A stretch of 64,000 nt of DNA from an uncultured SAR86 cluster bacterium (GTDB lineage Bacteria; Pseudomonadota; Gammaproteobacteria; Magnimaribacterales; AG-339-G14). The stretch covers positions 253,248-317,247 of the forward strand of contig CABZJI010000001.1 of the NCBI GenBank assembly GCA_902526045.1. Reading direction: 5' to 3'. The position numbers and the translations under genes are program-made. The notes beneath the pieces are model-generated. The model worked only from the letters and a program-made list of their open reading frames with translations. It was not told the origin of the DNA and did not search any database. Of this stretch, positions 1 to 64,000 are shown in pieces (within the stretch, counting starts at the first letter, position 1; every line of letters begins with the position of its first letter).

Positions 1-258
1 ATGTACAGAGCCATCATGGGCTTATATTTAGCTATTTCTTTGTACTGGATAATTGGAGCCCTTAATGAGAATGTTAAATTATCCGCCCTCTGGAGTATGT
101 TCATATTTATGATGGGTATAGGATCCGGAAGGATAATCAGTGTTTACTTGGATGGCACTCCTTCAACTATTTTTATCCTTTTCCTATCCATTGAAATAAT
201 TTCCGCAGTTTTTTGCTTATTTTTTATCTCTAGATTGAACAAGGAAGTCGAAACTTAG
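1..258 (+). CDS. DUF4345-like small membrane protein, 5' end probably outside the window
   Basis: The 85 visible residues hold about three hydrophobic segments, and the stretch around residues 1-53 (RAIMGLYLAIS, then GSGRIISVYLDG) resembles the DUF4345 family, small integral membrane proteins of unknown function. Family members are usually about 120-130 residues long, so the Met at position 1 is probably internal and a first membrane segment is cut off by the window edge. It ends 14 bases before the next gene and may be co-transcribed with it. The family assignment is from memory of its conserved GLYL and GRxxS/DG motifs. Confidence 0.55.
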   Translation: MYRAIMGLYLAISLYWIIGALNENVKLSALWSMFIFMMGIGSGRIISVYLDGTPSTIFILFLSIEIISAVFCLFFISRLNKEVET

Positions 259-272
259 CTAAAATAAAAACT

Positions 273-1124
273 ATGGAGCTTTCTAAAAAAAATTCAAATC
301 TTCATTATGTTCAAGCCGGTAAAGGTGATCCTTTGGTCTTTTTACATGGATTTCCTGATTGTGCATTTAATTATAAAGACCAGATTCAGTTTTTTAGTGA
401 CAATGGTTTTGAAGTCTACGTTCCATTAATGCCTGGTTATCACGAGGGCGATCAAGAGCTAGATACTTACCAAAGTTTAAAAATAGCTGAGGAACTATCA
501 ACATTCATTAATTCTGTTACAGACAAGCCTATTAATTTATTTGGCCATGATTGGGGAGCTTCAGCAGCTTACGGAATAGCTAACTTAATACCTGAGAAGG
601 TAGCTAAACTAATTACTGCTTCTGTCCCTTACGGCCCTGCTCTGACCAGCGCATTTTTACTTGATGGAGATCAACAAAGAAAATCTTGGTATATGTTTTT
701 TTTCCAATTGGAAATTGCTGAGATGGCTGTTGAGGCGAACGATTATGAATATATCAAGAGACTGTGGCGAGAATGGTCGCCTAATTGGTCTGATTACGAA
801 AGCTATGCTCTAGAGGCAATAAATGTTTTATCAAAGCCTGGTGTCTTAACCAGAGCTCTCAAATATTACCGCAGCACTTTTCAATCGGAATTACAGAGTG
901 AAAGGTTGAATAATTTACAAATGACCTTTACCAATAAATTTAAGATGCCTGCGCTTTATCTTCACGGAAAAAATGATGGATGCATTGCTTCTGAGCTCTC
1001 AGCTGGGATGGAAGAAAGTTTTGAAAATCTAAAATTACTTGAGATTGAAGATTGCGGTCATTTTTTGCATCTTGAGAAGCCAGATGAGATTAATAAAATT
1101 TTGTTAGATTTTCTTAAATCTTAA
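273..1124 (+). CDS. alpha/beta hydrolase, epoxide hydrolase/haloalkane dehalogenase-like
   Basis: A 283-residue cytoplasmic alpha/beta hydrolase with no signal peptide. The oxyanion loop is HGFPD (25-29). The nucleophile elbow is GHDWGA, with Asp93 as nucleophile, which places it with epoxide hydrolases, haloalkane dehalogenases and fluoroacetate dehalogenases rather than Ser-nucleophile esterases. The acid is likely the Asp in HGKNDG and the base is the His in DCGHFLHLEKP near the C-terminus. The Trp after the nucleophile is shared by dehalogenases and many epoxide hydrolases, so the substrate is open. It is followed closely by an FAD/NAD(P) oxidoreductase (11-bp gap), probably in one transcript. 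Confidence 0.8.
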   Translation: MELSKKNSNLHYVQAGKGDPLVFLHGFPDCAFNYKDQIQFFSDNGFEVYVPLMPGYHEGDQELDTYQSLKIAEELSTFINSVTDKPINLFGHDWGASAAYGIANLIPEKVAKLITASVPYGPALTSAFLLDGDQQRKSWYMFFFQLEIAEMAVEANDYEYIKRLWREWSPNWSDYESYALEAINVLSKPGVLTRALKYYRSTFQSELQSERLNNLQMTFTNKFKMPALYLHGKNDGCIASELSAGMEESFENLKLLEIEDCGHFLHLEKPDEINKILLDFLKS

Positions 1125-1135
1125 CTTTTGGCTAC

Positions 1136-2572
1136 GTGGAAAAAATATCAACAGATTATTTAGTTGTCGGTAGTGGCGCCATGGGAATGGCGTTTACAGA
1201 CGTTCTGCTAGCTGAAACTAAGGCAAACATAACAATCATTGATAAACATCATCAACCTGGAGGACATTGGAATGACGCCTATCCGTTTGTTAGATTGCAT
1301 CAACCTTCAGCCTTCTATGGAGTTAATTCAAAAAAATTGGGTAATAATTCAATTGATTCCACTGGACTTAATAAGGGACTTTATGAATTAGCAACAAACA
1401 GCGAAGTTTGCGGATACTTTGATCAAGTCATGCAAAGACAATTTATTGCTTCTGGGAGAGTGCAATACTTCCCAAGTTGTGAATATCTAGGAAATGGCAG
1501 ATTTGTATCTCTGATATCAAAAGATGAATACCAAGCAACATTTAAAAAAGAAGTGGACTCCACTTATATGAATGTCATGGTCCCATCAAAAAGACCTCCG
1601 CCATTCAAAATAGAAGGAGAGGCCAATTGTACTGCTATAAATGGATTGCCGGATTTAAAACAGCAATATAGTGATTTCGTGATAATAGGAGCTGGAAAAA
1701 CTGCTATAGACGCAATTCTTTTTCTTTTAAAAAATGGAGTTAAGCCTGATTCTATCAAATGGATAATGCCCAGAGACTCTTGGATATTAGATAGATCGCA
1801 TATCCAACCCACGCTAGAATCAGTTGGTAAATTGTTTACCAATCAAATTATCCCAGGAGCTGAATCTAAAAGCATTGATGACTTTTTTGAGAGAGTTTCT
1901 AAAGCCGGAGGTCTGCTTAGAATTGATGAAAACATTAAGCCAACCATGTATCGATGTAGCACAGTAACTAAGTCTGAGTTGAAAGAACTTAGACGTATAA
2001 AAAATGTTGTCAGAAAAGGAAGAGTAAAAATTATTAATGACAAAGAAATCTTACTTGATGGAGGTTCTATTCCAACAACTTTGGAAACATTACACATAGA
2101 TTGTGCTGGAGATGGTCTTGCAAAAAGACCGCCAAAAAAAATTTTTAGTTCAAGAAAAATAACTCTTCAGTCGGTTCGTACTTGTCAGCAAGTTTTTTCA
2201 GCAGCATTACTTGGCTTTGTTGAAGCTTCATTTGAGGAAGATGAAAAGAAAAATGAGTTATGCAAGCCCGTTCCTCACCCCAATTCAGACATAGATTTTT
2301 TGAGAAATACTATAGCGGATGCCTTGAATCAAGAAAGCTGGATAAATGAACCAATTTTGAGTAGATGGCTTGAAGAAAGTAGACTCAATCCTCAAAGCCA
2401 TATACTGAAAGGGAGTTTTGCTTTTAAGGTTCTTTCTATAATAAATAAAATACCTTTTATACAATTATCTAATAGCGCCCTTGAAGCCCAAGCTAGAGCT
2501 CAAGAAACTATCAAGCAATTATTAGAAACTGAGGAAGTGGATAACTATACGAATTCAAACAAAATCAATTGA
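1136..2572 (+). CDS. FAD/NAD(P)-binding oxidoreductase, monooxygenase-like
   Basis: A 478-residue protein beginning with GTG. An N-terminal dinucleotide-binding fold is marked by VVGSGAMG (residues 10-17) and a following acidic strand end (IIDKHHQPGGHW), the pattern of FAD-dependent flavoprotein monooxygenases. A second Rossmann motif, IIGAGKTAID, about residue 183, should bind NAD(P). A late conserved Asp-Cys-Ala-Gly-Asp stretch fits the last FAD contact. The substrate cannot be deduced. It lies just after an Asp-nucleophile hydrolase, so the two may act on one small lipophilic compound (inference). Its 3' end overlaps the convergent tesA by 8 bases. No transmembrane segment is apparent. Confidence 0.7.
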   Translation: MEKISTDYLVVGSGAMGMAFTDVLLAETKANITIIDKHHQPGGHWNDAYPFVRLHQPSAFYGVNSKKLGNNSIDSTGLNKGLYELATNSEVCGYFDQVMQRQFIASGRVQYFPSCEYLGNGRFVSLISKDEYQATFKKEVDSTYMNVMVPSKRPPPFKIEGEANCTAINGLPDLKQQYSDFVIIGAGKTAIDAILFLLKNGVKPDSIKWIMPRDSWILDRSHIQPTLESVGKLFTNQIIPGAESKSIDDFFERVSKAGGLLRIDENIKPTMYRCSTVTKSELKELRRIKNVVRKGRVKIINDKEILLDGGSIPTTLETLHIDCAGDGLAKRPPKKIFSSRKITLQSVRTCQQVFSAALLGFVEASFEEDEKKNELCKPVPHPNSDIDFLRNTIADALNQESWINEPILSRWLEESRLNPQSHILKGSFAFKVLSIINKIPFIQLSNSALEAQARAQETIKQLLETEEVDNYTNSNKIN

Positions 2573-3194
2573 ATATAATATCTTGAATTTCTTCTTTGAC
2601 TTGTTTCGAAATTAAAGGTTGAGCATTAATGTTGGGATGAATTCCATCTGGCTGCATTAGATCATCCGAAAGAGCAACATTTTCCAGCATGAATGAAATC
2701 AATTTTGCATTCGTTTCTGAAGCAACTTCAGAATAAATGTTTTCAAAAGCATCAATATATTTTTTTCCGTAATTTGGAGGAATCTTAATCTGCATAATTA
2801 TCGGAATTGATTGTTTACTTGAGATTATTGAAACTATCTTTAACAAGTTCTGTTTTATCCTCGAGATTGGATAACCACGTAAGGCATCATTTCCACCTAA
2901 TTCCACTAAAACAAAGTCAGGTTCATGCATATTTAGATCGCTGCTTATACGAGATAGTCCTCCAGAAGTAGTATCTCCAGAAATACTAGAATTAATGATC
3001 TTCAAATTTTTTCCTTCCTTTGAAAAGGAACTTTTCATTAAGGTCGTCCAATTTTGAGATTCTTTAATTCCAAATCCGGCAGAGATGCTGTCACCTAAAA
3101 TCAAAAGCTTCTTATCATCTGCAATGATAGAATTGGAGAAAATCAAAACAAAAATAAATAATTTTTTGTATCTGGAAATTTCAGGGAAACTCAT
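2565..3194 (-). CDS. tesA: arylesterase / lysophospholipase, TesA-type SGNH hydrolase
   Basis: A 209-residue SGNH/GDSL hydrolase. A signal peptide (hydrophobic core about residues 11-24, ending near IIADD) sends it to the periplasm. The four blocks are visible: GDSIS with the nucleophile Ser, the Gly of block II (SISGDTTSGG), GGND of block III, and DGIHPN near residue 185 with the catalytic Asp and His. It hydrolyses acyl-thioesters, lysophospholipids or aryl esters in the family. It is divergent from an ABC ATPase/permease pair, as E. coli tesA is from ybbA-ybbP. The start codons of the divergent genes are only 3 bases apart. Confidence 0.88.
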   Translation of the reverse strand: MSFPEISRYKKLFIFVLIFSNSIIADDKKLLILGDSISAGFGIKESQNWTTLMKSSFSKEGKNLKIINSSISGDTTSGGLSRISSDLNMHEPDFVLVELGGNDALRGYPISRIKQNLLKIVSIISSKQSIPIIMQIKIPPNYGKKYIDAFENIYSEVASETNAKLISFMLENVALSDDLMQPDGIHPNINAQPLISKQVKEEIQDIIFN

Positions 3195-3197
3195 TTA

Positions 3198-3857
3198 GTG
3201 ATTATAAAAGCAAGAAATTTGTCAAAAAAGGTTATTTTTAACGGCGAAGATATAAATATTTTAGACAATATTGATTTAGATATTTCTTCAAATACTTCGC
3301 TTGCAGTGGTCGGTCCGTCAGGATCGGGTAAATCAACTCTCTTGGGCCTTCTCGCTGGGCTGGATTCTCCTACGGGAGGGGAAATATTCTTTGACGACAT
3401 GCCTCTTCATTCCATGTCTGAAGATAGCCGCTCAAAAATTAGAAAAGAATCCGTTGCTTTTGTTTTTCAGAATTTTGAGCTGTTAGCAGGATTAACTGCT
3501 TTGGAGAATGTCATGCTTCCTTTAGAAATGAAAAATAATGGAAGAGCCAGACAGATTGCTGAAAAATATCTGAAGAAAGTGGATATGCTCAATAGGACGA
3601 TGCACTATCCTCAGCAGCTGTCGGGAGGCGAACAGCAAAGAGTTGCTATTGCCAGAGCATTTGCGTGCGAAGCAAAGGTTTTATTTTGTGATGAGCCAAC
3701 CGGAAATCTAGATTCATCAAACAGTAAGATGATTTCAGATTTACTCTTCGATGTTTTTAACGAATCAAGCACTGCTCTTATCATTGTCACTCATGACGAA
3801 GATTTAGCCGACCGATGCGATCAAAAAATTAGACTCATTGATGGAAAAATTCTATGA
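3198..3857 (+). CDS. ybbA: ABC transporter ATP-binding protein, YbbA/LolD type
   Basis: A 219-residue ABC ATPase of the MacB/LolD/YbbA class, starting with GTG. Walker A is GPSGSGKST (about 39-47), the signature is LSGGEQQRVAIARA (about 142), Walker B is VLFCDEPTGNLD, and the switch His is in VTHDED. It should drive the following FtsX-type permease, with which it shares an ATGA overlap. Its place opposite tesA matches E. coli ybbA. The role of this ABC system is not settled in any organism I know of; it acts as a mechanotransmission-type machine rather than a classical importer. Confidence 0.88.
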   Translation: MIIKARNLSKKVIFNGEDINILDNIDLDISSNTSLAVVGPSGSGKSTLLGLLAGLDSPTGGEIFFDDMPLHSMSEDSRSKIRKESVAFVFQNFELLAGLTALENVMLPLEMKNNGRARQIAEKYLKKVDMLNRTMHYPQQLSGGEQQRVAIARAFACEAKVLFCDEPTGNLDSSNSKMISDLLFDVFNESSTALIIVTHDEDLADRCDQKIRLIDGKIL

Positions 3858-6289
3858 ATGTTGTTTCCTTATCTTTAAAAATTTTCTTTCGGGAGTTCAA
3901 GTCTGGGCAATTACTGTTAATGTTTCTTTCTTTAACTCTAGCTGTTGCAATAGTTGCTTCTATCACTCTGTTCACCGATAGACTGGATCGCTCTTTGATA
4001 GCAGAGTCTCAAGTGTTTTTAGGAGGAGACCTAAAATTTGAAACAAGCGATGCAATAGAAGAATCTAATATTCCAAATTTCGAAGGACAATTTGCGAAAA
4101 TTTATGAATTCGGAAGCGTAGTCTCCAACGCAGATAACTTTCAATTAGCAGCAATAAAATCAGTTGAAGAGCCTTATCCAATTGCTGGCCAACTAGAAAT
4201 CATTAATGAAAGCTCAGAATTAGAAACTTTCACTTCACCACCTAATCAAGGAGAAATTTGGCTAGACGGACGTTTAGCTGGACTTCTAGATATTTCCATT
4301 GGTGACCAAGTTGATCTAGGATCTGCTGCTCTTATTTATTCTGGAACTATTTCTTCTGAGGCAGATCGTGGAACCGGTTCCTTTGCTTTTGCTCCAAAAG
4401 CTATTATGAATTCTGCCGATTTAGAATCGACTCAACTCATTCGGTCTGGCTCTAGAGTCCGTTACACCTATTTATTTACCTCGTCAAAAGAAGATATCGA
4501 TAAGTTAGAACAGTATTTCCAAAATATTAAACGGCCCGGGGATGATATTTTAACTCCTCAGAACAAGGAGACTCCTTTGGGCAGGGCCATTGATAGAGCT
4601 TCCAATTTTTTTCTACTAGGCGCTTTGTTAGCAATTATTTTATCTTCGCTGGCAATTGCAATTTCATCCTTTCAATTCACCAGGAGACACACTGAATACG
4701 TCGCCATCTTTAAAGCATTAGGCTTTCAACCGAAAGAAATCCGAATTACTTATTTACTGATCTTTACTTTCGTAGCTATATTTTCAATTCTCTCTGGTAT
4801 AGCTACAGGATGGATTGTTCAACTTTCTTTTTTAAGTCTTCTTAAGGAATATTTTCCTGCCAACTTGCCTCTACCTGGCCTTAATCCTTATTTTATATCA
4901 ATAGTCACAGCTTTCACGTGTTTGCTTGGTTTTGCATACCCCATGTTGAGAAATTTATTTGAGTTATCTCCAAATACAATCTTAAGAAAGACCGCTAGCA
5001 ATACAGGAAATTTTTTATCGATTGTTTATTCTCTAAGTGGACTTCTAGCTTTTTACTTCTTAATAGTTTTTTTCATCAGAGATTTTTACATCACAAATAT
5101 TATTTTCTTCTCAATATTGGCTTTCGCTCTTTTTATTTTTGGCTTGATTTACCTTATTTTTTCATTTATTAAACCCTTGGGTCTCAATCCACTGAAAACC
5201 TTTAAGATGATTGCTTTTGAATTAAGCCGCAGAAAACTTTTTAATTCATTGCAGATAGTTTCCATAACAGTAGCGATAGCTTTGAGCTTAATTGCTTACT
5301 CTTCATCAACTAATATCATCTCTTCTTGGGAGAATTCTTTACCTGAAAAAGCTCCAAATAACTTCATCTTTAACTTGTTTGATGATGAAAAGGAAAATCT
5401 AAAAGATTTTCTAGAATCAAGAGATATTGAGTTACTTCCTATCTATCCTGTGACAAGCGCAAGGTTTTTTAGAGTCGGAGAAGGTGAGGACATTGATCGA
5501 ACCTTCAATTTTACGTGGATGGAAGAATTACCCGAGGGTAATAAAATTGTTTCAGGAGAGTGGTTTAATCAGTCAAGCAATGGAGTTTCTATTTCAATTG
5601 AAATAGCAGAAAGATATAACTTAAAGCTCAACGATGAAATAGAAATTGACGTAGCAGGAAAAAGAATCAGTAGCTTTATTCAAAGCATAAGAGAAGTAAA
5701 TTGGGAGAACTTTAGCCCTAATTTTTTTGCTATCGGTAATACAGAGGACTTTTCTGATTTATCTCCTACGTACATCACTTCTTTTCATGTTCCTGAAAAC
5801 AAAAAAATGGTTACTACAGAGCTTGTAAAACAATTTCCGACTAGCTCTGTCATTTCTCTTGAAAATTTAATTCAAGAAATTCAATCAATTATTTCTAAAG
5901 TTTCGCAAGCTTTGACTCTTATTTTAGGACTAACTCTACTGTCAGCTTTATTTCTAATGTTGGCTACGATCCAAGAAAGCTATAAGCAAAGAGAGAAACA
6001 GAATGCCATTTTAAAAACTTTAGGTTTAAACAGAACCATCATGCAAAAAAATACTTTTTTGGAGTATTTAACCATCGGATTATTCGCTGGAGGATTAGGA
6101 GGTCTGCTTGCCTTGATTGCGACATATTTGATAGAAACGTTGGTTTTTGAAATAGATCCGACCGTTTATTGGGATATTCTTTTACTGGGAATTTTAAGTG
6201 CGGTAGTCATCATAGGAATTATTTCGGCAATTTTTACATTTTATCTTTCCACAAAAACTCCAAAGGATGTTTTCAGTAGAGTTTCATGA
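3854..6289 (+). CDS. ybbP: ABC transporter permease with two FtsX domains, YbbP type
   Basis: An 811-residue membrane protein with the YbbP layout: one N-terminal membrane helix, a large periplasmic region (about 45-240), a three-helix FtsX block (about 250-370), a further hydrophobic block (about 390-445), a second periplasmic region (about 490-680), and a last FtsX block with LKTLGLNR in the coupling region. It works with the upstream ATPase. The start overlaps the ATPase stop as ATGA, implying translational coupling, and its own stop overlaps the next start in the same way, so three genes form one operon. Confidence 0.85.
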   Translation: MNVVSLSLKIFFREFKSGQLLLMFLSLTLAVAIVASITLFTDRLDRSLIAESQVFLGGDLKFETSDAIEESNIPNFEGQFAKIYEFGSVVSNADNFQLAAIKSVEEPYPIAGQLEIINESSELETFTSPPNQGEIWLDGRLAGLLDISIGDQVDLGSAALIYSGTISSEADRGTGSFAFAPKAIMNSADLESTQLIRSGSRVRYTYLFTSSKEDIDKLEQYFQNIKRPGDDILTPQNKETPLGRAIDRASNFFLLGALLAIILSSLAIAISSFQFTRRHTEYVAIFKALGFQPKEIRITYLLIFTFVAIFSILSGIATGWIVQLSFLSLLKEYFPANLPLPGLNPYFISIVTAFTCLLGFAYPMLRNLFELSPNTILRKTASNTGNFLSIVYSLSGLLAFYFLIVFFIRDFYITNIIFFSILAFALFIFGLIYLIFSFIKPLGLNPLKTFKMIAFELSRRKLFNSLQIVSITVAIALSLIAYSSSTNIISSWENSLPEKAPNNFIFNLFDDEKENLKDFLESRDIELLPIYPVTSARFFRVGEGEDIDRTFNFTWMEELPEGNKIVSGEWFNQSSNGVSISIEIAERYNLKLNDEIEIDVAGKRISSFIQSIREVNWENFSPNFFAIGNTEDFSDLSPTYITSFHVPENKKMVTTELVKQFPTSSVISLENLIQEIQSIISKVSQALTLILGLTLLSALFLMLATIQESYKQREKQNAILKTLGLNRTIMQKNTFLEYLTIGLFAGGLGGLLALIATYLIETLVFEIDPTVYWDILLLGILSAVVIIGIISAIFTFYLSTKTPKDVFSRVS

Positions 6290-6912
6290 GCTCAAGCGTC
6301 AAATCAGGTCCAATTCCAGCTGGTCGTCTTCAAAGAGGAAGCTCTAGCTCAGACAATCATATTTCAAAGTTCCGTCAGGTTCTTATCAGGCATGGTTTGA
6401 CCATGACTGTGATAGCAGTTATTTGTCTCTTCGCACCATTCATTTTGGATGGTTTTAATTCTTCTTTAGATAAGTTTTTTATTTTACCTTCAAGATATTT
6501 TGTATGGTTTTTAGGTGTAGCTTTATTTATCTTTGGGTATTTAAAATTCACCAAAAAATATCTCAATGTGCGTCAAATTGCTTGGATTAGTTATCTATTC
6601 CTAATTTCAGTTTTTGAGGAAATTGGTTTTAGGCTTGGATTACCGCTTCTTTTTACCTCTGAATTCATTGGCATAGACACTTTTTGGATAGGCGTTATTC
6701 TGAGTAATTTAATATTCGCATCAATTCATTACTTCACGCTGCGTTGGAAAATCACAGCATGTGTATTCACATTTTTAGGCGGCATGGGCTTTAGTCGACT
6801 TTTTTCGGTAACAGACGATTTGGCTTTAGTGATATTGATTCATTGGGCTGTAACTTTTTTAAACACACCATCTGCTCCAAAAGGTTTGAATAATTTAAAT
6901 TTAAAAAATTAA
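6286..6912 (+). CDS. CPBP family intramembrane glutamic protease
   Basis: A 208-residue membrane protein with the CPBP/Rce1-type protease motifs: EEIGFR (Glu111, Glu112, Arg116), the FxxxH motif FASIH (His148), and a third His in ILIHW (His186). About five to six membrane segments follow a Ser-rich N-terminal tail (1-30) predicted to be cytosolic. CPBP proteins cleave prenylated proteins in eukaryotes and process peptides or act as immunity or partner proteins in bacteria. It overlaps the ABC permease stop by 4 bases, so it is transcribed with YbbAP; this linkage may point to its substrate or partner (inference). Confidence 0.8.
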   Translation: MSSSVKSGPIPAGRLQRGSSSSDNHISKFRQVLIRHGLTMTVIAVICLFAPFILDGFNSSLDKFFILPSRYFVWFLGVALFIFGYLKFTKKYLNVRQIAWISYLFLISVFEEIGFRLGLPLLFTSEFIGIDTFWIGVILSNLIFASIHYFTLRWKITACVFTFLGGMGFSRLFSVTDDLALVILIHWAVTFLNTPSAPKGLNNLNLKN

Positions 6913-6956
6913 TTTAATAAAAAGCTTTTTGATCCTTTTTTCTGCTTGAAGATTCA

Positions 6957-6974
6957 TTGACATCATAAATGTCA
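6957..6974 (+). promoter_or_regulatory. TTGACA box inside a 6-bp inverted repeat upstream of the dehalogenase gene
   Basis: A perfect -35-like TTGACA (6957-6962) overlaps a perfect inverted repeat TGACAT-N5-ATGTCA (6958-6974). It lies 18 bases before the dehalogenase ATG at 6993. No good -10 box fits between this TTGACA and the start codon at normal spacing, so it may be an operator rather than the promoter itself. Confidence 0.3.
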
Positions 6975-6992
6975 TTATTTTAAGGTTTATTC

Positions 6993-8117
6993 ATGAGTCG
7001 CTCGCTATCGGTTATCTTATTAATAGTTGCAATTTCCATTGCTTCAATTTTTTACCTATCAAATCAAAAACCTGAAATAAATTACGATAGATTTAATCTA
7101 GTTTCTCCAGGGATTTTAAGAACTCCTGATGAGAGATTTAAAAATTTAAAAGATTACCCTTTCAAAGAAAATTACATGACGATTGAGGATACAAGAATTC
7201 ATTATCTTGATGAAGGACCAAAAAATGGAGAGATTATTTATCTTCTTCATGGGGAGCCGGCATGGAGTTATTTATTTAGAAAAATGATTCCTGTTCTGGT
7301 TGATGCAGGTTATCGAGTTATCGCACCGGACATGGTCGGTTTTGGAAAATCTGACAAATATATCTCCGTGGAAGACTACACCCATCAAATGCATGTAGAT
7401 AAGATGACTCAATTGATAGTGGAGTTAGACCTGCAAAACATCACAGCACATGTGCATGATTGGGGTGGGCTTGTTGGACTTAGAGTTGTTGCTGAAGAGC
7501 CGGATAGATTCTCTAGAATTATTGCTTCAAATACTTCCTTGATAGCTACTGGAAGGGGTCTTCTTAATGATATGTTTAGTTTCATAGCTTATCCTCTTTT
7601 TAAATTTGCAATATGGTTTCAAGGACCAGCAACTTGGGAAGAATTTATTGGTGGCAGTGGATTTGCAGGGTGGATAAGGTATTCAAAATCAACTGATAAT
7701 ATTGACATTGGCGGCATTATGCAGATTCTTGGTACTGTTTCAGAAAGTGAAAGAGTTGGATATGAAGCTCCTTATCCCAATGCAACCTATAAAGCGGGAG
7801 CTCAAATATTTCCTTATTTAATTCCAAGTGAATTAAGAAAAAATGAAAAAGCTTACAGGGATGTTTTTGAGAAATGGGATAAACCGTTTTTAATTGCCAA
7901 CAGTGATAATGATCCCGTCACAAGTAACAATCCTAGGTTGGTAGAGATGCTAAAAAGGGTGCCAACAGCTGAAGAGATCGTCATTAAAGGACCCGGCCAT
8001 TTTATTCAAGAGGAAGCAGGTCCTGAATACGCCCAATTAATAATTGATTTTATAAACGGGAATCCTAAAGGCTTTGCAATGGAAAAAAAATTAGATAACT
8101 TTTTGAAATTAGACTAA
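6993..8117 (+). CDS. haloalkane dehalogenase, subfamily I-like, membrane-anchored
   Basis: A 374-residue alpha/beta hydrolase. The oxyanion motif HGEPAW (86-91) and following SYLFRKMIP are typical of haloalkane dehalogenases of the DhlA/HLD-I branch. The nucleophile is Asp156 in HDWGG, with the halide-binding Trp157 next to it. The acid Asp lies in NSDNDPV and the base His in GPGHFIQEE. These enzymes replace a carbon-bound halogen with hydroxyl. Residues 4-24 form a hydrophobic segment without an obvious cleavage site, so the enzyme is probably anchored in the inner membrane or exported; this is unusual because characterised enzymes of this branch are mostly cytoplasmic. Followed by 105 bases with no gene. 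Confidence 0.85.
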   Translation: MSRSLSVILLIVAISIASIFYLSNQKPEINYDRFNLVSPGILRTPDERFKNLKDYPFKENYMTIEDTRIHYLDEGPKNGEIIYLLHGEPAWSYLFRKMIPVLVDAGYRVIAPDMVGFGKSDKYISVEDYTHQMHVDKMTQLIVELDLQNITAHVHDWGGLVGLRVVAEEPDRFSRIIASNTSLIATGRGLLNDMFSFIAYPLFKFAIWFQGPATWEEFIGGSGFAGWIRYSKSTDNIDIGGIMQILGTVSESERVGYEAPYPNATYKAGAQIFPYLIPSELRKNEKAYRDVFEKWDKPFLIANSDNDPVTSNNPRLVEMLKRVPTAEEIVIKGPGHFIQEEAGPEYAQLIIDFINGNPKGFAMEKKLDNFLKLD

Positions 8118-8222
8118 CTAAAGAATCACCCTCTCATGATTTTTGCTATGAATATCAGGAATACTTTCGCTGAAAATAATTTTCCGATTGAAATTAAGTG
8201 TATTGCTGATCTTGAATAAAAC

Positions 8223-8705
8223 TTAATCGATATCAACAACTTTTTTCTTGTGCAATCTAGTTTCAGCTAATAAATCGCTCATGTACTCTTGAAAGAATAT
8301 GATTTTTTTTTCTTTCAACCTCATTACCATTGCGTAGTTATTGTTGTATTCTCCATTTATACCATCTGCTTCTCCCTCAATAGTAAAAACGACCATATCT
8401 CCACCAGCTATTCTGTTAGTTATGTTTAGAGTGATGCCATTGGGCAAAACTGCAGGTATAACCTCGTTCAACCAGATTGATTCATAAGTTTCTTTGTTAT
8501 ATTTCTTACAAATCTCACAGATGCCCATAAATTCAAATTCAAAATCTTCATGAATTAATTCCATCGCTACTTCTGGATTGGATAAAATATTAGCCCAGAA
8601 ACTATCTACAACTTTTAAATTTTGTTCTTCAAGTTTATGACCATCAGCCATTATGATTGAAGGCAATACAAACAGAATTAAAAAAAATATCTTTAAAAAC
8701 TTCAT
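8223..8705 (-). CDS. secreted NTF2/SnoaL-like protein
   Basis: A 160-residue protein with a clear signal peptide (residues 1-20, ending IIMADG). The mature part has the pattern of a SnoaL/NTF2-like cone: an N-terminal helix (VVDSFWANIL), a second helix with the IHEDFEFEF strand, and alternating strands later (GGDMVVFTIEGEADG, NYAMVMRLKEKKI). A Cys-x2-Cys pair (ICEIC, about 62-66) could form a disulfide in the periplasm. Family members are ketosteroid-isomerase-like enzymes or ligand binders; no catalytic residues can be assigned. It follows tRNA-Phe on the same strand with a 55-base gap. Confidence 0.55.
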   Translation of the reverse strand: MKFLKIFFLILFVLPSIIMADGHKLEEQNLKVVDSFWANILSNPEVAMELIHEDFEFEFMGICEICKKYNKETYESIWLNEVIPAVLPNGITLNITNRIAGGDMVVFTIEGEADGINGEYNNNYAMVMRLKEKKIIFFQEYMSDLLAETRLHKKKVVDID

Positions 8706-8760
8706 AGCACATCCTTGTCTTAGAGATATAAGATATCATGAAAGAAACCCGAATAGAAAA

Positions 8761-8836
8761 TGGTGCCCAGAGGTGGAATCGAACCACCGACACAAGGATT
8801 TTCAGTCCTTTGCTCTACCAACTGAGCTATCTGGGC
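8761..8836 (-). tRNA. tRNA-Phe (GAA)
   Basis: A complete 76-base cloverleaf reads on the minus strand from 8836 to 8761. The acceptor stem GCCCAGA pairs with TCTGGGC, the D-arm is TAGCTCAGTTGGTAGAG, the anticodon loop is CTGAAAA with anticodon GAA, the T-arm holds GGTTCGATTCC, and the 3' CCA is encoded in the DNA. It reads phenylalanine codons. A strong promoter lies directly upstream. No clear intrinsic terminator follows, so the transcript may run on into the NTF2-like gene. Confidence 0.97.
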
Positions 8837-8849
8837 AATCGAGCGCACA

Positions 8850-8878
8850 ATATTAGAAGAATCGTAAGTTAAGCGCAA
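8850..8878 (-). promoter_or_regulatory. sigma70-type promoter of tRNA-Phe with GC-rich discriminator
   Basis: On the minus strand a -35 box TTGCGC (8878-8873), a 17-base spacer and a -10 box TAATAT (8855-8850) precede the tRNA by 13 bases. The stretch after the -10 box (TGTGCGC) is GC-rich, the kind of discriminator associated with stringent control of stable RNA. A perfect 14-bp palindrome ATCGATTAATCGAT (8878-8891) abuts the -35 box. The spacing and discriminator are read directly; regulation by ppGpp is inference. Confidence 0.7.
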
Positions 8879-8926
8879 TCGATTAATCGATAGAAATCAG
8901 AATATTTGAAGTATTATTAACAGGGG

Positions 8927-10270
8927 ATGAATTCGGAAACTTTAACAAACCGAGTAAGGGCAGGATACGGTATTGGCGACTACGCCATTTGCCTTTATTG
9001 GAGCGGTATTGGTCTTTATCTTTTATATTTCTATACCGACGTAGTTGGCATTTCACCCATTCTAGCTGGCTGGATTTATGCTCTAGGGATTGGCTGGGAT
9101 GCGATCACCGACCCGTTCATGGGTTACTTAGCCGAAAGGACCAAGACCAAAATGGGCAGCTATCGTCCCTTTATATATTATGGATTGATACCTTTAGCCT
9201 TATCGTTTGTTTTGCTCTTTTGGATGCCTCCTTTTGAAGGAACTACTCTGTTTTTATTCTTGATTCTAGTTAATTTAATTCACAGAAGTTGCTTCACCAT
9301 TGTTAGTGTTCCTTACTCATCATTGACAGCTAGAATTACCAACGACAGCAATGAGCGCACAAAATTAACGACCGCAAGAATGATAAGTGCTTCTTTTGGA
9401 ACGCTTTCAATGTCTGCTTTAGCGTTTCCGTTGATTGCATATTTTGGCGGAGCCGATGAGGCTTTTGGTTTTCTTTGGCTCGCAATAATCTCTGGTTTGA
9501 TTGCTATTGCTCTATTATCTGTAACGGTTTATTCAGTTCGCGAGAAGGTCGATGAAATAGTTACCTCCAATCTTCCCAACTTTGTATCAATTACCAAAAC
9601 CGTGGCAACCAATTATCCTTTTTGGATAGTTTTCGGCTGCATTCTCATCTTAGGTTCAACTGGTGTCATGTTTAACAAAAATTTGATTTATTTTGTTAAG
9701 TACGGACTAGAACTGCATGAATATCAGGGATTGATCCTAGGAGTAAGTTCCGGCGCCTCGTTTTTATCTTTACCTTTTTGGGCGTATTTGGCATTAAAAA
9801 TTGGAAAAAGGGAGACCTGGTTAATTTCAATGACAATCGCTTTCATTGGTCTTTTATTATTTTTCTATTATCCAATTGCTTCTTTAGATGAGCTATTGAT
9901 CCTTTTAGCACTGATCGGAGTTGGAAATGGGGCTGGAGGGGTTCTCTTTTGGTCAATGTTGCCTGATACAGTTGAATACGGCGAGTGGAAAAGCGGTATC
10001 AGAACCGAATCATCTCTTTATGGTTTTATGACATTTGCACAAAAATCTTCGATAGCTGTTGCGGCTTTAATCTTAGGATTTTTATTATCGGGCATAGGGT
10101 TTGAACCCAACCAAATTCAATCAGAAGAAACCATATCTGGAATGAAGTTTATGATGAGTTGGATACCTATCTGCGGAATTATAATTAGTCTAGTATTGAT
10201 GTACTTTTACCCAATAAGCACAAAGTTTCATGGCGAGCTTTTACAGAGAATAAAAGAGAGGAACGCATAA
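8927..10270 (+). CDS. GPH-type sugar/glycoside:cation symporter (MFS)
   Basis: A 447-residue, 12-helix transporter of the glycoside-pentoside-hexuronide:cation symporter family, related to MelB and XylP. Family signs are the early Asp in WDAITDPFMGYLAERTKT (residues 58-75, helix 2 and loop 2-3), the later FWSMLPDTVEYGEWKSG (residues 344-360), and even hydrophobic spacing throughout. It should import a glycoside or sugar with Na+ or H+. The next gene begins on the last base of its stop codon (TAATG), so the two are translationally coupled. With the convergent GH3 gene it forms a small sugar-use locus. Confidence 0.85.
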   Translation: MNSETLTNRVRAGYGIGDYAICLYWSGIGLYLLYFYTDVVGISPILAGWIYALGIGWDAITDPFMGYLAERTKTKMGSYRPFIYYGLIPLALSFVLLFWMPPFEGTTLFLFLILVNLIHRSCFTIVSVPYSSLTARITNDSNERTKLTTARMISASFGTLSMSALAFPLIAYFGGADEAFGFLWLAIISGLIAIALLSVTVYSVREKVDEIVTSNLPNFVSITKTVATNYPFWIVFGCILILGSTGVMFNKNLIYFVKYGLELHEYQGLILGVSSGASFLSLPFWAYLALKIGKRETWLISMTIAFIGLLLFFYYPIASLDELLILLALIGVGNGAGGVLFWSMLPDTVEYGEWKSGIRTESSLYGFMTFAQKSSIAVAALILGFLLSGIGFEPNQIQSEETISGMKFMMSWIPICGIIISLVLMYFYPISTKFHGELLQRIKERNA

Positions 10271-12261
10271 TGTCTAAACCAAAAGTAAAATGGGGGATCA
10301 TTGCAGCCGGAAGCATAGCTAACTCCTTTGCTCATTCAATCAAATATTCAGAAAACTCTGAACTCAAAAGTGTTCTTGGAAGAAACGAGGAAAAGGTAAA
10401 TGCTTTTGCGGAAAAACATCAAATACAATCGTTTACTGACCAAGAATCTTTTTTTGATTTTGGAATTGATGCTGTTTACGTAGCTACGCCACACGACACA
10501 CACTTTCATTTCTCCATGGAGGCAATAAACAGATCCTTACACGTTTTATGCGAAAAGCCGCTTACGGTTAATTCTACCGAAGCCATGGTTCTTATGAATG
10601 AGGCTAAAAAGCAAAAGGTCTTTTTAATGGAAGCATTCATGTACAGGACGCATCCCCAAACTCATGAGATTTTAAAATCAGTGAAAGAACACTTTCAAGA
10701 TAATAAGGTTCTTATTTCCAGTTCATTTGGTTTCAATGCTCCGGTTCCAGAAGATCACAGATTAAGAAACCCTGACTTAGCGGGTGGCGCTATCTTGGAT
10801 GTAGGTTGTTACCCTCTATCCATGGCCAGACTTATAGCCGGCACCATTGATGGCAAGCCTTTCCTTGACCCAATCAGCATGGAAGTATCCGGTGAATTAG
10901 ATTCCACAGGTGTAGACGCAGACTCAACAGCAAAGATTACCTTTAATGACAAAATTCAGGCGGAAATTAAAACTGCCATTGTTAACGAATATGCAAATGA
11001 CTTGATCATAGAATCAAGTGATTCAAAACTAGAAGTTTCTCAACCTTGGCATTGCGGTCAATTTCAGGACGGGAAATCTTCCATTAAATTAACTTTAAAT
11101 AATAAGGAATCTGAAATTCCCATTGTTGACGACGTTGGTTTATTTACTCGAGAAATTAATGAAGCATCTGATTGCATTCTTCAAGGAAATTTAGAATCTG
11201 AAGCGATGTCTCACAAAGATACTTTTGGGAACATGCTGTGGTTAGAAAGATGGTACGTTGAAACTGGCGTTAAGTATCCTCAAAACACCCCGCAAAGTTC
11301 ACCAATATTTAGTTACGACTATTCAGCTGTTGAAAATATAAAGAAATCAGCCTTTGAAGAGATTTCTAAAGAAGGCTCTCGAATAGTATTTGGTTGTGAT
11401 AATCAAACCTCTCAACTTCATGCTTCCACAATGTTTGATCATTTTTATTCAAACGGAGGCAATATTTTTGATACTGCCTACATCTATAATTTTGGAAAAT
11501 CTGACAAATACCTCGGCGAGTGGATTAAAAATAACGACTTGTCTGAAGATGTAATTGTGCTGGGCAAGGGGGCGCATACTCCTGATTGTGAACCTCAGTT
11601 TATAAAGCCACAATTAGAAGAATCACTCGATAGACTCATGCTTGATCGCATGGATATATATTGTTTGCACAGAGATAATGCAGATATCCCAAGCGGTGAA
11701 TTTATTGATGCTCTTAATGAAGTTCGTGATGAAGGACTCATATCTTATCTTGGCGCATCAAATTGGACCTTAGAAAGATTCAGTGAGGCTAATGAATTTG
11801 CGCAGAACAACGATAAAGTAGGGTTCAAAGTTTTGAGCAACAATTTTAGTTTAGCCAACATGAACGAACCAGTTTGGCCAGGTTGTGTCCACTGTCATGA
11901 TGAATTCCTAGACTATTTAATTGAGAACGACATTTTTCTTTTTCCTTGGTCGAGTCAAGCTAGAGGTTTTTTCCTAGAAAAAGACCTTTTTCCAAAAGCT
12001 GAGCATTTTGCTAATCCCACTCTGGAAGAGGAAAAAAGAGTCTGGCACAGCAAAGCAAATCTATCAAGAAGAGATAAATGTTTTGAACTTGCAGAACAAT
12101 TAGGTTGTCTTCCCATTGAATTAGCGCTTGCCTATGTATTGAATAAACATCCAAACATATTTCCACTAGTTGGACCAAGATCGATATACGAGTCGGAAAG
12201 CTGCATGCAGTCTTTAAAGATAAATTTGAGCGAAGATCAGCTGGATTGGCTAATTTCCTAG
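10270..12261 (+). CDS. fusion of Gfo/Idh/MocA oxidoreductase and aldo/keto reductase
   Basis: A 663-residue two-domain protein. Residues 1-335 are a Gfo/Idh/MocA dehydrogenase: Rossmann motif GIIAAGSIA (9-17), the EKP motif (Glu95-Lys96-Pro97), and GGAILDVGCYPL (172-183), which holds the usual catalytic Asp region. Residues 365-663 are an aldo/keto reductase with the full tetrad: Asp401 and Tyr406 (DTAYIY), Lys433 (LGKG) and His467 (LHRDN), followed by LGASNW and a C-terminal cofactor region (GPRS, 635-638). Both domains use NAD(P)H on sugars or sugar-like carbonyls, so the protein may pass an oxidised intermediate between two active sites (inference). A linker of roughly 30 residues joins them. 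Coupled to the GPH symporter gene. Confidence 0.88.
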   Translation: MSKPKVKWGIIAAGSIANSFAHSIKYSENSELKSVLGRNEEKVNAFAEKHQIQSFTDQESFFDFGIDAVYVATPHDTHFHFSMEAINRSLHVLCEKPLTVNSTEAMVLMNEAKKQKVFLMEAFMYRTHPQTHEILKSVKEHFQDNKVLISSSFGFNAPVPEDHRLRNPDLAGGAILDVGCYPLSMARLIAGTIDGKPFLDPISMEVSGELDSTGVDADSTAKITFNDKIQAEIKTAIVNEYANDLIIESSDSKLEVSQPWHCGQFQDGKSSIKLTLNNKESEIPIVDDVGLFTREINEASDCILQGNLESEAMSHKDTFGNMLWLERWYVETGVKYPQNTPQSSPIFSYDYSAVENIKKSAFEEISKEGSRIVFGCDNQTSQLHASTMFDHFYSNGGNIFDTAYIYNFGKSDKYLGEWIKNNDLSEDVIVLGKGAHTPDCEPQFIKPQLEESLDRLMLDRMDIYCLHRDNADIPSGEFIDALNEVRDEGLISYLGASNWTLERFSEANEFAQNNDKVGFKVLSNNFSLANMNEPVWPGCVHCHDEFLDYLIENDIFLFPWSSQARGFFLEKDLFPKAEHFANPTLEEEKRVWHSKANLSRRDKCFELAEQLGCLPIELALAYVLNKHPNIFPLVGPRSIYESESCMQSLKINLSEDQLDWLIS

Positions 12262-14679
12262 CGTAATAGTTTCTCTAAGCTCTATTTTTTGTGAAGAAGA
12301 TCCTATTTCAATCGAATAACTACCAGGTCTTATTTTCCAATCCTTATCTTTAACATCCCAATGAGAGAAGTTTCTAGCATTAAGGTGAATTTTAATTTCT
12401 TGTTTTTTTTGTTTTTCAATCAATACTTTTTTGAATGACTGAAGACTTTTTATGGGTTCATCACTTGGGCTACTTTCATACGATACATAGCACTGAGCCA
12501 CTTCTTGACCATCCATATCACCAATATTATCAATGTTGAATCTACAAACTACGTCTGCGTTACCACTTACTGATATTTCAAGATCTCCGTAGGAAAAATC
12601 GGTATATGACAACCCATGCCCTAAAGGAAAGAGGGGCTTGATGTTTTTTCTTTCGTACCATCGATGTCCAACCAATAGCTTTTCTTCGTAGTCCATTTGT
12701 GAATACTCACCCGGGTAACAGGAAAAAGCGGGAGTATCTTCAATTCTTTTTGGGAAGGTAGTAGGGAGCTTCCCAGAAGGATTAACTTCACCAAATAAAA
12801 TATCCATTAAGGCATTTCCATATTCTTGGCCGCCAAACCAAGATTGAAGTATTGCTTTAGATTGATGTTCCCAAGGCATCGAAACCGGCGATCCTGAATT
12901 GATTACCACCACAGTATTTTTATTTTCAGCCAAGACTGCGTCTACCAACTCATCTTGATTTGCTGGCAATCCTAAGTCAGCTCTATCATTTCCTTCCGTT
13001 TCCCAATCTGAATTAGTGCCAATAACTAGAATGACTGCATCAGCTTCTTGAGCGGCTTTTTTTGCTTCCTTCAAGAGATCTACTGCCTCTGGTGGCTTGC
13101 ATCCGAACTGAATTGCAGGAAATCTACCTTCAAAAAAATACTCAACTTCAAAACGGTAAGTTTGATCTTTGTTGAGGTTAATGGATTGTCTTTTTGGAGC
13201 TGTCGCAAAAGAGAAGAAAGCCTCACCTGGAGAGGTTTCATTCCAATTATCAACAAGAACCTCTCCATCTATCTTTAGTTTACTCAATCCTATACCAAAA
13301 ATTTCAAATTCATGATCACCTGAAATATCCGGAGTGTAGTCACAAGAAAATCTTACTTTGATATGAGGTCGTTCCTCTTTATTGATAATGCTTTTAGCAA
13401 AACCTTCAAACACCCAGTACCGATTTCCTTTCAAAACTTCTGTGGATATAAGATTAGATTCGTCAATTTCTTTATCGAAGTACTCAACTAAAAAACCGTC
13501 TTCAGAATTTGAGAAAAGTCTCTCATCTAATTTAGGTAAATATTTATTAGTATTTGCTCCTTTTGCATGAGTGATCACAAACTTACCTTCGTACCTTTCA
13601 TTCAATGCATCAAATGGATGAACCTGATAATGGGGTTTTAGACTTGCACTACCACCACCGATAATTTGACTGTTTTTCGCATTAGGACCAATGATTGCAA
13701 CCTTGGAAATTTGATTCTCATTCAATGGTAGGAGATTATCGTTTTTGAGTAAAACCATACCTTCGCAGGCTACATCTCTGAGAAGTTTATTATGAGCATC
13801 TCTAACGTTACTTTTTTCAGGTTTATTTTGTGGAGAATCAAACCTTCCTGAGAATTTTCCTACTGATAGAATTCTTTGTACTTTATCGTCTATTATTTTT
13901 TCATTCACTAAATCGTCACGAATAGCTTGCAGCAACTTTTCACCCCATGCATTTCCTGGCCCTGGCATCTCAAGATCTAAGCCACCGTTAGCATTTTCAA
14001 CAGTTTCCAATGCCGCTCCCCAGTCACTTACTACATAACCATCAAATTTCCACTCTTCTTTTAAGATATCGATAAGAATTTCTTTATGGGAACTGCAAAA
14101 AATATTATTCAGTCGGTTGTACGCAGACATCACTGACTTAGCATCACCATCTTTGACGCCCATCTCGAAAGGTAGAAGATATATTTCTCGAAGTGTTCTT
14201 TCGTCTACATTGGAACTTACAGAATGTCTCTCAAATTCAGTATCGTTTGCAATAAAGTGCTTCAAACATGCGGAAACTTTTTGGGATTGAACACCTTTGA
14301 CATAGGAAGTTGCTAGTTTTCCTACTAGCATAGGATCTTCTGAATAATTTTCAAAATGTCTTCCGCCTAAGGGATGTCTATGAAGATTAATAGTTGGACC
14401 AAGCAAGACATCAACATCTTTATCTTTGGCTTCCTCTCCTAAAGCCACTCCTATTTTTTCGAGTAATTCTTCGTTCCAAGTTGATCCCATAAGAATAGGA
14501 CAAGGAAAACATGCTGATGTTTTGCCAGAAGTTCCGTCTCCTCTGACTCCGTTCGGACCATCAGACATTTTGATACTGGGTATCTCGAGTCTTTCAATTT
14601 TATTGGTGTACCAATTATTGAAACCTGAAAGCAAAAGAATTTTTTCTTCCAGATTAAGTTTTTCGACTAATTCTTTCAT
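12250..14679 (-). CDS. bglX: GH3 beta-glucosidase with inserted PA14 domain, cytoplasmic
   Basis: An 809-residue glycoside hydrolase family 3 enzyme. The TIM-barrel domain (about 1-280) carries KHF (140-142) and the nucleophile Asp219 in VVSDWGA. The alpha/beta sandwich starts near 300 and is interrupted by a PA14-like beta domain (about 393-527), followed by ETEGNDR (560-566), the stretch that holds the acid/base in PA14-type enzymes, and a C-terminal fibronectin-III-like domain (about 690-800). There is no signal peptide, so it should act in the cytoplasm on glycosides imported by the nearby GPH symporter. The gene sits 3 bases after yggX, and its 3' end overlaps the convergent fusion gene by 12 bases. 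The symbol is by class only. Confidence 0.9.
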   Translation of the reverse strand: MKELVEKLNLEEKILLLSGFNNWYTNKIERLEIPSIKMSDGPNGVRGDGTSGKTSACFPCPILMGSTWNEELLEKIGVALGEEAKDKDVDVLLGPTINLHRHPLGGRHFENYSEDPMLVGKLATSYVKGVQSQKVSACLKHFIANDTEFERHSVSSNVDERTLREIYLLPFEMGVKDGDAKSVMSAYNRLNNIFCSSHKEILIDILKEEWKFDGYVVSDWGAALETVENANGGLDLEMPGPGNAWGEKLLQAIRDDLVNEKIIDDKVQRILSVGKFSGRFDSPQNKPEKSNVRDAHNKLLRDVACEGMVLLKNDNLLPLNENQISKVAIIGPNAKNSQIIGGGSASLKPHYQVHPFDALNERYEGKFVITHAKGANTNKYLPKLDERLFSNSEDGFLVEYFDKEIDESNLISTEVLKGNRYWVFEGFAKSIINKEERPHIKVRFSCDYTPDISGDHEFEIFGIGLSKLKIDGEVLVDNWNETSPGEAFFSFATAPKRQSINLNKDQTYRFEVEYFFEGRFPAIQFGCKPPEAVDLLKEAKKAAQEADAVILVIGTNSDWETEGNDRADLGLPANQDELVDAVLAENKNTVVVINSGSPVSMPWEHQSKAILQSWFGGQEYGNALMDILFGEVNPSGKLPTTFPKRIEDTPAFSCYPGEYSQMDYEEKLLVGHRWYERKNIKPLFPLGHGLSYTDFSYGDLEISVSGNADVVCRFNIDNIGDMDGQEVAQCYVSYESSPSDEPIKSLQSFKKVLIEKQKKQEIKIHLNARNFSHWDVKDKDWKIRPGSYSIEIGSSSQKIELRETITLGN

Positions 14680-14682
14680 GGT

Positions 14683-14949
14683 TTAACCAACTGGTTTGAA
14701 ACCAACTGGTCTATCAACATCACCGTTATTGAGAAATTTATCCAGTTGATCATTTAGGTAGTCCCTCGTTTCTTTTTCTGCAAGATTTAATTGCTTTTCA
14801 TTTATTAGCATTGTTTGGAGCTGTAACCACTCCATCCAAGCTTTTTTAGAAACGCTATTAAATATTTCTTCACCACGAGGGCCAGGGTAGGGAGGCCTAT
14901 CTAATGCAGGAAGCTCTTCTTGATATTTTTTACAGTAAACTTTTGTCAT
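14683..14949 (-). CDS. yggX: Fe(2+)-trafficking protein YggX
   Basis: An 88-residue protein matching YggX over its whole length: VYCKKYQ at the N-terminus with the conserved Cys, the PYPGPRGEEIFN block, the W-x2-W motif (KAWMEWLQLQT), and the C-terminal RPVGFKP. YggX helps protect iron-sulfur clusters from oxidation. It overlaps the 3' end of mutY by 20 bases, as in many gammaproteobacteria, where it may support the iron-sulfur enzyme MutY (inference). Confidence 0.95.
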   Translation of the reverse strand: MTKVYCKKYQEELPALDRPPYPGPRGEEIFNSVSKKAWMEWLQLQTMLINEKQLNLAEKETRDYLNDQLDKFLNNGDVDRPVGFKPVG

Positions 14950-15931
14950 TTTGATTCAAAATTTTTTTAATGATGTCCAATACTGGCTTAGGTGCCCCCA
15001 ATTTAGCAATTTTATTTTTTTCAATCCAAATACTTTTTTCATCATCGGTTTCCATGTCATCAGGAATATTAATTATTCTGGGTGATATGTGGAAGTCTTT
15101 GTGAGACAAGGAATGTTTAAAGCTAGGTAGTTCATTTATATTTTGCTTTGTCTGAAACAATTCTTGCTTCGGAAACACCCATAGGTTTGGCCAAATACCT
15201 TCATCAGGATTTTTACAAAGCATGACTTTGTTATTTTTCTGATAAATAAACCAATGAAAACTTTCTTGAGTTTTGGTGATTGTATTCTTCTTAGTTTTGA
15301 TGAAATCTTGTTTCATAAAACTTAAGCAAGTTTTTTGAATGGGGCATAGATCACATTTTGGTTTTTCTTTCACGCAAATGAGAGAGCCCAAATCCATCAT
15401 GCCTTGTCCAAAACTTCGATGATTCGTTTTTGGAGAATTCTGATACAAAAAAGGCTTGATAGATTTTTTTAACTCGCGTGGATTATTTTCTACATTAAGA
15501 TATCTTGAAACCACTCTTTTGACATTTCCATCGAGGATAGTTCCTTTCTTATTAAAGGCTAATGCAAGGATTGCTCCAGCTGTTGACTCTCCAATTCCAG
15601 GAAGAGCAACTAAATCTTTATAATTATCAGGAAATACTTGATGATATTTATCTGTGATTATTTTTGCAGTTTGGTGAAGATTTCTCGCTCTTCGATAAAA
15701 GCCTAAACCAGCCCAATTTTTGAGAACTTCATCTAGATCGGCTTTCGATAAAGTTAAAACATTTGGAAATGATTTCATAAAATTTTCATAGAAGGGAATA
15801 ACCATGGAAACTTGAGTTTGTTGAAGCATGATCTCAGAAACCCAGACTTTATAAGGATCATTCGTTTGCCATGGCAAATTATTCCTACCGTGCAAGTTTT
15901 GCCACTCAATGATTCTTTCTGAAAATTTCAT
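14930..15931 (-). CDS. mutY: A/G-specific adenine DNA glycosylase MutY
   Basis: A 333-residue base-excision enzyme that removes adenine opposite 8-oxoguanine. The conserved SEIMLQQTQV carries the catalytic Glu, the helix-hairpin-helix is LPGIGESTAGAI, and the catalytic Asp lies in LDGNVKRV. The 4Fe-4S ligands follow the C-x6-C-x2-C-x5-C rule (about 190-206). The C-terminal third (from FHWFIYQ) is the NUDIX-like domain that reads 8-oxoguanine, with LWVFPK visible. Length is close to the usual 350. It is divergent from hisB with only 49 bases between, so both promoters must fit or overlap there. Confidence 0.95.
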   Translation of the reverse strand: MKFSERIIEWQNLHGRNNLPWQTNDPYKVWVSEIMLQQTQVSMVIPFYENFMKSFPNVLTLSKADLDEVLKNWAGLGFYRRARNLHQTAKIITDKYHQVFPDNYKDLVALPGIGESTAGAILALAFNKKGTILDGNVKRVVSRYLNVENNPRELKKSIKPFLYQNSPKTNHRSFGQGMMDLGSLICVKEKPKCDLCPIQKTCLSFMKQDFIKTKKNTITKTQESFHWFIYQKNNKVMLCKNPDEGIWPNLWVFPKQELFQTKQNINELPSFKHSLSHKDFHISPRIINIPDDMETDDEKSIWIEKNKIAKLGAPKPVLDIIKKILNQNDKSLL

Positions 15932-15980
15932 AATTAAGATATTCTACCTCCATTGATAATATATAATCTGCTTTCGTTTT

Positions 15981-16568
15981 ATGAGATCAATAGACTTAGA
16001 AAGAAATACTAAAGAGACGCAAATAAAGCTTTCTCTTAATTTAGATGGTAGCGGTTCTGCAGACTTATCCGTGGAATTACCTTTTTTTGCTCATATGCTA
16101 GATCAACTCGTTAGACACGGTGACTTTGATTTACAGCTAAATGCTATAGGCGATCTTGAGATCGATGCACATCATACAGTTGAAGACATTGGAATAATTC
16201 TAGGCGAAGCTTTCAACACTGCTTTAGGTGATAAAAAAGGCATTAGAAGGTTTGGCTCTGCATATGCACCATTAGATGAATCTTTATCCAGAGTTGTTGT
16301 TGATTTCTCCGGAAGACCAGGATTATTTTGGGATGTTGAATTCAAAAGAGAATTTATTAATGATTTCGATTTGCAGCTGTTGGAAGAATTTTTTCATGGG
16401 TTTACAAATAAAGCCTTAGCAACCGTTCATGTAGATAATCTGAAAGGGGCAAATGCTCATCACCAAGCGGAAACAATCTTCAAAGCTTTCGCTTTAGCCT
16501 TAAAACAGGCTTGCTCTATGGATGATGCTAAAAAGGACAGACTTCCATCAACAAAAGAACTTCTCTGA
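15981..16568 (+). CDS. hisB: imidazoleglycerol-phosphate dehydratase
   Basis: A 195-residue monofunctional HisB that dehydrates imidazole-glycerol phosphate to imidazole-acetol phosphate in histidine synthesis. Metal-binding repeats are present: [14 protein letters not shown] and the second [13 protein letters not shown], plus the phosphate-binding Arg/Ser segment around DESLSRV. It lacks the histidinol-phosphatase domain found in E. coli HisB. A TATAAT hexamer (15962-15967) lies 13 bases before the ATG with only a poor -35. It is the first gene of hisBHAF. Confidence 0.96.
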
Positions 16569-16570
16569 GT

Positions 16571-17179
16571 ATGAAAGTTGGGATAGTAGATTACGGGGCA
16601 AGTAATTTATACTCGATAGAAAGAAGTCTTAGATATCTGGGAGCAAATACCCTCATTATTGATGAACCCAGTAAGCTCAAGGAAGCAGATAAATTAATTT
16701 TCCCCGGTCAAGGCTCTTTGGGTTCCGCAATGTCTCATTTAAAGCAAATCGAGCTGTTTGAAGATTTAAGAAGGCAGTTAACAGAAAAACCTTTTTTGGG
16801 CATTTGTTTAGGACTTCAAGCTCTTTTTTCAAAAAGCGAGGAAGAAAATGCAGAAGGATATGGATTTTACAAAAATGAGATATCGATGTTTCCCTCTGAT
16901 TTGCCTATAAAAGTACCTCACATGGGTTGGAATAAGGTCTTTTTTAAACAAGATCACGACTTATTTGAAAATATTGAAACCGATACAAGATTTTACTTCG
17001 TTCATTCATATTTATTGAAAGATTTTGATGAAGAAAAATCTTTCTCCACTACCCACCATGGTATCGAGTTTATTTCATCCATTGGAGATGAAAATATTTT
17101 TGCAACTCAATTTCATCCCGAGAAAAGTGGAGAGGCAGGATTAAGATTTTTTGATAATTTTCTTAAATGGAAACCTTGA
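16571..17179 (+). CDS. hisH: imidazole glycerol phosphate synthase, glutaminase subunit HisH
   Basis: A 202-residue class I glutamine amidotransferase. The nucleophile Cys is in GICLGLQ and the His/Glu pair is in FHPEKSG near the C-terminus. It supplies ammonia to HisF in forming imidazole-glycerol phosphate and AICAR. The gene begins 2 bases after hisB and its stop overlaps the preferred hisA start as TGATG. Confidence 0.95.
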   Translation: MKVGIVDYGASNLYSIERSLRYLGANTLIIDEPSKLKEADKLIFPGQGSLGSAMSHLKQIELFEDLRRQLTEKPFLGICLGLQALFSKSEEENAEGYGFYKNEISMFPSDLPIKVPHMGWNKVFFKQDHDLFENIETDTRFYFVHSYLLKDFDEEKSFSTTHHGIEFISSIGDENIFATQFHPEKSGEAGLRFFDNFLKWKP

Positions 17180-17898
17180 TGAAAATTATTCCAGCTATAG
17201 ATATTCAAAATGGTAAGTGTGTGAGACTTACTAAAGGCGATCTTAATTCTACTGTTAAGTATTATGATGATCCTGTCCAAGCAGCTGAACACTGGTATTC
17301 ATTTGGCATTGATAGAATACACATAGTAGATTTAGATGGCGCAAAAAACGGCGAATCATTAATTTTGAACATAATTGAAAGCATTAAAAACAAATTTCCA
17401 AAAGTTTCTCTGCAAGTAGGAGGAGGTTTCAGAAACAAAGAAACAATTGAGCGCGCATTTAATACCGGAATCGATCAAATCATTTTAGGTAGCCTTGCTG
17501 CCAAAGATCCTGCTTTATTCAGAGATATAGCCTCCTCTTATCCGAACAAAATTATTTTTGGATTGGACACAAAGAATGATCTTGTTAAGTCAGAGGCTTG
17601 GACAGAAGATTCAGGAATTTATTGGATTGATCTGGTTAAAAAGTTTAATGATTTACCCATAAACTCAATCATTTTTACTGACATAGACAGAGACGGAACT
17701 CTCAATGGGCCTAATTTAGAAAAAATAACTGAATTAACTAGTATTACCTCATTACCTGTTATTGCATCTGGCGGTGTATCTTCTCTTGATGATTTGATTC
17801 AATTAAAAAAAATTCAAGGGGTCTCAGGAGTAATTTCTGGTAAAGCGTTATACGAAAATAGCTTTTCTTTAGACGAGGCAATAAATTTAATTTCTTGA
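17179..17898 (+). CDS. hisA: phosphoribosylformimino-AICAR-phosphate isomerase HisA
   Basis: A (beta/alpha)8 isomerase of histidine synthesis. Catalytic Asp residues lie in AIDIQNG near the start and in FTDIDRDGT after strand 6; phosphate-binding glycines are in VGGGFR and ASGGVSS. An ATG 12 bases upstream (17167) is in frame, but the start at 17179 is preferred because family members begin at MKIIPAID and because this gives the usual TGATG overlap with hisH. The next gene follows after one base. Confidence 0.94.
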
Positions 17899-17899
17899 T

Positions 17900-18658
17900 A
17901 TGACAGTAGCTGTAAGAATAATTCCTTGTCTCGATATTAGAGAGGGAAGAGTTGTCAAAGGCATTAACTTTGAAAATATTATCGATGCAGGAGATCCTGT
18001 TGAAACATCCAAAAGATACAATACAGAAGGAGCTGATGAGTTATGTTTTTTAGATATAGATGCTTCTTATGAAAACCGATCAACTACTCTCTCAACTGTA
18101 GAAGCTGTGGCTTCTCAGGTATTTATTCCGCTAACAGTTGGCGGAGGAGTAAGTAAATTACAGGATATAGAGAGATTGCTTGAAAGAGGAGCGGATAAAG
18201 TATCTATAAATACCTCAGCTATTCTAGACCCATCTTTGGTTGGAAGTGCAGCGAGGAAATTTGGTTCTCAATGCATTGTTGTGGCGGTGGATTCAAAGAG
18301 AGAGGGTGATAAATCATATGTGTATACGCACGGAGGAAAAAACAAAACTGCTTTTGAGACATCAGCTTGGATAAAAATTGTTGAAGGTGAGGGGGCAGGA
18401 GAAATTCTTCTAACATCCATGGATAGAGACGGAACAAAAATAGGCTTTGACAATGAACTTACTTCTTCAATTGCAAATGATTTGAGTATTCCGCTCATAA
18501 CTTCAGGAGGCGCTGGAAGTATAGATCACATGATTGAGGGGATATCTGATGGAAAAGCAGATGCCGTTCTTGCAGCCAGTATTTTTCACCAAAAGGAAAT
18601 TACTATTGCGGAGGTGAAAGAAGGACTTGCTTCCAAAGGGATTGAAGTAAGATTATAA
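17900..18658 (+). CDS. hisF: imidazole glycerol phosphate synthase, cyclase subunit HisF
   Basis: A 252-residue (beta/alpha)8 enzyme that, with HisH, makes imidazole-glycerol phosphate. The two catalytic Asp residues are in PCLDIREG and [15 protein letters not shown] and SGGAGS bind phosphate. Last gene of hisBHAF here; hisIE, hisG, hisD and hisC are not in the window. Its 3' end overlaps the convergent gpmA by 6 bases. Confidence 0.95.
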
Positions 18659-19279
18659 AATTTCCTTTGTTATCAATTGAAAGTCATTATCAAACTTATA
18701 AATAATTGGTTGTCCTGTTGCGATCTCAAGCTTAACTATTTCATCCCCGGATATTTTCTCTAAATACATGATTAATGCTCTTAGAGAATTCCCGTGAGCT
18801 GATATTAAGATATTTTTCTGATTTCTTAATTCTGGATAAATAATTTCCTCAAAGTATGGCAAGACTCTTTCAGCCGTATTTTTTAGACTTTCCCCGCCTG
18901 GTGGAGGAGTTTCATAGGATCTTCTCCACATGTGAACCTGCTCATCTCCCCACTTTTTCCTGGCAGCATCCTTATTTAGCCCAGATAAATCTCCATAGTC
19001 CCTTTCATTCAGTGCTTCGTTTTCAAAAGTATCGATATCATATCCAAGCTCTTTCATGATAAGGCTGCCTGTTTTTTGAGCTCTTTGTAATTTTGAGGTG
19101 AAATGCAAATCAAAACTAATATTAGTTTGTTTTATTTTTTTTCCTGCGCTGATAGCTTCGTCAACTCCTTTGTCAGTCAAATCTGGATCTTTCCAACCTG
19201 TAAATAAGTTTTCTTTATTCCATTGACTTTGACCATGCCTAACAAGAACTAAAGTAGAAATTTTTTTTGGTTGAGACAT
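18653..19279 (-). CDS. gpmA: 2,3-bisphosphoglycerate-dependent phosphoglycerate mutase
   Basis: A 208-residue glycolytic mutase interconverting 3- and 2-phosphoglycerate. VRHGQSQWN holds the phosphorylated His, [10 protein letters not shown] follows, [15 protein letters not shown] and [10 protein letters not shown] are typical, and the second His is in SAHGNSLRA. At 208 residues it is the short form that lacks an insertion of about 25-40 residues found in E. coli GpmA (250). Its start lies 36 bases from the preferred start of the divergent rhodanese gene. Confidence 0.92.
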
Positions 19280-19315
19280 AGTTTCTTCTTAGCTAACGGT
19301 TTAATATACGCTCCC

Positions 19316-19723
19316 ATGGAATACTTCATTCAATTTGTTATTGAAAATTGGTACATCGAGATACCTCTTATTATATCTATTGCTGCTTTAATATTGTTCG
19401 AAAAATCAAAGAGAGCTTCAAAAATTGAACCTCAAAAGGCAACCATCATGATAAATAAACAAAATGCTCGAGTTTTAGATGTCAGAAGTGCAATTGAATT
19501 TAGTAAAGGAACAATCCCCAATGCTGTGAATGTTAATAAAGATAATGCGTCGTGCATTAGCGCTTTGAAAGGAGATTTAGAAAAACCAGTGATATTTATT
19601 TGTAACCAAGGAACTGATTCTTCTAAGATAGCGTCCAGTCTTAAGAAAGACTTAAAAGAGGTATATGTAATAAATGGGGGAATTAACGCTTGGAAAAGCG
19701 AAGGTTTTCCGATCGTGAGTTAA
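19316..19723 (+). CDS. membrane-anchored rhodanese-like sulfurtransferase, YibN type
   Basis: A 135-residue protein from the preferred ATG at 19316. An earlier in-frame ATG at 19271 would add 15 residues and overlap gpmA on the other strand. The N-terminus begins MEYFIQFVIENWYIEI and forms a membrane anchor as in YibN, followed by a rhodanese domain with VLDVRSAIEFSKGTIPNA and a likely active-site Cys in FICNQGTDS. It should hold persulfide sulfur on the cytosolic face. Its stop abuts the convergent ntrC stop without any gap. Confidence 0.82.
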   Translation: MEYFIQFVIENWYIEIPLIISIAALILFEKSKRASKIEPQKATIMINKQNARVLDVRSAIEFSKGTIPNAVNVNKDNASCISALKGDLEKPVIFICNQGTDSSKIASSLKKDLKEVYVINGGINAWKSEGFPIVS

Positions 19724-20494
19724 TTAAATATCAAGTTCTTGAATTTTTCTTGCCAAAGTATTTCTTCCCCAACCTAAAAGCTTTGCTGCTTCCGATTTAT
19801 TTCCTCTTGTAGACTTTAAAGCTACATTAATCATAGTTTTTTCAAATATTGGAGTAGCCACGTTTAATAGATGATCCTCACCTTTGGATAATTTTTTCTC
19901 AGCCCAACTTTCGAGTATTTCTTCCCAGTTAAGTTCTTCTTTTTCCGCTTGAACAAATAGTTGTTCATGCAGATCACTCTCTTTTAAATCTTGTCCAGGT
20001 GAAAGAACAAACATTAACTTACCGATAGCATTGAAAAGATCTTGCATAGCTTCTGATCTATCAACTGTTTTCTCGTTTTGGGGCAAAATTTCTTCAACTT
20101 GTTTATTTGAAATCGTGACTGATTTTCTTTCACTTATAACTTTATCTATTTTTGATATCGCTGTATGAATATCAAAAGGTTTTGCCAAGTAATCCCAAGC
20201 ACCATGGTCAAAGGCCTCCACTGTGGTTTCTAAGTCTGAGAAGGCAGTCATCATAATAATAGGAATATCAGGATGCTCATTTTTAAACGTATCCAATAAA
20301 TCCATCCCGTCTCTTCCAGGCATACGCATATCTGTCAAAACAATATTTGGAGACTCAACATCTAATTTATTCATTACTTCATTTCCATCTTCAAAAGTGG
20401 AAACATCGAAGCCAGCCTCTGTCAGACCTTTTTCTAAAACCCATCGGATAGATTCATCGTCATCCGCTACCCATATTTTCTTATCCTGCCTCAT
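19724..20494 (-). CDS. ntrC: NtrC-family response regulator lacking the AAA+ domain
   Basis: A 256-residue protein, against about 460-490 for normal NtrC. Residues 1-122 are a receiver: acidic DDD (11-13), phospho-acceptor Asp55 in LTDMRMPG, Thr83, and Lys105 in AKPFDI. Residues 147-160 match the first helix of the NtrC AAA+ domain (MQDLFNAIGKL). The next residues (161-180) match its very end (VLSPGQD, DLHEQLF). Walker A, the GAFTGA loop, Walker B and the sensors are all absent. The C-terminal region is intact: LNWEEILESWAE and a Fis-type helix-turn-helix (about 215-254) with EAAKLLGWGRNTLARK. The frame is open, so this is a clean in-frame loss near base 20015. It can be phosphorylated and bind DNA but cannot open sigma54 promoters. 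It overlaps ntrB by 4 bases. Confidence 0.93.
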   Translation of the reverse strand: MRQDKKIWVADDDESIRWVLEKGLTEAGFDVSTFEDGNEVMNKLDVESPNIVLTDMRMPGRDGMDLLDTFKNEHPDIPIIMMTAFSDLETTVEAFDHGAWDYLAKPFDIHTAISKIDKVISERKSVTISNKQVEEILPQNEKTVDRSEAMQDLFNAIGKLMFVLSPGQDLKESDLHEQLFVQAEKEELNWEEILESWAEKKLSKGEDHLLNVATPIFEKTMINVALKSTRGNKSEAAKLLGWGRNTLARKIQELDI

Positions 20495-21591
20495 GCCGAC
20501 TCTATACCTTTATTGGAAATCTCAACTCCATTTTCATTATCTATATTTATAGGGAGATAAATCGAAAACTTAGTGCCAGCAGAAGAACTGTCACATTCAA
20601 GTGCACCTCCATGTTGAGATACAATTCCCTGTGCTATGGACAAGCCTAATCCTGACTTTATCTCTTTGCTGGACACAAGAGGAAAAAAAATTGAGTCAAT
20701 TATATCCTCGGCTATTCCAGGTCCATTATCTATGAAAGAAATTTCGCAAGTGGTTTTATGAAAAGTTCTATTGATGAAGGTGCCAAAATGAATTCTTGTT
20801 TTGAAAGAAATTTTATTTTCTCTTTCAGTAGTTTTCATAGCTTCCACTGAATTATTTGCTAAATTGTAGAGCACCTGTGTCATTAAAGACGAGTCTACGT
20901 TTAACTCAGGAAGAGTAGGATCATAATCTTTTGTAATCTGTATTTTGTCTTTTGAAATAGTACCCAAGTAATGCGGAAGTGTTTCTAAAATTGAGTGAAT
21001 GTTTACAGGAGATTTTTGTATCTCAAACTGCCTATCTAAAATCTTTGTGACAAGATCACTTAATCTTTCAGTTTCTTTAAGAATGATCTTTGTGTAATCC
21101 TTTAGTTCCTCATTCTTCAATTTAGGTTCTAAAAGTTGCGTCGCCCCTTTAATGCCACTAAGAGGATTTCTTATTTCATGTGCTAGACCTTTTGAAAAAG
21201 TGGCAGTAACTGTGGAAATGGTTTGTCTTTTCATTCTATTTAATTCACGCGATTGATTAGCATCATAAAACTCATAGAAAAGGTAATTTTTGGATTCTAT
21301 TTCAAGAAAACTTATTTCATAAGTACAAATCTTTTCGAGACCGCCCTTAAGATAAATTTTTCTTCTAGACTTTTCTAAAGAATCCTTTTCAGCTAACAGT
21401 CTTTTGATCTCAAAAATGTTACTAGGTCTCTCAGAAAATATACTCTCAATTCCATGACCTTCACTATTTTTTGAATTAAATAAAAGAAATGCTTCAGCTT
21501 CGTTACTCGCAAGGATTAGATTTAAATTCTCATCAACAACTAAAATCTTTGAGGATACGCGTTCAAGAGCTTTTCTTAATAGTTTCTTCAT
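20491..21591 (-). CDS. ntrB: nitrogen regulation sensor histidine kinase NtrB (GlnL)
   Basis: A 366-residue soluble histidine kinase. An N-terminal PAS-like region (about 13-110) contains LVVDENLNLILASNEAE. The H-box has His138 in GLAHEIRNPLSGIKGATQLL, identical in style to NtrB. The N-box is LYNLANNSVEAM (241-252), G1 is FIDNGPGI (286-293), and G2 is GLGLSIAQGIV (314-324). There is no membrane segment. In relatives its kinase/phosphatase balance is set by the PII protein. All catalytic motifs look intact, so it should still phosphorylate the ATPase-less NtrC downstream. Confidence 0.93.
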   Translation of the reverse strand: MKKLLRKALERVSSKILVVDENLNLILASNEAEAFLLFNSKNSEGHGIESIFSERPSNIFEIKRLLAEKDSLEKSRRKIYLKGGLEKICTYEISFLEIESKNYLFYEFYDANQSRELNRMKRQTISTVTATFSKGLAHEIRNPLSGIKGATQLLEPKLKNEELKDYTKIILKETERLSDLVTKILDRQFEIQKSPVNIHSILETLPHYLGTISKDKIQITKDYDPTLPELNVDSSLMTQVLYNLANNSVEAMKTTERENKISFKTRIHFGTFINRTFHKTTCEISFIDNGPGIAEDIIDSIFFPLVSSKEIKSGLGLSIAQGIVSQHGGALECDSSSAGTKFSIYLPINIDNENGVEISNKGIESA

Positions 21592-21632
21592 GACATTAAT
21601 ATTTTTTACCGTCTCAAAAGAAATTTCTAAGA

Positions 21633-21671
21633 TTAAACACTCTGAAATTGAAAGATTTTCAGAGTGTTTAA
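21633..21671 (-). terminator. 15-bp perfect hairpin between glnA and ntrB
   Basis: A perfect 15-bp inverted repeat (21633-21647 with 21657-21671; arms TTAAACACTCTGAAA and TTTCAGAGTGTTTAA) encloses a 9-base loop. It starts 24 bases after the glnA stop and lies 41 bases before the ntrB start on the minus strand. No long T-run follows, so it is more likely a partial terminator or mRNA-stabilising hairpin that lowers ntrBC expression relative to glnA. E. coli has a terminator at the same place in glnA-glnL-glnG. Confidence 0.7.
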
Positions 21672-21695
21672 CATTTTCTGTCCCATTTAGGGAAT

Positions 21696-22676
21696 TTATT
21701 TAGTAAGTGTTCCTACAATATGCGCAACAATCTTGTAGGGATCTGCATTAGAAGCAGGCCTTCTATCTTCTAGATATCCATTCCAATTGTGCTCGACAGT
21801 ATAAACAGGAATACGGATACTTGCTCCTCTATCACTTACACCAAATGAAAATTTTTCAATGCTCTGGGTTTCATGAAGACCGGTCAGTCTCATATCATTA
21901 TCAGAACCATAAGATGCTATGCCTTCTTCATGCACTTCACCAAGTTTTTCACAATAGGATGTAAAAAGCTCTTCAGAACCACTGGAGCGCATCTCTTCAT
22001 TAGAAAAGTTAGAGTGCATACCAGAACCATTCCAATCACCTGTTTTGGGCTTAGGATGGATGTTTACTCCAACACCAAATTCTTCAGCAACTTTGTAAAG
22101 AAGATATCGGCTCATCCATAAATCATCGGCAGCTTTAATCCCTTTACCGAAACATTGATATTCCCACTGACCAAGGGCAACTTCAGCATTTGTTCCTGTG
22201 AGCGTAATACCAATATCAAGACATGCTTGAAGATGTGCATCTGAGATTTCTCTTCCGACAACATTACCGGCTCCAACACCACAATAATATTCACCTTGTT
22301 CTTTAGGAGTACCGTCCTCCCATCCTAATGGTTCTCCTGTTGTAGGATCTGTAAAAAAGAATTCTTGCTCAAAACCAAACCACCATTCATCAGATACTAC
22401 TTCTGCTGCAGCAGCCCTAAAATTTGAAGGATGAGTCGTATGATCAGCAGCCTGAACCTCTGTTAGAACAAAATCATGTCCATTAGGATTCGAGTAGGTT
22501 TGAACAGGAAGTAAAAGACAATCTGAGCTTCCACCTTCTGCTTGCTGAGTAGAAGAACCATCAAATGACCAATCTGGAGGCGTTTCTTCATCAGTAGCTT
22601 TAACTTTGCTTCTCATATTGGCTTCAGGTTTATAACCGTCCAACCAAATGTATTCGTATGTTTTATAGTCTGACAT
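21696..22676 (-). CDS. glnII: glutamine synthetase type II (eukaryote-like)
   Basis: A 326-residue enzyme joining ammonia to glutamate. It is a type II synthetase (GSII), not the approximately 470-residue GSI. Marks are YEYIWLDGYKPE at the N-terminus, WSFDGSSTQQAEGGSSD, FGFEQEFFF with metal-binding glutamates, the NGSGMHSNFS ATP-site block and SDRGASIRIP near the end. GSII forms decamers and has no adenylylation site, so it is not controlled by GlnE. A strong ribosome-binding site (AGGAGA) precedes the ATG. It occupies the glnA position in front of ntrB-ntrC, where gammaproteobacteria normally have GSI. Confidence 0.94.
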   Translation of the reverse strand: MSDYKTYEYIWLDGYKPEANMRSKVKATDEETPPDWSFDGSSTQQAEGGSSDCLLLPVQTYSNPNGHDFVLTEVQAADHTTHPSNFRAAAAEVVSDEWWFGFEQEFFFTDPTTGEPLGWEDGTPKEQGEYYCGVGAGNVVGREISDAHLQACLDIGITLTGTNAEVALGQWEYQCFGKGIKAADDLWMSRYLLYKVAEEFGVGVNIHPKPKTGDWNGSGMHSNFSNEEMRSSGSEELFTSYCEKLGEVHEEGIASYGSDNDMRLTGLHETQSIEKFSFGVSDRGASIRIPVYTVEHNWNGYLEDRRPASNADPYKIVAHIVGTLTK

Positions 22677-22727
22677 TATTTCTCCTATTTTTTAATATTT
22701 ACTGACTAAATTATCAGAAAAAATGAC

Positions 22728-22740
22728 TGCATATAGTGCA
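22728..22740 (-). promoter_or_regulatory. TGCA-N5-TGCA element in the glnII upstream region
   Basis: The 99 bases before glnII (22677-22775) contain TGCACTATATGCA on the minus strand, two TGCA halves. Known NtrC sites have TGCAC half-sites but with a 9-base centre, so this is a shortened relative at best. Apart from the AGGAGA ribosome-binding site, this region contains no GG dinucleotide on the minus strand, so no sigma54 GG-N10-GC promoter is possible in it. The assignment as an NtrC operator is speculative. Confidence 0.3.
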
Positions 22741-22775
22741 ATTATGTATTATTTTAGTTCAATATATGACTTATT

Positions 22776-23336
22776 TTAAGACAAAAATTTAATAATTTGC
22801 TCTATTTTGTCCTCAAATCCATTATATTGATGGCTACCGCCCTTTGTATAGGAAATTTTGCTCTTTTTAAACTTATCAAATGAGATATTTTGATCCAAAA
22901 CCTCATCACCCGATTGGGCAAGAAGAAAATGATCACTTGGCTTCTTCAGATTAGGTGAAACGTATTTAAATAGATCTTGATAGTCTTGCAATGAAAAAGA
23001 ATCTATATTTTTATTATTAAAATTTTTATGTTCTCCAACTATGTCTCTCATATCATCCAAGTGTTTATCTACAACAGGATTTATATAAACTCCTTTAGTA
23101 TTGTATTTATTAGCAAAATAACAAGCATAAAAACCACCCATCGAGCTACCGATTAAACCTTTAACTTTATTTTTTGTCATCAAATCCTCCAACAGGCAGA
23201 TTACTTTTTGGGTCGATAAAGGTAAGTTAGGGATTAAGAGACTTTCACTAGGTTTTATCTTTTTAAGACTTGATTTGAATGACTGAGCTTTTGATGAAGA
23301 GCTAGAACTATTGAAACCGTGCAGGTAAATTATCAC
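22776..23336 (-). CDS. yqiA: YqiA-type esterase (UPF0227)
   Basis: A 186-residue alpha/beta hydrolase starting with GTG. IIYLHGFNSS carries the oxyanion loop, the nucleophile Ser is in GSSMGGFYA, the Asp in QSGDEVLD and the His in GGSHQYNGFED, all as in E. coli YqiA, which hydrolyses short- and medium-chain acyl esters. Its start lies inside the 3' end of the DUF1249 gene (29-base overlap), the same yqiB-yqiA order as in E. coli. Confidence 0.88.
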   Translation of the reverse strand: MIIYLHGFNSSSSSSKAQSFKSSLKKIKPSESLLIPNLPLSTQKVICLLEDLMTKNKVKGLIGSSMGGFYACYFANKYNTKGVYINPVVDKHLDDMRDIVGEHKNFNNKNIDSFSLQDYQDLFKYVSPNLKKPSDHFLLAQSGDEVLDQNISFDKFKKSKISYTKGGSHQYNGFEDKIEQIIKFLS

Positions 23337-23748
23337 TATCAGCTAATCCTTCCTTCATGCAAAATATAAGAAATTCATTCAAGAATTTATTCCACTGAGT
23401 TCTTTCATCTTTCTGAAATCCAAATTTCTTAAAAGTAGGAAAAATATCAATTAGATTTTTATGAAAGCTTTGAAGCGAAATTACCTCTGCCATTTTTGCT
23501 TCTAAATAAACTTTGACTTTAAAAACTGTATTATCCTCAACTGGATTTATGTTGATATTGAAATCAATATCAAATGTATATTTGGATAATTTGGAAATGT
23601 TAATTGAAACTTTTTTATTTTTTTGTTGAATAGGAATTTCAAAAACTCTTGTCTTGTTGTGATCAAAATCAACTACGAGGGAACTTAAAAGAAAAAAGTT
23701 TCTTTCGAATAACGAGTGTAGATTTTTTAGTTTTAGATATTCTTCCAT
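23308..23748 (-). CDS. yqiB: DUF1249 family protein, YqiB-like
   Basis: A 146-residue soluble protein of unknown function. It resembles E. coli YqiB in size, in the N-terminal helix with ERNFFLLSSLV, in the block AKMAEVISLQSF, and in the C-terminal QWNKFLNEFLIFCMKEGLA, which is the family's most conserved part. It lies directly upstream of yqiA with overlap. In E. coli both stand near nudF and parE. Confidence 0.8.
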   Translation of the reverse strand: MEEYLKLKNLHSLFERNFFLLSSLVVDFDHNKTRVFEIPIQQKNKKVSINISKLSKYTFDIDFNININPVEDNTVFKVKVYLEAKMAEVISLQSFHKNLIDIFPTFKKFGFQKDERTQWNKFLNEFLIFCMKEGLADSDNLPARFQ

Positions 23749-23783
23749 CGTGTCAGTCTATTAAATAAATTTTAAAATTCAAC

Positions 23784-24377
23784 TCAATCATACGAATTCC
23801 ATAACATATTTGCGACAAGAGTTCGATACGGTTTCCATCTAAGAGAAATTTCTTCCAGCTCGGTTTCTGAAGGACGCTTTGAAAGTTTTTTTAATTTTTG
23901 TACGCTAATTTGGAGACCAAGGTCCCCTACAGGCCAGATATCTTCTCTTTTTAGAGATGCGAGCATGTAGCAATCTGCTGTCCACTTTCCAATACCTTTG
24001 ACTTTACAAAGTTCTTTACTGAGGGTCTCATCATCCATTTTATGCAGAGCGTTAAAATTTAAATTACCTGAAATGCACGCTTTGGCAAGCCCAGTACAAT
24101 AATCAATCTTTTGTCTACTTAACCCTGTTTTTTGAAGATCTTTTTTTGAAACTTTCAAAAATTTTTTTGCCTCAAAAGGTGAAACTATTTTTGCTAATCT
24201 ATCAAAGATGGCTTTTGCTGAAGCAACAGACAATTGTTGCTCGCATATTAATCTTACTAATCCTTCAAATCCTTTTTCTCTCTTAAAGGGAACTATTTTA
24301 GGAATAGAATTGATTAAATCTTTTAGATCTTTATCAGACTTTAATAAGTACGAAAGTTGCTCTTTTTGAGAGGTCAT
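23784..24377 (-). CDS. alkA: DNA-3-methyladenine glycosylase II-like (AlkA type)
   Basis: A 197-residue HhH-GPD glycosylase that removes alkylated purines. The helix-hairpin-helix is VKGIGKWTADCYML, and the catalytic Asp lies in the following WPVGDLGLQ. CEQQLSVASAKAI is a typical helix in this family. It lacks the N-terminal beta domain of E. coli AlkA (282 residues) and has the compact form seen in many bacteria. It overlaps the upstream GNAT-like gene by 4 bases. Confidence 0.85.
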   Translation of the reverse strand: MTSQKEQLSYLLKSDKDLKDLINSIPKIVPFKREKGFEGLVRLICEQQLSVASAKAIFDRLAKIVSPFEAKKFLKVSKKDLQKTGLSRQKIDYCTGLAKACISGNLNFNALHKMDDETLSKELCKVKGIGKWTADCYMLASLKREDIWPVGDLGLQISVQKLKKLSKRPSETELEEISLRWKPYRTLVANMLWNSYD

Positions 24378-25510
24378 AAGTCCTTAAAGGGTAAAAGGGT
24401 GCTGGCATCTTGATGATAATCTTTAATATGTTTATCCTCTCTCAGTAAAAAATCGTTTATGGCAAGGCTGAAATCATAATTCTCTATCCAGTGAGAAGAA
24501 AATGTAAAGGTAGGTTCAAATCCTCTCTTTATTTTGTGTTCGCCCTGAACGCCGGGATCAAACTTCTTTATGTTTTTTTCAATGCAAAAATCTATACCTT
24601 GATAGTAACAGCACTCAAAATGCAAAGCATCATAATCATTAGATGCTCCCCAATATCTTCCGTATAGATTATTTTGATCATAAAAAAAGAAAGAACCAGC
24701 AACTGCTCGACTATCTTTATATGCCAGAATCATTAGTATGTTGTCAGGAATGGAGTTTGTTATCTGCTCAAAGAAGTCTTTATTCAGGTAACCTGAATGA
24801 CCGCTTCTTTTTAGGTGTGTGTCTACGTAAAAGGAATAGAAATCATCAACTTGATTTGAAGATATTTGATTTCCAGAAAACCTCTTTATTTCAAGATTTT
24901 GATCATTAATTTTTCTTCTTTCTTTTTTTAAATTTTTCCTATTTCGTGAAGAGAAAAATTCTAAAAAGTGATCAAAACTTTCATAGTTATTATTTTTCCA
25001 CATGAATTGAACATTTTTTCTGGTACTCATCCCCAGAGATTCAAAAAGATCCTTTTCACCTTCCTCTGGAAAAAGAATATGCCAGGAAGATATTTCGTTT
25101 TCTTTAGATACTTTCTGTATAGCTTTAAAAATTTGTTCAGCAGTATTTTTTTTATCGTTTATTGAAGAGTATAAAATTCTAGGACCGGTTGCAGGAGTGA
25201 ATGGAATCGAAGAAACAAACTTTGGGTAATAATATTTTTTATGCTGGTAATAAGCATTTGCCCAACTGTAATCAAATACAAATTCTCCTTGAGAATTATT
25301 TTTTAAATAAAGAGGCATTGCACCCACTAAAGATTCTTCCTTCCATAACGTGACATGGAATGGCTGCCATCCAGTTCTTTCCGAAACACAGCCTGACTCT
25401 TCTAAAGCATTTAAAAAATCAAAGGCAAGGAAGGGATAATTTTCACGGTTTAAAGAATCCCAAGATTTTTTTTCAACATCCTTAATTTGTGAAAGAAACT
25501 TTACGCGCAT
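24374..25510 (-). CDS. GNAT-fold protein of the COG3146 peptidoglycan-type acyltransferase family
   Basis: About 378 residues from the preferred ATG at 25510, which follows the ubiA stop by one base; an earlier in-frame start would overlap ubiA. Family features are the N-terminal WDSLNRENYPFLAFDFLNALEESG segment (shown in part), TGWQPFHV, the GPRILYS strand, SSRNRKNLKKERR, and a C-terminal FDPGVQGEHKIKRGFEP. COG3146 proteins look like double-GNAT enzymes related to FemAB-type aminoacyl transferases; their substrate is unknown. It seems to belong to a ubiA-led transcript. Confidence 0.75.
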   Translation of the reverse strand: MRVKFLSQIKDVEKKSWDSLNRENYPFLAFDFLNALEESGCVSERTGWQPFHVTLWKEESLVGAMPLYLKNNSQGEFVFDYSWANAYYQHKKYYYPKFVSSIPFTPATGPRILYSSINDKKNTAEQIFKAIQKVSKENEISSWHILFPEEGEKDLFESLGMSTRKNVQFMWKNNNYESFDHFLEFFSSRNRKNLKKERRKINDQNLEIKRFSGNQISSNQVDDFYSFYVDTHLKRSGHSGYLNKDFFEQITNSIPDNILMILAYKDSRAVAGSFFFYDQNNLYGRYWGASNDYDALHFECCYYQGIDFCIEKNIKKFDPGVQGEHKIKRGFEPTFTFSSHWIENYDFSLAINDFLLREDKHIKDYHQDASTLLPFKDL

Positions 25511-25511
25511 A

Positions 25512-26357
25512 TTAAAAACCAAAAAGAATTCCAAAAAACAAAAAAACTCCTATCCAGTTGTTACCTTTAAAAATTGAGAGGTAAATTTGTTTCAACCCTA
25601 AGTTAATTTGAAAATTTTGAAAAAAAACAATTCCAAAACATAAAGATAAAAAGAAGAAGAAGGAAAGATCTAGATTAAGCGAAAGACCCACAAAGAAGTA
25701 GATAAACAAATGAGCCAAACCTAAAAGAAAAACCCATTTTTCTTTTCTTCTACCAAAATATCTTGCTGAGTTACCTATATTTAATTTTTCATCATCAGCT
25801 GCATCTATCATCCCATAGACAGTATCGTAAGCAATAACCCAAAAAAAATTAGCTAAAAATATAACCCAAGTGATTAATGAAAGATTTTCTTGTGAAGCAA
25901 AAGCAATCGGTATGCCGAAAGAAAACGCTAATCCTAATATCATTTGGGGTACAGCTAAAAATCTCTTTGCTAGAGGATAAAAGAGAATCAATAGAGCCGC
26001 ACCCAGACCTATGTATATGCTTAATTCATTTAATTGGAAAAGTATCCATAAAGAGGGGACGCTAAGAAAGCCAAACAAAATCAATGCTTCAAAAGATGAT
26101 ACTTTTCCTGATGCAATAGGCCTTTGGCTTGTTCTGAGTACTTTCGAGTCAATGTCTTTATCGAAAAAATCGTTTATTACACATCCCATGGATCTAGCAA
26201 AAAAAGCTCCCAGACAAAATAACCATATAGTCTTCATATCAACAGAAGCTTTTGATGCTAGCAAAAGAGCACATAGTGTGGGCCATAGAAGCAAAAGAGT
26301 TCCAATTGGTTTATCCAACCTCATTAGGTAGGCGTAATTCCTAACTCTTTCCATCAT
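25512..26357 (-). CDS. ubiA: 4-hydroxybenzoate polyprenyltransferase UbiA
   Basis: An integral membrane prenyltransferase attaching the polyprenyl tail to 4-hydroxybenzoate in ubiquinone synthesis. The two Asp-rich motifs are NDFFDKDID and the YDTVYGMIDAADD block; RLDKPIGTLLLLWP is the usual N-terminal segment. The first in-frame start would be a TTG at 26384; the ATG pair at 26357/26354 is preferred because family members begin only a few residues before this segment. The gene is divergent from rubredoxin. Confidence 0.93.
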   Translation of the reverse strand: MMERVRNYAYLMRLDKPIGTLLLLWPTLCALLLASKASVDMKTIWLFCLGAFFARSMGCVINDFFDKDIDSKVLRTSQRPIASGKVSSFEALILFGFLSVPSLWILFQLNELSIYIGLGAALLILFYPLAKRFLAVPQMILGLAFSFGIPIAFASQENLSLITWVIFLANFFWVIAYDTVYGMIDAADDEKLNIGNSARYFGRRKEKWVFLLGLAHLFIYFFVGLSLNLDLSFFFFLSLCFGIVFFQNFQINLGLKQIYLSIFKGNNWIGVFLFFGILFGF

Positions 26358-26407
26358 GGTGTAATATAATCTTTGCTCATCCAATCTAGCATAAAACTTT
26401 ATTATTT

Positions 26408-26602
26408 ATGGAAGAATACAAGAAATGGGAATGCATAGTCTGCGGCTTAATTTATGACGAAGCAGAAGGATGGCCCGATGATGGAATACCGCCTGGAACA
26501 AAATGGGAAGATGTTCCGGTTGATTGGGTTTGCCCAGATTGTGGTGTAGGCAAAGAAGATTTCGATATGGTGCCTTTTGAAGGCGCTGGAAAAAGTTATT
26601 AA
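26408..26602 (+). CDS. rubA: rubredoxin
   Basis: A 64-residue iron protein with one Fe(Cys)4 site: CIVC near residues 9-12 and CPDC near 42-45, with [16 protein letters not shown] between. Rubredoxins pass single electrons, for example to alkane hydroxylases or in oxidative-stress defence. The partner is not evident nearby. A TATAAT hexamer (26365-26370) lies 38 bases upstream. Its stop overlaps the next ATG (TAATG), coupling it to a dicarboxylate symporter for no obvious functional reason. Confidence 0.95.
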
Positions 26603-27828
26603 TGTCTTATACAACAAAAATCTTAATATCCATGCTTTTAGGTATTGGATTAGGATCGTTAATCAATTTATTTTTACTTGAACTATCGCTAATTAATATT
26701 GCATTAAATTTATTTGATGCTGTCGGTGAGATTTTTATTTCATCTCTTAAGTTGATGGTAGTTCCTCTTGTATTTTTTTCCTTAGTATCAGGAGTTGCTC
26801 AAATTGAAAATTCAAAAGAATTAGGTTCAATTAGTTTTAAAGCTATTACCTTTTACCTTGTTACAACCGCATTAGCTATCTCAACAGCATTATTCTTCGC
26901 TAATTTTTTTAACCCTGGAGAAGGAGTAGGTCTAGAAACTTCATCAACTTATTCTGCTCCTGAAGCTCCATCTTTAAAAGAAGTTCTTGTAAATATCATT
27001 CCGACTAATCCAATTCAAGCAATGGCAGATGGAGAAATGTTACAAATCATTGTCTTTTCTATATTGGTAGGATTTGCAGTGAAAGGGGTGGGCACTTATT
27101 CAGACGGCACTTCAAATTTTTTTAAATCAGGTAATGACCTAATGCTACGACTAGTAGAAATTATAATCATGTTTGCGCCCTTAGGAATCTTTTGTCTTTT
27201 GGTTTCTATATTTTCTGAAATAGGTTTTTTTATAATCTATGATCTTGCAGGTTATTTCTTTCTTATTTCATTTGTATTGATATTTCATGCTTTGATCACT
27301 TATGGATCAATACTCTCATTTTTTAAATTAAGTCCAATTATCTTCTTCAGGAAACTCAGAGAGGTTTTGTTATTTGCATTTAGTACATCTTCAAGCAGCG
27401 CAACAATGCCTTTAACTTTAAAAACGGTCAAAGAAAAGCTTGGTGTTGATCAGTCAGTTGCATCATTTTGTATTCCTCTCGGGGCAACTATAAACATGGA
27501 TGGAACTGCAATTATGCAAGGCATCGCAACCGTTTTTATTGCTCAAGCTTATGGAGTTGATTTACAAATTACAGATTATTTAATGGTGATTTTGACAGCT
27601 ACTCTTGCTTCTATAGGTACTGCAGGTGTTCCTGGTGTTGGTCTTATAATGCTAGCGATGGTTCTCCAACAAGTAGGTCTACCTGTAGAAGGAATTGCTT
27701 TAATAATTGGTGTGGATAGACTTTTAGATATGATCAGAACGGCTGTAAATGTATCCGGGGATTCGATGATCGCATGTATTATTTCTTCAACTCAAGGCAC
27801 CTTGAATAAAACAAAATTCTTTGGTTGA
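26602..27828 (+). CDS. dicarboxylate/amino acid:cation symporter (DAACS family)
   Basis: A 408-residue transporter related to GltP, DctA and GltPh. The serine-rich re-entrant hairpin 1 (SSSSATMPL), the NMDGTA motif of helix 7 (ATINMDGTA) and the helix 8 segment VDRLLDMIRTAVNVSGDS are present. It should import glutamate, aspartate or C4-dicarboxylates with Na+ or H+. The helix 8 Arg in LDMIRT followed by NVSGD differs between amino-acid and dicarboxylate carriers, but I cannot decide the substrate from it. Confidence 0.9.
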   Translation: MSYTTKILISMLLGIGLGSLINLFLLELSLINIALNLFDAVGEIFISSLKLMVVPLVFFSLVSGVAQIENSKELGSISFKAITFYLVTTALAISTALFFANFFNPGEGVGLETSSTYSAPEAPSLKEVLVNIIPTNPIQAMADGEMLQIIVFSILVGFAVKGVGTYSDGTSNFFKSGNDLMLRLVEIIIMFAPLGIFCLLVSIFSEIGFFIIYDLAGYFFLISFVLIFHALITYGSILSFFKLSPIIFFRKLREVLLFAFSTSSSSATMPLTLKTVKEKLGVDQSVASFCIPLGATINMDGTAIMQGIATVFIAQAYGVDLQITDYLMVILTATLASIGTAGVPGVGLIMLAMVLQQVGLPVEGIALIIGVDRLLDMIRTAVNVSGDSMIACIISSTQGTLNKTKFFG

Positions 27829-27896
27829 GTCATTCTTAAACTCATATAACAAAACACAAATTTCTGATAAATTAGCGCGATCTTTAGGAGAACTTT

Positions 27897-29879
27897 ATGG
27901 AATCTAATCTAATTTTACCTCCACTTTTTGGTATTTTTGGTCTGGCGGTTGCCTTTATTTTGTACTTATTAGTTATGAGGTATGACGGAGGTTCAGACAA
28001 AGTTAAAAAAATTGGTGACCAAATCCACTTAGGTGCTATGGTTTTCATGAGACGTGAATATACCTACCTTGCGATGTTTGTAGCTGTTCTGATCGTTCTA
28101 TCTTATTTATTTTTAGGAGTAAATACTGCTTTAGCAGTCACAGCTGGAGCATTATCATCCTCCCTTGCTGGTTGGCTTGGTATGTTCTCTGCCACTAAAG
28201 CGAATGTTAGAACTGCAACTGCTGCTTCAAATTCAGGTGCACAGGCAGCTCTCTCAGTGGCTTTTTATGGTGGATCAATTATGGGTCTATGTGTAGCTTC
28301 CCTGGGATTAGTTGGCCTAGGGGGTCTTTACTTCTACTTTGGAGGAGACCCTGATACTGCAAGAGCAATAGAAGGTTTTGGAATGGGTGCATCTTGTGTA
28401 GCTCTATTTTCTCGTGTAGGAGGAGGTATTTATACAAAAAGTGCTGATGTTGGTGCTGACTTAGTTGGAAAAGTAGAAGCTGGAATACCAGAAGATGATC
28501 CAAGAAATCCAGGCGTTATCGCTGACAACGTGGGAGATAATGTTGGTGATGTTGCTGGAATGGGTTCCGATATTTTTGAATCCTATTGCGGCGCCATGAT
28601 TGCTTCAATTGCAATTGCCGCCACCATAGATAACACGGGAATGATGGCATTGCCCCTCGCCTTAGCTTCGCTTGGATTGTTGGCATCTATACTTGGAATC
28701 ATTATTGTTAGAGTATTTTCAAAAGCTGACCCCGGAACAGCATTAAGAACAGGGACAATAGGATCTGCGATTCTTTTCATAATTGCAGCTTATTTTTTAA
28801 TCCAAATGATTTTGACGGAAAATGCGGTAAACACTTGGTTGGCTGTATTAGCTGGTGCTGTGGGTGGGGTAATCATTGGATTGATAACAGAATATTACAC
28901 AGGATCAAAACCGGTTGAAAAAATTGCTAAATCTGGAGAAACAGGTCCTGCTACAGTAATGATTACAGGACTTTCAGTTGGAATGCAGTCTGTTGTTTTG
29001 CCTATCCTCGTTCTAGCCACGATAATTTTGGTTTCGACTTCGCTTGTTGGTTTATATGGAGTTGGCATAGCTGCAGTTGGAATGCTTGCAACAGTTGGAA
29101 TAACAATGGCAATTGATGCTTACGGACCTGTCGCTGATAATGCCGGTGGAATCGCAGAAATGTCTGGCATGGGAAGCGAAACAAGAGAAATAACAGACTC
29201 TTTAGATGAACTAGGTAATTCAACAGCTGCAATTGGTAAAGGCTTTGCAATAGGAGCTGCTGCACTAGCTGCACTAGCAATCATTGCTGCTTTTGTCGAA
29301 ACGGTTGCTCATACTAGAGGTAGTTTTGAATTGCTACTCTCAGATCCCAGAGTTTTAGTTGGCATGTTTATAGGAATTTCAATCCCTTTCTTAATTTCTT
29401 CCATCACTATGACAGCAGTAGGGGACGCTGCTTTTGATATGATTAATGAGATAAGAAGACAATTCAGAGAAATCCCCGGTTTATTGGAAGGAAATGCGGA
29501 ACCAGATACTACTAAGTGTGTTGATATTGCTACCTCAGCTGCTTTAAGAAGAATGCTGCTCCCAGGAGTAATTGCTGTTAGCGCTCCTGCTGTGGTTGGC
29601 TTTGGTCTTGGACCAGAATCCCTTGGAGGAATGTTAGGAGGTGGTTTGATTGGTTGTGTATCAATGGCACTTATGATGGCTAATGCTGGCGGAGCTTGGG
29701 ATAATGCCAAAAAGTTCATTGAAAAGGGAAATCTAGGAGGAAAAGGAACAGATACTCACTCTGCAGCTGTGGTCGGCGATACTGTTGGAGATCCGTTTAA
29801 AGATACCTCAGGACCTGCTATGAATATCCTTATAAATGTAATGGCAATTGTTAGCCTAGTGATTTCACCTTTGTTGTAG
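27897..29879 (+). CDS. hppA: membrane-bound cation-pumping pyrophosphatase, K+-dependent type
   Basis: A 660-residue, about 16-helix pump that uses pyrophosphate hydrolysis to move H+ or Na+ outward. Substrate motifs are [16 protein letters not shown] and near the end [14 protein letters not shown]. The K+-dependence site reads GNSTAA (440-445): K+-independent enzymes have Lys at the first Ala, so Ala444 marks the K+-dependent class, which contains both Na+ and H+ pumps. A good ribosome-binding site (AGGAGA) precedes the ATG. It gives extra ion-motive force from waste pyrophosphate. Only 3 bases separate its stop from the convergent recG. Confidence 0.95.
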
Positions 29880-29882
29880 TTA

Positions 29883-31970
29883 CTACTGGGCCTTTATATA
29901 TAATTGATCCTGTCCGATCCATCGGTCAATAAGTTTTTCTAATTTGATTGATTCCAAGTTAGAGATTCTTTCTGTAAGAGACTGACTTATTTTGAGGAGT
30001 TGCGCATCTCTAGATATATCAGAGATTTTAAAATCAATACCTCCTGATTGTCTTATGCCTAATAATTCTCCTGCTCCTCTCAATTCCAAATCAATCTCAG
30101 ATATATCAAATCCATTTGAGTATTTCTTCATTGCTTCAAGGCGTTTTTGAGCATTTTCACTTATTGGATCTTGGTAAAGTAAAGCGCAAAAAGAATTCAT
30201 ATCTGGTCCTCTACCAACTCTACCTCTCAATTGATGAAGTTGTGATAATCCTAATCTTTCTGCATTTTCTATTATCATCAGACTAGCATTGGGAACATCC
30301 ATGCCGACCTCGATTACAGTTGTACACACCAATATATCAATAAGTCCATTTCTGAAGTCTATTATGTTTTTTTCTTTTTCTTCGCTACTCAGTTTGCTGT
30401 GAACTAATTCAGACCGTAGCTCTGGAGCATATTCTCTTATCCACTCTAGACTGGTCTCTGCTGATTGCACATCAAATGAATCATTATCTTCAATCATTGT
30501 GCATAACCAATATACTTGGTTGCCATCTTTGCATACCTTTTGAAGCCTACTAGTGATCTCCAACCTTTTATCATTTGATAAAACTACAGTTTTTACTGGA
30601 TTTCTTCCTGGAGGAAGTTCATCTATGACGGATAAATCTAAATCTGAGAAAATCGTCATAGCTAATGTCCTGGGAATTGGCGTAGCTGTCATGAACAATT
30701 GATGCGGCATTTCTTCAGATGTTGATTTTGATGCCAAATCAAATCGTTGCTTGACGCCAAATCTTTGTTGCTCATCTACAACTATTAATGCAAGACTCTT
30801 AAATTCAATGTTTTTTTGAAACACTGTATGCGTTCCAATGAGAATATCAATTTCGCCATTGATTAACTTCTTTTCAATTTTTTCTTTCTCTTTTTTTTTG
30901 GTTTTACCTAAAAGGAGTTCAATAGAGATATTTTTATCCTTGAACCAACTAACAAAGTTTTCAAAATGTTGTCTTGCTAAGACTTCCGTGGGACACATTA
31001 ATACCGACTGCTTTTTATTTTGAGAGCAAATGTTCATAGCTGCGGCAGCGACAATAGTTTTCCCAGAGCCAACGTCACCTTGTATGAGCCTCCTCATGGG
31101 TTTTTTTTCTTGAAAATTCATCATGATTTCTTGAACAACCTTTTGCTGAGCCTTTGTTGGTTGGAAAGGAATATTTAGATTAAAGTTTTCTAAGTTTAAT
31201 TTTTGACTGGAAAGATCAAAAGATTTCATTTTATTTATCCTGTCAGAAGAAATATTTATAGCGATTTGATTTGCGGCAAATTCCTCCACTATCAACCTCT
31301 TTTGTGCAGGATGACTGAAAGCCCTGAGTTGATTGAGATCATCGTCAACTGAGGGCGTATGTATTTTGGTAATTGCATCTCTTCCTTTAGGAAAATCCAT
31401 ATTATTACTTTCGAAGAAATCATCTGCATCTTTCATGCAGATATCATCTAAGTTGAGAGCACTTAAAGCCTGTCTTATTATGGTTTTTAATCTAAATTGG
31501 GTAAGACCAGAGACAGTTGGATATACTGGGTTGTAAGTGTTATCCAAATCAGGTCTTTCTGAGGATAAAAAAACTTTATAACTTGGATGAAACATTTCAA
31601 TTTTAGAGCCATTAATTTTTACATTACCGTAAGCCCGAACAACTTTACCTTTTTCAAATGCCTTTGCTTGAGCTTGTGAAAAATAAAACATTCTTATATT
31701 GAGAAAGCCAGTCCCATCAGTAATTTTTGCTAAAAAGGATCTTCTTCCAGGAAAATAAATTTTACTTTCAATTATTTCTCCTTCTACATGAGCAGTTTGA
31801 TTTTGATTTAAGGTTTTAATTTCATTTAGTTTAGTTTTATTTTCATACCTTGTTGGTAAATGAAAAATTAGATCCTCAATTGTATGGATGTTTAAAGATT
31901 TTAATTGCGTCTCAATTTTTGGACCAACGCCTTTGATTTTTTTTAGGTCATCCGTAAGCAATAAAGACAC
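29883..31970 (-). CDS. recG: ATP-dependent DNA helicase RecG
   Basis: A 695-residue fork-reversal and branch-migration helicase. The N-terminal wedge/OB domain (about 60-160) is followed by Walker A GDVGSGKT and motif II reading DEQQRFG, where E. coli has DEQH. Later helicase motifs [19 protein letters not shown] and [11 protein letters not shown] are present. The start is GTG and overlaps the ridA stop by one base. It is last in gmk-rpoZ-spoT-ridA-recG. Confidence 0.95.
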
Positions 31971-32347
31971 TATTCTTTATAAGCTATTGATTCAATCTCA
32001 ATTGAGGAATTTTTTGGTAATGAAGATATTTCGTACGCTGCTCTTGCAGGATAGGGCTTTTCTAATGTGCTTTCCATGATCTCATTAACCTTTTGAAAAT
32101 TAGATAAATCTGTCAATAAGATATTAAATTTAACTACATCATTAATAGAGTATCCAGCCTCTTCACAGATTGATGTAATGTTTTTGAACACTTGAATTAT
32201 TTCTTCTTCAAATCCCTTGACTAATTTCATGGTGGCTGGATCTAAACCTATTTGTCCAGATATGAAAAGGAACTTATCTGCTAAAACCGCTTGAGAATAC
32301 GTTCCTATAGCTTTAGGAGCATTATCGGAATAAATTATTTTTTTCAC
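31970..32347 (-). CDS. ridA: RidA family enamine/imine deaminase
   Basis: A 125-residue protein starting with GTG. The conserved N-terminal block APKAIGTYSQAV, FISGQIGLDP, and the C-terminal YPARAAYE with the key Arg identify RidA (YjgF/YER057c). It hydrolyses reactive 2-aminoacrylate made by pyridoxal enzymes. The position between spoT and recG is as in Pseudomonas; E. coli has trmH here instead. Confidence 0.93.
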   Translation of the reverse strand: MKKIIYSDNAPKAIGTYSQAVLADKFLFISGQIGLDPATMKLVKGFEEEIIQVFKNITSICEEAGYSINDVVKFNILLTDLSNFQKVNEIMESTLEKPYPARAAYEISSLPKNSSIEIESIAYKE

Positions 32348-32351
32348 TAAT

Positions 32352-34502
32352 TTATCTAATTTTCAATTTTCTATCTTCTGAGGAATGGACTCTATTAACC
32401 GAAAGTACATTTTTAGTTTTCTTTAAGGCTTTCATAACTTTCGCTAAATCATCCCTTCCAGATACTTCAATAACTAGGAAAAGTTGTACTTGATTTCCGA
32501 CAGGACTTTCACCTCTTATTCCCTCGATGTTCTTATCCATTTCAGAAATTGCTGAAGATATTTCTGCCAAGATACCTGGCCTATCTTGTGTTGTTACAAC
32601 AAGTTCGGCAGAAAAGTTTCCGTCAATATCATCTTCCCATTGAACAGGTGCGCATAAAGCTGGATTATCTTTGATGGGCAGAATGTTCTTACATCTTTCC
32701 TGGTGGATAACCATTCCTCTTCCTGCAGTAAAATGAGCTACAACAGGATCTCCAGGAATAGGCTTACAACATGGTCCATAATTAACTAAAAGGCCTTCTG
32801 AGCCAGAAATTTGTAGATTACTCGATTCAATTAAACTTGGAGAATCAAAATCAATTGCTTGCATAATCTGGTTCGCAACAAAATTGCTTGGCCTAATTCC
32901 TAGACCAATCTGTTGCAAAAGATCATTAAGAGAACTTACTTTTAATGAATCTAGAAGTTTTGACATTCTTGATTTTGGTATACTTCTCAGCTTCAAGTTA
33001 TGTTGGGCAAGGGAATTCTCTAAAAGCTTTTTGCCAAACTTTCTTGCTTCAGAGGATCTTAAGTTTTTTAATTGGTGTCTGATGGCGCTCCTGGCCCTTG
33101 AGGTTACAACCATTTCAAGCCAAGAGGGTTGAGCCTGTGGAATATCATCAGTAATGATTTCAACAGTTTGTCCGCTCTCAAGAGGAACGCTAAGAGGAGC
33201 AAGATTTTTATTAATCCTACAGCCTCTGCAATGAAGGCCAATATCGGAATGAACCATAAAGGCAAAATCGATAGGAGTTGACCCTTTTGGCAATTCGATA
33301 ATTCTCCCTTTTGGAGTGAATACATATATCTCATTAGGCACCAATCCAGTTTTTATGATTTCAACAAAGTCTCTAGAATTCTCTGTATTTTTTTGAATTT
33401 CCACTAAGTTATTTACCCACCTTCTTGCTCTAGCCTGAACAGGACTGTCTTTTTCTTCTCCAGATTTATATAACCAATGCGCAGCAATGCCAAATTCAGC
33501 AAGCTCATCCATTTCACTTGTTCTAATTTGGATTTCAACAGGCAATCCATCAAAAGTTATGACTCCAGTATGAAGAGATTGATATGAATTAGATTTTGGT
33601 ATAGCGATATAGTCTTTAAATCTTCCTTCTATCGGATTGAATGCATTATGTAAAACTCCAAGCGCCTTATAACAATCCATTGCAGAATCAACTGTTATTT
33701 TAAAAGCGTAAACATCTAAAACTTCAGATAAAGGCTTTCCTTGTTTTCGCATTTTTTTGAAGATTCCATAAAGATGTTTTTGCCTTCCTACGACTTCACC
33801 AGATAGATTATTTTCCTTCAATTTTTCCTTCATGGATTTTTCAATTTTAGACAAAATTCTTTTCCTTCCTTTAGTTGCAGTATCAATAGCTTTTCTGAGA
33901 ATGGTTGCTCTGTGAGGGTTTAAAACTTCAAAAGCCCTATCTTCTAATTCTCTATATATTTGGTGCATACCAATTCTGTGTGCAATGGGCGCATATATTT
34001 CAATTGTTTCTTTAGAAATTCTTTTTTGTTTATCTACAGCAAGATGATTCAATGTCCGCATGTTATGAAGTCTATCTGCTAGCTTGACAACTATCACCCT
34101 AATGTCTTGTGACATTGCTAGAACCATTTTTTGAAAATATTCAGCTTGCTCATCTTCTTTACCGCTGATTTTTATCTTGTCGAGCTTGCTAACTCCATCA
34201 ACAAGGTTCGCAACGTCTTTATTAAACTCTTTTGACAAAAATGACTTTGGTATGCCCGAGTCTTCGATAACATCATGAAGCATCGCAGCCGAGAGACTAT
34301 CCCCATCCATTTTGAATTTAGCCAGTATTTCCGCAACAGCTACGGGATGAGTAACGTAAGGATCACCACTGACACGATATTGACCGGAATGAGCATTGGC
34401 AGCAAAAAAGAAAGCTTTCCTTACTTGCTCCAATTGATCTGAATCCATATACGTCCTCAGACTTTTTGTTAAATCTTTTATAGAAGATACTTCAGCAGCC
34501 AT
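32352..34502 (-). CDS. spoT: bifunctional (p)ppGpp synthetase/hydrolase SpoT
   Basis: About 716 residues. The HD hydrolase domain has HDVIEDSG, the synthetase domain has FKDYIAIPKSNSYQSLHT and EIQIRT, then come the TGS domain (VFTPKGRI), a Cys-containing helical region (GPCCKPIPGD), and a C-terminal ACT domain. Both catalytic centres look intact, so it should make and degrade ppGpp. The first in-frame start is a TTG at 34520; the ATG at 34502 (MAAEVSS) is preferred. It is downstream of rpoZ, whose product takes part in ppGpp binding to RNA polymerase in E. coli. Confidence 0.95.
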   Translation of the reverse strand: MAAEVSSIKDLTKSLRTYMDSDQLEQVRKAFFFAANAHSGQYRVSGDPYVTHPVAVAEILAKFKMDGDSLSAAMLHDVIEDSGIPKSFLSKEFNKDVANLVDGVSKLDKIKISGKEDEQAEYFQKMVLAMSQDIRVIVVKLADRLHNMRTLNHLAVDKQKRISKETIEIYAPIAHRIGMHQIYRELEDRAFEVLNPHRATILRKAIDTATKGRKRILSKIEKSMKEKLKENNLSGEVVGRQKHLYGIFKKMRKQGKPLSEVLDVYAFKITVDSAMDCYKALGVLHNAFNPIEGRFKDYIAIPKSNSYQSLHTGVITFDGLPVEIQIRTSEMDELAEFGIAAHWLYKSGEEKDSPVQARARRWVNNLVEIQKNTENSRDFVEIIKTGLVPNEIYVFTPKGRIIELPKGSTPIDFAFMVHSDIGLHCRGCRINKNLAPLSVPLESGQTVEIITDDIPQAQPSWLEMVVTSRARSAIRHQLKNLRSSEARKFGKKLLENSLAQHNLKLRSIPKSRMSKLLDSLKVSSLNDLLQQIGLGIRPSNFVANQIMQAIDFDSPSLIESSNLQISGSEGLLVNYGPCCKPIPGDPVVAHFTAGRGMVIHQERCKNILPIKDNPALCAPVQWEDDIDGNFSAELVVTTQDRPGILAEISSAISEMDKNIEGIRGESPVGNQVQLFLVIEVSGRDDLAKVMKALKKTKNVLSVNRVHSSEDRKLKIR

Positions 34503-34539
34503 ACCACTGAATTTTAGCAAAATTGGAGAAAAATGGAGA

Positions 34540-34800
34540 TTAAGTCTCTGAATCTGAAGTTAGTTGTTCAGAAAGTTCTTCTTCAAAAATATCGAAATTA
34601 AACTCTTTAATGTTGTCTTGAGTTACTGTGCCAGCAGCTATCTCTCTAAGAGCAACAACAGTTGCCTTATCATCGCCGCTATCTATAGTTGGCTCTCTTC
34701 CATCAAGAGCTATCTGTCTGGCTCTTTTAGCAGCAAGCTTAACCATTTCAAAACGATTTGGAATCCTCTTTAAACAATCTTCAACAGTAATTCTAGCCAT
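34540..34800 (-). CDS. rpoZ: RNA polymerase omega subunit
   Basis: An 86-residue omega subunit. [20 protein letters not shown] and [12 protein letters not shown] are near-identical in kind to E. coli RpoZ, with the conserved ALREIAAG helix after. It supports assembly of RNA polymerase and forms one ppGpp site. It stands in gmk-rpoZ-spoT order with 42 bases after gmk and 37 before spoT. Confidence 0.95.
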
Positions 34801-34842
34801 ACTAACCTCGGAGTGAAGTGGATTCTACTTAATTTATAGTTC

Positions 34843-35472
34843 TTATTCCAGCAATTTTTTTACATGAGAAGATGTAATCCTCTCTAAAAAATCCTTTGGA
34901 TCACATCGGTCAAGAATTATAGATTTAAGATCTTTAAGAGCCGTGTCAAATTTGTCATTTAGAATGAGAAAATCGTAAATTCCGGAGTTAGATATTTCGC
35001 TTTTTGCTTCATTAATTCTTTTTTCGATTATTTCATTTTCATCAAGATTTCTATCAATAAGCCTCTTTTTTAGATCATCTATAGAAGGCGGCAATAAAAA
35101 GATTAAATAACAATCTATTTTACTTTTAACCTGCATCGCTCCTTGCCAATCCAATTCAAGAATAACATCCTTACCTTGACTGATAAATGTGTTAACTTTT
35201 TCTTGAGAAGTTCCATAATAATTATCAAATACCGTTGCATGCTCCAAAAAAACATTTTTTTTTATTTTATCTTCAAAACTTTTTTTATCGGTAAAGAAGT
35301 AGTCAACTCCTTCTTTTTCGTTCAACCTCTTTTCTCTTGTTGTATGAGAAATGCTTAAAACTGTACCTTCTGATCTTGGATCTTCTAAGAGTTTTTTTAT
35401 AAGACTTGTTTTTCCACCTCCAGAGGGGCTCGAAATAACAAAGATGTTTATATTTTGTTTATCCATTATCAT
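34843..35472 (-). CDS. gmk: guanylate kinase
   Basis: A 209-residue enzyme phosphorylating GMP to GDP. The P-loop is SSPSGGGKTSL, followed by SHTTREKRLNEKEGVDYFF, which binds GMP, and later VILELDWQGAMQVK. An alternative ATG lies two codons into the gene. It is divergent from pyrE with only 8 bases between the starts, so each promoter must lie in the other gene's coding region or transcription starts very close to the AUG. Confidence 0.95.
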   Translation of the reverse strand: MIMDKQNINIFVISSPSGGGKTSLIKKLLEDPRSEGTVLSISHTTREKRLNEKEGVDYFFTDKKSFEDKIKKNVFLEHATVFDNYYGTSQEKVNTFISQGKDVILELDWQGAMQVKSKIDCYLIFLLPPSIDDLKKRLIDRNLDENEIIEKRINEAKSEISNSGIYDFLILNDKFDTALKDLKSIILDRCDPKDFLERITSSHVKKLLE

Positions 35473-35480
35473 ATTAAATT

Positions 35481-36038
35481 ATGCACCCATTTATAAAAAA
35501 GGCTATCGAATTAGAAGCTCTTAAATTCGGTGATTTCACTTTAAAATCGGGACTTAAAAGTGAATATTTTTTTAATATTGCTTGTTTTTTTAATAGCCAA
35601 GACATACATTTTTTGGCTAGCCAATATTTTAAAGTTATCAAAAAAGCAAATTTAGAATTTGATGCCATGTATGGACCGGCATACAAAGGCATACCGTTGG
35701 CAACAGCGATAAGTCAGCTTTTCTATCTTGAGAAGAAAGAAAAAATTGAACTTATATTTGATAGGAAGGAAATTAAAGATCATGGTGAAGGTGGCAAGCT
35801 AATAGGAGATATTTCTGAAAAGAAAATATTAATAATAGATGACGTTTTAACTGCTGGCACCGCAATTAAAGAGACTGTTGAGATAATTCAACAAAATAAC
35901 GCTAAAACCGTTGCAGCAATAGTGGCACTCGATAGAATGGAGACAGATGCAAACTCTGTTACATTTAAAGAAAACCTTGAAAAAAGCTTATCAATTCCAA
36001 TATTAAGTATTGCAACTTTTGAAGATTTAAAAAAATAA
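35481..36038 (+). CDS. pyrE: orotate phosphoribosyltransferase
   Basis: A 185-residue pyrimidine enzyme making OMP from orotate and PRPP. The PRPP-binding motif is ILIIDDVLTAGTAI and the loop with FDRKEIKDHGEGG is typical of OPRTase. FKLKSG-like start (FTLKSGLKSEYF) fits the family. It is about 28 residues shorter than E. coli PyrE (213), mostly at the C-terminus. The next gene (riboflavin synthase) begins 2 bases after its stop. Confidence 0.93.
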   Translation: MHPFIKKAIELEALKFGDFTLKSGLKSEYFFNIACFFNSQDIHFLASQYFKVIKKANLEFDAMYGPAYKGIPLATAISQLFYLEKKEKIELIFDRKEIKDHGEGGKLIGDISEKKILIIDDVLTAGTAIKETVEIIQQNNAKTVAAIVALDRMETDANSVTFKENLEKSLSIPILSIATFEDLKK

Positions 36039-36040
36039 AG

Positions 36041-36628
36041 ATGTTTTCAGGAATAGTACAAACAAAAAGTGATGGGCACGAATCCAGCAAAACGGACTCT
36101 GGCATAAAGTTAAAAATTACTTCTAATGAATCTTTCTATCTTAATATTAAAAAAGGAGATAGTGTTTCAGTAGATGGCGTATGTCTGACTGTTACAGATT
36201 TTGGAGAAAATTACGCATTTTTTGATGTCATCCCTGAAACTCTTCGATGTACTAACCTGAATGAAATTAATGAAAATAGGATTTTCAATCTTGAACGTTC
36301 CTTAAAGTTCGGAGATGAGGTTGGAGGACATTTGGTTTCTGGGCATGTTCATGAAACTGGCACGGTAGAAGAGGTTATTTTTGGAGATGAGTACATACTT
36401 AAGATATCTTTTTCAAAAAACTTAAGTAAATACCTATTTAAAAAAGGATACGTTGCCATCAATGGTGCCAGCCTAACTATCAAAGATAAAGAAGATAGCT
36501 ATTTAACTGTTGCTTTGATCCCTGAAACTTTACAGGCAACAAATCTAAATAATCTGGTCAAAGGCGATAAAGTTAACTTAGAAGCTGATCAACAGATTGT
36601 TGCAACTGTTGATTCCACAGGAAACTAA
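36041..36628 (+). CDS. ribE: riboflavin synthase alpha subunit
   Basis: A 195-residue enzyme that forms riboflavin from two molecules of dimethylribityllumazine. It has two lumazine-binding halves: MFSGIVQT with VDGVCLTVTDF, and after VGGHLVSGHVHETG the second with INGASLTIKD. The gene is called ribC in some E. coli literature. There is no FMN riboswitch space in front because pyrE ends 2 bases upstream. Its stop is 3 bases from the convergent yqeY. Confidence 0.94.
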   Translation: MFSGIVQTKSDGHESSKTDSGIKLKITSNESFYLNIKKGDSVSVDGVCLTVTDFGENYAFFDVIPETLRCTNLNEINENRIFNLERSLKFGDEVGGHLVSGHVHETGTVEEVIFGDEYILKISFSKNLSKYLFKKGYVAINGASLTIKDKEDSYLTVALIPETLQATNLNNLVKGDKVNLEADQQIVATVDSTGN

Positions 36629-36631
36629 AAA

Positions 36632-37081
36632 TTAGGAAAGTAACCCTTTTACAATTTTACTGATTACAGCAGGATCGGCTTGACCGGAAGTTTTGTCTTT
36701 AAGGACTTTCATAACATTACCCATGTCCTTCATTGAGTTAGCAGATAAATCATTAATAGTTTCTGTAGCTAATTTTATAAGTTCTTCTTCGTTAATTTGC
36801 TCAGGAAGAAAACCTTGAATAATCTCTATTTCTTTTTGTTCTTTTTCGGCGAGTTCATTTCGTCCAGCATCATTATATTGTTTGATTGAATCATTGCGTT
36901 GTTTAATCATCTTCTGTAGAAGACTAAGTTCAACACTACTGTTTAAATCTGAACCTTGGGATATTTCTTCTTTTTGAAACTCAGCCAAGATCAGTCTTAA
37001 GACCATAGTTATTTCCTTACTGCCATCTTTAAGAGACCTAATGCTAGCCTCCCTTATTAAAGGTTTAAGTAAATCTGACAT
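36632..37081 (-). CDS. yqeY: GatB/YqeY domain protein
   Basis: A 149-residue YqeY protein. It has the family pattern: N-terminal helices with RLILAEFQKEEISQG, KMIKQRNDSIKQYNDAGR, EKEQKEIEIIQGFLPEQ, and a C-terminal KDMGNVMKVLKD with a final tail like that of GatB. It may act in tRNA-dependent amidation or proteostasis; the role is not established. It lies 4 bases after rpsU, the usual partner. Confidence 0.92.
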   Translation of the reverse strand: MSDLLKPLIREASIRSLKDGSKEITMVLRLILAEFQKEEISQGSDLNSSVELSLLQKMIKQRNDSIKQYNDAGRNELAEKEQKEIEIIQGFLPEQINEEELIKLATETINDLSANSMKDMGNVMKVLKDKTSGQADPAVISKIVKGLLS

Positions 37082-37085
37082 GGAA

Positions 37086-37304
37086 TTAAACGCCGACTCT
37101 ATTTCTAGGTAATATACCGGCTCTACTTCTTTTGGCTTGACGTTTTACAGCAGCAGCAGCTTTTCTTTTTCTAACAGAAGTTGGTTTTTCATAAAATTCT
37201 CTTTTTCTGACTTCCGAAATGACACCTGCACGATCACAAGATCTCTTGAATCTTCTTAAACCTGAATCGAATGATTCGTTTTCTTTTAATTTAATTATTG
37301 GCAT
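37086..37304 (-). CDS. rpsU: 30S ribosomal protein S21
   Basis: A 72-residue S21 with [27 protein letters not shown], and a basic C-terminal tail ([15 protein letters not shown]). A ribosome-binding site AAAGGA precedes the ATG. In most gammaproteobacteria rpsU is followed, directly or after yqeY, by dnaG and rpoD; here only yqeY remains and dnaG is 26 kb away. It is divergent from tsaD across 78 bases, the same neighbour arrangement as in E. coli. Confidence 0.97.
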
Positions 37305-37382
37305 ATATATCCTTTGGTGGGCAATTCTATAGATAAAATGCTTATTTGCAAAATTAAATATATTTCCTGATAAGCTTTACCA

Positions 37383-38399
37383 ATGGCAATTCTAGGAATT
37401 GAAACTTCATGCGATGAAACGGCTGTAGCAGTCATTGATTGCCACAGTAAGAAAGTTCTTTGTGAGGCGATATATAGTCAAATAGACCTGCATAATCTAT
37501 ACGGCGGAGTTGTCCCTGAATTAGCTGCTAGGGATCATATTTCAAGATTAGTTCCACTAATCAAGAATGAGTTTGATAAAAATGATTTATCTTTTGAGAT
37601 TCTTGATGCGGTTGCAGTGTCTAAAGGGCCGGGCTTAAGAGGACCGTTGTTAGTTGGAAACACCATTGCAAATTCCATTGGTTATGCACTGAAAATTCCA
37701 GTGATAAACGTCCATCATATGGAAGCTCATCTTTTGATGCCTTTGCTTGATGCCAACCCACCAAGTCTGCCATTTGTCTCTCTTCTAGTCTCTGGAGGTC
37801 ATACATTAATTGTTAAAGTGCATGAAGGTGGGAGATATAAAATTATGGGTGAGACCAAAGATGATGCCTTGGGTGAAGCCTTTGATAAAACTGCTAAATT
37901 ACTTAATTTGGGCTACCCTGGGGGGCCTAAAATTGAAAAACTGGCAAAGCTTTCTCAGGTTGATAGATTTAGATTTCCTAGACCCATGATTAATTCTGAT
38001 TGTCTTAATTTAAGCTTCAGCGGATTAAAAACTGCAGTTTTATATGCAGTCCAAAAATTAGATACTCTTTCAGATGAAGATAAAATTGATATATCAAATA
38101 GTTTTCAAAATGCAGCGATAGACTGCATTGTAAGCAAAGTATTAAAAGCCTCCATCCAAGAAAATATTTCTGATTTAGTTGTGTCTGGAGGTGTGGCAGC
38201 AAATGAATTTTTGAGGTCTTCATTAGCAGATGCAATGCCATCAAAAGTGAAATTACATTTTCCTGATTTGAAACATTGCACCGATAACGGTTTAATGGTC
38301 GCTCATGCCGGCCTAATGAAAATAGAAAATTCTGTGAAAAACTATCACATTGAAGCAAGGGCAAGATGGTCTTTAGAAGAGAATGACGATGCAAGATAA
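37383..38399 (+). CDS. tsaD: tRNA N6-adenosine threonylcarbamoyltransferase TsaD
   Basis: A 338-residue essential enzyme for t6A37 in ANN-decoding tRNAs. ILGIETSCDETAVA starts the ASKHA fold, HHMEAH (111-116) supplies the metal-binding His pair, SGGHT and GEAFDKTAKLL follow, and VVSGGVAANEFLR and CTDNGLMVA are near the end. It needs TsaB, TsaE and TsaC, not in this window. The 3' end overlaps folB by 17 bases. Confidence 0.96.
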   Translation: MAILGIETSCDETAVAVIDCHSKKVLCEAIYSQIDLHNLYGGVVPELAARDHISRLVPLIKNEFDKNDLSFEILDAVAVSKGPGLRGPLLVGNTIANSIGYALKIPVINVHHMEAHLLMPLLDANPPSLPFVSLLVSGGHTLIVKVHEGGRYKIMGETKDDALGEAFDKTAKLLNLGYPGGPKIEKLAKLSQVDRFRFPRPMINSDCLNLSFSGLKTAVLYAVQKLDTLSDEDKIDISNSFQNAAIDCIVSKVLKASIQENISDLVVSGGVAANEFLRSSLADAMPSKVKLHFPDLKHCTDNGLMVAHAGLMKIENSVKNYHIEARARWSLEENDDAR

Positions 38400-38742
38400 A
38401 GTATTCATAGAAGACCTAGAAATTGAAACTATCATTGGAATTTTTGGCTGGGAAAGAAAGGTCAAACAGATAGTTAAAATATCGCTCGAAATGGATTTTA
38501 ATATCAGTGATGCTGCGAAAACAGATAATATAGACCAAGCTCTTGACTATAAGTCTATAGGAAAAGACATTTCGAGCTTTGTCGGAAAATCAAGCTTTCA
38601 GTTGGTAGAAACAATGGCTGATAAAATCGCAAAAAGAGTTCTTAAAAACAAATCTATTGAAAAGGTTAAAGTTAAAGTGGAAAAACCCGGCGCTTTGCGA
38701 GGATCAAAGTCAGTAGGCATAAAAATAATTAGAAAAAATTAA
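38383..38742 (+). CDS. folB: dihydroneopterin aldolase
   Basis: A 119-residue FolB making 6-hydroxymethyl-dihydropterin in folate synthesis. EDLEIETIIGIFGWERKVKQ is the family N-terminus, DYKSIGKDI carries the conserved Tyr, LVETMADKIA the catalytic Glu region, and VKVEKPGALRG the Lys. Start at 38383 or at the in-frame ATG 38389. It is followed by folK with a one-base TAATG overlap. Confidence 0.93.
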   Translation: MTMQDKVFIEDLEIETIIGIFGWERKVKQIVKISLEMDFNISDAAKTDNIDQALDYKSIGKDISSFVGKSSFQLVETMADKIAKRVLKNKSIEKVKVKVEKPGALRGSKSVGIKIIRKN

Positions 38743-39218
38743 TGTCTCTCGTGTTCTTCAGTCTTGGCAGTAATATCGAGCCATTGAAAAATTTATCTGA
38801 TGCAAGAATTGAACTAAGTAAGTTTTTTTCCTTAAAAAAATTCTCTAGTACTTATCAGTCTCCATCAGCAGGATTTGATGGAGCAGATTTTTTAAACGAA
38901 GTTCTTTGTTTTGAGACTGATCTTGGGGTAAGCGAAGTTATAAAGATAACCAAAAATATAGAAAAGAAAATGGGTAGACAAAAAACATCAAAGAAATATT
39001 CTGATCGAAATATAGATATTGACCTTATCCTCTATGATTCTTTTGTGGGAGAGGTCGAATCTAAAAAATTACCTCACCCAGATATTGAGAATTACAACTT
39101 CGTTCTTATTCCGTTAAAAGAAATTGCCGGTGAAATGATTCATCCTTCTTTAGGAATTTCTATGAAGGATTTAACTGAACAAAAAAACTTTACCAATAAA
39201 TTAATGAAGCTTGATTAA
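38742..39218 (+). CDS. folK: 6-hydroxymethyl-dihydropterin pyrophosphokinase
   Basis: A 158-residue kinase for the step after FolB. SLGSNIEPLKNL, the TYQSPSAG strand, FLNEVLCFET, the RQKTSKKYSDRNIDIDLILY block with metal-binding Asp residues, and LPHPDIENYNFVLIPL are all as in HPPK. Directly coupled to folB. Its 3' end overlaps the convergent MFS gene by 4 bases. Confidence 0.94.
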   Translation: MSLVFFSLGSNIEPLKNLSDARIELSKFFSLKKFSSTYQSPSAGFDGADFLNEVLCFETDLGVSEVIKITKNIEKKMGRQKTSKKYSDRNIDIDLILYDSFVGEVESKKLPHPDIENYNFVLIPLKEIAGEMIHPSLGISMKDLTEQKNFTNKLMKLD

Positions 39219-40786
39219 ATTTCTTCTCCTAGAGATCTAGCTTTTTCATAGATCTCAGCCTCATCATTTCTAAGATATTTACAAGCAACAGCAAGCAACC
39301 CAAAAGGCAAAACAAGAACCAAAAGAGTTAAAGTCATAGCATTTTTCAGTGCGGGACCAGGAAGGAGCCCTGCATTTATATAAATATCACTAACCATTCC
39401 AGTTAAATAAGGCCCAAGAGCTAATCCAATCATGCTCAACATTAATATAAAAAATGCACTTGCAACTGCTCTTAACCTAGGAAGAACTAATTCTGTAACA
39501 GTTGAAGCTGCACATCCCAACCATGCAGTAGAGGCAATGTGATAAACAAATTTCCAAGTAAATGAAGCGACTAAATTTTCTGAATGAATAAAACCTATAG
39601 CAGTAACACCAGTTAATACAGCCGAGGCCATTATTAAATAAAGCTTGCCATTTACATAAGTCTCCCTGAGTTTATCGCCAAGGATACCACCACAAATAAC
39701 CCCAATCATTGAACCGAATACAGTAATCAATCCATAAATAATTCCAACTTCAGTAGCAGTCATTGAAAAATTTCTTATGTAAAAAGATGGTCCAAAAGCA
39801 CCCAGGGCATAGGTTACAAAAGTTATGAAAGGAAAGGAGAGAAGACCCAGTAAGAGAGCCTTGCTTTTGAATATCAACAAAAATGCAACCGGATCCCTAT
39901 TTTTTAAGCCGTGAATCCAATTACAAATTACGTAGACACCGATTCCAAAAGCAGTCCATTGAAGAAAGTCTCCAGTTAGAACGTAAAGATAATAAGAAAC
40001 AAGAAAAATTAAAACAGTAAAGATAATATTTATAGAAAGTTCTTTTTTAAAGTTATCTGACCCTAGTAAGCCAAAAGGAGTTAGGCCGACTAACTCTTTG
40101 AAAGTTTCCTTTAAAGGACTTTTTGATTCTGAGCTAATTAAACCCTCACTCAATCCTCTTGGTGGTTCTTTAATTTGCCAAGTCAAAAGAGCTAAAAGCA
40201 TTCCTGGTATGCCAACCGTCATAAAAGCTACTTGCCATCCTTTTAAACCAAATGGAGCTTCTGAGATGATTGGGTATGCATTATTCCAGTTATCAACGAT
40301 CAAGCCCCCTATGAAAATACCTATGCCAGAACCTATGTAAAGTCCACTAGCGTAAATTGAGATCACGGTTGCTCTGACCTTAGGAGAGAAATAGTCAGCT
40401 AAAAGAGAATATGCTGATGGGCTTGCACTGGATTCTCCTATCCCGACTCCAAATCTATATACGGATAAAGCCAAAAAAGATTTAGCAGTTCCGGATAAGA
40501 AAGTCATGAAACTCCAAAAAGCTAAACCAATACTAATTAAGTTTTTACGATTCCATGTATCAGCCAGTTTTCCCATAGGAATTCCAACAACTGAATAAAA
40601 AACAGCAAAAGCTGTTCCATATAAGAAGCCTATATCGCTATCGGATATACCCAGGTCAGCTTTGATATCTTCAGCAAGAATAGTAAGTATTTGTCTATCA
40701 ATAAAATTGAAAACATAGACAAGTACAAGCAATGCGAGAGCAAACTTCGCGCTCCTTCCGCCGACTTCTGGAATTCCCTTATTCAA
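39215..40786 (-). CDS. MFS transporter, Spinster-like
   Basis: A 523-residue major facilitator. Family marks are NFIDRQILTILAEDIK in helix 1-2, the loop 2-3 motif GKLADTWNRK, GIGESSASPSAYSLLAD in helix 4-5, and 12 hydrophobic segments with an expanded centre (residues 230-300). Spinster-like MFS carriers move lipids or acids; the substrate is unknown. The only plausible start before the first helix is a TTG directly after the TAA of the MaoC gene and in the same frame, so the gene follows that stop without spacing. It is co-directional with MaoC, phosphotransferase and SDR genes. Confidence 0.82.
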   Translation of the reverse strand: MNKGIPEVGGRSAKFALALLVLVYVFNFIDRQILTILAEDIKADLGISDSDIGFLYGTAFAVFYSVVGIPMGKLADTWNRKNLISIGLAFWSFMTFLSGTAKSFLALSVYRFGVGIGESSASPSAYSLLADYFSPKVRATVISIYASGLYIGSGIGIFIGGLIVDNWNNAYPIISEAPFGLKGWQVAFMTVGIPGMLLALLTWQIKEPPRGLSEGLISSESKSPLKETFKELVGLTPFGLLGSDNFKKELSINIIFTVLIFLVSYYLYVLTGDFLQWTAFGIGVYVICNWIHGLKNRDPVAFLLIFKSKALLLGLLSFPFITFVTYALGAFGPSFYIRNFSMTATEVGIIYGLITVFGSMIGVICGGILGDKLRETYVNGKLYLIMASAVLTGVTAIGFIHSENLVASFTWKFVYHIASTAWLGCAASTVTELVLPRLRAVASAFFILMLSMIGLALGPYLTGMVSDIYINAGLLPGPALKNAMTLTLLVLVLPFGLLAVACKYLRNDEAEIYEKARSLGEEI

Positions 40787-41203
40787 TTATTTAGCCAATG
40801 CAACTGCTGATCCAGTTATGACAGTGACATCATCTTGATTAGTTGTTTCAATATTTAAATCTACGAGAGTCTCTCCATTTTCTTCTCTAATTGACATTAC
40901 AGTAGCTTTGCTAGTAAGGGTATCTCCAGGCCAGACCTGATTGGTGAATCTAACTCCGAATTTTTTTAATGAAGCGTCCCCGACATAATTGGTAAGCATT
41001 TTTCCTGTTAACCCCATTGAAAGCATTCCGTGTGCAAAAACAGATGGGTAACCAACTACCTTAGTAGTAAATATTTCATCGCTATGTAGAGGATTGTAAT
41101 CACCAGAGGCACCAGCATATTGAACTATTTGAGTTCTTTTAAGGTCTTCAACGACCACCTCTGAGTGGGTATCTCCCAAATTAATTTTTGATTTATCTAA
41201 CAT
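40787..41203 (-). CDS. MaoC-like hotdog hydratase (C-terminal type)
   Basis: A 138-residue hotdog-fold protein with the R-hydratase signature YAGASGDYNPLHSDE, whose Asp and His are the catalytic pair, and FAHGMLSMGL on the core helix. It should hydrate or dehydrate an acyl-CoA together with the upstream FAS1-type partner. Nine bases separate them. Its reading frame continues into the MFS gene after a single TAA. Confidence 0.85.
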   Translation of the reverse strand: MLDKSKINLGDTHSEVVVEDLKRTQIVQYAGASGDYNPLHSDEIFTTKVVGYPSVFAHGMLSMGLTGKMLTNYVGDASLKKFGVRFTNQVWPGDTLTSKATVMSIREENGETLVDLNIETTNQDDVTVITGSAVALAK

Positions 41204-41212
41204 TTGATTCTC

Positions 41213-41719
41213 CTAATTTTCTACTGGTTTTTCTGTTTGAACGCCGACTCCGATAGCCGTTACAACTAGTTCTCCATTTTGATCTCTAAATTCTGTAACT
41301 GATTCACTAAACTTCAGTTTACCGGCTCTTTTACTATCTTTTTCCCAAGTTTTACCTGATTTTGTTTCTGGCGTGAGAACATCTCCAGGTCTAACAGGTC
41401 TATGATATTCAAAATGTTGCTCTGCATGCAGCCCCATTGCTGCTCCGCTGCCATCACCGTCTGAAGAAGATCCTTCTTTTTTGGCACCTGTTGATTCTTT
41501 TCCTGAACCAAACCAACCCTTTCCATCTATCTTTGGTCTTAAAAAGTAATCAGGATCAAATTGAGCGCTTGCTTGTGTAAAAGTCGGGGGGGCAATTATT
41601 GAACCTACATCTGAATCATTTGCATGATCTTCGTCATAGTAGATTGGGTTAGGGTCTCCTATAGATCTCGCAAACATCATGATGTGACTTTTCTCAATGG
41701 GCATATCTTTTTTTGACAT
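41213..41719 (-). CDS. MaoC N-terminal FAS1-type dehydratase domain protein
   Basis: A 168-residue hotdog protein of the MaoC_dehydrat_N type. FARSIGDPNPIYYDE is the degenerate hydratase motif, followed by IIAPPTFTQA and EQHFEYHRPVRPGDVLT. Residues about 68-90 are a Gly/Ser-rich loop. Such proteins pair with a catalytic MaoC subunit, as HadA/HadC pair with HadB in mycobacteria. The pair here is probably a heterodimeric (R)-specific enoyl-CoA hydratase. A ribosome-binding site AGGAG lies in front of the ATG. Confidence 0.83.
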   Translation of the reverse strand: MSKKDMPIEKSHIMMFARSIGDPNPIYYDEDHANDSDVGSIIAPPTFTQASAQFDPDYFLRPKIDGKGWFGSGKESTGAKKEGSSSDGDGSGAAMGLHAEQHFEYHRPVRPGDVLTPETKSGKTWEKDSKRAGKLKFSESVTEFRDQNGELVVTAIGVGVQTEKPVEN

Positions 41720-41735
41720 AATTTTCTCCTTTTAA

Positions 41736-42797
41736 CTAAGTTCTATCTTTTACAAGATCCCAAGCAGATTCTGCAAGTAATCTTGCCCTCATTCCTGTCT
41801 CTTCAGCATTGACTCCAGCAGCAGTACCGTCTCTTACTCTACCCATAATGCCTTGAGATATTCCGGCTAATTTGAATAAATTAAAAGACATATAAAGATC
41901 CCATTCTGAGTCAATGTAATAATCAACCTTTTCTGCGTAGAGCTTTAGGTATTCCTTTTCAGTTGGAATTCCTAGATTCTTGCATTGAGCTGCGTCCGAG
42001 AGAATAGGGTTCAGTTTATATTGCAAGCAGTGATAACTGAAATCTGCCATTGGATCTCCGAGAGTTGAAAGCTCCCAATCCAATATTGAAGCTACCTGAT
42101 CAGATTCATTATCAATGATGACATTTGTAAGGCTAAAATCACCGTGCACTAGACACAAAGGTTTTTCGGTAGGTAAATTCTCAGGCAACCATTCCATTAA
42201 ATTATTCATTGCGTCAATAGTTTCAGTCTCAGATGCAACATATTGCTTAGACCATCTTGAAACTTGTCTGGCCACATAATTTCCAGATCTTCCATAATCT
42301 TCAAGGCCAATATCGCTAGGCTTTACATTATGTAATTTATAGATGGTTTCACTTAAGGATTTATAGATATCATTTCTTTGTTTGTTATCTTTAGCTTCAG
42401 GAATATGAGGCTCCCAAAACACAGTTCCTTCTACAAAACTCATTAAAAAAAATTCTGTTCCTATTACGCTTTCATCTTCACAGTGAAGATATGCAATAGG
42501 TACTGGCACGTCTGTCATATTCAGAGCTTTAATAACTTTGTACTCTCTATCTACAGCATGAGCTGATTTCAGAAGTAGACCGGGAGGCTTTCTTCGGAGA
42601 ACATATGAATCAGTCAAAGTTTTTAAAAGGTATGTAGGATTTGATTGACCGCCTTTGAATTCTTCTACAGTAATTGGCCCACTGAAATTTTCCAAATGCT
42701 CAGCCAAATAATCATTCAATTTTTTGGTATCAAACCCATGCTTTTCTGAAACTGGCATTGTGCCAGCAAAAAGTTCACTAGTATTCTGATCAGTCAA
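41736..42797 (-). CDS. aminoglycoside phosphotransferase-fold kinase, ACAD10/11-like
   Basis: A 353-residue kinase-fold protein. The Brenner loop is LVHGDFSLTNVI, the metal Asp is in ILDWELSTLGDP, and ADFSYHC follows, as in the kinase domain of ACAD10/ACAD11, which phosphorylates 4-hydroxy-acyl-CoAs in mammals. A strong ribosome-binding site (AGGGAG) 8 bases upstream supports the TTG at 42797 as the start; the next ATG is at 42758. With the MaoC pair it may process hydroxylated acyl-CoAs (inference). Confidence 0.85.
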   Translation of the reverse strand: MTDQNTSELFAGTMPVSEKHGFDTKKLNDYLAEHLENFSGPITVEEFKGGQSNPTYLLKTLTDSYVLRRKPPGLLLKSAHAVDREYKVIKALNMTDVPVPIAYLHCEDESVIGTEFFLMSFVEGTVFWEPHIPEAKDNKQRNDIYKSLSETIYKLHNVKPSDIGLEDYGRSGNYVARQVSRWSKQYVASETETIDAMNNLMEWLPENLPTEKPLCLVHGDFSLTNVIIDNESDQVASILDWELSTLGDPMADFSYHCLQYKLNPILSDAAQCKNLGIPTEKEYLKLYAEKVDYYIDSEWDLYMSFNLFKLAGISQGIMGRVRDGTAAGVNAEETGMRARLLAESAWDLVKDRT

Positions 42798-42822
42798 TTA
42801 ATTCTCCCTAATGATGTATTTT

Positions 42823-43542
42823 TTAATTTAAAGATCTTCCGCCGTCAACCCTAATAATTTGACCGGTTATATATTTATTTTCTACTAAATGAAATACTGC
42901 AGAAGATATATCCTCCGCGCTTCCAATTCTTCCTAAAGGAATATTTTTAAGAATTTCTTCATCTGGATCAGGATTTTGCTCTGGCCAAAGGATAGCTCCC
43001 GGGGCAACTCCGTTTACCCTAATCTCTGGTGCAAGTTTCCTAGCTAATGATTTTGTTATGGTTTCTAATCCCCCTTTAGCAATTGAATAAATTGGAAACT
43101 TTTCCATTCCTCTAATTACCATTGCATCAGTGATATTCACTATTGACCCATAATTTTTTTTCAATTCATCTTTAAAATTTGAGACTAAGTAATAAGGGGC
43201 TTTAACATTAGAATTTATTAAGTCATTCCAATTAGACTCTTCATTAATCTCTAGGTCATTGCTATAAAAAGTAGAAGCATTATTTACAAGCACATCTAAT
43301 CGACCAAAAATATCTTTAACTTCGTCACAGAAGTTGTTTATTCCTTCAATATCGTTAAGGTCATATTGAATTATTTCACAGCTGTTTTCTCTCTCTGTAT
43401 TAAGTTGATCTTTAAGATTTTCTGCTTCTTTTTCAGAATTATTAAAATGACAAATAATATTGAAATCATTTTTATGAAAATTTTCACATATGGATTTACC
43501 AATTCTTTTTGATCCTCCTGAGACAAAAATAGTTTTTTTCAT
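42823..43542 (-). CDS. short-chain dehydrogenase, pteridine reductase-like
   Basis: A 239-residue SDR. The cofactor motif is SGGSKRIGKS, with the Arg-Ile-Gly form typical of PTR1/FolM pteridine reductases, NNAST follows, the catalytic Tyr/Lys are in YSIAKGG, and VNGVAPGAILWPEQ is the matching substrate-loop form. It may reduce dihydropteridines or dihydrofolate with NADPH. Overlaps cca by 4 bases. The nearest folate genes (folB, folK) are 4 kb away in the other orientation. Confidence 0.8.
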   Translation of the reverse strand: MKKTIFVSGGSKRIGKSICENFHKNDFNIICHFNNSEKEAENLKDQLNTERENSCEIIQYDLNDIEGINNFCDEVKDIFGRLDVLVNNASTFYSNDLEINEESNWNDLINSNVKAPYYLVSNFKDELKKNYGSIVNITDAMVIRGMEKFPIYSIAKGGLETITKSLARKLAPEIRVNGVAPGAILWPEQNPDPDEEILKNIPLGRIGSAEDISSAVFHLVENKYITGQIIRVDGGRSLN

Positions 43543-44636
43543 AAATTTGTTCTCGTTTTTCTAATTATGTTAAGTCTCAACTCTGAGAGTTTAGATTTTT
43601 TATCTTCATCTTTCATGCCTTTTAATGAGTGGTTAATTTCAATCATTGATTCCTCAAGCTTATCTGCAATATTTAACATTAATGAAGGCTCTAAAGATAA
43701 ACTTGAACCTTTTACTCTTATTAAATCACCGCATAGTTCCATTGCTTCTCTTGCCGAAGATGACTCTCTAAAAAAAGATATTTTATAAAGGCTATCTAGA
43801 ATTTCTAAATCAGAATTTTTCTGAGTAAATAATCGAATACACTCTTGAATCTTGTCAGATAACTTTGAAAACTTTTTTGGTATTTTTAGAAGTTCATTGG
43901 TTTTCTTTTGATCCATTGAAAGTGAATTAATAGCAGCCCATCTTTCAACATCTCCAACATACTTCCTTTTTATATGCTCTATTAGCTCAATTACCTCTTT
44001 TATGTCACGTAAATCGAAAAAATAATGCAAGCAATCCGCTTTATTTAAAACGCTGAAGTATTCTTCTGGATGTTCAGAAATTAAAGCTTTTTGAGTTTCT
44101 ATCCAAACTCTTTCAGCAGATAAAGATAAAAATTCATCCTTGCTGAAATTTGTTTGCATCAAGTTAATTGTTTCGTCTGATACTTTAAATCCAAAAGATT
44201 TGAGAGTTGCGGCAAATCTTGCGCATCTAAACACTCGAAGGGGGTCTTCTGTAAAAAATTCTGAGACATGTTTAATCAATTTATTATTTATATCTTCTAC
44301 GCCAGCGAATGGATCAATAAGCTCGCCGTCATCTTTTTTAGCGATAGCATTCATAGTGAAATCCCTTCTCTTAAGATCCTCTTCGATTGTAACCGTGGGA
44401 TCAAAAATAAATTTAAATCCTTGATGACCAGGAGATACTTTTTTTTCTTTTCTAGCTAAAGCATATTCCTCTTTAGTATCTGGATGGAGAAAAACCGGAA
44501 ATTGACTATCTATCTTTTTAAAACTTTTAGCTAAAAGATCCTCCTCAGTTGAGCCAACAACAACCCAATCTTTTTCTTTTATTTCGCGGCCAATAAGCTC
44601 ATCTCTGACAGCTCCGCCAACCAAGTAAATATTCAT
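43539..44636 (-). CDS. cca: CCA-adding tRNA nucleotidyltransferase without HD domain
   Basis: A 365-residue class II enzyme of the gammaproteobacterial type: YLVGGAVRDELIGREI, FPVFLHPDTKEEYALAR, LKRRDFTMNAIA, EDPLRVFRCARFAA and the neck. Two points differ from E. coli Cca (412 residues). The metal motif DxD reads Glu-Lys-Asp (residues 21-23, KEKDW), and the C-terminal HD phosphohydrolase residues are absent from the shorter tail. It should still repair and finish tRNA 3' ends, since tRNA-Phe here encodes CCA, but phosphatase activity is unlikely. Confidence 0.92.
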   Translation of the reverse strand: MNIYLVGGAVRDELIGREIKEKDWVVVGSTEEDLLAKSFKKIDSQFPVFLHPDTKEEYALARKEKKVSPGHQGFKFIFDPTVTIEEDLKRRDFTMNAIAKKDDGELIDPFAGVEDINNKLIKHVSEFFTEDPLRVFRCARFAATLKSFGFKVSDETINLMQTNFSKDEFLSLSAERVWIETQKALISEHPEEYFSVLNKADCLHYFFDLRDIKEVIELIEHIKRKYVGDVERWAAINSLSMDQKKTNELLKIPKKFSKLSDKIQECIRLFTQKNSDLEILDSLYKISFFRESSSAREAMELCGDLIRVKGSSLSLEPSLMLNIADKLEESMIEINHSLKGMKDEDKKSKLSELRLNIIRKTRTNL

Positions 44637-44640
44637 TGAG

Positions 44641-45456
44641 TCAGTTTATTTTATTTACCGAAAATTTTCTTCCATCCTCTAACCTCATTGCAGTTAATTT
44701 CCTGTTCCATACGCAACCCGTATCAAGAGCATGGATTTTTTTTACATTTGTTTTCCCTTCCAAAGCAGCCCAATGACCAAAAACTATTGATCTATGTTTC
44801 TTCATAATTTTTAAATCATAAGAAAACCAAGCTTTGAAATTATCCTTAAGTTCACTTTTTTTGCCTTTGAACTTCAAGTCCATTGCTTCATTTTCATCAA
44901 CTGCCCTAACTCTTGTGAGCCAATCAACCCAATCTTTTAGGCTTTTTTTGTCTTTTAATAGCTTAGGCGCTTTTCTTTTGTGATCAAAAATCACTTTTAA
45001 TGCCTTTTTTGGATTATTCTTAAGAGCTTTCTTAATTTCTCCGTTTACTTCCGTTAATGATTTTTTTGTGGCTGATTTGGGAAAACCGGCATGAACCATA
45101 ATAAATTCTCTTTTCCCAATTTTAATCTCTCTTACAAGCGGTTGTTTTATAAGCCATTTAGCTAAATCGTCAATATCTTGGGAATTAAATAAATCACTTA
45201 GAGTATCAAATTTATTTAGTTTTCTTACACCATAATAAACAGCTAGAAAATGTAGATCGTGATTTCCTAAAACAGTCTTTATTGCTTTGCGATTATTGTA
45301 TACATGCTTTAGAACAGATAATGAAGCTGGTCCTCTATTGATCAAATCTCCTGTAAGCCAAATAAAATCTTTTTTCGAATCGAATTTAATTTTATTCAAA
45401 AGGAGTGAATACTCGTCAAAGCACCCTTGGATATCACCAATAACATAATTAGCCAC
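44641..45456 (-). CDS. apaH: symmetrical bis(5'-nucleosyl)-tetraphosphatase ApaH
   Basis: A 271-residue calcineurin-type phosphoesterase that splits Ap4A to two ADP and decaps Np4-RNA. Motifs are IGDIQGC, TGDLINRGPAS, LGNHDLH, and later FGHWAALEG. It starts with GTG and overlaps rsmA by 8 bases. In E. coli apaG stands between rsmA and apaH; here apaG is missing. Confidence 0.95.
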   Translation of the reverse strand: MANYVIGDIQGCFDEYSLLLNKIKFDSKKDFIWLTGDLINRGPASLSVLKHVYNNRKAIKTVLGNHDLHFLAVYYGVRKLNKFDTLSDLFNSQDIDDLAKWLIKQPLVREIKIGKREFIMVHAGFPKSATKKSLTEVNGEIKKALKNNPKKALKVIFDHKRKAPKLLKDKKSLKDWVDWLTRVRAVDENEAMDLKFKGKKSELKDNFKAWFSYDLKIMKKHRSIVFGHWAALEGKTNVKKIHALDTGCVWNRKLTAMRLEDGRKFSVNKIN

Positions 45457-46234
45457 TTTGAATACTTTTAGCTAATTTTATATAGGTTTCTACAGAAAGG
45501 TTTTCAGGACGAGATTTTCTCTCAATACCAAGATTTACAAGATCTTCTTCGGCGAAGAAGGATTTCAGGCTGTTAGTAATTAATTTTCTTCTTTTTGAGA
45601 AAGCTTCCCTTGTTAAGGTTGATAAGTTCTTCATCAGAATAGAATTAGGTGTCATGTCTGAAGCTTTAGGAATGAGTTTTAAAAATATGCTTTGAACCTT
45701 TGGAGAAGGAGTAAAAGATGATTTATCCACCTCTCTAATTACGGTTACATCGAAAAAACATTGAACAAATATTGATAATCTTCCATAAGACTTTGTATTA
45801 GGTTGAGCAACACACCTTTCACCAAATTCTTTTTGTAACATTAAAAAAATTTCATCAAATGATGATTTGTTATCAATAATCCACTCAATTATTGGTGTAG
45901 AGATATTGTAAGGAATATTACCTATGAGCTTATTTACTCTAACAAGCTCTTTTGGATCATAAAGAAGAATATCTTTTTCGATCAGGTTAAAACTTTTTCT
46001 ATCCCCATAAGCTTTTTTTAAGAATCTTATTAAATCCTTATCAATTTCAATTGCAGTTAGAGACTCACATTTTTCAAGCAGGAGACATGTCATTGCGCCT
46101 TTTCCAGGCCCTATCTCTAAAAGATGATCAATATCCTGAATGTTTATTTCTTCTATTAACTCTTCAATTAATTGAAAATCAGAAAGAAAATTTTGACCGA
46201 AAAATTTTTTTGGTTTTAGGTTATTTTTTTTCAT
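45449..46234 (-). CDS. rsmA: 16S rRNA adenine dimethyltransferase RsmA (KsgA)
   Basis: A 261-residue methyltransferase for A1518/A1519 of 16S rRNA. KKFFGQNFLSD, the SAM motif LEIGPGKGAMT, and the catalytic NIPYNIST (NLPY in E. coli) are present. It overlaps pdxA by 14 bases and apaH by 8, so the surA-pdxA-rsmA-apaH stretch is tightly coupled. Confidence 0.96.
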   Translation of the reverse strand: MKKNNLKPKKFFGQNFLSDFQLIEELIEEINIQDIDHLLEIGPGKGAMTCLLLEKCESLTAIEIDKDLIRFLKKAYGDRKSFNLIEKDILLYDPKELVRVNKLIGNIPYNISTPIIEWIIDNKSSFDEIFLMLQKEFGERCVAQPNTKSYGRLSIFVQCFFDVTVIREVDKSSFTPSPKVQSIFLKLIPKASDMTPNSILMKNLSTLTREAFSKRRKLITNSLKSFFAEEDLVNLGIERKSRPENLSVETYIKLAKSIQSG

Positions 46235-47201
46235 CCAATGAAGCTAAAGCTGTTTCAAAAGCAAGTTTCATGCTTGAAAAATCTGCATTCATATCACTTG
46301 CTATATCCAGAGCTGTACCGTGATCAACAGAAATTCTGAGATAAGGTAATCCGAGAGTTATATTTAATGATTGCCCAAATCCAAGAATTTTTGCAGGTAT
46401 CATTCCTTGATCATGGAACATAGCAAGAAAGGCATCGTAATGAGATAAGTTTTTTTCTGAAAATGCTGTATCAGCAGATATTGGACCATCAACAATTACC
46501 TCTTTTTTGTCATATTTCTTTATTCCTTTTAATATCGTTGTGGATTCTTCGGTTCCTATATATCCACCTTCTCCTGCATGGGGATTTAATCCTAATACAC
46601 ATATTTTTATGTGTTCCTTTTTTAGAAGTCTTTTTAGACCTTGACCTAAAACTTCTAGTTTGTTGAAAATTAAATCTTCGGTAATGCTCTCGCTTACTTT
46701 TTTAATCGGTACGTGTGTAGTAGCTAAACCTATTTTTATTTTATCATTTGCCATTAACATTAATGGCGAAACAATTTTTGCTTGTTCAGCCAAAAATTCA
46801 GTATGACCAGAAAAATCAGTACCTGAAGCAGATATTGTTTCTTTGTTAATGGGGCCAGTAACTAAAATATTTTTAGTATTGTCTAGACAATGCTCTGCGC
46901 AGGTGGCCAATACTTCTAAAATATACTTAGCATTGTTGACAGAGGAAAACCCAAGAACCGGCTTTTCTTTCAGAGGAATATCGATAACCTCAATTACTTT
47001 CGAGTTTGATTCTGTTTTTGAGCCTCCATAAGAGATGAACTCGAGTCCTAATTTTAAAGATTTTGATAAATTTTCAATATATTGTGTATCTCCCGCGATA
47101 ACAAATCTATGTCTTTTATCTAAATTTTTAAGAGATTTAAGAGTTATTTCCGGACCAATGCCTGCAGGATCACCTGGACTTATAAAAACATGAGAGCTCA
47201 T
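46221..47201 (-). CDS. pdxA: 4-hydroxythreonine-4-phosphate dehydrogenase
   Basis: A 326-residue enzyme of pyridoxal phosphate synthesis. SPGDPAGIGPEI is the N-terminus, GHTEFLA and HDQGMIPAK carry metal-binding His residues, and SVDHGTALDIA closes the active site. It overlaps surA by 4 bases and rsmA by 14. Confidence 0.96.
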   Translation of the reverse strand: MSSHVFISPGDPAGIGPEITLKSLKNLDKRHRFVIAGDTQYIENLSKSLKLGLEFISYGGSKTESNSKVIEVIDIPLKEKPVLGFSSVNNAKYILEVLATCAEHCLDNTKNILVTGPINKETISASGTDFSGHTEFLAEQAKIVSPLMLMANDKIKIGLATTHVPIKKVSESITEDLIFNKLEVLGQGLKRLLKKEHIKICVLGLNPHAGEGGYIGTEESTTILKGIKKYDKKEVIVDGPISADTAFSEKNLSHYDAFLAMFHDQGMIPAKILGFGQSLNITLGLPYLRISVDHGTALDIASDMNADFSSMKLAFETALASLDEKK

Positions 47202-48472
47202 GATTTTAATTTTATGTTCACATATGATTCTGCTCTCATTTCGCTAAGGGTTTTTTCTAATTGTTCTTCATACTTTCTATCAAAAAGAATCTGATAAGCT
47301 CTATTTTTTTGAATGTTTAAGGAAATGTCTTCTTCTCGTCTATCTAAAACTTCAACAATGTGCCATCCAAAATTTGACTTGAAAGGGTTACTAACTTGAT
47401 TTATTTCAAGGGAATTCATAACTTCTTCAAACTTAGGGTCGAATCTGCCAGGACCAGTCCAACTTAACTCACCACCCTCCATTTTGCTTCCTGGATCATC
47501 AGAATATAACCTAGCTAAGTCAGAAAATTTATCCCCTTTTTGACTCCTATTGTAAAGATCCTCGATAAGATCCTTTGCCTGTTTCTCGCTTCTTATTTCT
47601 GAAGTTTGTATCAAGATATGTCTAGCTAAAGTTTGCTTTTCTATTTTAATATCCCTTCCTTTCTTGTCCTTTAATTTAATCAAATGCAATCCTGCTCCGC
47701 TCCTGAAAGGACCTGCAATCTCGCCTTTTCTTAAGGAAGAAATTTCATTAGCAAAAAGTGTAGGGACTTCATTAATTTTCCTCCATCCCAAAGAACCTTC
47801 ATTATCAGCTTCTTCTCCGAAGGAAAATTCTTTCGCAAGATCTCCGAAATCCATCTTGTCAGAAATTTTTTCTATTAGTGTATCAATGACTGATGAAGCA
47901 GTTTCTTCATCTTGATCTTTATTGATTGGTATCAAAATTTGTTGAATTAAAAATTCTGCAGATAGATTGACTTGTCCTTCTTGAGAATTAATAAAGTTGT
48001 CAAGTTCTTGTTCTGATATGTATACCTTCGATTGAACCAAACCTCTTTGGATTCTGGAAAGTATCATCTCTTTCCTTACTTGTTCGCGAACAAATTCATA
48101 GGATTCCCCTTGTTCTTCTAAAAAAGACCTAAAGTCCTGAAGAGAGAGACCATTCCCCTGAGCAATTTGAGCCATGGATTCATTTAATTCTTGGTCTGAT
48201 ATTCTTACTCCCGCTCTTTGAGCCCTTTGAAGTTGTATTTCTTCGATAATCATTCTTTCAATTATCTGCTCAAATAAGACTTCTTGAGGAGGAAGGGGAG
48301 TATCGCTTTGCTTTAAAGATTCTACAATTTGTTCGATTCTCGCGTTTACCTCTGATTCTAAAATTATTCCATCCTCAACAACAACTGCAACTTTATCTAA
48401 TAATTCAATAGCCGCGTTTGAGATGGGGCTAATTAAAAAAATTAATAGAAATAATTTAACTTTATTCATCAT
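47198..48472 (-). CDS. surA: periplasmic chaperone / peptidyl-prolyl isomerase SurA
   Basis: A 424-residue periplasmic chaperone for outer-membrane proteins. Signal peptide about 1-20 (LFLLIFLISPISNA); N-terminal chaperone region with KVAVVVEDGIILESEVN; two parvulin domains, first about 170-270 (LIQQILIP, FGEEADNEGSLGW), second about 280-385 (ARHILIQTSE, GGELSWTGPGRFDP); then a C-terminal helix. It follows lptD, its classic client, with a 2-base gap. Confidence 0.95.
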   Translation of the reverse strand: MMNKVKLFLLIFLISPISNAAIELLDKVAVVVEDGIILESEVNARIEQIVESLKQSDTPLPPQEVLFEQIIERMIIEEIQLQRAQRAGVRISDQELNESMAQIAQGNGLSLQDFRSFLEEQGESYEFVREQVRKEMILSRIQRGLVQSKVYISEQELDNFINSQEGQVNLSAEFLIQQILIPINKDQDEETASSVIDTLIEKISDKMDFGDLAKEFSFGEEADNEGSLGWRKINEVPTLFANEISSLRKGEIAGPFRSGAGLHLIKLKDKKGRDIKIEKQTLARHILIQTSEIRSEKQAKDLIEDLYNRSQKGDKFSDLARLYSDDPGSKMEGGELSWTGPGRFDPKFEEVMNSLEINQVSNPFKSNFGWHIVEVLDRREEDISLNIQKNRAYQILFDRKYEEQLEKTLSEMRAESYVNIKLKS

Positions 48473-48474
48473 AT

Positions 48475-50550
48475 TTATTGTAACTTCAAAGGCTTGATAT
48501 ATTGATTAATCTTTTGTCCAATAGAACCCAATCCCTTCAATTCAAGATATATTCTAATGCCTTCTTGGCTATATTCGGGATAAACTTGATCTTGAAATTT
48601 ACTTTGTTCCAGGAACATTCTCTGCCAATTAGGTTCTTTGCTTTGTCTGAATGCAAAACCGATAAGCAGTCCTTCATCTTCGTATTCAATTCCTATTAGA
48701 TTGTCTGTAACTTTCTTTAATTCAAAATCATAATAGAGCTTAGTTACAAAAGACCAACTTTTTTCTAATCGAACATCAAAACCAGAAGTTAAAAATGATA
48801 ATTTTTCTTCAGAAAGTTGATTGAATAAAAAAGAGTTTCTATTTTCCATTTCTAAGTATTCAAATGAGAAGAACTTATTGTCCTGAAATGCAAATCTAGC
48901 CCTCAAGTCAAAAGAAGAAAAATTCTCATCTTCATCAAATTGAAAGTTTCCATTAAGAGCAATATTATTTTTATCCCATCTCCAATTAATGAAAATAGGG
49001 TCAGGAAGATCATGAACAATGAGATTATTTTCTTGTGATGAACCAAAAAATCGTATTTCGCTTTTACCTAATGATCTTGTCAGCCCAAAAGTTAAAGAGG
49101 CAAAAGATGAGTGTTTCGATCTTTCCCAAAGTAGACCGAGTTTTAACTGATTCTTTTTCAAATTTGCATAACCGTGCTCAAGATTAGGAGTAAGCATGCT
49201 AGAGAATGGAATCCTTGAAACAAGATAAATAGGACTTACGTATTTATCATTATCAGTTTCCTTGAAGGAAAAATTAAAAAAAGGTTTTAGATATTCATTA
49301 GATTTGGCTAAGTTCAATACAAATCTTGATTCCATTCCCTTAGTGTTAAAAGAAATATCTTCATTATCTGAAATATAATTACTGTCGTTAGTCAGAAAAA
49401 TTCTTGCATCAAAGGCTGAACTAGAGAATTTATATCCCAACCTAAAATTTAATTTTCCAGCTTGAACTTTTTTAGTTTCTTTGAAAACAAACGATCCACC
49501 TTTCTCATAGTTAGCTAGTTCTCCATTCAAACTTAAAATAACGTTTTCATGAGGCAGAATATAATCAAATGAAACTTCAGGGATTGAACGAAATTGATTC
49601 TGGGAGAAGGGGTTAATTAATTTAAATGAAAACGCCCTTACTTGTATTGATCCAGATTCTCCTATCCATCTCAAATTAAGGTTTTGTGGAAGAGCTACCG
49701 TCTTTTCGTCTCCGTACAAATCGCTTCCAAGGTCTCTGATATAAAGAAAATCACTCACATTTGAATAATCTATATCAACATATAGGCCATTGGTGATTTC
49801 GCCTGAATGTTTAAAACTTACTCCCCATCGGTTGCTTTCGGTATTAAAAAGTCTTTCATAATTAATATCTTGAAACAAAGACGAAAAGTTAAAAGACCCA
49901 GAAGAGCTTTTAGTTAAATATCTCAAATTAGATGTAAATGCCAAGCCTCTTTCTTCTATGTATCTGGGGGAGATTGTCATGTCGTAATTGCTGGCAAGAT
50001 TTAAGTAATATGGAATTTCTAGATCAAAACCATTTTTATTTGAGTATGATAACTCTGGTAATAAGATGCCTGATCTTTTTTCGGTTGTAAGAGGAAACTT
50101 TCCTGCAGGCAGAAGAAAAATCGGCGTATCGTAAATATAGAATCTTCCTCCTAGAAAGTTTCCAAAATCTTCTTGAGAAGAAAAACTTAATTCGTCTGTT
50201 TCTACCCACCAAATTCTCTTCTTGCAAGGACATAGAGACATCTCTACCCCCTTAAATTGAGCCTTATCTTTTTGGATTAAAATTTCGTCTGCTTTTCCGT
50301 ATGCATTCCTATCCATTAAATCAAAACTAATGTCCTTCCCAGAAAGAATCTCTTTAGAGGAATCAAAACTAATCTCATCCGCTTTTAAGAATATGTCGTT
50401 GAAATAAATCTCAACGGATTCACTCAATTTTAAAACTTTATTTTTGCCATCAAGTTTGACTTTTCCAGCATTGAAATCAATTTCTTCAAGTTGAGGAAAA
50501 ATAAGATTTGAAAAGAAAAATAATAGGAGAATCGATATGTATGACTTCAC
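48475..50550 (-). CDS. lptD: LPS-assembly outer-membrane protein LptD, cysteine-poor
   Basis: A 691-residue outer-membrane protein (E. coli 784) that inserts lipopolysaccharide. Signal peptide 1-20, a short LptA-like beta-jellyroll (about 25-125), LptD block with SGILLPELSYSNKNG, then a long beta-barrel to the end. Only two Cys occur, 107 and 109 in CPC, at the spot of E. coli Cys173. The C-terminal Cys pair of E. coli (724/725, after GVEY-like sequence) is replaced: GIEYEDEGL. The N-terminal Cys31 equivalent is also missing. The disulfides required in E. coli therefore cannot form. It begins with GTG. Confidence 0.93.
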   Translation of the reverse strand: MKSYISILLLFFFSNLIFPQLEEIDFNAGKVKLDGKNKVLKLSESVEIYFNDIFLKADEISFDSSKEILSGKDISFDLMDRNAYGKADEILIQKDKAQFKGVEMSLCPCKKRIWWVETDELSFSSQEDFGNFLGGRFYIYDTPIFLLPAGKFPLTTEKRSGILLPELSYSNKNGFDLEIPYYLNLASNYDMTISPRYIEERGLAFTSNLRYLTKSSSGSFNFSSLFQDINYERLFNTESNRWGVSFKHSGEITNGLYVDIDYSNVSDFLYIRDLGSDLYGDEKTVALPQNLNLRWIGESGSIQVRAFSFKLINPFSQNQFRSIPEVSFDYILPHENVILSLNGELANYEKGGSFVFKETKKVQAGKLNFRLGYKFSSSAFDARIFLTNDSNYISDNEDISFNTKGMESRFVLNLAKSNEYLKPFFNFSFKETDNDKYVSPIYLVSRIPFSSMLTPNLEHGYANLKKNQLKLGLLWERSKHSSFASLTFGLTRSLGKSEIRFFGSSQENNLIVHDLPDPIFINWRWDKNNIALNGNFQFDEDENFSSFDLRARFAFQDNKFFSFEYLEMENRNSFLFNQLSEEKLSFLTSGFDVRLEKSWSFVTKLYYDFELKKVTDNLIGIEYEDEGLLIGFAFRQSKEPNWQRMFLEQSKFQDQVYPEYSQEGIRIYLELKGLGSIGQKINQYIKPLKLQ

Positions 50551-50650
50551 TTTATTAATTACCTGGAGATTACCATTAGAGATTCGCTCTATATTGATGA
50601 TAATTTTATCTTTTGGAGGTTAAAATAGAAAATTAATATTTGAGGTAAGC

Positions 50651-51508
50651 ATGAGTTTAGAAGGAAAAACACTATTCATTACAGGAGCTAGCAGAGGAAT
50701 TGGATTAGCTATTGCTTTAAAGGCAGCTAAAGATGGAGCAAATATAATATTGGCAGCAAAAACAGCCGAACCTCATCCTAAATTACCAGGAACTATTTAT
50801 ACTGCAGCTGAGGAGATTGAAGAAGCCGGTGGGATGGCATTACCAGTTATTGTAGATGTTCGAGAAGAAGAACAGGTTTTGAAAGCAGTTGAAGAAGGAG
50901 TGAAAAAATTTGGTGGAATTGATATTTGTGTTAACAACGCAAGTGCAATTCAGTTAACCAATACCCTTCAAACTGACATGAAAAGGTACGATTTGATGAA
51001 TCAAATTAATGCAAGAGGAACTTTTGTTACTTCAAAAAGTTGCCTTCCCCATTTATTGAAGTCTGAGAATCCTCATATTTTAAATATTTCACCTCCATTA
51101 GATATGAATCCAGCTTGGTTCTCAGGGCACGTTGCTTACTCAATGGCAAAATTTGGAATGAGTCTTTGTGTTTTGGGTATGGCTGCAGAATTTAAAGATG
51201 ATGGTGTTGCTGTAAATGCACTTTGGCCTAGAACGGCAATAGCTACTGCCGCTGTAAAGAATGTCTTAGGCGGCGAAGAATTAGTTAATATATCGAGGGG
51301 ACCAGAAATAATGGCTGATGCAGCTTATGTAATCCTTACTAAGTCATCCAAAGAATTTTCAGGAAACTTTTGTATAGATGACACTCTTCTTGCAGAAAAT
51401 GGCGTAAGTGACTTTTCTGTATACGCAGATGTTCCTTTCGATCAATTGGCTCCAGACTTTTTCGTCCCTGAAGATATGCCGCCTCCTGAGGCAGCAAAGA
51501 AAAGTTAA
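50651..51508 (+). CDS. short-chain dehydrogenase, HSDL2-like
   Basis: A 285-residue SDR. TGASRGIGLAIAL binds the cofactor, VNNASAIQLTNT follows, the catalytic segment reads NISPPLDMNPAWFSGHVAYSMAK in pieces, with Tyr and Lys in YSMAK, and NALWPRTAIATAA after. This matches the SDR domain of animal HSDL2 proteins, which lie in lipid metabolism. A ribosome-binding site GAGG is 7 bases before the ATG. It stands between lptD and amgK, where relatives have no such gene; amgK begins 2 bases after it. Confidence 0.85.
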   Translation: MSLEGKTLFITGASRGIGLAIALKAAKDGANIILAAKTAEPHPKLPGTIYTAAEEIEEAGGMALPVIVDVREEEQVLKAVEEGVKKFGGIDICVNNASAIQLTNTLQTDMKRYDLMNQINARGTFVTSKSCLPHLLKSENPHILNISPPLDMNPAWFSGHVAYSMAKFGMSLCVLGMAAEFKDDGVAVNALWPRTAIATAAVKNVLGGEELVNISRGPEIMADAAYVILTKSSKEFSGNFCIDDTLLAENGVSDFSVYADVPFDQLAPDFFVPEDMPPPEAAKKS

Positions 51509-51510
51509 AA

Positions 51511-52479
51511 GTGGACTCCATTTCTGATGATGCTTCTACTTGGATAAGTTCTTGTTTTAAAACAGAGGAGACCTTTTCCTTTTCAAGGCTTAGAACAGAA
51601 TCTAGCCAAAGAGACTATTTCAGATTTAACTTTCAAGGAAAAACCTTTATTCTTATGTATGCACCCAAAGGCATAGATGAGAGCATTGAATCTTTCTGCA
51701 AAAAAGCTGATGTCTTTAAATCCTCTCAAGTAAAAGTTCCAGAAATCTATTTTCGCAATGATGATTTATGTCATTTAATAATTGAAGATTTCTCAGATAA
51801 TCTTTTTCAATTAAACATAACTCAGAAAAACAGTGACATTTTCATTAAATCGGCATTAGATCAGCTTATTCGAATACAAAATATAGATTGTGATACCGAG
51901 ATTTTTGATCACTTTGATTTAGAAAAATCTATTGCAAATAAGGACTTATTTATTGATTTTTTTTGCAGGGGTTATCTGAATTTATCGGATGCAAATATTC
52001 CTTTTGATACTATTAATGAAGGATACGACTTTATTCTAAAAAGATTCTATGAACTACCACTGTGTATTTCTCATTATGATTTTGAAACAAGAAACCTAAT
52101 CTTTCTTGATTCAAAAGAGACAGGTGTTTTAGACTTTCAGGATGCCATGATTGCTCCTTATGCTATTGATTTAGCTTCGATCTTAAAAGATCTGTACATG
52201 GTCTGGGATAAAAAGCAAGTGGATGATTGGTTAGATTACTATAAAAAAAATACTCAAAATGAAGAGATAAAATCCCTAGAAGATTTGAAAGAAGATATTG
52301 AATTTTGTGCCATGCAAAGACAGATCAGAATTTTAGGAAAACTTTCCCAAGTATCCATAACACTCAACAGGTATGACAGACTTAAAGACTTTCCGGTTTT
52401 AATAAATTATCTAATCGATTCAATGTCACGATACGAAGAACTGAAAGAATTCTCAAAATTTTTACAGATTTTCAAATGA
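51511..52479 (+). CDS. amgK: anomeric N-acetylmuramate/N-acetylglucosamine kinase AmgK
   Basis: A 322-residue kinase-fold protein starting with GTG. The catalytic loop is SHYDFETRNLIF and the metal motif VLDFQDAMIAPYAIDLAS, both typical of AmgK, which phosphorylates recycled cell-wall amino sugars at C1. It overlaps murU by 4 bases. The pair feeds UDP-MurNAc synthesis around the fosfomycin-sensitive route. Position near lptD is as in Pseudomonas. Confidence 0.92.
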   Translation: MDSISDDASTWISSCFKTEETFSFSRLRTESSQRDYFRFNFQGKTFILMYAPKGIDESIESFCKKADVFKSSQVKVPEIYFRNDDLCHLIIEDFSDNLFQLNITQKNSDIFIKSALDQLIRIQNIDCDTEIFDHFDLEKSIANKDLFIDFFCRGYLNLSDANIPFDTINEGYDFILKRFYELPLCISHYDFETRNLIFLDSKETGVLDFQDAMIAPYAIDLASILKDLYMVWDKKQVDDWLDYYKKNTQNEEIKSLEDLKEDIEFCAMQRQIRILGKLSQVSITLNRYDRLKDFPVLINYLIDSMSRYEELKEFSKFLQIFK

Positions 52480-53105
52480 AGGCATTTATTTTATGTGCTG
52501 GTTTAGGGACTAGGTTGAGACCAATTTCTAACCAAATTCCAAAATGTCTTGTTGAAGTTAAAGGCGCGAGTCTCTTAGAAAGGCATATTAAAAAATTAAA
52601 GGAAATCAATGTTTCCGAAATCATTATCAACTTACATCATAAACCCGACTCTATTAAGGAATTTTTAAACCGTAAAAAAAACTTTGAAATCAATATAACT
52701 TTTTCTGAAGAAGATACATTGATGGGAACAGGTGGGGCACTGATAAAAGCAAAAGAAGAGATTGGAACAGAGACTTTTATCTTAATTTCTGGAGACTTAT
52801 ACACCGAATATCCTTTAGAAAGGCTAAATAATAAAGTGGACGGAGCGCATTTGATTGCTGTAACAAACGATAAATCAACTGGAGATTTTTCAATAAACGG
52901 AGGAATAGTTGAAGAAGGAAATGGCTTTAACTTCGGAGGAATTGCTTTAATTAATCCAACTTTATTGGTAGATAGAAACAATGAACATAAAGAACTTTGG
53001 AAGCACATTATTTTGCCTGCCGTGAAGCAAAAGAAAGTATCCGCTGAAATTTATGAGGGTGTTTTAAAGAATATTAATACAAAAGAAGATCTAGATTTTG
53101 TGTAA
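52476..53105 (+). CDS. murU: N-acetylmuramate alpha-1-phosphate uridylyltransferase MurU
   Basis: A 209-residue nucleotidyltransferase: ILCAGLGTRLRPISNQIPKCLVEV (in pieces) for nucleotide binding, LMGTGGALIKAKE, and LISGDLYT with the metal Asp. It turns MurNAc-1-P into UDP-MurNAc. Slightly shorter than Pseudomonas MurU (223). Confidence 0.92.
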   Translation: MKAFILCAGLGTRLRPISNQIPKCLVEVKGASLLERHIKKLKEINVSEIIINLHHKPDSIKEFLNRKKNFEINITFSEEDTLMGTGGALIKAKEEIGTETFILISGDLYTEYPLERLNNKVDGAHLIAVTNDKSTGDFSINGGIVEEGNGFNFGGIALINPTLLVDRNNEHKELWKHIILPAVKQKKVSAEIYEGVLKNINTKEDLDFV

Positions 53106-53114
53106 AATTTATCT

Positions 53115-53783
53115 GTGGCTAAACAGAAAAACATAATTGCTCCTTCAATTCTATCTGCTGACTTTGCAAACTTAGGGAGTGAAGTTGAATCTGTATTAGA
53201 AGCAGGAGCTGAATGGATTCATTTCGACGTGATGGATAACCACTTTGTTCCAAACTTAACTGTAGGTCCTATGGTCTGCAAATCTCTAAGGGACAATGGA
53301 ATAGATTGTCCTTTAGATGTTCACTTAATGGTTAATCCCGTAGATGAATTGATTAAAATGTTTGCAGACACAGGAGCCACTTCAATCACTTTTCATCCTG
53401 AAGCATCAGAAGATCCAGAAAAATCACTAAAATTAATTTCCGATCTAGGGTGCAACCCTGGTTTAGTTTTAAATCCAGATATTTCTCTGGATGTTATTAA
53501 GCCATATATGGAAGATTTATATATGGTTTTATTAATGAGTGTTTTTCCCGGTTTTGGCGGGCAAGAATTCATACCTGAAGTCATGAATAAAATTAAAGAA
53601 ATGAGAAAAATAATTGATACTTCAAATCTAAAAATTAGATTGGAGGTTGATGGTGGCGTTAAGGAAGACAATATAGGAGAGATTTCTAAATCCGGTGCTG
53701 ATACTTTTGTAGCTGGATCAGCGATTTTTAACAAACCCAATTATTCTGATGCAATCAAAAATCTTAAGAATAATTTTAGTTAG
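53115..53783 (+). CDS. rpe: ribulose-phosphate 3-epimerase
   Basis: A 222-residue TIM barrel beginning with [45 protein letters not shown] and EVDGGV carry the metal and phosphate ligands. It interconverts ribulose-5-P and xylulose-5-P. Rpe in front of trp genes is common in gammaproteobacteria, where gph often lies between; here a DUF192 gene takes that place. Confidence 0.95.
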
Positions 53784-54156
53784 CTTTATTTGCTTCCCTT
53801 TAGCTGGAGAAGAAAGTTCCGCTAATTTATGCGCAGAAGGATACATTGAAGAAGAAGGAGAATATTGTGTTAAAAATTTGTATAAGCCTGCTGATAGAAG
53901 GAAGGGTCTAATGTATGTTGATTTCTTGCCTCCTAATCACATTGTTAAATTTCATTTCCATAATTTATCAACCAAATGTTTTTGGATGAGAAACACTTCT
54001 ATCCCTCTTGATATTAAATTTATTGGATCGAATTCAGAAATAATTGAAAAAGGTATTCCATTTTCAGAAAAAAGTATTTGTCACAGGGCTAAGCTTGTAG
54101 TCGAGGCAAATAGAGGTGAACTCATCGGAAAAAGACAATATGGAAAGCGTTACTAA
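53749..54156 (+). CDS. exported DUF192 family protein
   Basis: A 135-residue protein with a signal peptide (about 1-19, ending PLAGEES). The DUF192 core is clear: [30 protein letters not shown] and VVEANRGEL. The function of DUF192 is unknown. Mature N-terminal cysteines ([13 protein letters not shown]) may form a disulfide. It overlaps rpe by 35 bases at its start and trpE by 17 bases at its end. Confidence 0.85.
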
Positions 54157-55495
54157 GATTCCTTTTTTCAAAGAAATTTCAGGAGATCTAGAAACTCCTC
54201 TCAGCATCTATCTTAAATTCATGGATGATAGAAATTCCTACCTTTTTGAGTCAGTTGAAGGCGGAGAAAAATGGGCCAGATATTCAATAATTGGCCTACC
54301 TACCGATAAGAAAATAGACCTCTCTAAGAATCCTTTGAAGGACATAGAGAATTTTCTCAAACAAAATAAAGCTCAACCAATTCCTGATTTGCCTGATTTC
54401 CATGGAGGATTAGTAGGATACTTCAGTTATGAAACAATAAGACACATAGAAAAAAAGCTTCAAAATTCATCTAAAGAAAAACTCCCTTATCCTGATATAT
54501 CTCTGATGGTTTCCGATGAAGTTGTAATTTACGATAATCTAAAAAAATCTCTTTTTATAGTTGTTCACGGCAATGAAGATACAAAAAAAGAATGTCTTGA
54601 AAGGATTGAACTTATTCATAAAAAAATTTTAGAACCCCTACCTTCTCAAAAGTCATCCAAAAAAGGAGTTATCAATTTTGAATCATCTGTAAAAAAAGAA
54701 GATTATCTTGAAGCTATTAAAAAGATAAAAAACTATATCGTTGAAGGAGATGTGATGCAGGTTGTGTATGGGCAAGAATTCTCCACAAAATTTGAAGGAT
54801 CGCCAATTGATTTATATAGATCTTTACGAAAACTAAATCCTTCTCCTTATATGTACCTCATGAAAATTGATGACTTACATATTGTAGGAGCTTCTCCAGA
54901 AATTTTAGTGAGGCTTCAAAATGAAGAGGTTACGGTGAGACCAATCGCTGGAACCGTAAAAAGAGGAAAAGATAGCAATGAAGATAAAGAATTGGCTGAA
55001 AAGTTAAAAAGTGATCCAAAAGAAATAGCTGAGCATCTTATGCTTATTGATTTAGGAAGAAACGACGTTGGAAGGATAGCTGAGGTCGGCAGCGTTAAGA
55101 CTACAGAGGAGATGAAAATAGAGAAATATTCACACGTCATGCATCTTGTATCAAATGTTGTAGGAAAAATAAAAAAAGGACTTACTTCCATTGATGTTTT
55201 AAAAGCGACTTTTCCAGCGGGCACTTTATCAGGTGCTCCAAAAATAAGGGCAATGGAAATAATTGATGAGCTTGAACCCGATAGAAGGGGAGTCTATGGA
55301 GGAGCTGTAGGTTATTTATCTTGGACTGGAAATATGGATGTCGCAATTGCAATAAGAACAGCAGTTATTCAAGGGAAAAATCTTAGTGTAAGAGCTGGTG
55401 GAGGTATTGTTTATGATTCTGATCCAGAGAGTGAGTATCAAGAATCTTTGAATAAAGCTATGTCCATTATGAAAGCTGTTGAGGAGATAGACTAA
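54140..55495 (+). CDS. trpE: anthranilate synthase component I
   Basis: 451 residues from the preferred ATG at 54140; a GTG at 54116 would add 8 residues. Family start IPFFKEISGDLETPLSIYL. The tryptophan-feedback motif LLES reads LFES (about residue 36), so the Ser needed for inhibition is kept. Catalytic blocks VGASPEILVR, RPIAGTVKRG, EHLMLIDLGRNDVGR, FPAGTLSGAPKIRAME and AGGGIVYDSDPE are intact. First gene of trpEGDC, with no space for a leader peptide or attenuator. Confidence 0.96.
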   Translation: MESVTKIPFFKEISGDLETPLSIYLKFMDDRNSYLFESVEGGEKWARYSIIGLPTDKKIDLSKNPLKDIENFLKQNKAQPIPDLPDFHGGLVGYFSYETIRHIEKKLQNSSKEKLPYPDISLMVSDEVVIYDNLKKSLFIVVHGNEDTKKECLERIELIHKKILEPLPSQKSSKKGVINFESSVKKEDYLEAIKKIKNYIVEGDVMQVVYGQEFSTKFEGSPIDLYRSLRKLNPSPYMYLMKIDDLHIVGASPEILVRLQNEEVTVRPIAGTVKRGKDSNEDKELAEKLKSDPKEIAEHLMLIDLGRNDVGRIAEVGSVKTTEEMKIEKYSHVMHLVSNVVGKIKKGLTSIDVLKATFPAGTLSGAPKIRAMEIIDELEPDRRGVYGGAVGYLSWTGNMDVAIAIRTAVIQGKNLSVRAGGGIVYDSDPESEYQESLNKAMSIMKAVEEID

Positions 55496-56064
55496 TGCTT
55501 CTTATGGTAGATAACTATGACTCATTCACTTTCAATTTAGTTCAATATTTTGGTGAGTTAGGTCAGAAAGTTAAAGTTCTGCGTAATGACGAAGTTAGTC
55601 TTGATCAAATAGAGGACCTCAATCCAAAATTTATAGTGATTTCTCCTGGTCCTTGTACTCCTAATGAGGCGGGCATTTCAATAGAAGCAATTAAAAAATT
55701 TTCTGGAAAGATTCCTATTTTAGGCATATGTCTTGGACATCAGGCAATTGGAGCAGCTTTTGGTTCAAAAATAGTAAAGGCTAATCAAATTATGCATGGC
55801 AAGATTTCTAATGTGATTCATGATGGCTCAGAAATTTTTAAAAATATTGAAAGTCCTTTTCAGGCAACTAGGTACCATTCATTGGTTATAGACCCAGAAA
55901 CTTTGAGCAAGGATTTTTCTGTTAACGCTTGGACAGAAGACGGGACAATAATGGGTATAAAACATAATTCCCAAGAAATTTACGGCCTTCAATTTCATCC
56001 AGAATCTCTAAAAACTATGGATGGGATGACCATGTTGAATAATTTCCTAAAAGTAAATGATTGA
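55495..56064 (+). CDS. trpG: anthranilate synthase component II (glutamine amidotransferase)
   Basis: A 189-residue class I amidotransferase. The oxyanion block SPGPCTPNEAG, nucleophile Cys in GICLGHQAIG, and His/Glu in LQFHPES are present. It supplies ammonia to TrpE, and may also serve PabB. Coupled to trpE by TAATG and overlaps trpD by 8 bases. Confidence 0.95.
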   Translation: MLLMVDNYDSFTFNLVQYFGELGQKVKVLRNDEVSLDQIEDLNPKFIVISPGPCTPNEAGISIEAIKKFSGKIPILGICLGHQAIGAAFGSKIVKANQIMHGKISNVIHDGSEIFKNIESPFQATRYHSLVIDPETLSKDFSVNAWTEDGTIMGIKHNSQEIYGLQFHPESLKTMDGMTMLNNFLKVND

Positions 56065-57064
56065 TACTTTTATAGAAAATATTAAAAATAAGATCAACCT
56101 TACTTTGGATGAGACGGAACAACTTTTTGATAAAATTTTTAACGGAGAGGTAGATACAAGTTCCCTTACTAGCCTCTTGGATGCTCTAGATAAAAAAGGA
56201 GAAACTCCTGATGAATTGGCTGGAGCTACTACTTCAATGCGAAAAAATTCTAAATCCATTAATGTTAATCATGATCAGGTTATTGATTGTTGCGGTACAG
56301 GGGGGCTAGGAAAAAAAATGATAAACGTTTCTACTTCTGTCAGTTTTGTTCTAGCTGCTGCAGGCTTAAAAGTTGCAAAGCATGGAAATAGAACTGCAAC
56401 GGGTAAAAGTGGTAGCGCTGATTTCTTAGAAGCAGCGGGCACCAATTTAAACAAGTCATCAGAATATTTTTCTGACTCTTTAGATAAAATAGGATTAGGA
56501 TTTCTATTTGCCCAAAATCATCATCCAGGCATGAAATATGTCATGGAAGCCAGAAGAATATTGGGTAAAAAAACTATTTTTAACCTTTTGGGTCCTTTAT
56601 CAAATCCCGCAGGCGCTAACATTCAGTCTATTGGTGTTTTTCACGGTAAATGGATAAAACCAGTTGGCGAGGCCTTAAGAAATTTGAATTGCAAAGCTGC
56701 AGCAATTTTTCATTCAGATGATGGCTTAGACGAAATTTCTTTCTCTAGTAAAACCCAATTAATAGAATTATCTAAGAGTGAACTTATTACTCATGAAATA
56801 GATCCAAAAGCTTTTAACATAAAATCTAAAAATCTCTCTGATTTAGAAATAGATTCTCCTCAAGATAGTGTTAGGAAAGTTATAGATTCTTTTGAAAATA
56901 AATTCTTACCGGGCAAGGAGATAATTTCTTTAAATGCAGCTCCTGCTTTGAAAATATCTTCTGTAGTAGATAATTTTGAAGATGGATACGATCTTGCTTA
57001 CGAACTCATTTCTTCAGGGAAGGCACTAGAGAAATTTGATGAGTTTATAAATTTTAAGTCTTAG
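56057..57064 (+). CDS. trpD: anthranilate phosphoribosyltransferase
   Basis: A 335-residue enzyme joining anthranilate and PRPP. The helical N-terminal domain is followed by CCGTGGLG (78-85), NVSTS, KVAKHGNR and KSGSADFLEA, and GLDEISFS later. In most relatives the glycine loop is GTGGDG; here Leu84 replaces that Asp. All other PRPP and anthranilate ligands that I can recognise are present, so the enzyme is probably active. Confidence 0.93.
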   Translation: MIDTFIENIKNKINLTLDETEQLFDKIFNGEVDTSSLTSLLDALDKKGETPDELAGATTSMRKNSKSINVNHDQVIDCCGTGGLGKKMINVSTSVSFVLAAAGLKVAKHGNRTATGKSGSADFLEAAGTNLNKSSEYFSDSLDKIGLGFLFAQNHHPGMKYVMEARRILGKKTIFNLLGPLSNPAGANIQSIGVFHGKWIKPVGEALRNLNCKAAAIFHSDDGLDEISFSSKTQLIELSKSELITHEIDPKAFNIKSKNLSDLEIDSPQDSVRKVIDSFENKFLPGKEIISLNAAPALKISSVVDNFEDGYDLAYELISSGKALEKFDEFINFKS

Positions 57065-57071
57065 GTAATTT

Positions 57072-57875
57072 ATGAATCATCTTGAAAAAATTATTCAAAG
57101 AACCGAACAAAGGGTTGAAACTTTGAAATCCAGCTTTTCTAGAGAAAATCTTCAAAGTAACGGAAAGGAATATAAAAAAAGAAAATTTGTTGAAATTTTA
57201 CATAAATCTTCAGAAGAGCTGAGAAATTCTGTAGTTGCAGAAATAAAAAAAGCCTCACCAAGCAAGGGTATTCTTAGAGAAGATTTCGATCCCGTCTGGA
57301 CTGCTAAGCAATATGAGAAGGGAGGAGCTGCCTGTCTCAGCATACTAACAGAACCTGATTTTTTTCTAGGTAGTCTTGATTATTTATTAGAGGTAAGAAA
57401 AATCTGTCATTTACCTATTTTGCGAAAGGACTTCATAATTGATGAAATACAGATTTTAGAGTCCAAAGCTTTTGGGGCGGATTGCATTCTTCTGATTGCT
57501 TCAATTTTAGATAAAAATAAAATTAAAGATTTTTATCAAGTCGCAAAAGAAAATGAATTAGATGTTCTTATAGAAGTTCATGATGAAAAGGAAGCAGAAA
57601 TAGCAATGGCAGTTTCACCTGAACTTTTAGGAATAAATAATCGAGATTTGAAGACTTTTGATGTAGACATTAATAATTCGATCAAAATAAAAAAAATGCT
57701 ACCTAAAAGTCAATTAATTATCTCCGAAAGCGGCATCTATTCCAGAGATGACATAAATGATCTCAACGAAGCCAAAATTTACAACTTTTTGGTTGGAGAA
57801 TTTTTTATGAGAAAAAAAGAACCATATAAGGCTGTTCAAGATCTAATAGCTTTATCACCAATATCATCTCGATAA
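57072..57875 (+). CDS. trpC: indole-3-glycerol-phosphate synthase
   Basis: A 267-residue monofunctional TrpC (no TrpF fusion as in E. coli). VVAEIKKASPSKG has the catalytic Glu and Lys, LSILTEPDFF, LRKDFII, GINNRDLKTF and SESGIYS follow. Its last 40 bases overlap the convergent purD gene. trpF, trpB and trpA are not in the window. Confidence 0.95.
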   Translation: MNHLEKIIQRTEQRVETLKSSFSRENLQSNGKEYKKRKFVEILHKSSEELRNSVVAEIKKASPSKGILREDFDPVWTAKQYEKGGAACLSILTEPDFFLGSLDYLLEVRKICHLPILRKDFIIDEIQILESKAFGADCILLIASILDKNKIKDFYQVAKENELDVLIEVHDEKEAEIAMAVSPELLGINNRDLKTFDVDINNSIKIKKMLPKSQLIISESGIYSRDDINDLNEAKIYNFLVGEFFMRKKEPYKAVQDLIALSPISSR

Positions 57876-59107
57876 AATCCATCTTTCCAGTCTATATTTT
57901 TAACTTTTTGATAAGCTAAATTTTTTGAATCTAGCAAAGTACTCCCTAATGCAGTAACGCATAAAACCCTTCCTCCATTACTAAGAACTTGTCCTTCTTG
58001 AGTTTTTGTCCCTGCATGAAAGACTTTTTGGCGCGGATTTTCATTTTCTAAATTATTAATTTCTTTGTTTTTCTCATATTCAAAAGGATAGCCTTTGGAT
58101 GCTATTACCACGCCAAGAGCTGAATCTTTAGTCCAAGAAATTTCTCTTTCATTTAAATTACCTTGTGCGGCTAGAAGACAAATCTCAGCTAAATCAGATT
58201 CCATTCTCATGAGAATTGGTTGTGTCTCTGGATCTCCAAACCGACAGTTAAACTCCAATACACTAATTTCTGAATTTTTTATCATCAAACCAGCATAGAG
58301 AAAGCCTTTGTAAGTTATTCCCTCTGATTTAAGGCCATCAATTGTTGGCTTTATGATTTTTTCCATTGCTTGCTTATGAATTTCCTCCGTCACAATAGGG
58401 GCTGGAGAATATGCTCCCATGCCGCCCGTATTCGGGCCTAAATCATTATTATCTCTCGCTTTATGATCTTGAGAAGAAGCAAAAGGAATGATTTTTTTAC
58501 CATCGCATAAAACAATGAAGCTCGCTTCTTCTCCTTGTAGAAAATCTTCTATAACAACTTTTGTGCCTGCAGAACCAAATATCCTTTTTTGCATAGCATC
58601 ATCCAGTGCTTTGTGTGCTTCTTCAGCAGAGTGCGCAATGGTTACACCTTTTCCAGCAGCAAGACCGTCTGCCTTAATAACAATAGGAAACTTAGACGCT
58701 GATATGTATTCCTTTGACTCTTCATAGTCATCAAAGACTTTGTACTCAGCAGTACGAATATGATTTTTCCTTAAAAAATCTTTCATAAATTTTTTTGATC
58801 CTTCAATTTGCGAAGCTTTTTTAGAAGGACCTAAAATAAGTAATTTATGTTTTTCAAACTCATCAACGATACCTTGCACTAGCGGGGCTTCAGGGCCGAC
58901 AATAGTAAGGTCTATAGATTTTTCAATGGCAAAATCTCTCAGTGCAGATATATCTTCGGAATCAATATTTATATTTTCACACTTATTTTCGCTTTCAGTT
59001 CCAGCATTTCCTGGTGCGATGAAAACTTTTTGAACAAGAGAGCTTTGGGAGATTTTCCATGCAAAGGCGTGCTCCCTTCCACCGTTACCAATAATTAAGA
59101 AATTCAC
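57836..59107 (-). CDS. purD: phosphoribosylamine-glycine ligase
   Basis: A 423-residue ATP-grasp ligase of purine synthesis, starting with GTG. IIGNGGREHAFAWK, ADGLAAGKGV, GPNTGGMGAYSPAP, and EFNCRFGDPETQPIL are characteristic. It follows purH without a gap. The last 40 bases are shared with trpC in antisense. Confidence 0.96.
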   Translation of the reverse strand: MNFLIIGNGGREHAFAWKISQSSLVQKVFIAPGNAGTESENKCENINIDSEDISALRDFAIEKSIDLTIVGPEAPLVQGIVDEFEKHKLLILGPSKKASQIEGSKKFMKDFLRKNHIRTAEYKVFDDYEESKEYISASKFPIVIKADGLAAGKGVTIAHSAEEAHKALDDAMQKRIFGSAGTKVVIEDFLQGEEASFIVLCDGKKIIPFASSQDHKARDNNDLGPNTGGMGAYSPAPIVTEEIHKQAMEKIIKPTIDGLKSEGITYKGFLYAGLMIKNSEISVLEFNCRFGDPETQPILMRMESDLAEICLLAAQGNLNEREISWTKDSALGVVIASKGYPFEYEKNKEINNLENENPRQKVFHAGTKTQEGQVLSNGGRVLCVTALGSTLLDSKNLAYQKVKNIDWKDGFYRDDIGDKAIRS

Positions 59108-60634
59108 TTAATGCCTGAAATGCCTTACTTTAGTGAATAACATACTCATATCTGCCTCATTCGCAGCTTGAATTACTTCTTCGTCTTTGATTGAACCTCC
59201 AGGCTGAATGATGCATTTTATACCTAGTTCATGAGCATTATCGACGTTGTCCCTAAAAGGGAAAAATGCATCAGAAGCCATTGATGCTCCATTCAATGAG
59301 AATCCAAATTCCTTAGCTTTAGAGGCAGCAATTTTACCGCTATCTATTCTGCTCATTTGACCTGCACCAATTCCTAAAGTTTGTTCACTTGCAGCAAACA
59401 CAATTGCATTAGATTTAACATATTTACAGACCTTCCATGCAAACAAAGCATTTTGTATTTCTTCTTTATTGGGTACTTTTTTGGTTACAACTTCTAAATT
59501 ATCTTCGGTAATAATTTTATTATCTGCTGACTGAATAAGGAGGCCTCCAGATACAGATAAAATTTTATTTTTGTCATTTATTTTTGGTTCAAAAGAGAGA
59601 ACCCTTACATTAGGTTTTGCAGTGAAAATTTTCAGAGATTCGTCTGAGTATGCTGGAGCAGCAACTACCTCAAGAAATTGATTATCAATCAATCTCTGCG
59701 CAACTTCGCCTGAAACCTTTTCATTGAATGCAATTATTCCTCCAAAAGCTGAGGTTGGATCGCTCTCAAAAGCACTTTGATAAGCTTCCAATAAATTTTT
59801 TCTTGATGATACTCCACAAGGATTAGCATGTTTTACAATAACACAAGTAGGTTCAGCAAAATTACATACGCAATCGATCGCAGTATCTGTATCTGCTATG
59901 TTGTTATAAGACATTTCTTTGCCTTGATGCAGAATTGATGAAGATATTCCATAAGGCTTTAAAAATTTATGTTTAAAAAAAGAGGCCGTCTGATGAGGAT
60001 TTTCTCCGTACCTTAAATTTTCAGTTTTTTCATAACTCAAAAGAAGATTCTCTTCAAATTGGTCACCATTAAAATAGTTTGAAATCTCTAAATCGTAATT
60101 AGCTGTATGTGAAAAAACTTTTATAGCCAATTGTTTTTTTAAAGATTTTGAAATAGTTTTGCTTTTTTTGAGTTCCTTTATGACCAGATCGTAATCATTA
60201 GGATCAACAATTGTGGTAACGTGCTTATGATTTTTTGCAGCTGCTCTCAACATCGTTGGACCACCTATATCAATTTTCTCAATTATTTCTGCTTCAGAAC
60301 TATTTGGATCTTTTGCAGTTGAATAAAAAGGATAAAGATTTACTACCACAATATCGATTTCATCGATGCTGTGTTCCTTTATGATTTTTTTATCAATTTT
60401 TCTTCGAGAGAGAATTCCTGCATGTATTTTGGGATGCAAGGTTTTGATTCTGCCATCCATTATTTCTGGAAAGCCTGTATGCTCTGAAACTTCAATAGCA
60501 TCAATATTATTTTCTTCAAGCAGCTGGTAAGTTCCTCCTGTTGAAATGATTTTGTAGTCCAGCGATATAAGATTTTTGGCAAAATCAATTATTCCATCCT
60601 TGTTTGAGACACTAATAAGAGCAACTTTAGACAT
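59108..60634 (-). CDS. purH: bifunctional AICAR formyltransferase / IMP cyclohydrolase
   Basis: A 508-residue enzyme of the last two IMP steps. The N-terminal MGS-like cyclohydrolase domain has STGGTYQLL and VSEHTGFPEIMDGRIKTLHPK (in pieces); the transformylase domain has LRYGENPHQTA, KHANPCGV, SDAFFPFRD and QPGGSIKDEEVI. It begins 1 base after fis, the fis-purH-purD order seen in Pseudomonas. Confidence 0.97.
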   Translation of the reverse strand: MSKVALISVSNKDGIIDFAKNLISLDYKIISTGGTYQLLEENNIDAIEVSEHTGFPEIMDGRIKTLHPKIHAGILSRRKIDKKIIKEHSIDEIDIVVVNLYPFYSTAKDPNSSEAEIIEKIDIGGPTMLRAAAKNHKHVTTIVDPNDYDLVIKELKKSKTISKSLKKQLAIKVFSHTANYDLEISNYFNGDQFEENLLLSYEKTENLRYGENPHQTASFFKHKFLKPYGISSSILHQGKEMSYNNIADTDTAIDCVCNFAEPTCVIVKHANPCGVSSRKNLLEAYQSAFESDPTSAFGGIIAFNEKVSGEVAQRLIDNQFLEVVAAPAYSDESLKIFTAKPNVRVLSFEPKINDKNKILSVSGGLLIQSADNKIITEDNLEVVTKKVPNKEEIQNALFAWKVCKYVKSNAIVFAASEQTLGIGAGQMSRIDSGKIAASKAKEFGFSLNGASMASDAFFPFRDNVDNAHELGIKCIIQPGGSIKDEEVIQAANEADMSMLFTKVRHFRH

Positions 60635-60635
60635 C

Positions 60636-60908
60636 TTATTTTTTATTAATTTTGAGAAGATCGTATTCTTTGAGTTTTGTTCTTAAGGTGCCCCTATTAA
60701 GGCCAAGCATTTTACTAGCCTCGCTTTGATTTCCATTGCAATACTTCATTATTTCAAATAGAAGAGGCGCTTCTACTTCTTTTAGGACCATTGGATAAAC
60801 ATCAGATGATTTGTTGCCGTCTAACTCTCTAAGATATCTTCGGATTGATTTTCCGACCTGATATTTCAGAGAATTTTTATCGCTTGAATTATTTTTCTTT
60901 GAGACCAT
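60636..60908 (-). CDS. fis: DNA-binding protein Fis
   Basis: A 90-residue nucleoid protein. The C-terminal helix-turn-helix GNQSEASKMLGLNRGTLRTKL is the Fis/NtrC-type DNA reader and the middle helices with PLLFEIMKY match. In E. coli fis follows dusB; here a phosphatase gene precedes it and its start overlaps that gene's stop by one base. Related DNA-binding fold to the C-terminal part of NtrC in this window. Confidence 0.93.
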   Translation of the reverse strand: MVSKKNNSSDKNSLKYQVGKSIRRYLRELDGNKSSDVYPMVLKEVEAPLLFEIMKYCNGNQSEASKMLGLNRGTLRTKLKEYDLLKINKK

Positions 60909-61459
60909 CAGTTAACCACACTTTCTTGATTGCTTCCTATTTCCTCTAAAGAAAGCATTCCTTGATTTAGAAACATCTTTGTTACTGAACAATTATCTGG
61001 GTAAAAAGTAACAATTTTTTTTGATTTTTGTAAATAACCTACCAAAACGTTTATCACCATGAAGTGTGAAAAAATTAAAGTCGGTGATTTAAATGAATGA
61101 GTGACATTTATTATTTTATCTCTCCAATCTGCTTGAGGCTTTTCAAACTGATCTACATCCTTTGAAAACATTTCTCTCAACCAAGAAGGTCTTTCAGACA
61201 TGTCTATCCCAGGAGAAGGAATTTCAATAAAGCTTTTATTAATTTCTACTTCCTTATTTAATTTCTTAGATATTGGTTCGGCTGTTTCTTTTGCTCTTTT
61301 AAGCGGACTCGAAATGATTTGGAAATCATTCAAATCTTCTTGAGCAAGAATGTCTGAAATATTTTGGGCCTGCTCCCTTCCTCTCAAACTTAATTCTGGA
61401 TCTCTATCAACTTCCCAAGATTTGGCAGCTTCTCCATGTCTTATGATGTAGATTTTCAT
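60908..61459 (-). CDS. histidine phosphatase family protein, SixA-like
   Basis: A 183-residue phosphatase. IIRHGEAAKSW carries the phosphorylated His, LSLRGREQAQNISDIL follows, SSPLKRAKETAEPI holds the conserved Arg, and SHFMVINVL the second His. Similar to SixA, which removes phosphate from His in phosphorelay or PTS proteins; other substrates are possible. It is divergent from rsmE with 46 bases between. Confidence 0.85.
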   Translation of the reverse strand: MKIYIIRHGEAAKSWEVDRDPELSLRGREQAQNISDILAQEDLNDFQIISSPLKRAKETAEPISKKLNKEVEINKSFIEIPSPGIDMSERPSWLREMFSKDVDQFEKPQADWRDKIINVTHSFKSPTLIFSHFMVINVLVGYLQKSKKIVTFYPDNCSVTKMFLNQGMLSLEEIGSNQESVVN

Positions 61460-61505
61460 CTTTTAAACTCTGATAAAATTGAATGTTTAGCATACAAAGA
61501 AATTC

Positions 61506-62216
61506 ATGAGAACTCCAAGGGTATTTTTAAAAACTGAATTGAAAGCAAATTCAATTATAGAGCTTGATCAAAATATTTCAGATCATTTAAAAGTAACGAA
61601 CAAAAAAATTGGTCAGCAGCTTCATCTGTTTGATGGGCGAGGTAATTCAACTTTTGGAAATATAATTGAAAAAAAGAAAAAAACCTTTTTAATCAAAACA
61701 AATAAGAATTTAAACTTTTCACAAAAACTTAAACCAATATTTAATTTAGGTATCAGTGAGATAAAAAATTTTGATAACGTTGTAAAACAGAGTACTCCTC
61801 TTGGGATAAATTCGATTAATTGCTTATCAAGCGAAAGATCAAAAATAAGAAAAAAACCTTCTCAACTAAAAATAGAAAGATGGAAGAAAATCGCTGCAAG
61901 CAGTTGCGAACAATGCGGAATGGATTGGATCCCTCAAATATATTCAAATGAATTAATGTCTTGGGCACATAATTCAAATGACCCTTTAAAAATTGTATTA
62001 AATCCTAGAGCAACCAAGTCAATTAAAGACTTAAAAAAAGCTGAAAGCCTTTCTATAGCAATTGGCCCAGAGGGCGGATTTACAGATAATGAAATAGAAA
62101 AATTAGAAGAAGAAGGATTTATTAGTATTAATTGTGGAGATATGATTTTTAGAGCAGATACAATGCCGATCGTAATATTATCAATGTTAAATTTTTCTAT
62201 GAGGGACATATCATGA
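61506..62216 (+). CDS. rsmE: 16S rRNA m3U1498 methyltransferase RsmE
   Basis: A 236-residue SPOUT methyltransferase. The N-terminal PUA-like part (MRTPRVFLKTEL, HLFDGRGN) precedes the knot domain with CEQCGMDWIP, IAIGPEGGFTDNEI and FRADTMPIVILS. It overlaps gshB by 4 bases. Confidence 0.94.
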   Translation: MRTPRVFLKTELKANSIIELDQNISDHLKVTNKKIGQQLHLFDGRGNSTFGNIIEKKKKTFLIKTNKNLNFSQKLKPIFNLGISEIKNFDNVVKQSTPLGINSINCLSSERSKIRKKPSQLKIERWKKIAASSCEQCGMDWIPQIYSNELMSWAHNSNDPLKIVLNPRATKSIKDLKKAESLSIAIGPEGGFTDNEIEKLEEEGFISINCGDMIFRADTMPIVILSMLNFSMRDIS

Positions 62217-63145
62217 AAATTGGATTTGTAATGGAGCCAATTCCTGCAAAGAATCTAAAAAAGGATTCAACTTTATTGCTAATGTTCGAAGCCCAAAACA
62301 ATGGACACGATATATATTTTATTGACTCAAAAAATTTATTTATGAAGGACAATCAACCCTACTGTAAATTTCAAAAGGTAGAAGTTTCTCTAGAAGATAC
62401 GAATTTCAACGTTTTGTCTTCTTCTGAGAATACTATGAATTTTTTTGAAATAATCATGATGCGTCAAGATCCTCCAGTTGATTATTCTTTTATAGTAAAC
62501 ACAATGATTTTAGAAAAAGCTTCAGATTTAGGGGTTAACGTTATTAATAATCCTTCAAATCTAAGAAACTTAAATGAAAAAATATTTGCATTAAATTTTC
62601 CAAAATTTTGTCCGCCTACTTTGATTACATCTGATTTTGCAATTTTTAATAATTTTCTAAAAGAGAATGAGCATATCGTAGTTAAGCCTCTTAATTCCAT
62701 GGGTGGAGATTCTATCTTTCAACTAAAGAAGGATGATGACAATTTATCTGAAGTTTATTCAAAAATATCTAATGAGGGTGAAGTAAAATTTATCGCACAA
62801 AAATTTCTTCCGGAAATTTCCATTGGAGATAAAAGAATATTAATTATAAATGGCAAAGTTCCTCAACACGCAGTGTTGAGAACACCTCCTAAAGGAGATT
62901 TTATAGGAAATTTGGCTGCTGGAGGATCAGCCTCAACTATTGAGCTTGACGAACAAGATAAAATTGTTGCTCAGACAGTGGCAGACAAAATGCTGGATTT
63001 CGGGCTTTATATAGTTGGATTAGACATGATTGGAAATTTTCTAACAGAAATCAATTTAACAAGTCCAACTTGCTTTAGAGAACTCAATGATCAAGCAGGA
63101 GAAAACTTAGCAAAACTTTTTGTAGATGAACTATTTGGGCGTTGA
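62213..63145 (+). CDS. gshB: glutathione synthetase
   Basis: A 310-residue ATP-grasp ligase that adds glycine to gamma-glutamylcysteine. MKIGFVMEPI, MRQDPPVDYSFI, NEKIFALNFP, KPLNSMGGDSIF, and EINLTSPTCFREL are family blocks. It overlaps ruvX by 20 bases. E. coli has yqgE between gshB and ruvX; it is absent here. Confidence 0.95.
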   Translation: MKIGFVMEPIPAKNLKKDSTLLLMFEAQNNGHDIYFIDSKNLFMKDNQPYCKFQKVEVSLEDTNFNVLSSSENTMNFFEIIMMRQDPPVDYSFIVNTMILEKASDLGVNVINNPSNLRNLNEKIFALNFPKFCPPTLITSDFAIFNNFLKENEHIVVKPLNSMGGDSIFQLKKDDDNLSEVYSKISNEGEVKFIAQKFLPEISIGDKRILIINGKVPQHAVLRTPPKGDFIGNLAAGGSASTIELDEQDKIVAQTVADKMLDFGLYIVGLDMIGNFLTEINLTSPTCFRELNDQAGENLAKLFVDELFGR

Positions 63146-63530
63146 TTACGGAGAAGTTAATTATGGATTTGCGATTGGCAATTCTATTACCAAAAGTTCA
63201 ACAACATATTTTTCTGAAAAAATTGCATCTGAAAAAGAAGCTTTAAAATATATTGATAATTTAATAAAAGAGTGGGATTTAAAAGGAATTATTCTAGGAT
63301 ATCCGCTTAATATGGATGATACTGATTCAAAACTTTCATTAAAAATAAGCAAATTTAAAATTGCTTGTGAGCAGCTGTTTGATATTGATGTTGAATTAGA
63401 AGATGAAAGACTTACTACATGGGAAGCCAAGGAAATAATGTCTGATAAAAATAATCTAACCGATAAAAAAACAACATCTCACGCTCTTGCAGCTAAGATA
63501 ATTCTTGATACTTGGCTTAATAAAAAATAA
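63126..63530 (+). CDS. ruvX: pre-16S rRNA nuclease RuvX (YqgF)
   Basis: A 134-residue RNase H-like nuclease that trims the 16S rRNA 5' end. LGVDYGEVNYGFAIGN is the first motif (the usual Arg before Ile-Gly is lost), GIILGYPLNMDD the second and VELEDERLTT with a conserved Glu-Arg, then a late His-Ala-Ala region. It starts inside gshB and is followed by dnaG with no gap. Confidence 0.92.
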   Translation: MNYLGVDYGEVNYGFAIGNSITKSSTTYFSEKIASEKEALKYIDNLIKEWDLKGIILGYPLNMDDTDSKLSLKISKFKIACEQLFDIDVELEDERLTTWEAKEIMSDKNNLTDKKTTSHALAAKIILDTWLNKK

Positions 63531-64000
63531 ATGGCTCAATTACCCAGAGATTTTATTCAAAGAGTTTTAGATTCAACAGATATTGTTTCTTTGATCGATA
63601 GTTATGTTTCTCTTCAAAAAAGAGGAAAAGATCACTGGGCGCTCTGTCCTTTTTGCGATGACGGAAGCAAGCCTTCTTTTAGCGTAAGTCAACATAAGCA
63701 GTTTTATTATTGCTTCAAATGTAGAGCGAGTGGAAATGCAATTTCGTTTCTCACAGATCACCAAGGGCAAACTTTTATGGATGCCTTAGAATTTTTAGCA
63801 ACTAATGCAGGGATAGAAATTCCTAAAAACACAAATAACACAAATAATGAAGATTTTAAGATTTTTGACAAAATCAATGACCTTACAATGAAGTTTTTTC
63901 AAAAAAATCTTTCTGAGCAAAGTGAATCTAGCTCTGTTTTTGAATACCTTAAAAGTAGAAATATTGAAGGAAAATCTTCCCAAGATTTTTCCTTGGGCTA
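63531..64000 (+). CDS. dnaG: DNA primase DnaG, N-terminal part (cut by window edge)
   Basis: An open frame runs from ATG 63531, directly after the ruvX stop, to the window end (156 codons). MAQLPRDFIQRVLDSTDIVSLI is the usual start (given in pieces of the family block), followed by the zinc-binding domain with CPFC (39-42) and CFKC (61-64) and ASGNAISFL. The second ligand, His43 in E. coli (CPFH), is Cys42 here and the intervening loop is one residue longer. The later toprim and helicase-binding domains lie outside. It primes lagging-strand synthesis. Confidence 0.95.
   Translation, partial: MAQLPRDFIQRVLDSTDIVSLIDSYVSLQKRGKDHWALCPFCDDGSKPSFSVSQHKQFYYCFKCRASGNAISFLTDHQGQTFMDALEFLATNAGIEIPKNTNNTNNEDFKIFDKINDLTMKFFQKNLSEQSESSSVFEYLKSRNIEGKSSQDFSLG

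Follow-up and report, generated by a model that had tools for sequence, protein, structure and literature searches.

A probable sigma70 activator derived from NtrC by in-frame loss of the AAA+ domain in a SAR86 family without detected sigma54

NtrC is a textbook transcription factor that needs ATP to open promoters, and one locus of an uncultured SAR86 bacterium raises the question of what becomes of such a regulator when its ATPase is gone. We analysed a 64-kb stretch of this genome (64,000 nucleotides; the window), in which an ntrC gene without an AAA+ domain occupies 19724..20494. The open frame of 256 codons reported in an earlier note, made from the letters alone, was borne out and lies on the minus strand. 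Its product is composed of a receiver (residues 1-120), a linker, a remnant of the AAA+ domain (150-160) and a Fis-type DNA-binding and dimerisation domain (about 189-256). The receiver residues Asp12, Asp55, Thr83 and Lys105 are all present, each where that note had placed it. In Pfam comparisons (E<=1) Response_reg matched residues 7-115 and HTH_8 residues 217-253. Two further matches were sub-threshold, and neither Sigma54_activat nor any AAA model was among the results; in a 465-aa relative Sigma54_activat reached E = 2e-69. Residues 189-255 matched the solved NtrC DNA-binding domain (1ntc) which, together with the HTH_8 match, upholds the Fis-type end read from the letters. The top NCBIfam matches were NtrC/NR(I) models (E = 3e-68 and 5e-68, in two stretches, 230 bits each), and these scores stay under the NtrC equivalog thresholds (620 and 559 bits), a shortfall to be expected of a protein without the central domain.

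Alignment with the full-length, 465-aa relatives places a single in-frame gap of 209 residues in the short NtrC. The gap spans the ATPase from Walker A to sensor II and takes with it GAFTGA, Walker B and the arginine-finger region; the earlier estimate of about 220 missing residues was right about the loss and close in size. The junction falls between Leu160 and Met161 (base 20015/20014 by counting, minus strand), where AMQDLFNAIGKL reads straight into MFVLSPGQD. The AAA+ remnant MQDLFNAIGKL had been recognised correctly on the near side of the junction, and its direct join to the following piece stands. The identification of that piece as the last AAA+ strand does not: VLSPGQD aligns with VLSSGQE, which follows the PGNVLQLQN motif in relatives, and by this alignment it is the lid end or linker. 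Structure prediction of the short NtrC from a 7-row alignment gave a mean pLDDT of 46.8 and was set aside.

The setting of the gene was compared across the SAR86 order (203 genomes), in which the family of the window (f1) is represented by 40 genomes and its genus (g1) by nine. The end of ntrB (20491..21591, minus strand), which encodes a histidine kinase with HisKA and HATPase_c domains and the H-box KGLAHEIRNPL, overlaps the start of ntrC by 4 bases. Beyond it stands a glutamine synthetase gene (21696..22676, minus strand; Pfam gives Gln-synt_N/C alone), which we take to be of type GSII and which is a likely NtrC target. The order GSII-ntrB-ntrC-rhodanese-gpm-hisF is identical in loci of g2, g3 and g4, the other genera of f1, and of the sister family f3 (11 loci read), with the exceptions that G023 has a second glutamine synthetase-like gene between GSII and ntrB and that L080 has no called rhodanese frame. 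The second gene of G023 is the larger one (468 aa; L079:5071-6477, minus strand). As the synteny GSII-ntrB-ntrC-(rhodanese)-gpm-hisF spans from f3 to g1, the short gene is, judged by gene order, a true, syntenic ntrC orthologue. Compared with an f3 NtrC (G176), the window protein has identities of 0.56 in the receiver and 0.57 in the DNA-binding domain, similar to those of seven full-length f1 NtrCs (0.50-0.53 and 0.49-0.56), and there is therefore no sign of acceleration. In the window, the gap between GSII and ntrB (21592-21695) holds a terminator-like inverted repeat, AAACACTCTGAAA...TTTCAGAGTGTTT, which was not seen in the five other g1 loci aligned.

A search of relatives for the same deletion beside ntrB, suggested in the earlier note, found it in seven of the nine g1 genomes. 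The six genes other than that of the window (from SAR86 isolates AG-915-K19, AG-453-B11, AG-911-D02, AG-909-C16, AG-914-F13 and AH-736-O06) encode the short form, 92-93% identical to that of the window from end to end; for the neighbouring genes in g1, identity to the window is 61-64% for a YqiA-like protein, 84-86% for NtrB and 89-96% for GSII. A contig scan for the short form returned six g1 loci and one Nitrospira receiver match. The dN/dS of ntrC was 0.031 for the window against its six relatives (dS 1.4, near saturation) and 0.036 among the six (dS 0.48); by region it was 0.014-0.028 in the receiver, 0.02-0.03 in the junction segment (151-172) and 0.08-0.09 in the looser linker (121-150). 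All 256 codons are open in 7/7 genes, and Asp12, Asp55, Thr83 and Lys105 are invariant in 7/7 proteins. A non-functional remnant heading for loss, or an assembly artefact, might be expected in a genome of 1.2 Mb (93% complete), and no ntrC was found in two of the nine g1 genomes; those two are only 60% and 71% complete, however, and the same form in seven independent assemblies rules out assembly error, as the open frames and a dN/dS of about 0.03 rule out decay. We give almost no credence to either, and the maintained regulator supposed in the earlier note accords with these figures.

The partner of a conventional NtrC was sought in the same genomes. The sigma54 core-binding domain (PF04963) was found in 0/40 f1 genomes, while elsewhere in the order 111 of 163 genomes have it, and within g1 neither this domain nor the sigma54 DNA-binding domain was found in any of nine genomes. 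At the position of rpoN in other SAR86 (lptB-rpoN in an f3 locus, 427 aa; lptB-rpoN-mgtE in an f2 locus, 413 aa), lptB of g1 is followed directly by mgtE, with no frame between them (4/4 loci read). The check for rpoN proposed in the earlier note thus found none in g1, in line with the sigma54 independence it had assumed. Matches to PF00158 in g1 were weak and fell in one 756-757-aa frame, present in eight of nine genomes (none in G013), which is taken to be Clp-type by its size and two match regions; the search of the nine genomes found no sigma54-type activator. It is conceivable that another protein supplies the AAA+ function in trans to a sigma54 that was missed, given that the window genome is 93% complete and no g1 genome is closed. 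Both the presumed Clp-type character of the sole PF00158 frame and the agreement between the domain searches and the four lptB-mgtE loci speak against this, and we hold it to be very improbable; hidden sigma54 or other activators are rejected as far as incomplete assemblies permit. Elsewhere in the order, genus g6 of family f2 (G041-G050) has the core-binding domain in none of 10 genomes, most of f2 having it, and is perhaps a second sigma54 loss in SAR86. In family f2 no genome matched NtrC at 1e-40, the match in one of them (G100) being at 2e-36.

A trace of sigma54 persists in other genera of the family. The DNA-binding domain model PF04552 matches in 10/40 f1 genomes, all of them in g2 (5/7) and g3 (5/8), and each match is a frame of 78-91 aa that covers the RpoN box alone, the final 58-78 positions of the 160 in the model. 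These mini-RpoN frames (L034:1489-1731 (-), L035:1489-1719 (-), L088:2353-2589 (+) and L052-L061) align to the end of full RpoN and occupy the rpoN position of other SAR86, as lptB-miniRpoN-mgtE in three g2/g3 loci; in g4 (5/5 loci) and in G016 of g3, unrelated convergent genes follow lptB. Of 20 mini-RpoN pairs compared inside g2 or inside g3, 17 have a dN/dS of about 0.02-0.3 and the other three a saturated dS; mini-RpoN therefore looks like a maintained small protein, a sigma factor cut to its last DNA-binding piece.

The full-length relatives show erosion of the ATPase motifs as well. All three f3 NtrCs read carry GAFTGA and the sensor II motif GNVRQL, whereas 29/29 full-length f1 NtrCs have GNVLQL, with leucine in place of the sensor II arginine, a residue with a role in hydrolysis. 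This count leaves out a second NtrC-like frame of G024 (504 aa), and NtrC was not found in four f1 genomes (G001, G009, G015 and G036). GAFTGA is replaced by GAFKGA or GAFAGA in 17/29: it is kept in 6/6 g2 and 6/8 g3 proteins, GAFAGA occurs in G016 and G023, and 15/15 of g4 have GAFKGA. The sensor II replacement throughout f1, set against the arginine of f3, suggests that the shift from ATP-driven sigma54 activation preceded the deletion, and on this evidence the departure from sigma54 goes back to the base of f1 or beyond. The AAA+ domain is nevertheless strongly conserved in g2-g4 (dN/dS 0.010-0.028, dS about 1-1.5), and its conservation without sigma54 indicates a role there that g1 dispenses with.

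All ten mini-RpoN genomes carry GAFTGA, and where the lptB locus was read without mini-RpoN (four in g1, five in g4, and G016) the GAFTGA threonine or the whole domain is gone. The pairing leaves out G003 and G020 (GAFTGA) and G023 (GAFAGA), in which no mini-RpoN was found; lptB was not found in G020 and G023 and was not sought in G003. In a four-protein tree of 17 loci, g1 is sister to g4 plus g2/g3 (support 100; g2+g3 93), and on this tree the joint loss of mini-RpoN and of the threonine or domain may represent three events, which is a lead and no proof. It is a speculative and on balance doubtful extension of these data that a sigma54 switch became a sigma70 switch stepwise at the same target genes, with the mini-RpoN of g2/g3 still acting with the GAFTGA loop of NtrC.

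The region upstream of GSII bears on how a short NtrC could act. On the minus strand of the window it holds three NtrC-like dyads: dyad 1, TGTCTTAAAATAAGTCA (22767..22783), is the weakest and overlaps the end of the upstream gene, dyad 2 is TGAACTAAAATAATACA (22745..22761) and dyad 3 is TGCACTATATGCAGTCA (22724..22740). Ten nucleotides past dyad 3 lies a -10 hexamer, TAATTT, with TGA before it (22708..22713, minus strand; an extended -10). Dyad 2 differs from the consensus at no more than 3 positions, as no other site in the window does; chance would supply 0.6 such sites and 49/100 shuffles of the window hold at least one, so dyad 2 alone proves little. The comparison covered 36 GSII upstream stretches, 32 of them usable and from f1, with g3_G020 (54 nt) and three f3 stretches set aside; G002 (stretch beyond the contig), G024 and G014 (locus L039, without GSII) are also outside the set. 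Three dyads with the consensus TGCACTAWWWTAGTGCA are present in 32/32 f1 promoters, spaced 22 and 22 nt apart, or 22 and 21 in g1. Their summed score (20-23 nt apart) was reached by 0/300 Markov reshuffles in each of the 32, with sums, out of 51, of 37-39 in g1, 36-39 in g2, 40-45 in g3 and 42-44 in g4. TGnTAnnnT follows dyad 3 at a fixed 10-nt gap in 32/32, a count to be read with the dyad consensus and the gap having been set after inspecting these promoters and with the 32 being related rows, for which four genera is the fairer sample size; a free -10 search settled on the 10-nt register in 29/32, and in three of six g1 promoters, that of the window included, it chose a gap of 8. The three f3 promoters have sums of 34, 31 and 32 (p 0.003, 0.037 and 0.010) at other spacings. 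As 0/300 shuffles reached the sum of the f3 promoter of G162 either, the dyad arrays and the -10-like element may predate sigma54 loss. Sites of the sigma54 -24/-12 type were rejected in f1, where the best had at least 3 mismatches in 10 scored bases; in 2/3 f3 promoters a candidate with 2 mismatches was found and is not convincing.

No recognisable -35 was found in the f1 GSII promoters (best match at spacers of 15-19, mean 2.2/6, against 3.0 by chance), and dyad 3 covers the -35 region, its centre lying near -31 by counting, which is closer than usual for sigma70 activators. PhoB promoters have tandem activator sites in place of the -35, ending about 10 nt before the -10. The extended -10 without a -35 agrees with the proposal of the earlier note that the regulator works with sigma70; that note had left activator or repressor open, and the promoter anatomy favours an activator. 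A repressor, whose bound dyads would block sigma70 polymerase over the -35 with phosphorylation altering occupancy, would also suit the position of dyad 3. A -35 worse than chance fits an activator-dependent promoter, though, a simple block needs fewer than three phased dyads, and phosphorylated NtrC normally induces glutamine synthetase and Amt; we consider repression unlikely, even with the precedent that Caulobacter NtrC is reported to repress some genes (PMC10274813).

Candidate sites of the preferred activator extend beyond GSII. The dyad TGCACTAATTTAGTTCA precedes glnK-amt in 3/3 g1 loci read, and TGCTCTTTTTTAGAGCA or a one-base variant lies upstream of the other amt gene of g1 in 4/4 loci read by eye. 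In g4 the best site upstream of glnK scores just 13/17 (2/2 read); the glnK comparison covers g1 and g4, g3 being left out for a misplaced start. An ammonium transporter (PF00909) was not found in the window genome, which is 93% complete, and these two sets of dyads are therefore known from other g1 genomes. PF00909 matches in 36/40 f1 genomes.

The gene, its synteny, the deletion, the conservation, the absence of sigma54 and the promoter anatomy are established here, and with them a phosphorylation-controlled sigma70 activator, derived from ntrC by in-frame AAA+ deletion in a family without sigma54, is the probable reading of the locus. From sequence we infer binding, phosphorylation dependence and activation as its working parts. 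The AAA+ domain would have been lost by in-frame deletion from a true ntrC when the family was already without sigma54. NtrB would phosphorylate Asp55, and the short NtrC, with its retained NtrC C-terminal domain, would dimerise and bind the TGCAC-type dyad arrays upstream of GSII, glnK-amt and amt. The last dyad on the -35 region, the extended -10 and the lack of a -35 make it most likely that the bound protein recruits sigma70 RNA polymerase directly, without ATP, possibly through contacts with sigma region 4 and/or alpha. Phosphorylation dependence is plausible, the phosphosite and NtrB being kept. One might instead suppose a sigma70 activator that has shed this dependence and acts as a constitutive or level-controlled DNA-binding protein, since without AAA+ the known oligomerisation route from a phosphorylated receiver is gone. 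The four invariant receiver residues (7/7), the receiver dN/dS of 0.014-0.028 and the ntrB with its His box retained next door make this decidedly unlikely, and we retain the phosphorylation-controlled activator.

That activator has partial counterparts. The NtrC of R. capsulatus, without GAFTGA, is reported to activate through sigma70, and Caulobacter NtrC to regulate sigma70 promoters; as in the arrangement proposed here, an NtrB-NtrC pair controls glutamine synthetase and the sigma54-contact loop is lost, and both proteins need Asp phosphorylation for activation (PMC10274813). The loss of the GAFTGA loop that marks sigma70-type NtrCs is found in the short NtrC as the absence of the whole domain. 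Unlike it, the two known proteins retain AAA+ apart from a portion of loop 1 and depend on it: R. capsulatus NtrC requires ATP binding, and in Caulobacter deletion of residues 159-363, almost the segment absent from the short NtrC, gives no growth on ammonium, as does mutation of Walker residues (PMC10274813). The failure of the Caulobacter deletion means that not all sigma70-type NtrCs can lose AAA+ without cost, and g1 must therefore have made up for the loss, with the layout of its promoters and the junction region as candidate places.

The helix-turn-helix of RegA is of the Fis type. RegA, PrrA and ActR share with the short NtrC a receiver-linker-HTH architecture without AAA+ (RegA, PMC9147068; PrrA-like and Fis classes, PMC2222644). 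The ActR/PrrA/RegA model NF033791 (cut-off 250 bits) matched the receiver alone, with 68 bits, where the NtrC models reached 230. Unlike these regulators, the short NtrC has an NtrC profile as its best match, the ntrB/GSII partner and synteny, and still has the C-terminal domain of NtrC, which is longer, along with an AAA+ scar. Its profile and synteny argue that the likeness is convergence: by these measures the short protein is an NtrC, of another family, that has converged on the RegA/PrrA architecture. It resembles gammaproteobacterial NtrC (NR(I)) in synteny, profile, receiver and the DNA-recognition region LLGWGRNTLARK, and differs in being without the AAA+ ATPase in an organism in which no sigma54 was found. 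Features of group I enhancer-binding proteins that it possesses are the phospho-Asp receiver, NtrB pairing, an NtrC-kind Fis-type domain and ntrB/GS synteny; it has no central AAA+ domain, scores under the NCBIfam cut-off, and sigma54 was not found in the genome (93% complete). Fis, a nucleoid protein proposed to descend from the NtrC C-terminal domain, is likewise a possible NtrC descendant without AAA+, but has no receiver.

In 369 genomes of the class, 268 of which have a match at 1e-25, none among the matches listed covers both query ends except that of the window; this comparison leaves out the 329-402-aa frames of G438, G511 and G324, and a 325-aa frame of G268 reaches as far as Walker A, where its stretch stops. 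Within f1, among the matches listed, a response regulator of about 485 aa, a CheY-like protein of about 123 aa and a receiver protein of about 999 aa are clustered in many g2-g4 genomes and in G010 (C4), and no other g1 genome has more than two matches in total. In the titles and abstract beginnings of open-licence literature we found no description of an NtrC without AAA+, nor of sigma54 or NtrC in SAR86. Sigma70-type NtrC and the RegA/PrrA-like architecture are known; the set of intermediates seen here is unusually complete.

The SAR86 order thereby offers a natural experiment, with living intermediates from sigma54 loss to AAA+ loss: sigma54 is gone in f1, sensor II and then GAFTGA in some genera, and the domain in g1, and the sensor, the DNA-binding part and the target gene persist through the whole series. 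How an ATP-driven sigma54 activator turns into a sigma70 activator is a question testable with extant proteins and promoters, and comparison with Caulobacter can reveal which changes in promoter or protein allow a cell to do without the ATPase. As SAR86 abounds in the ocean, many surface-ocean cells may regulate ammonium uptake in this way.
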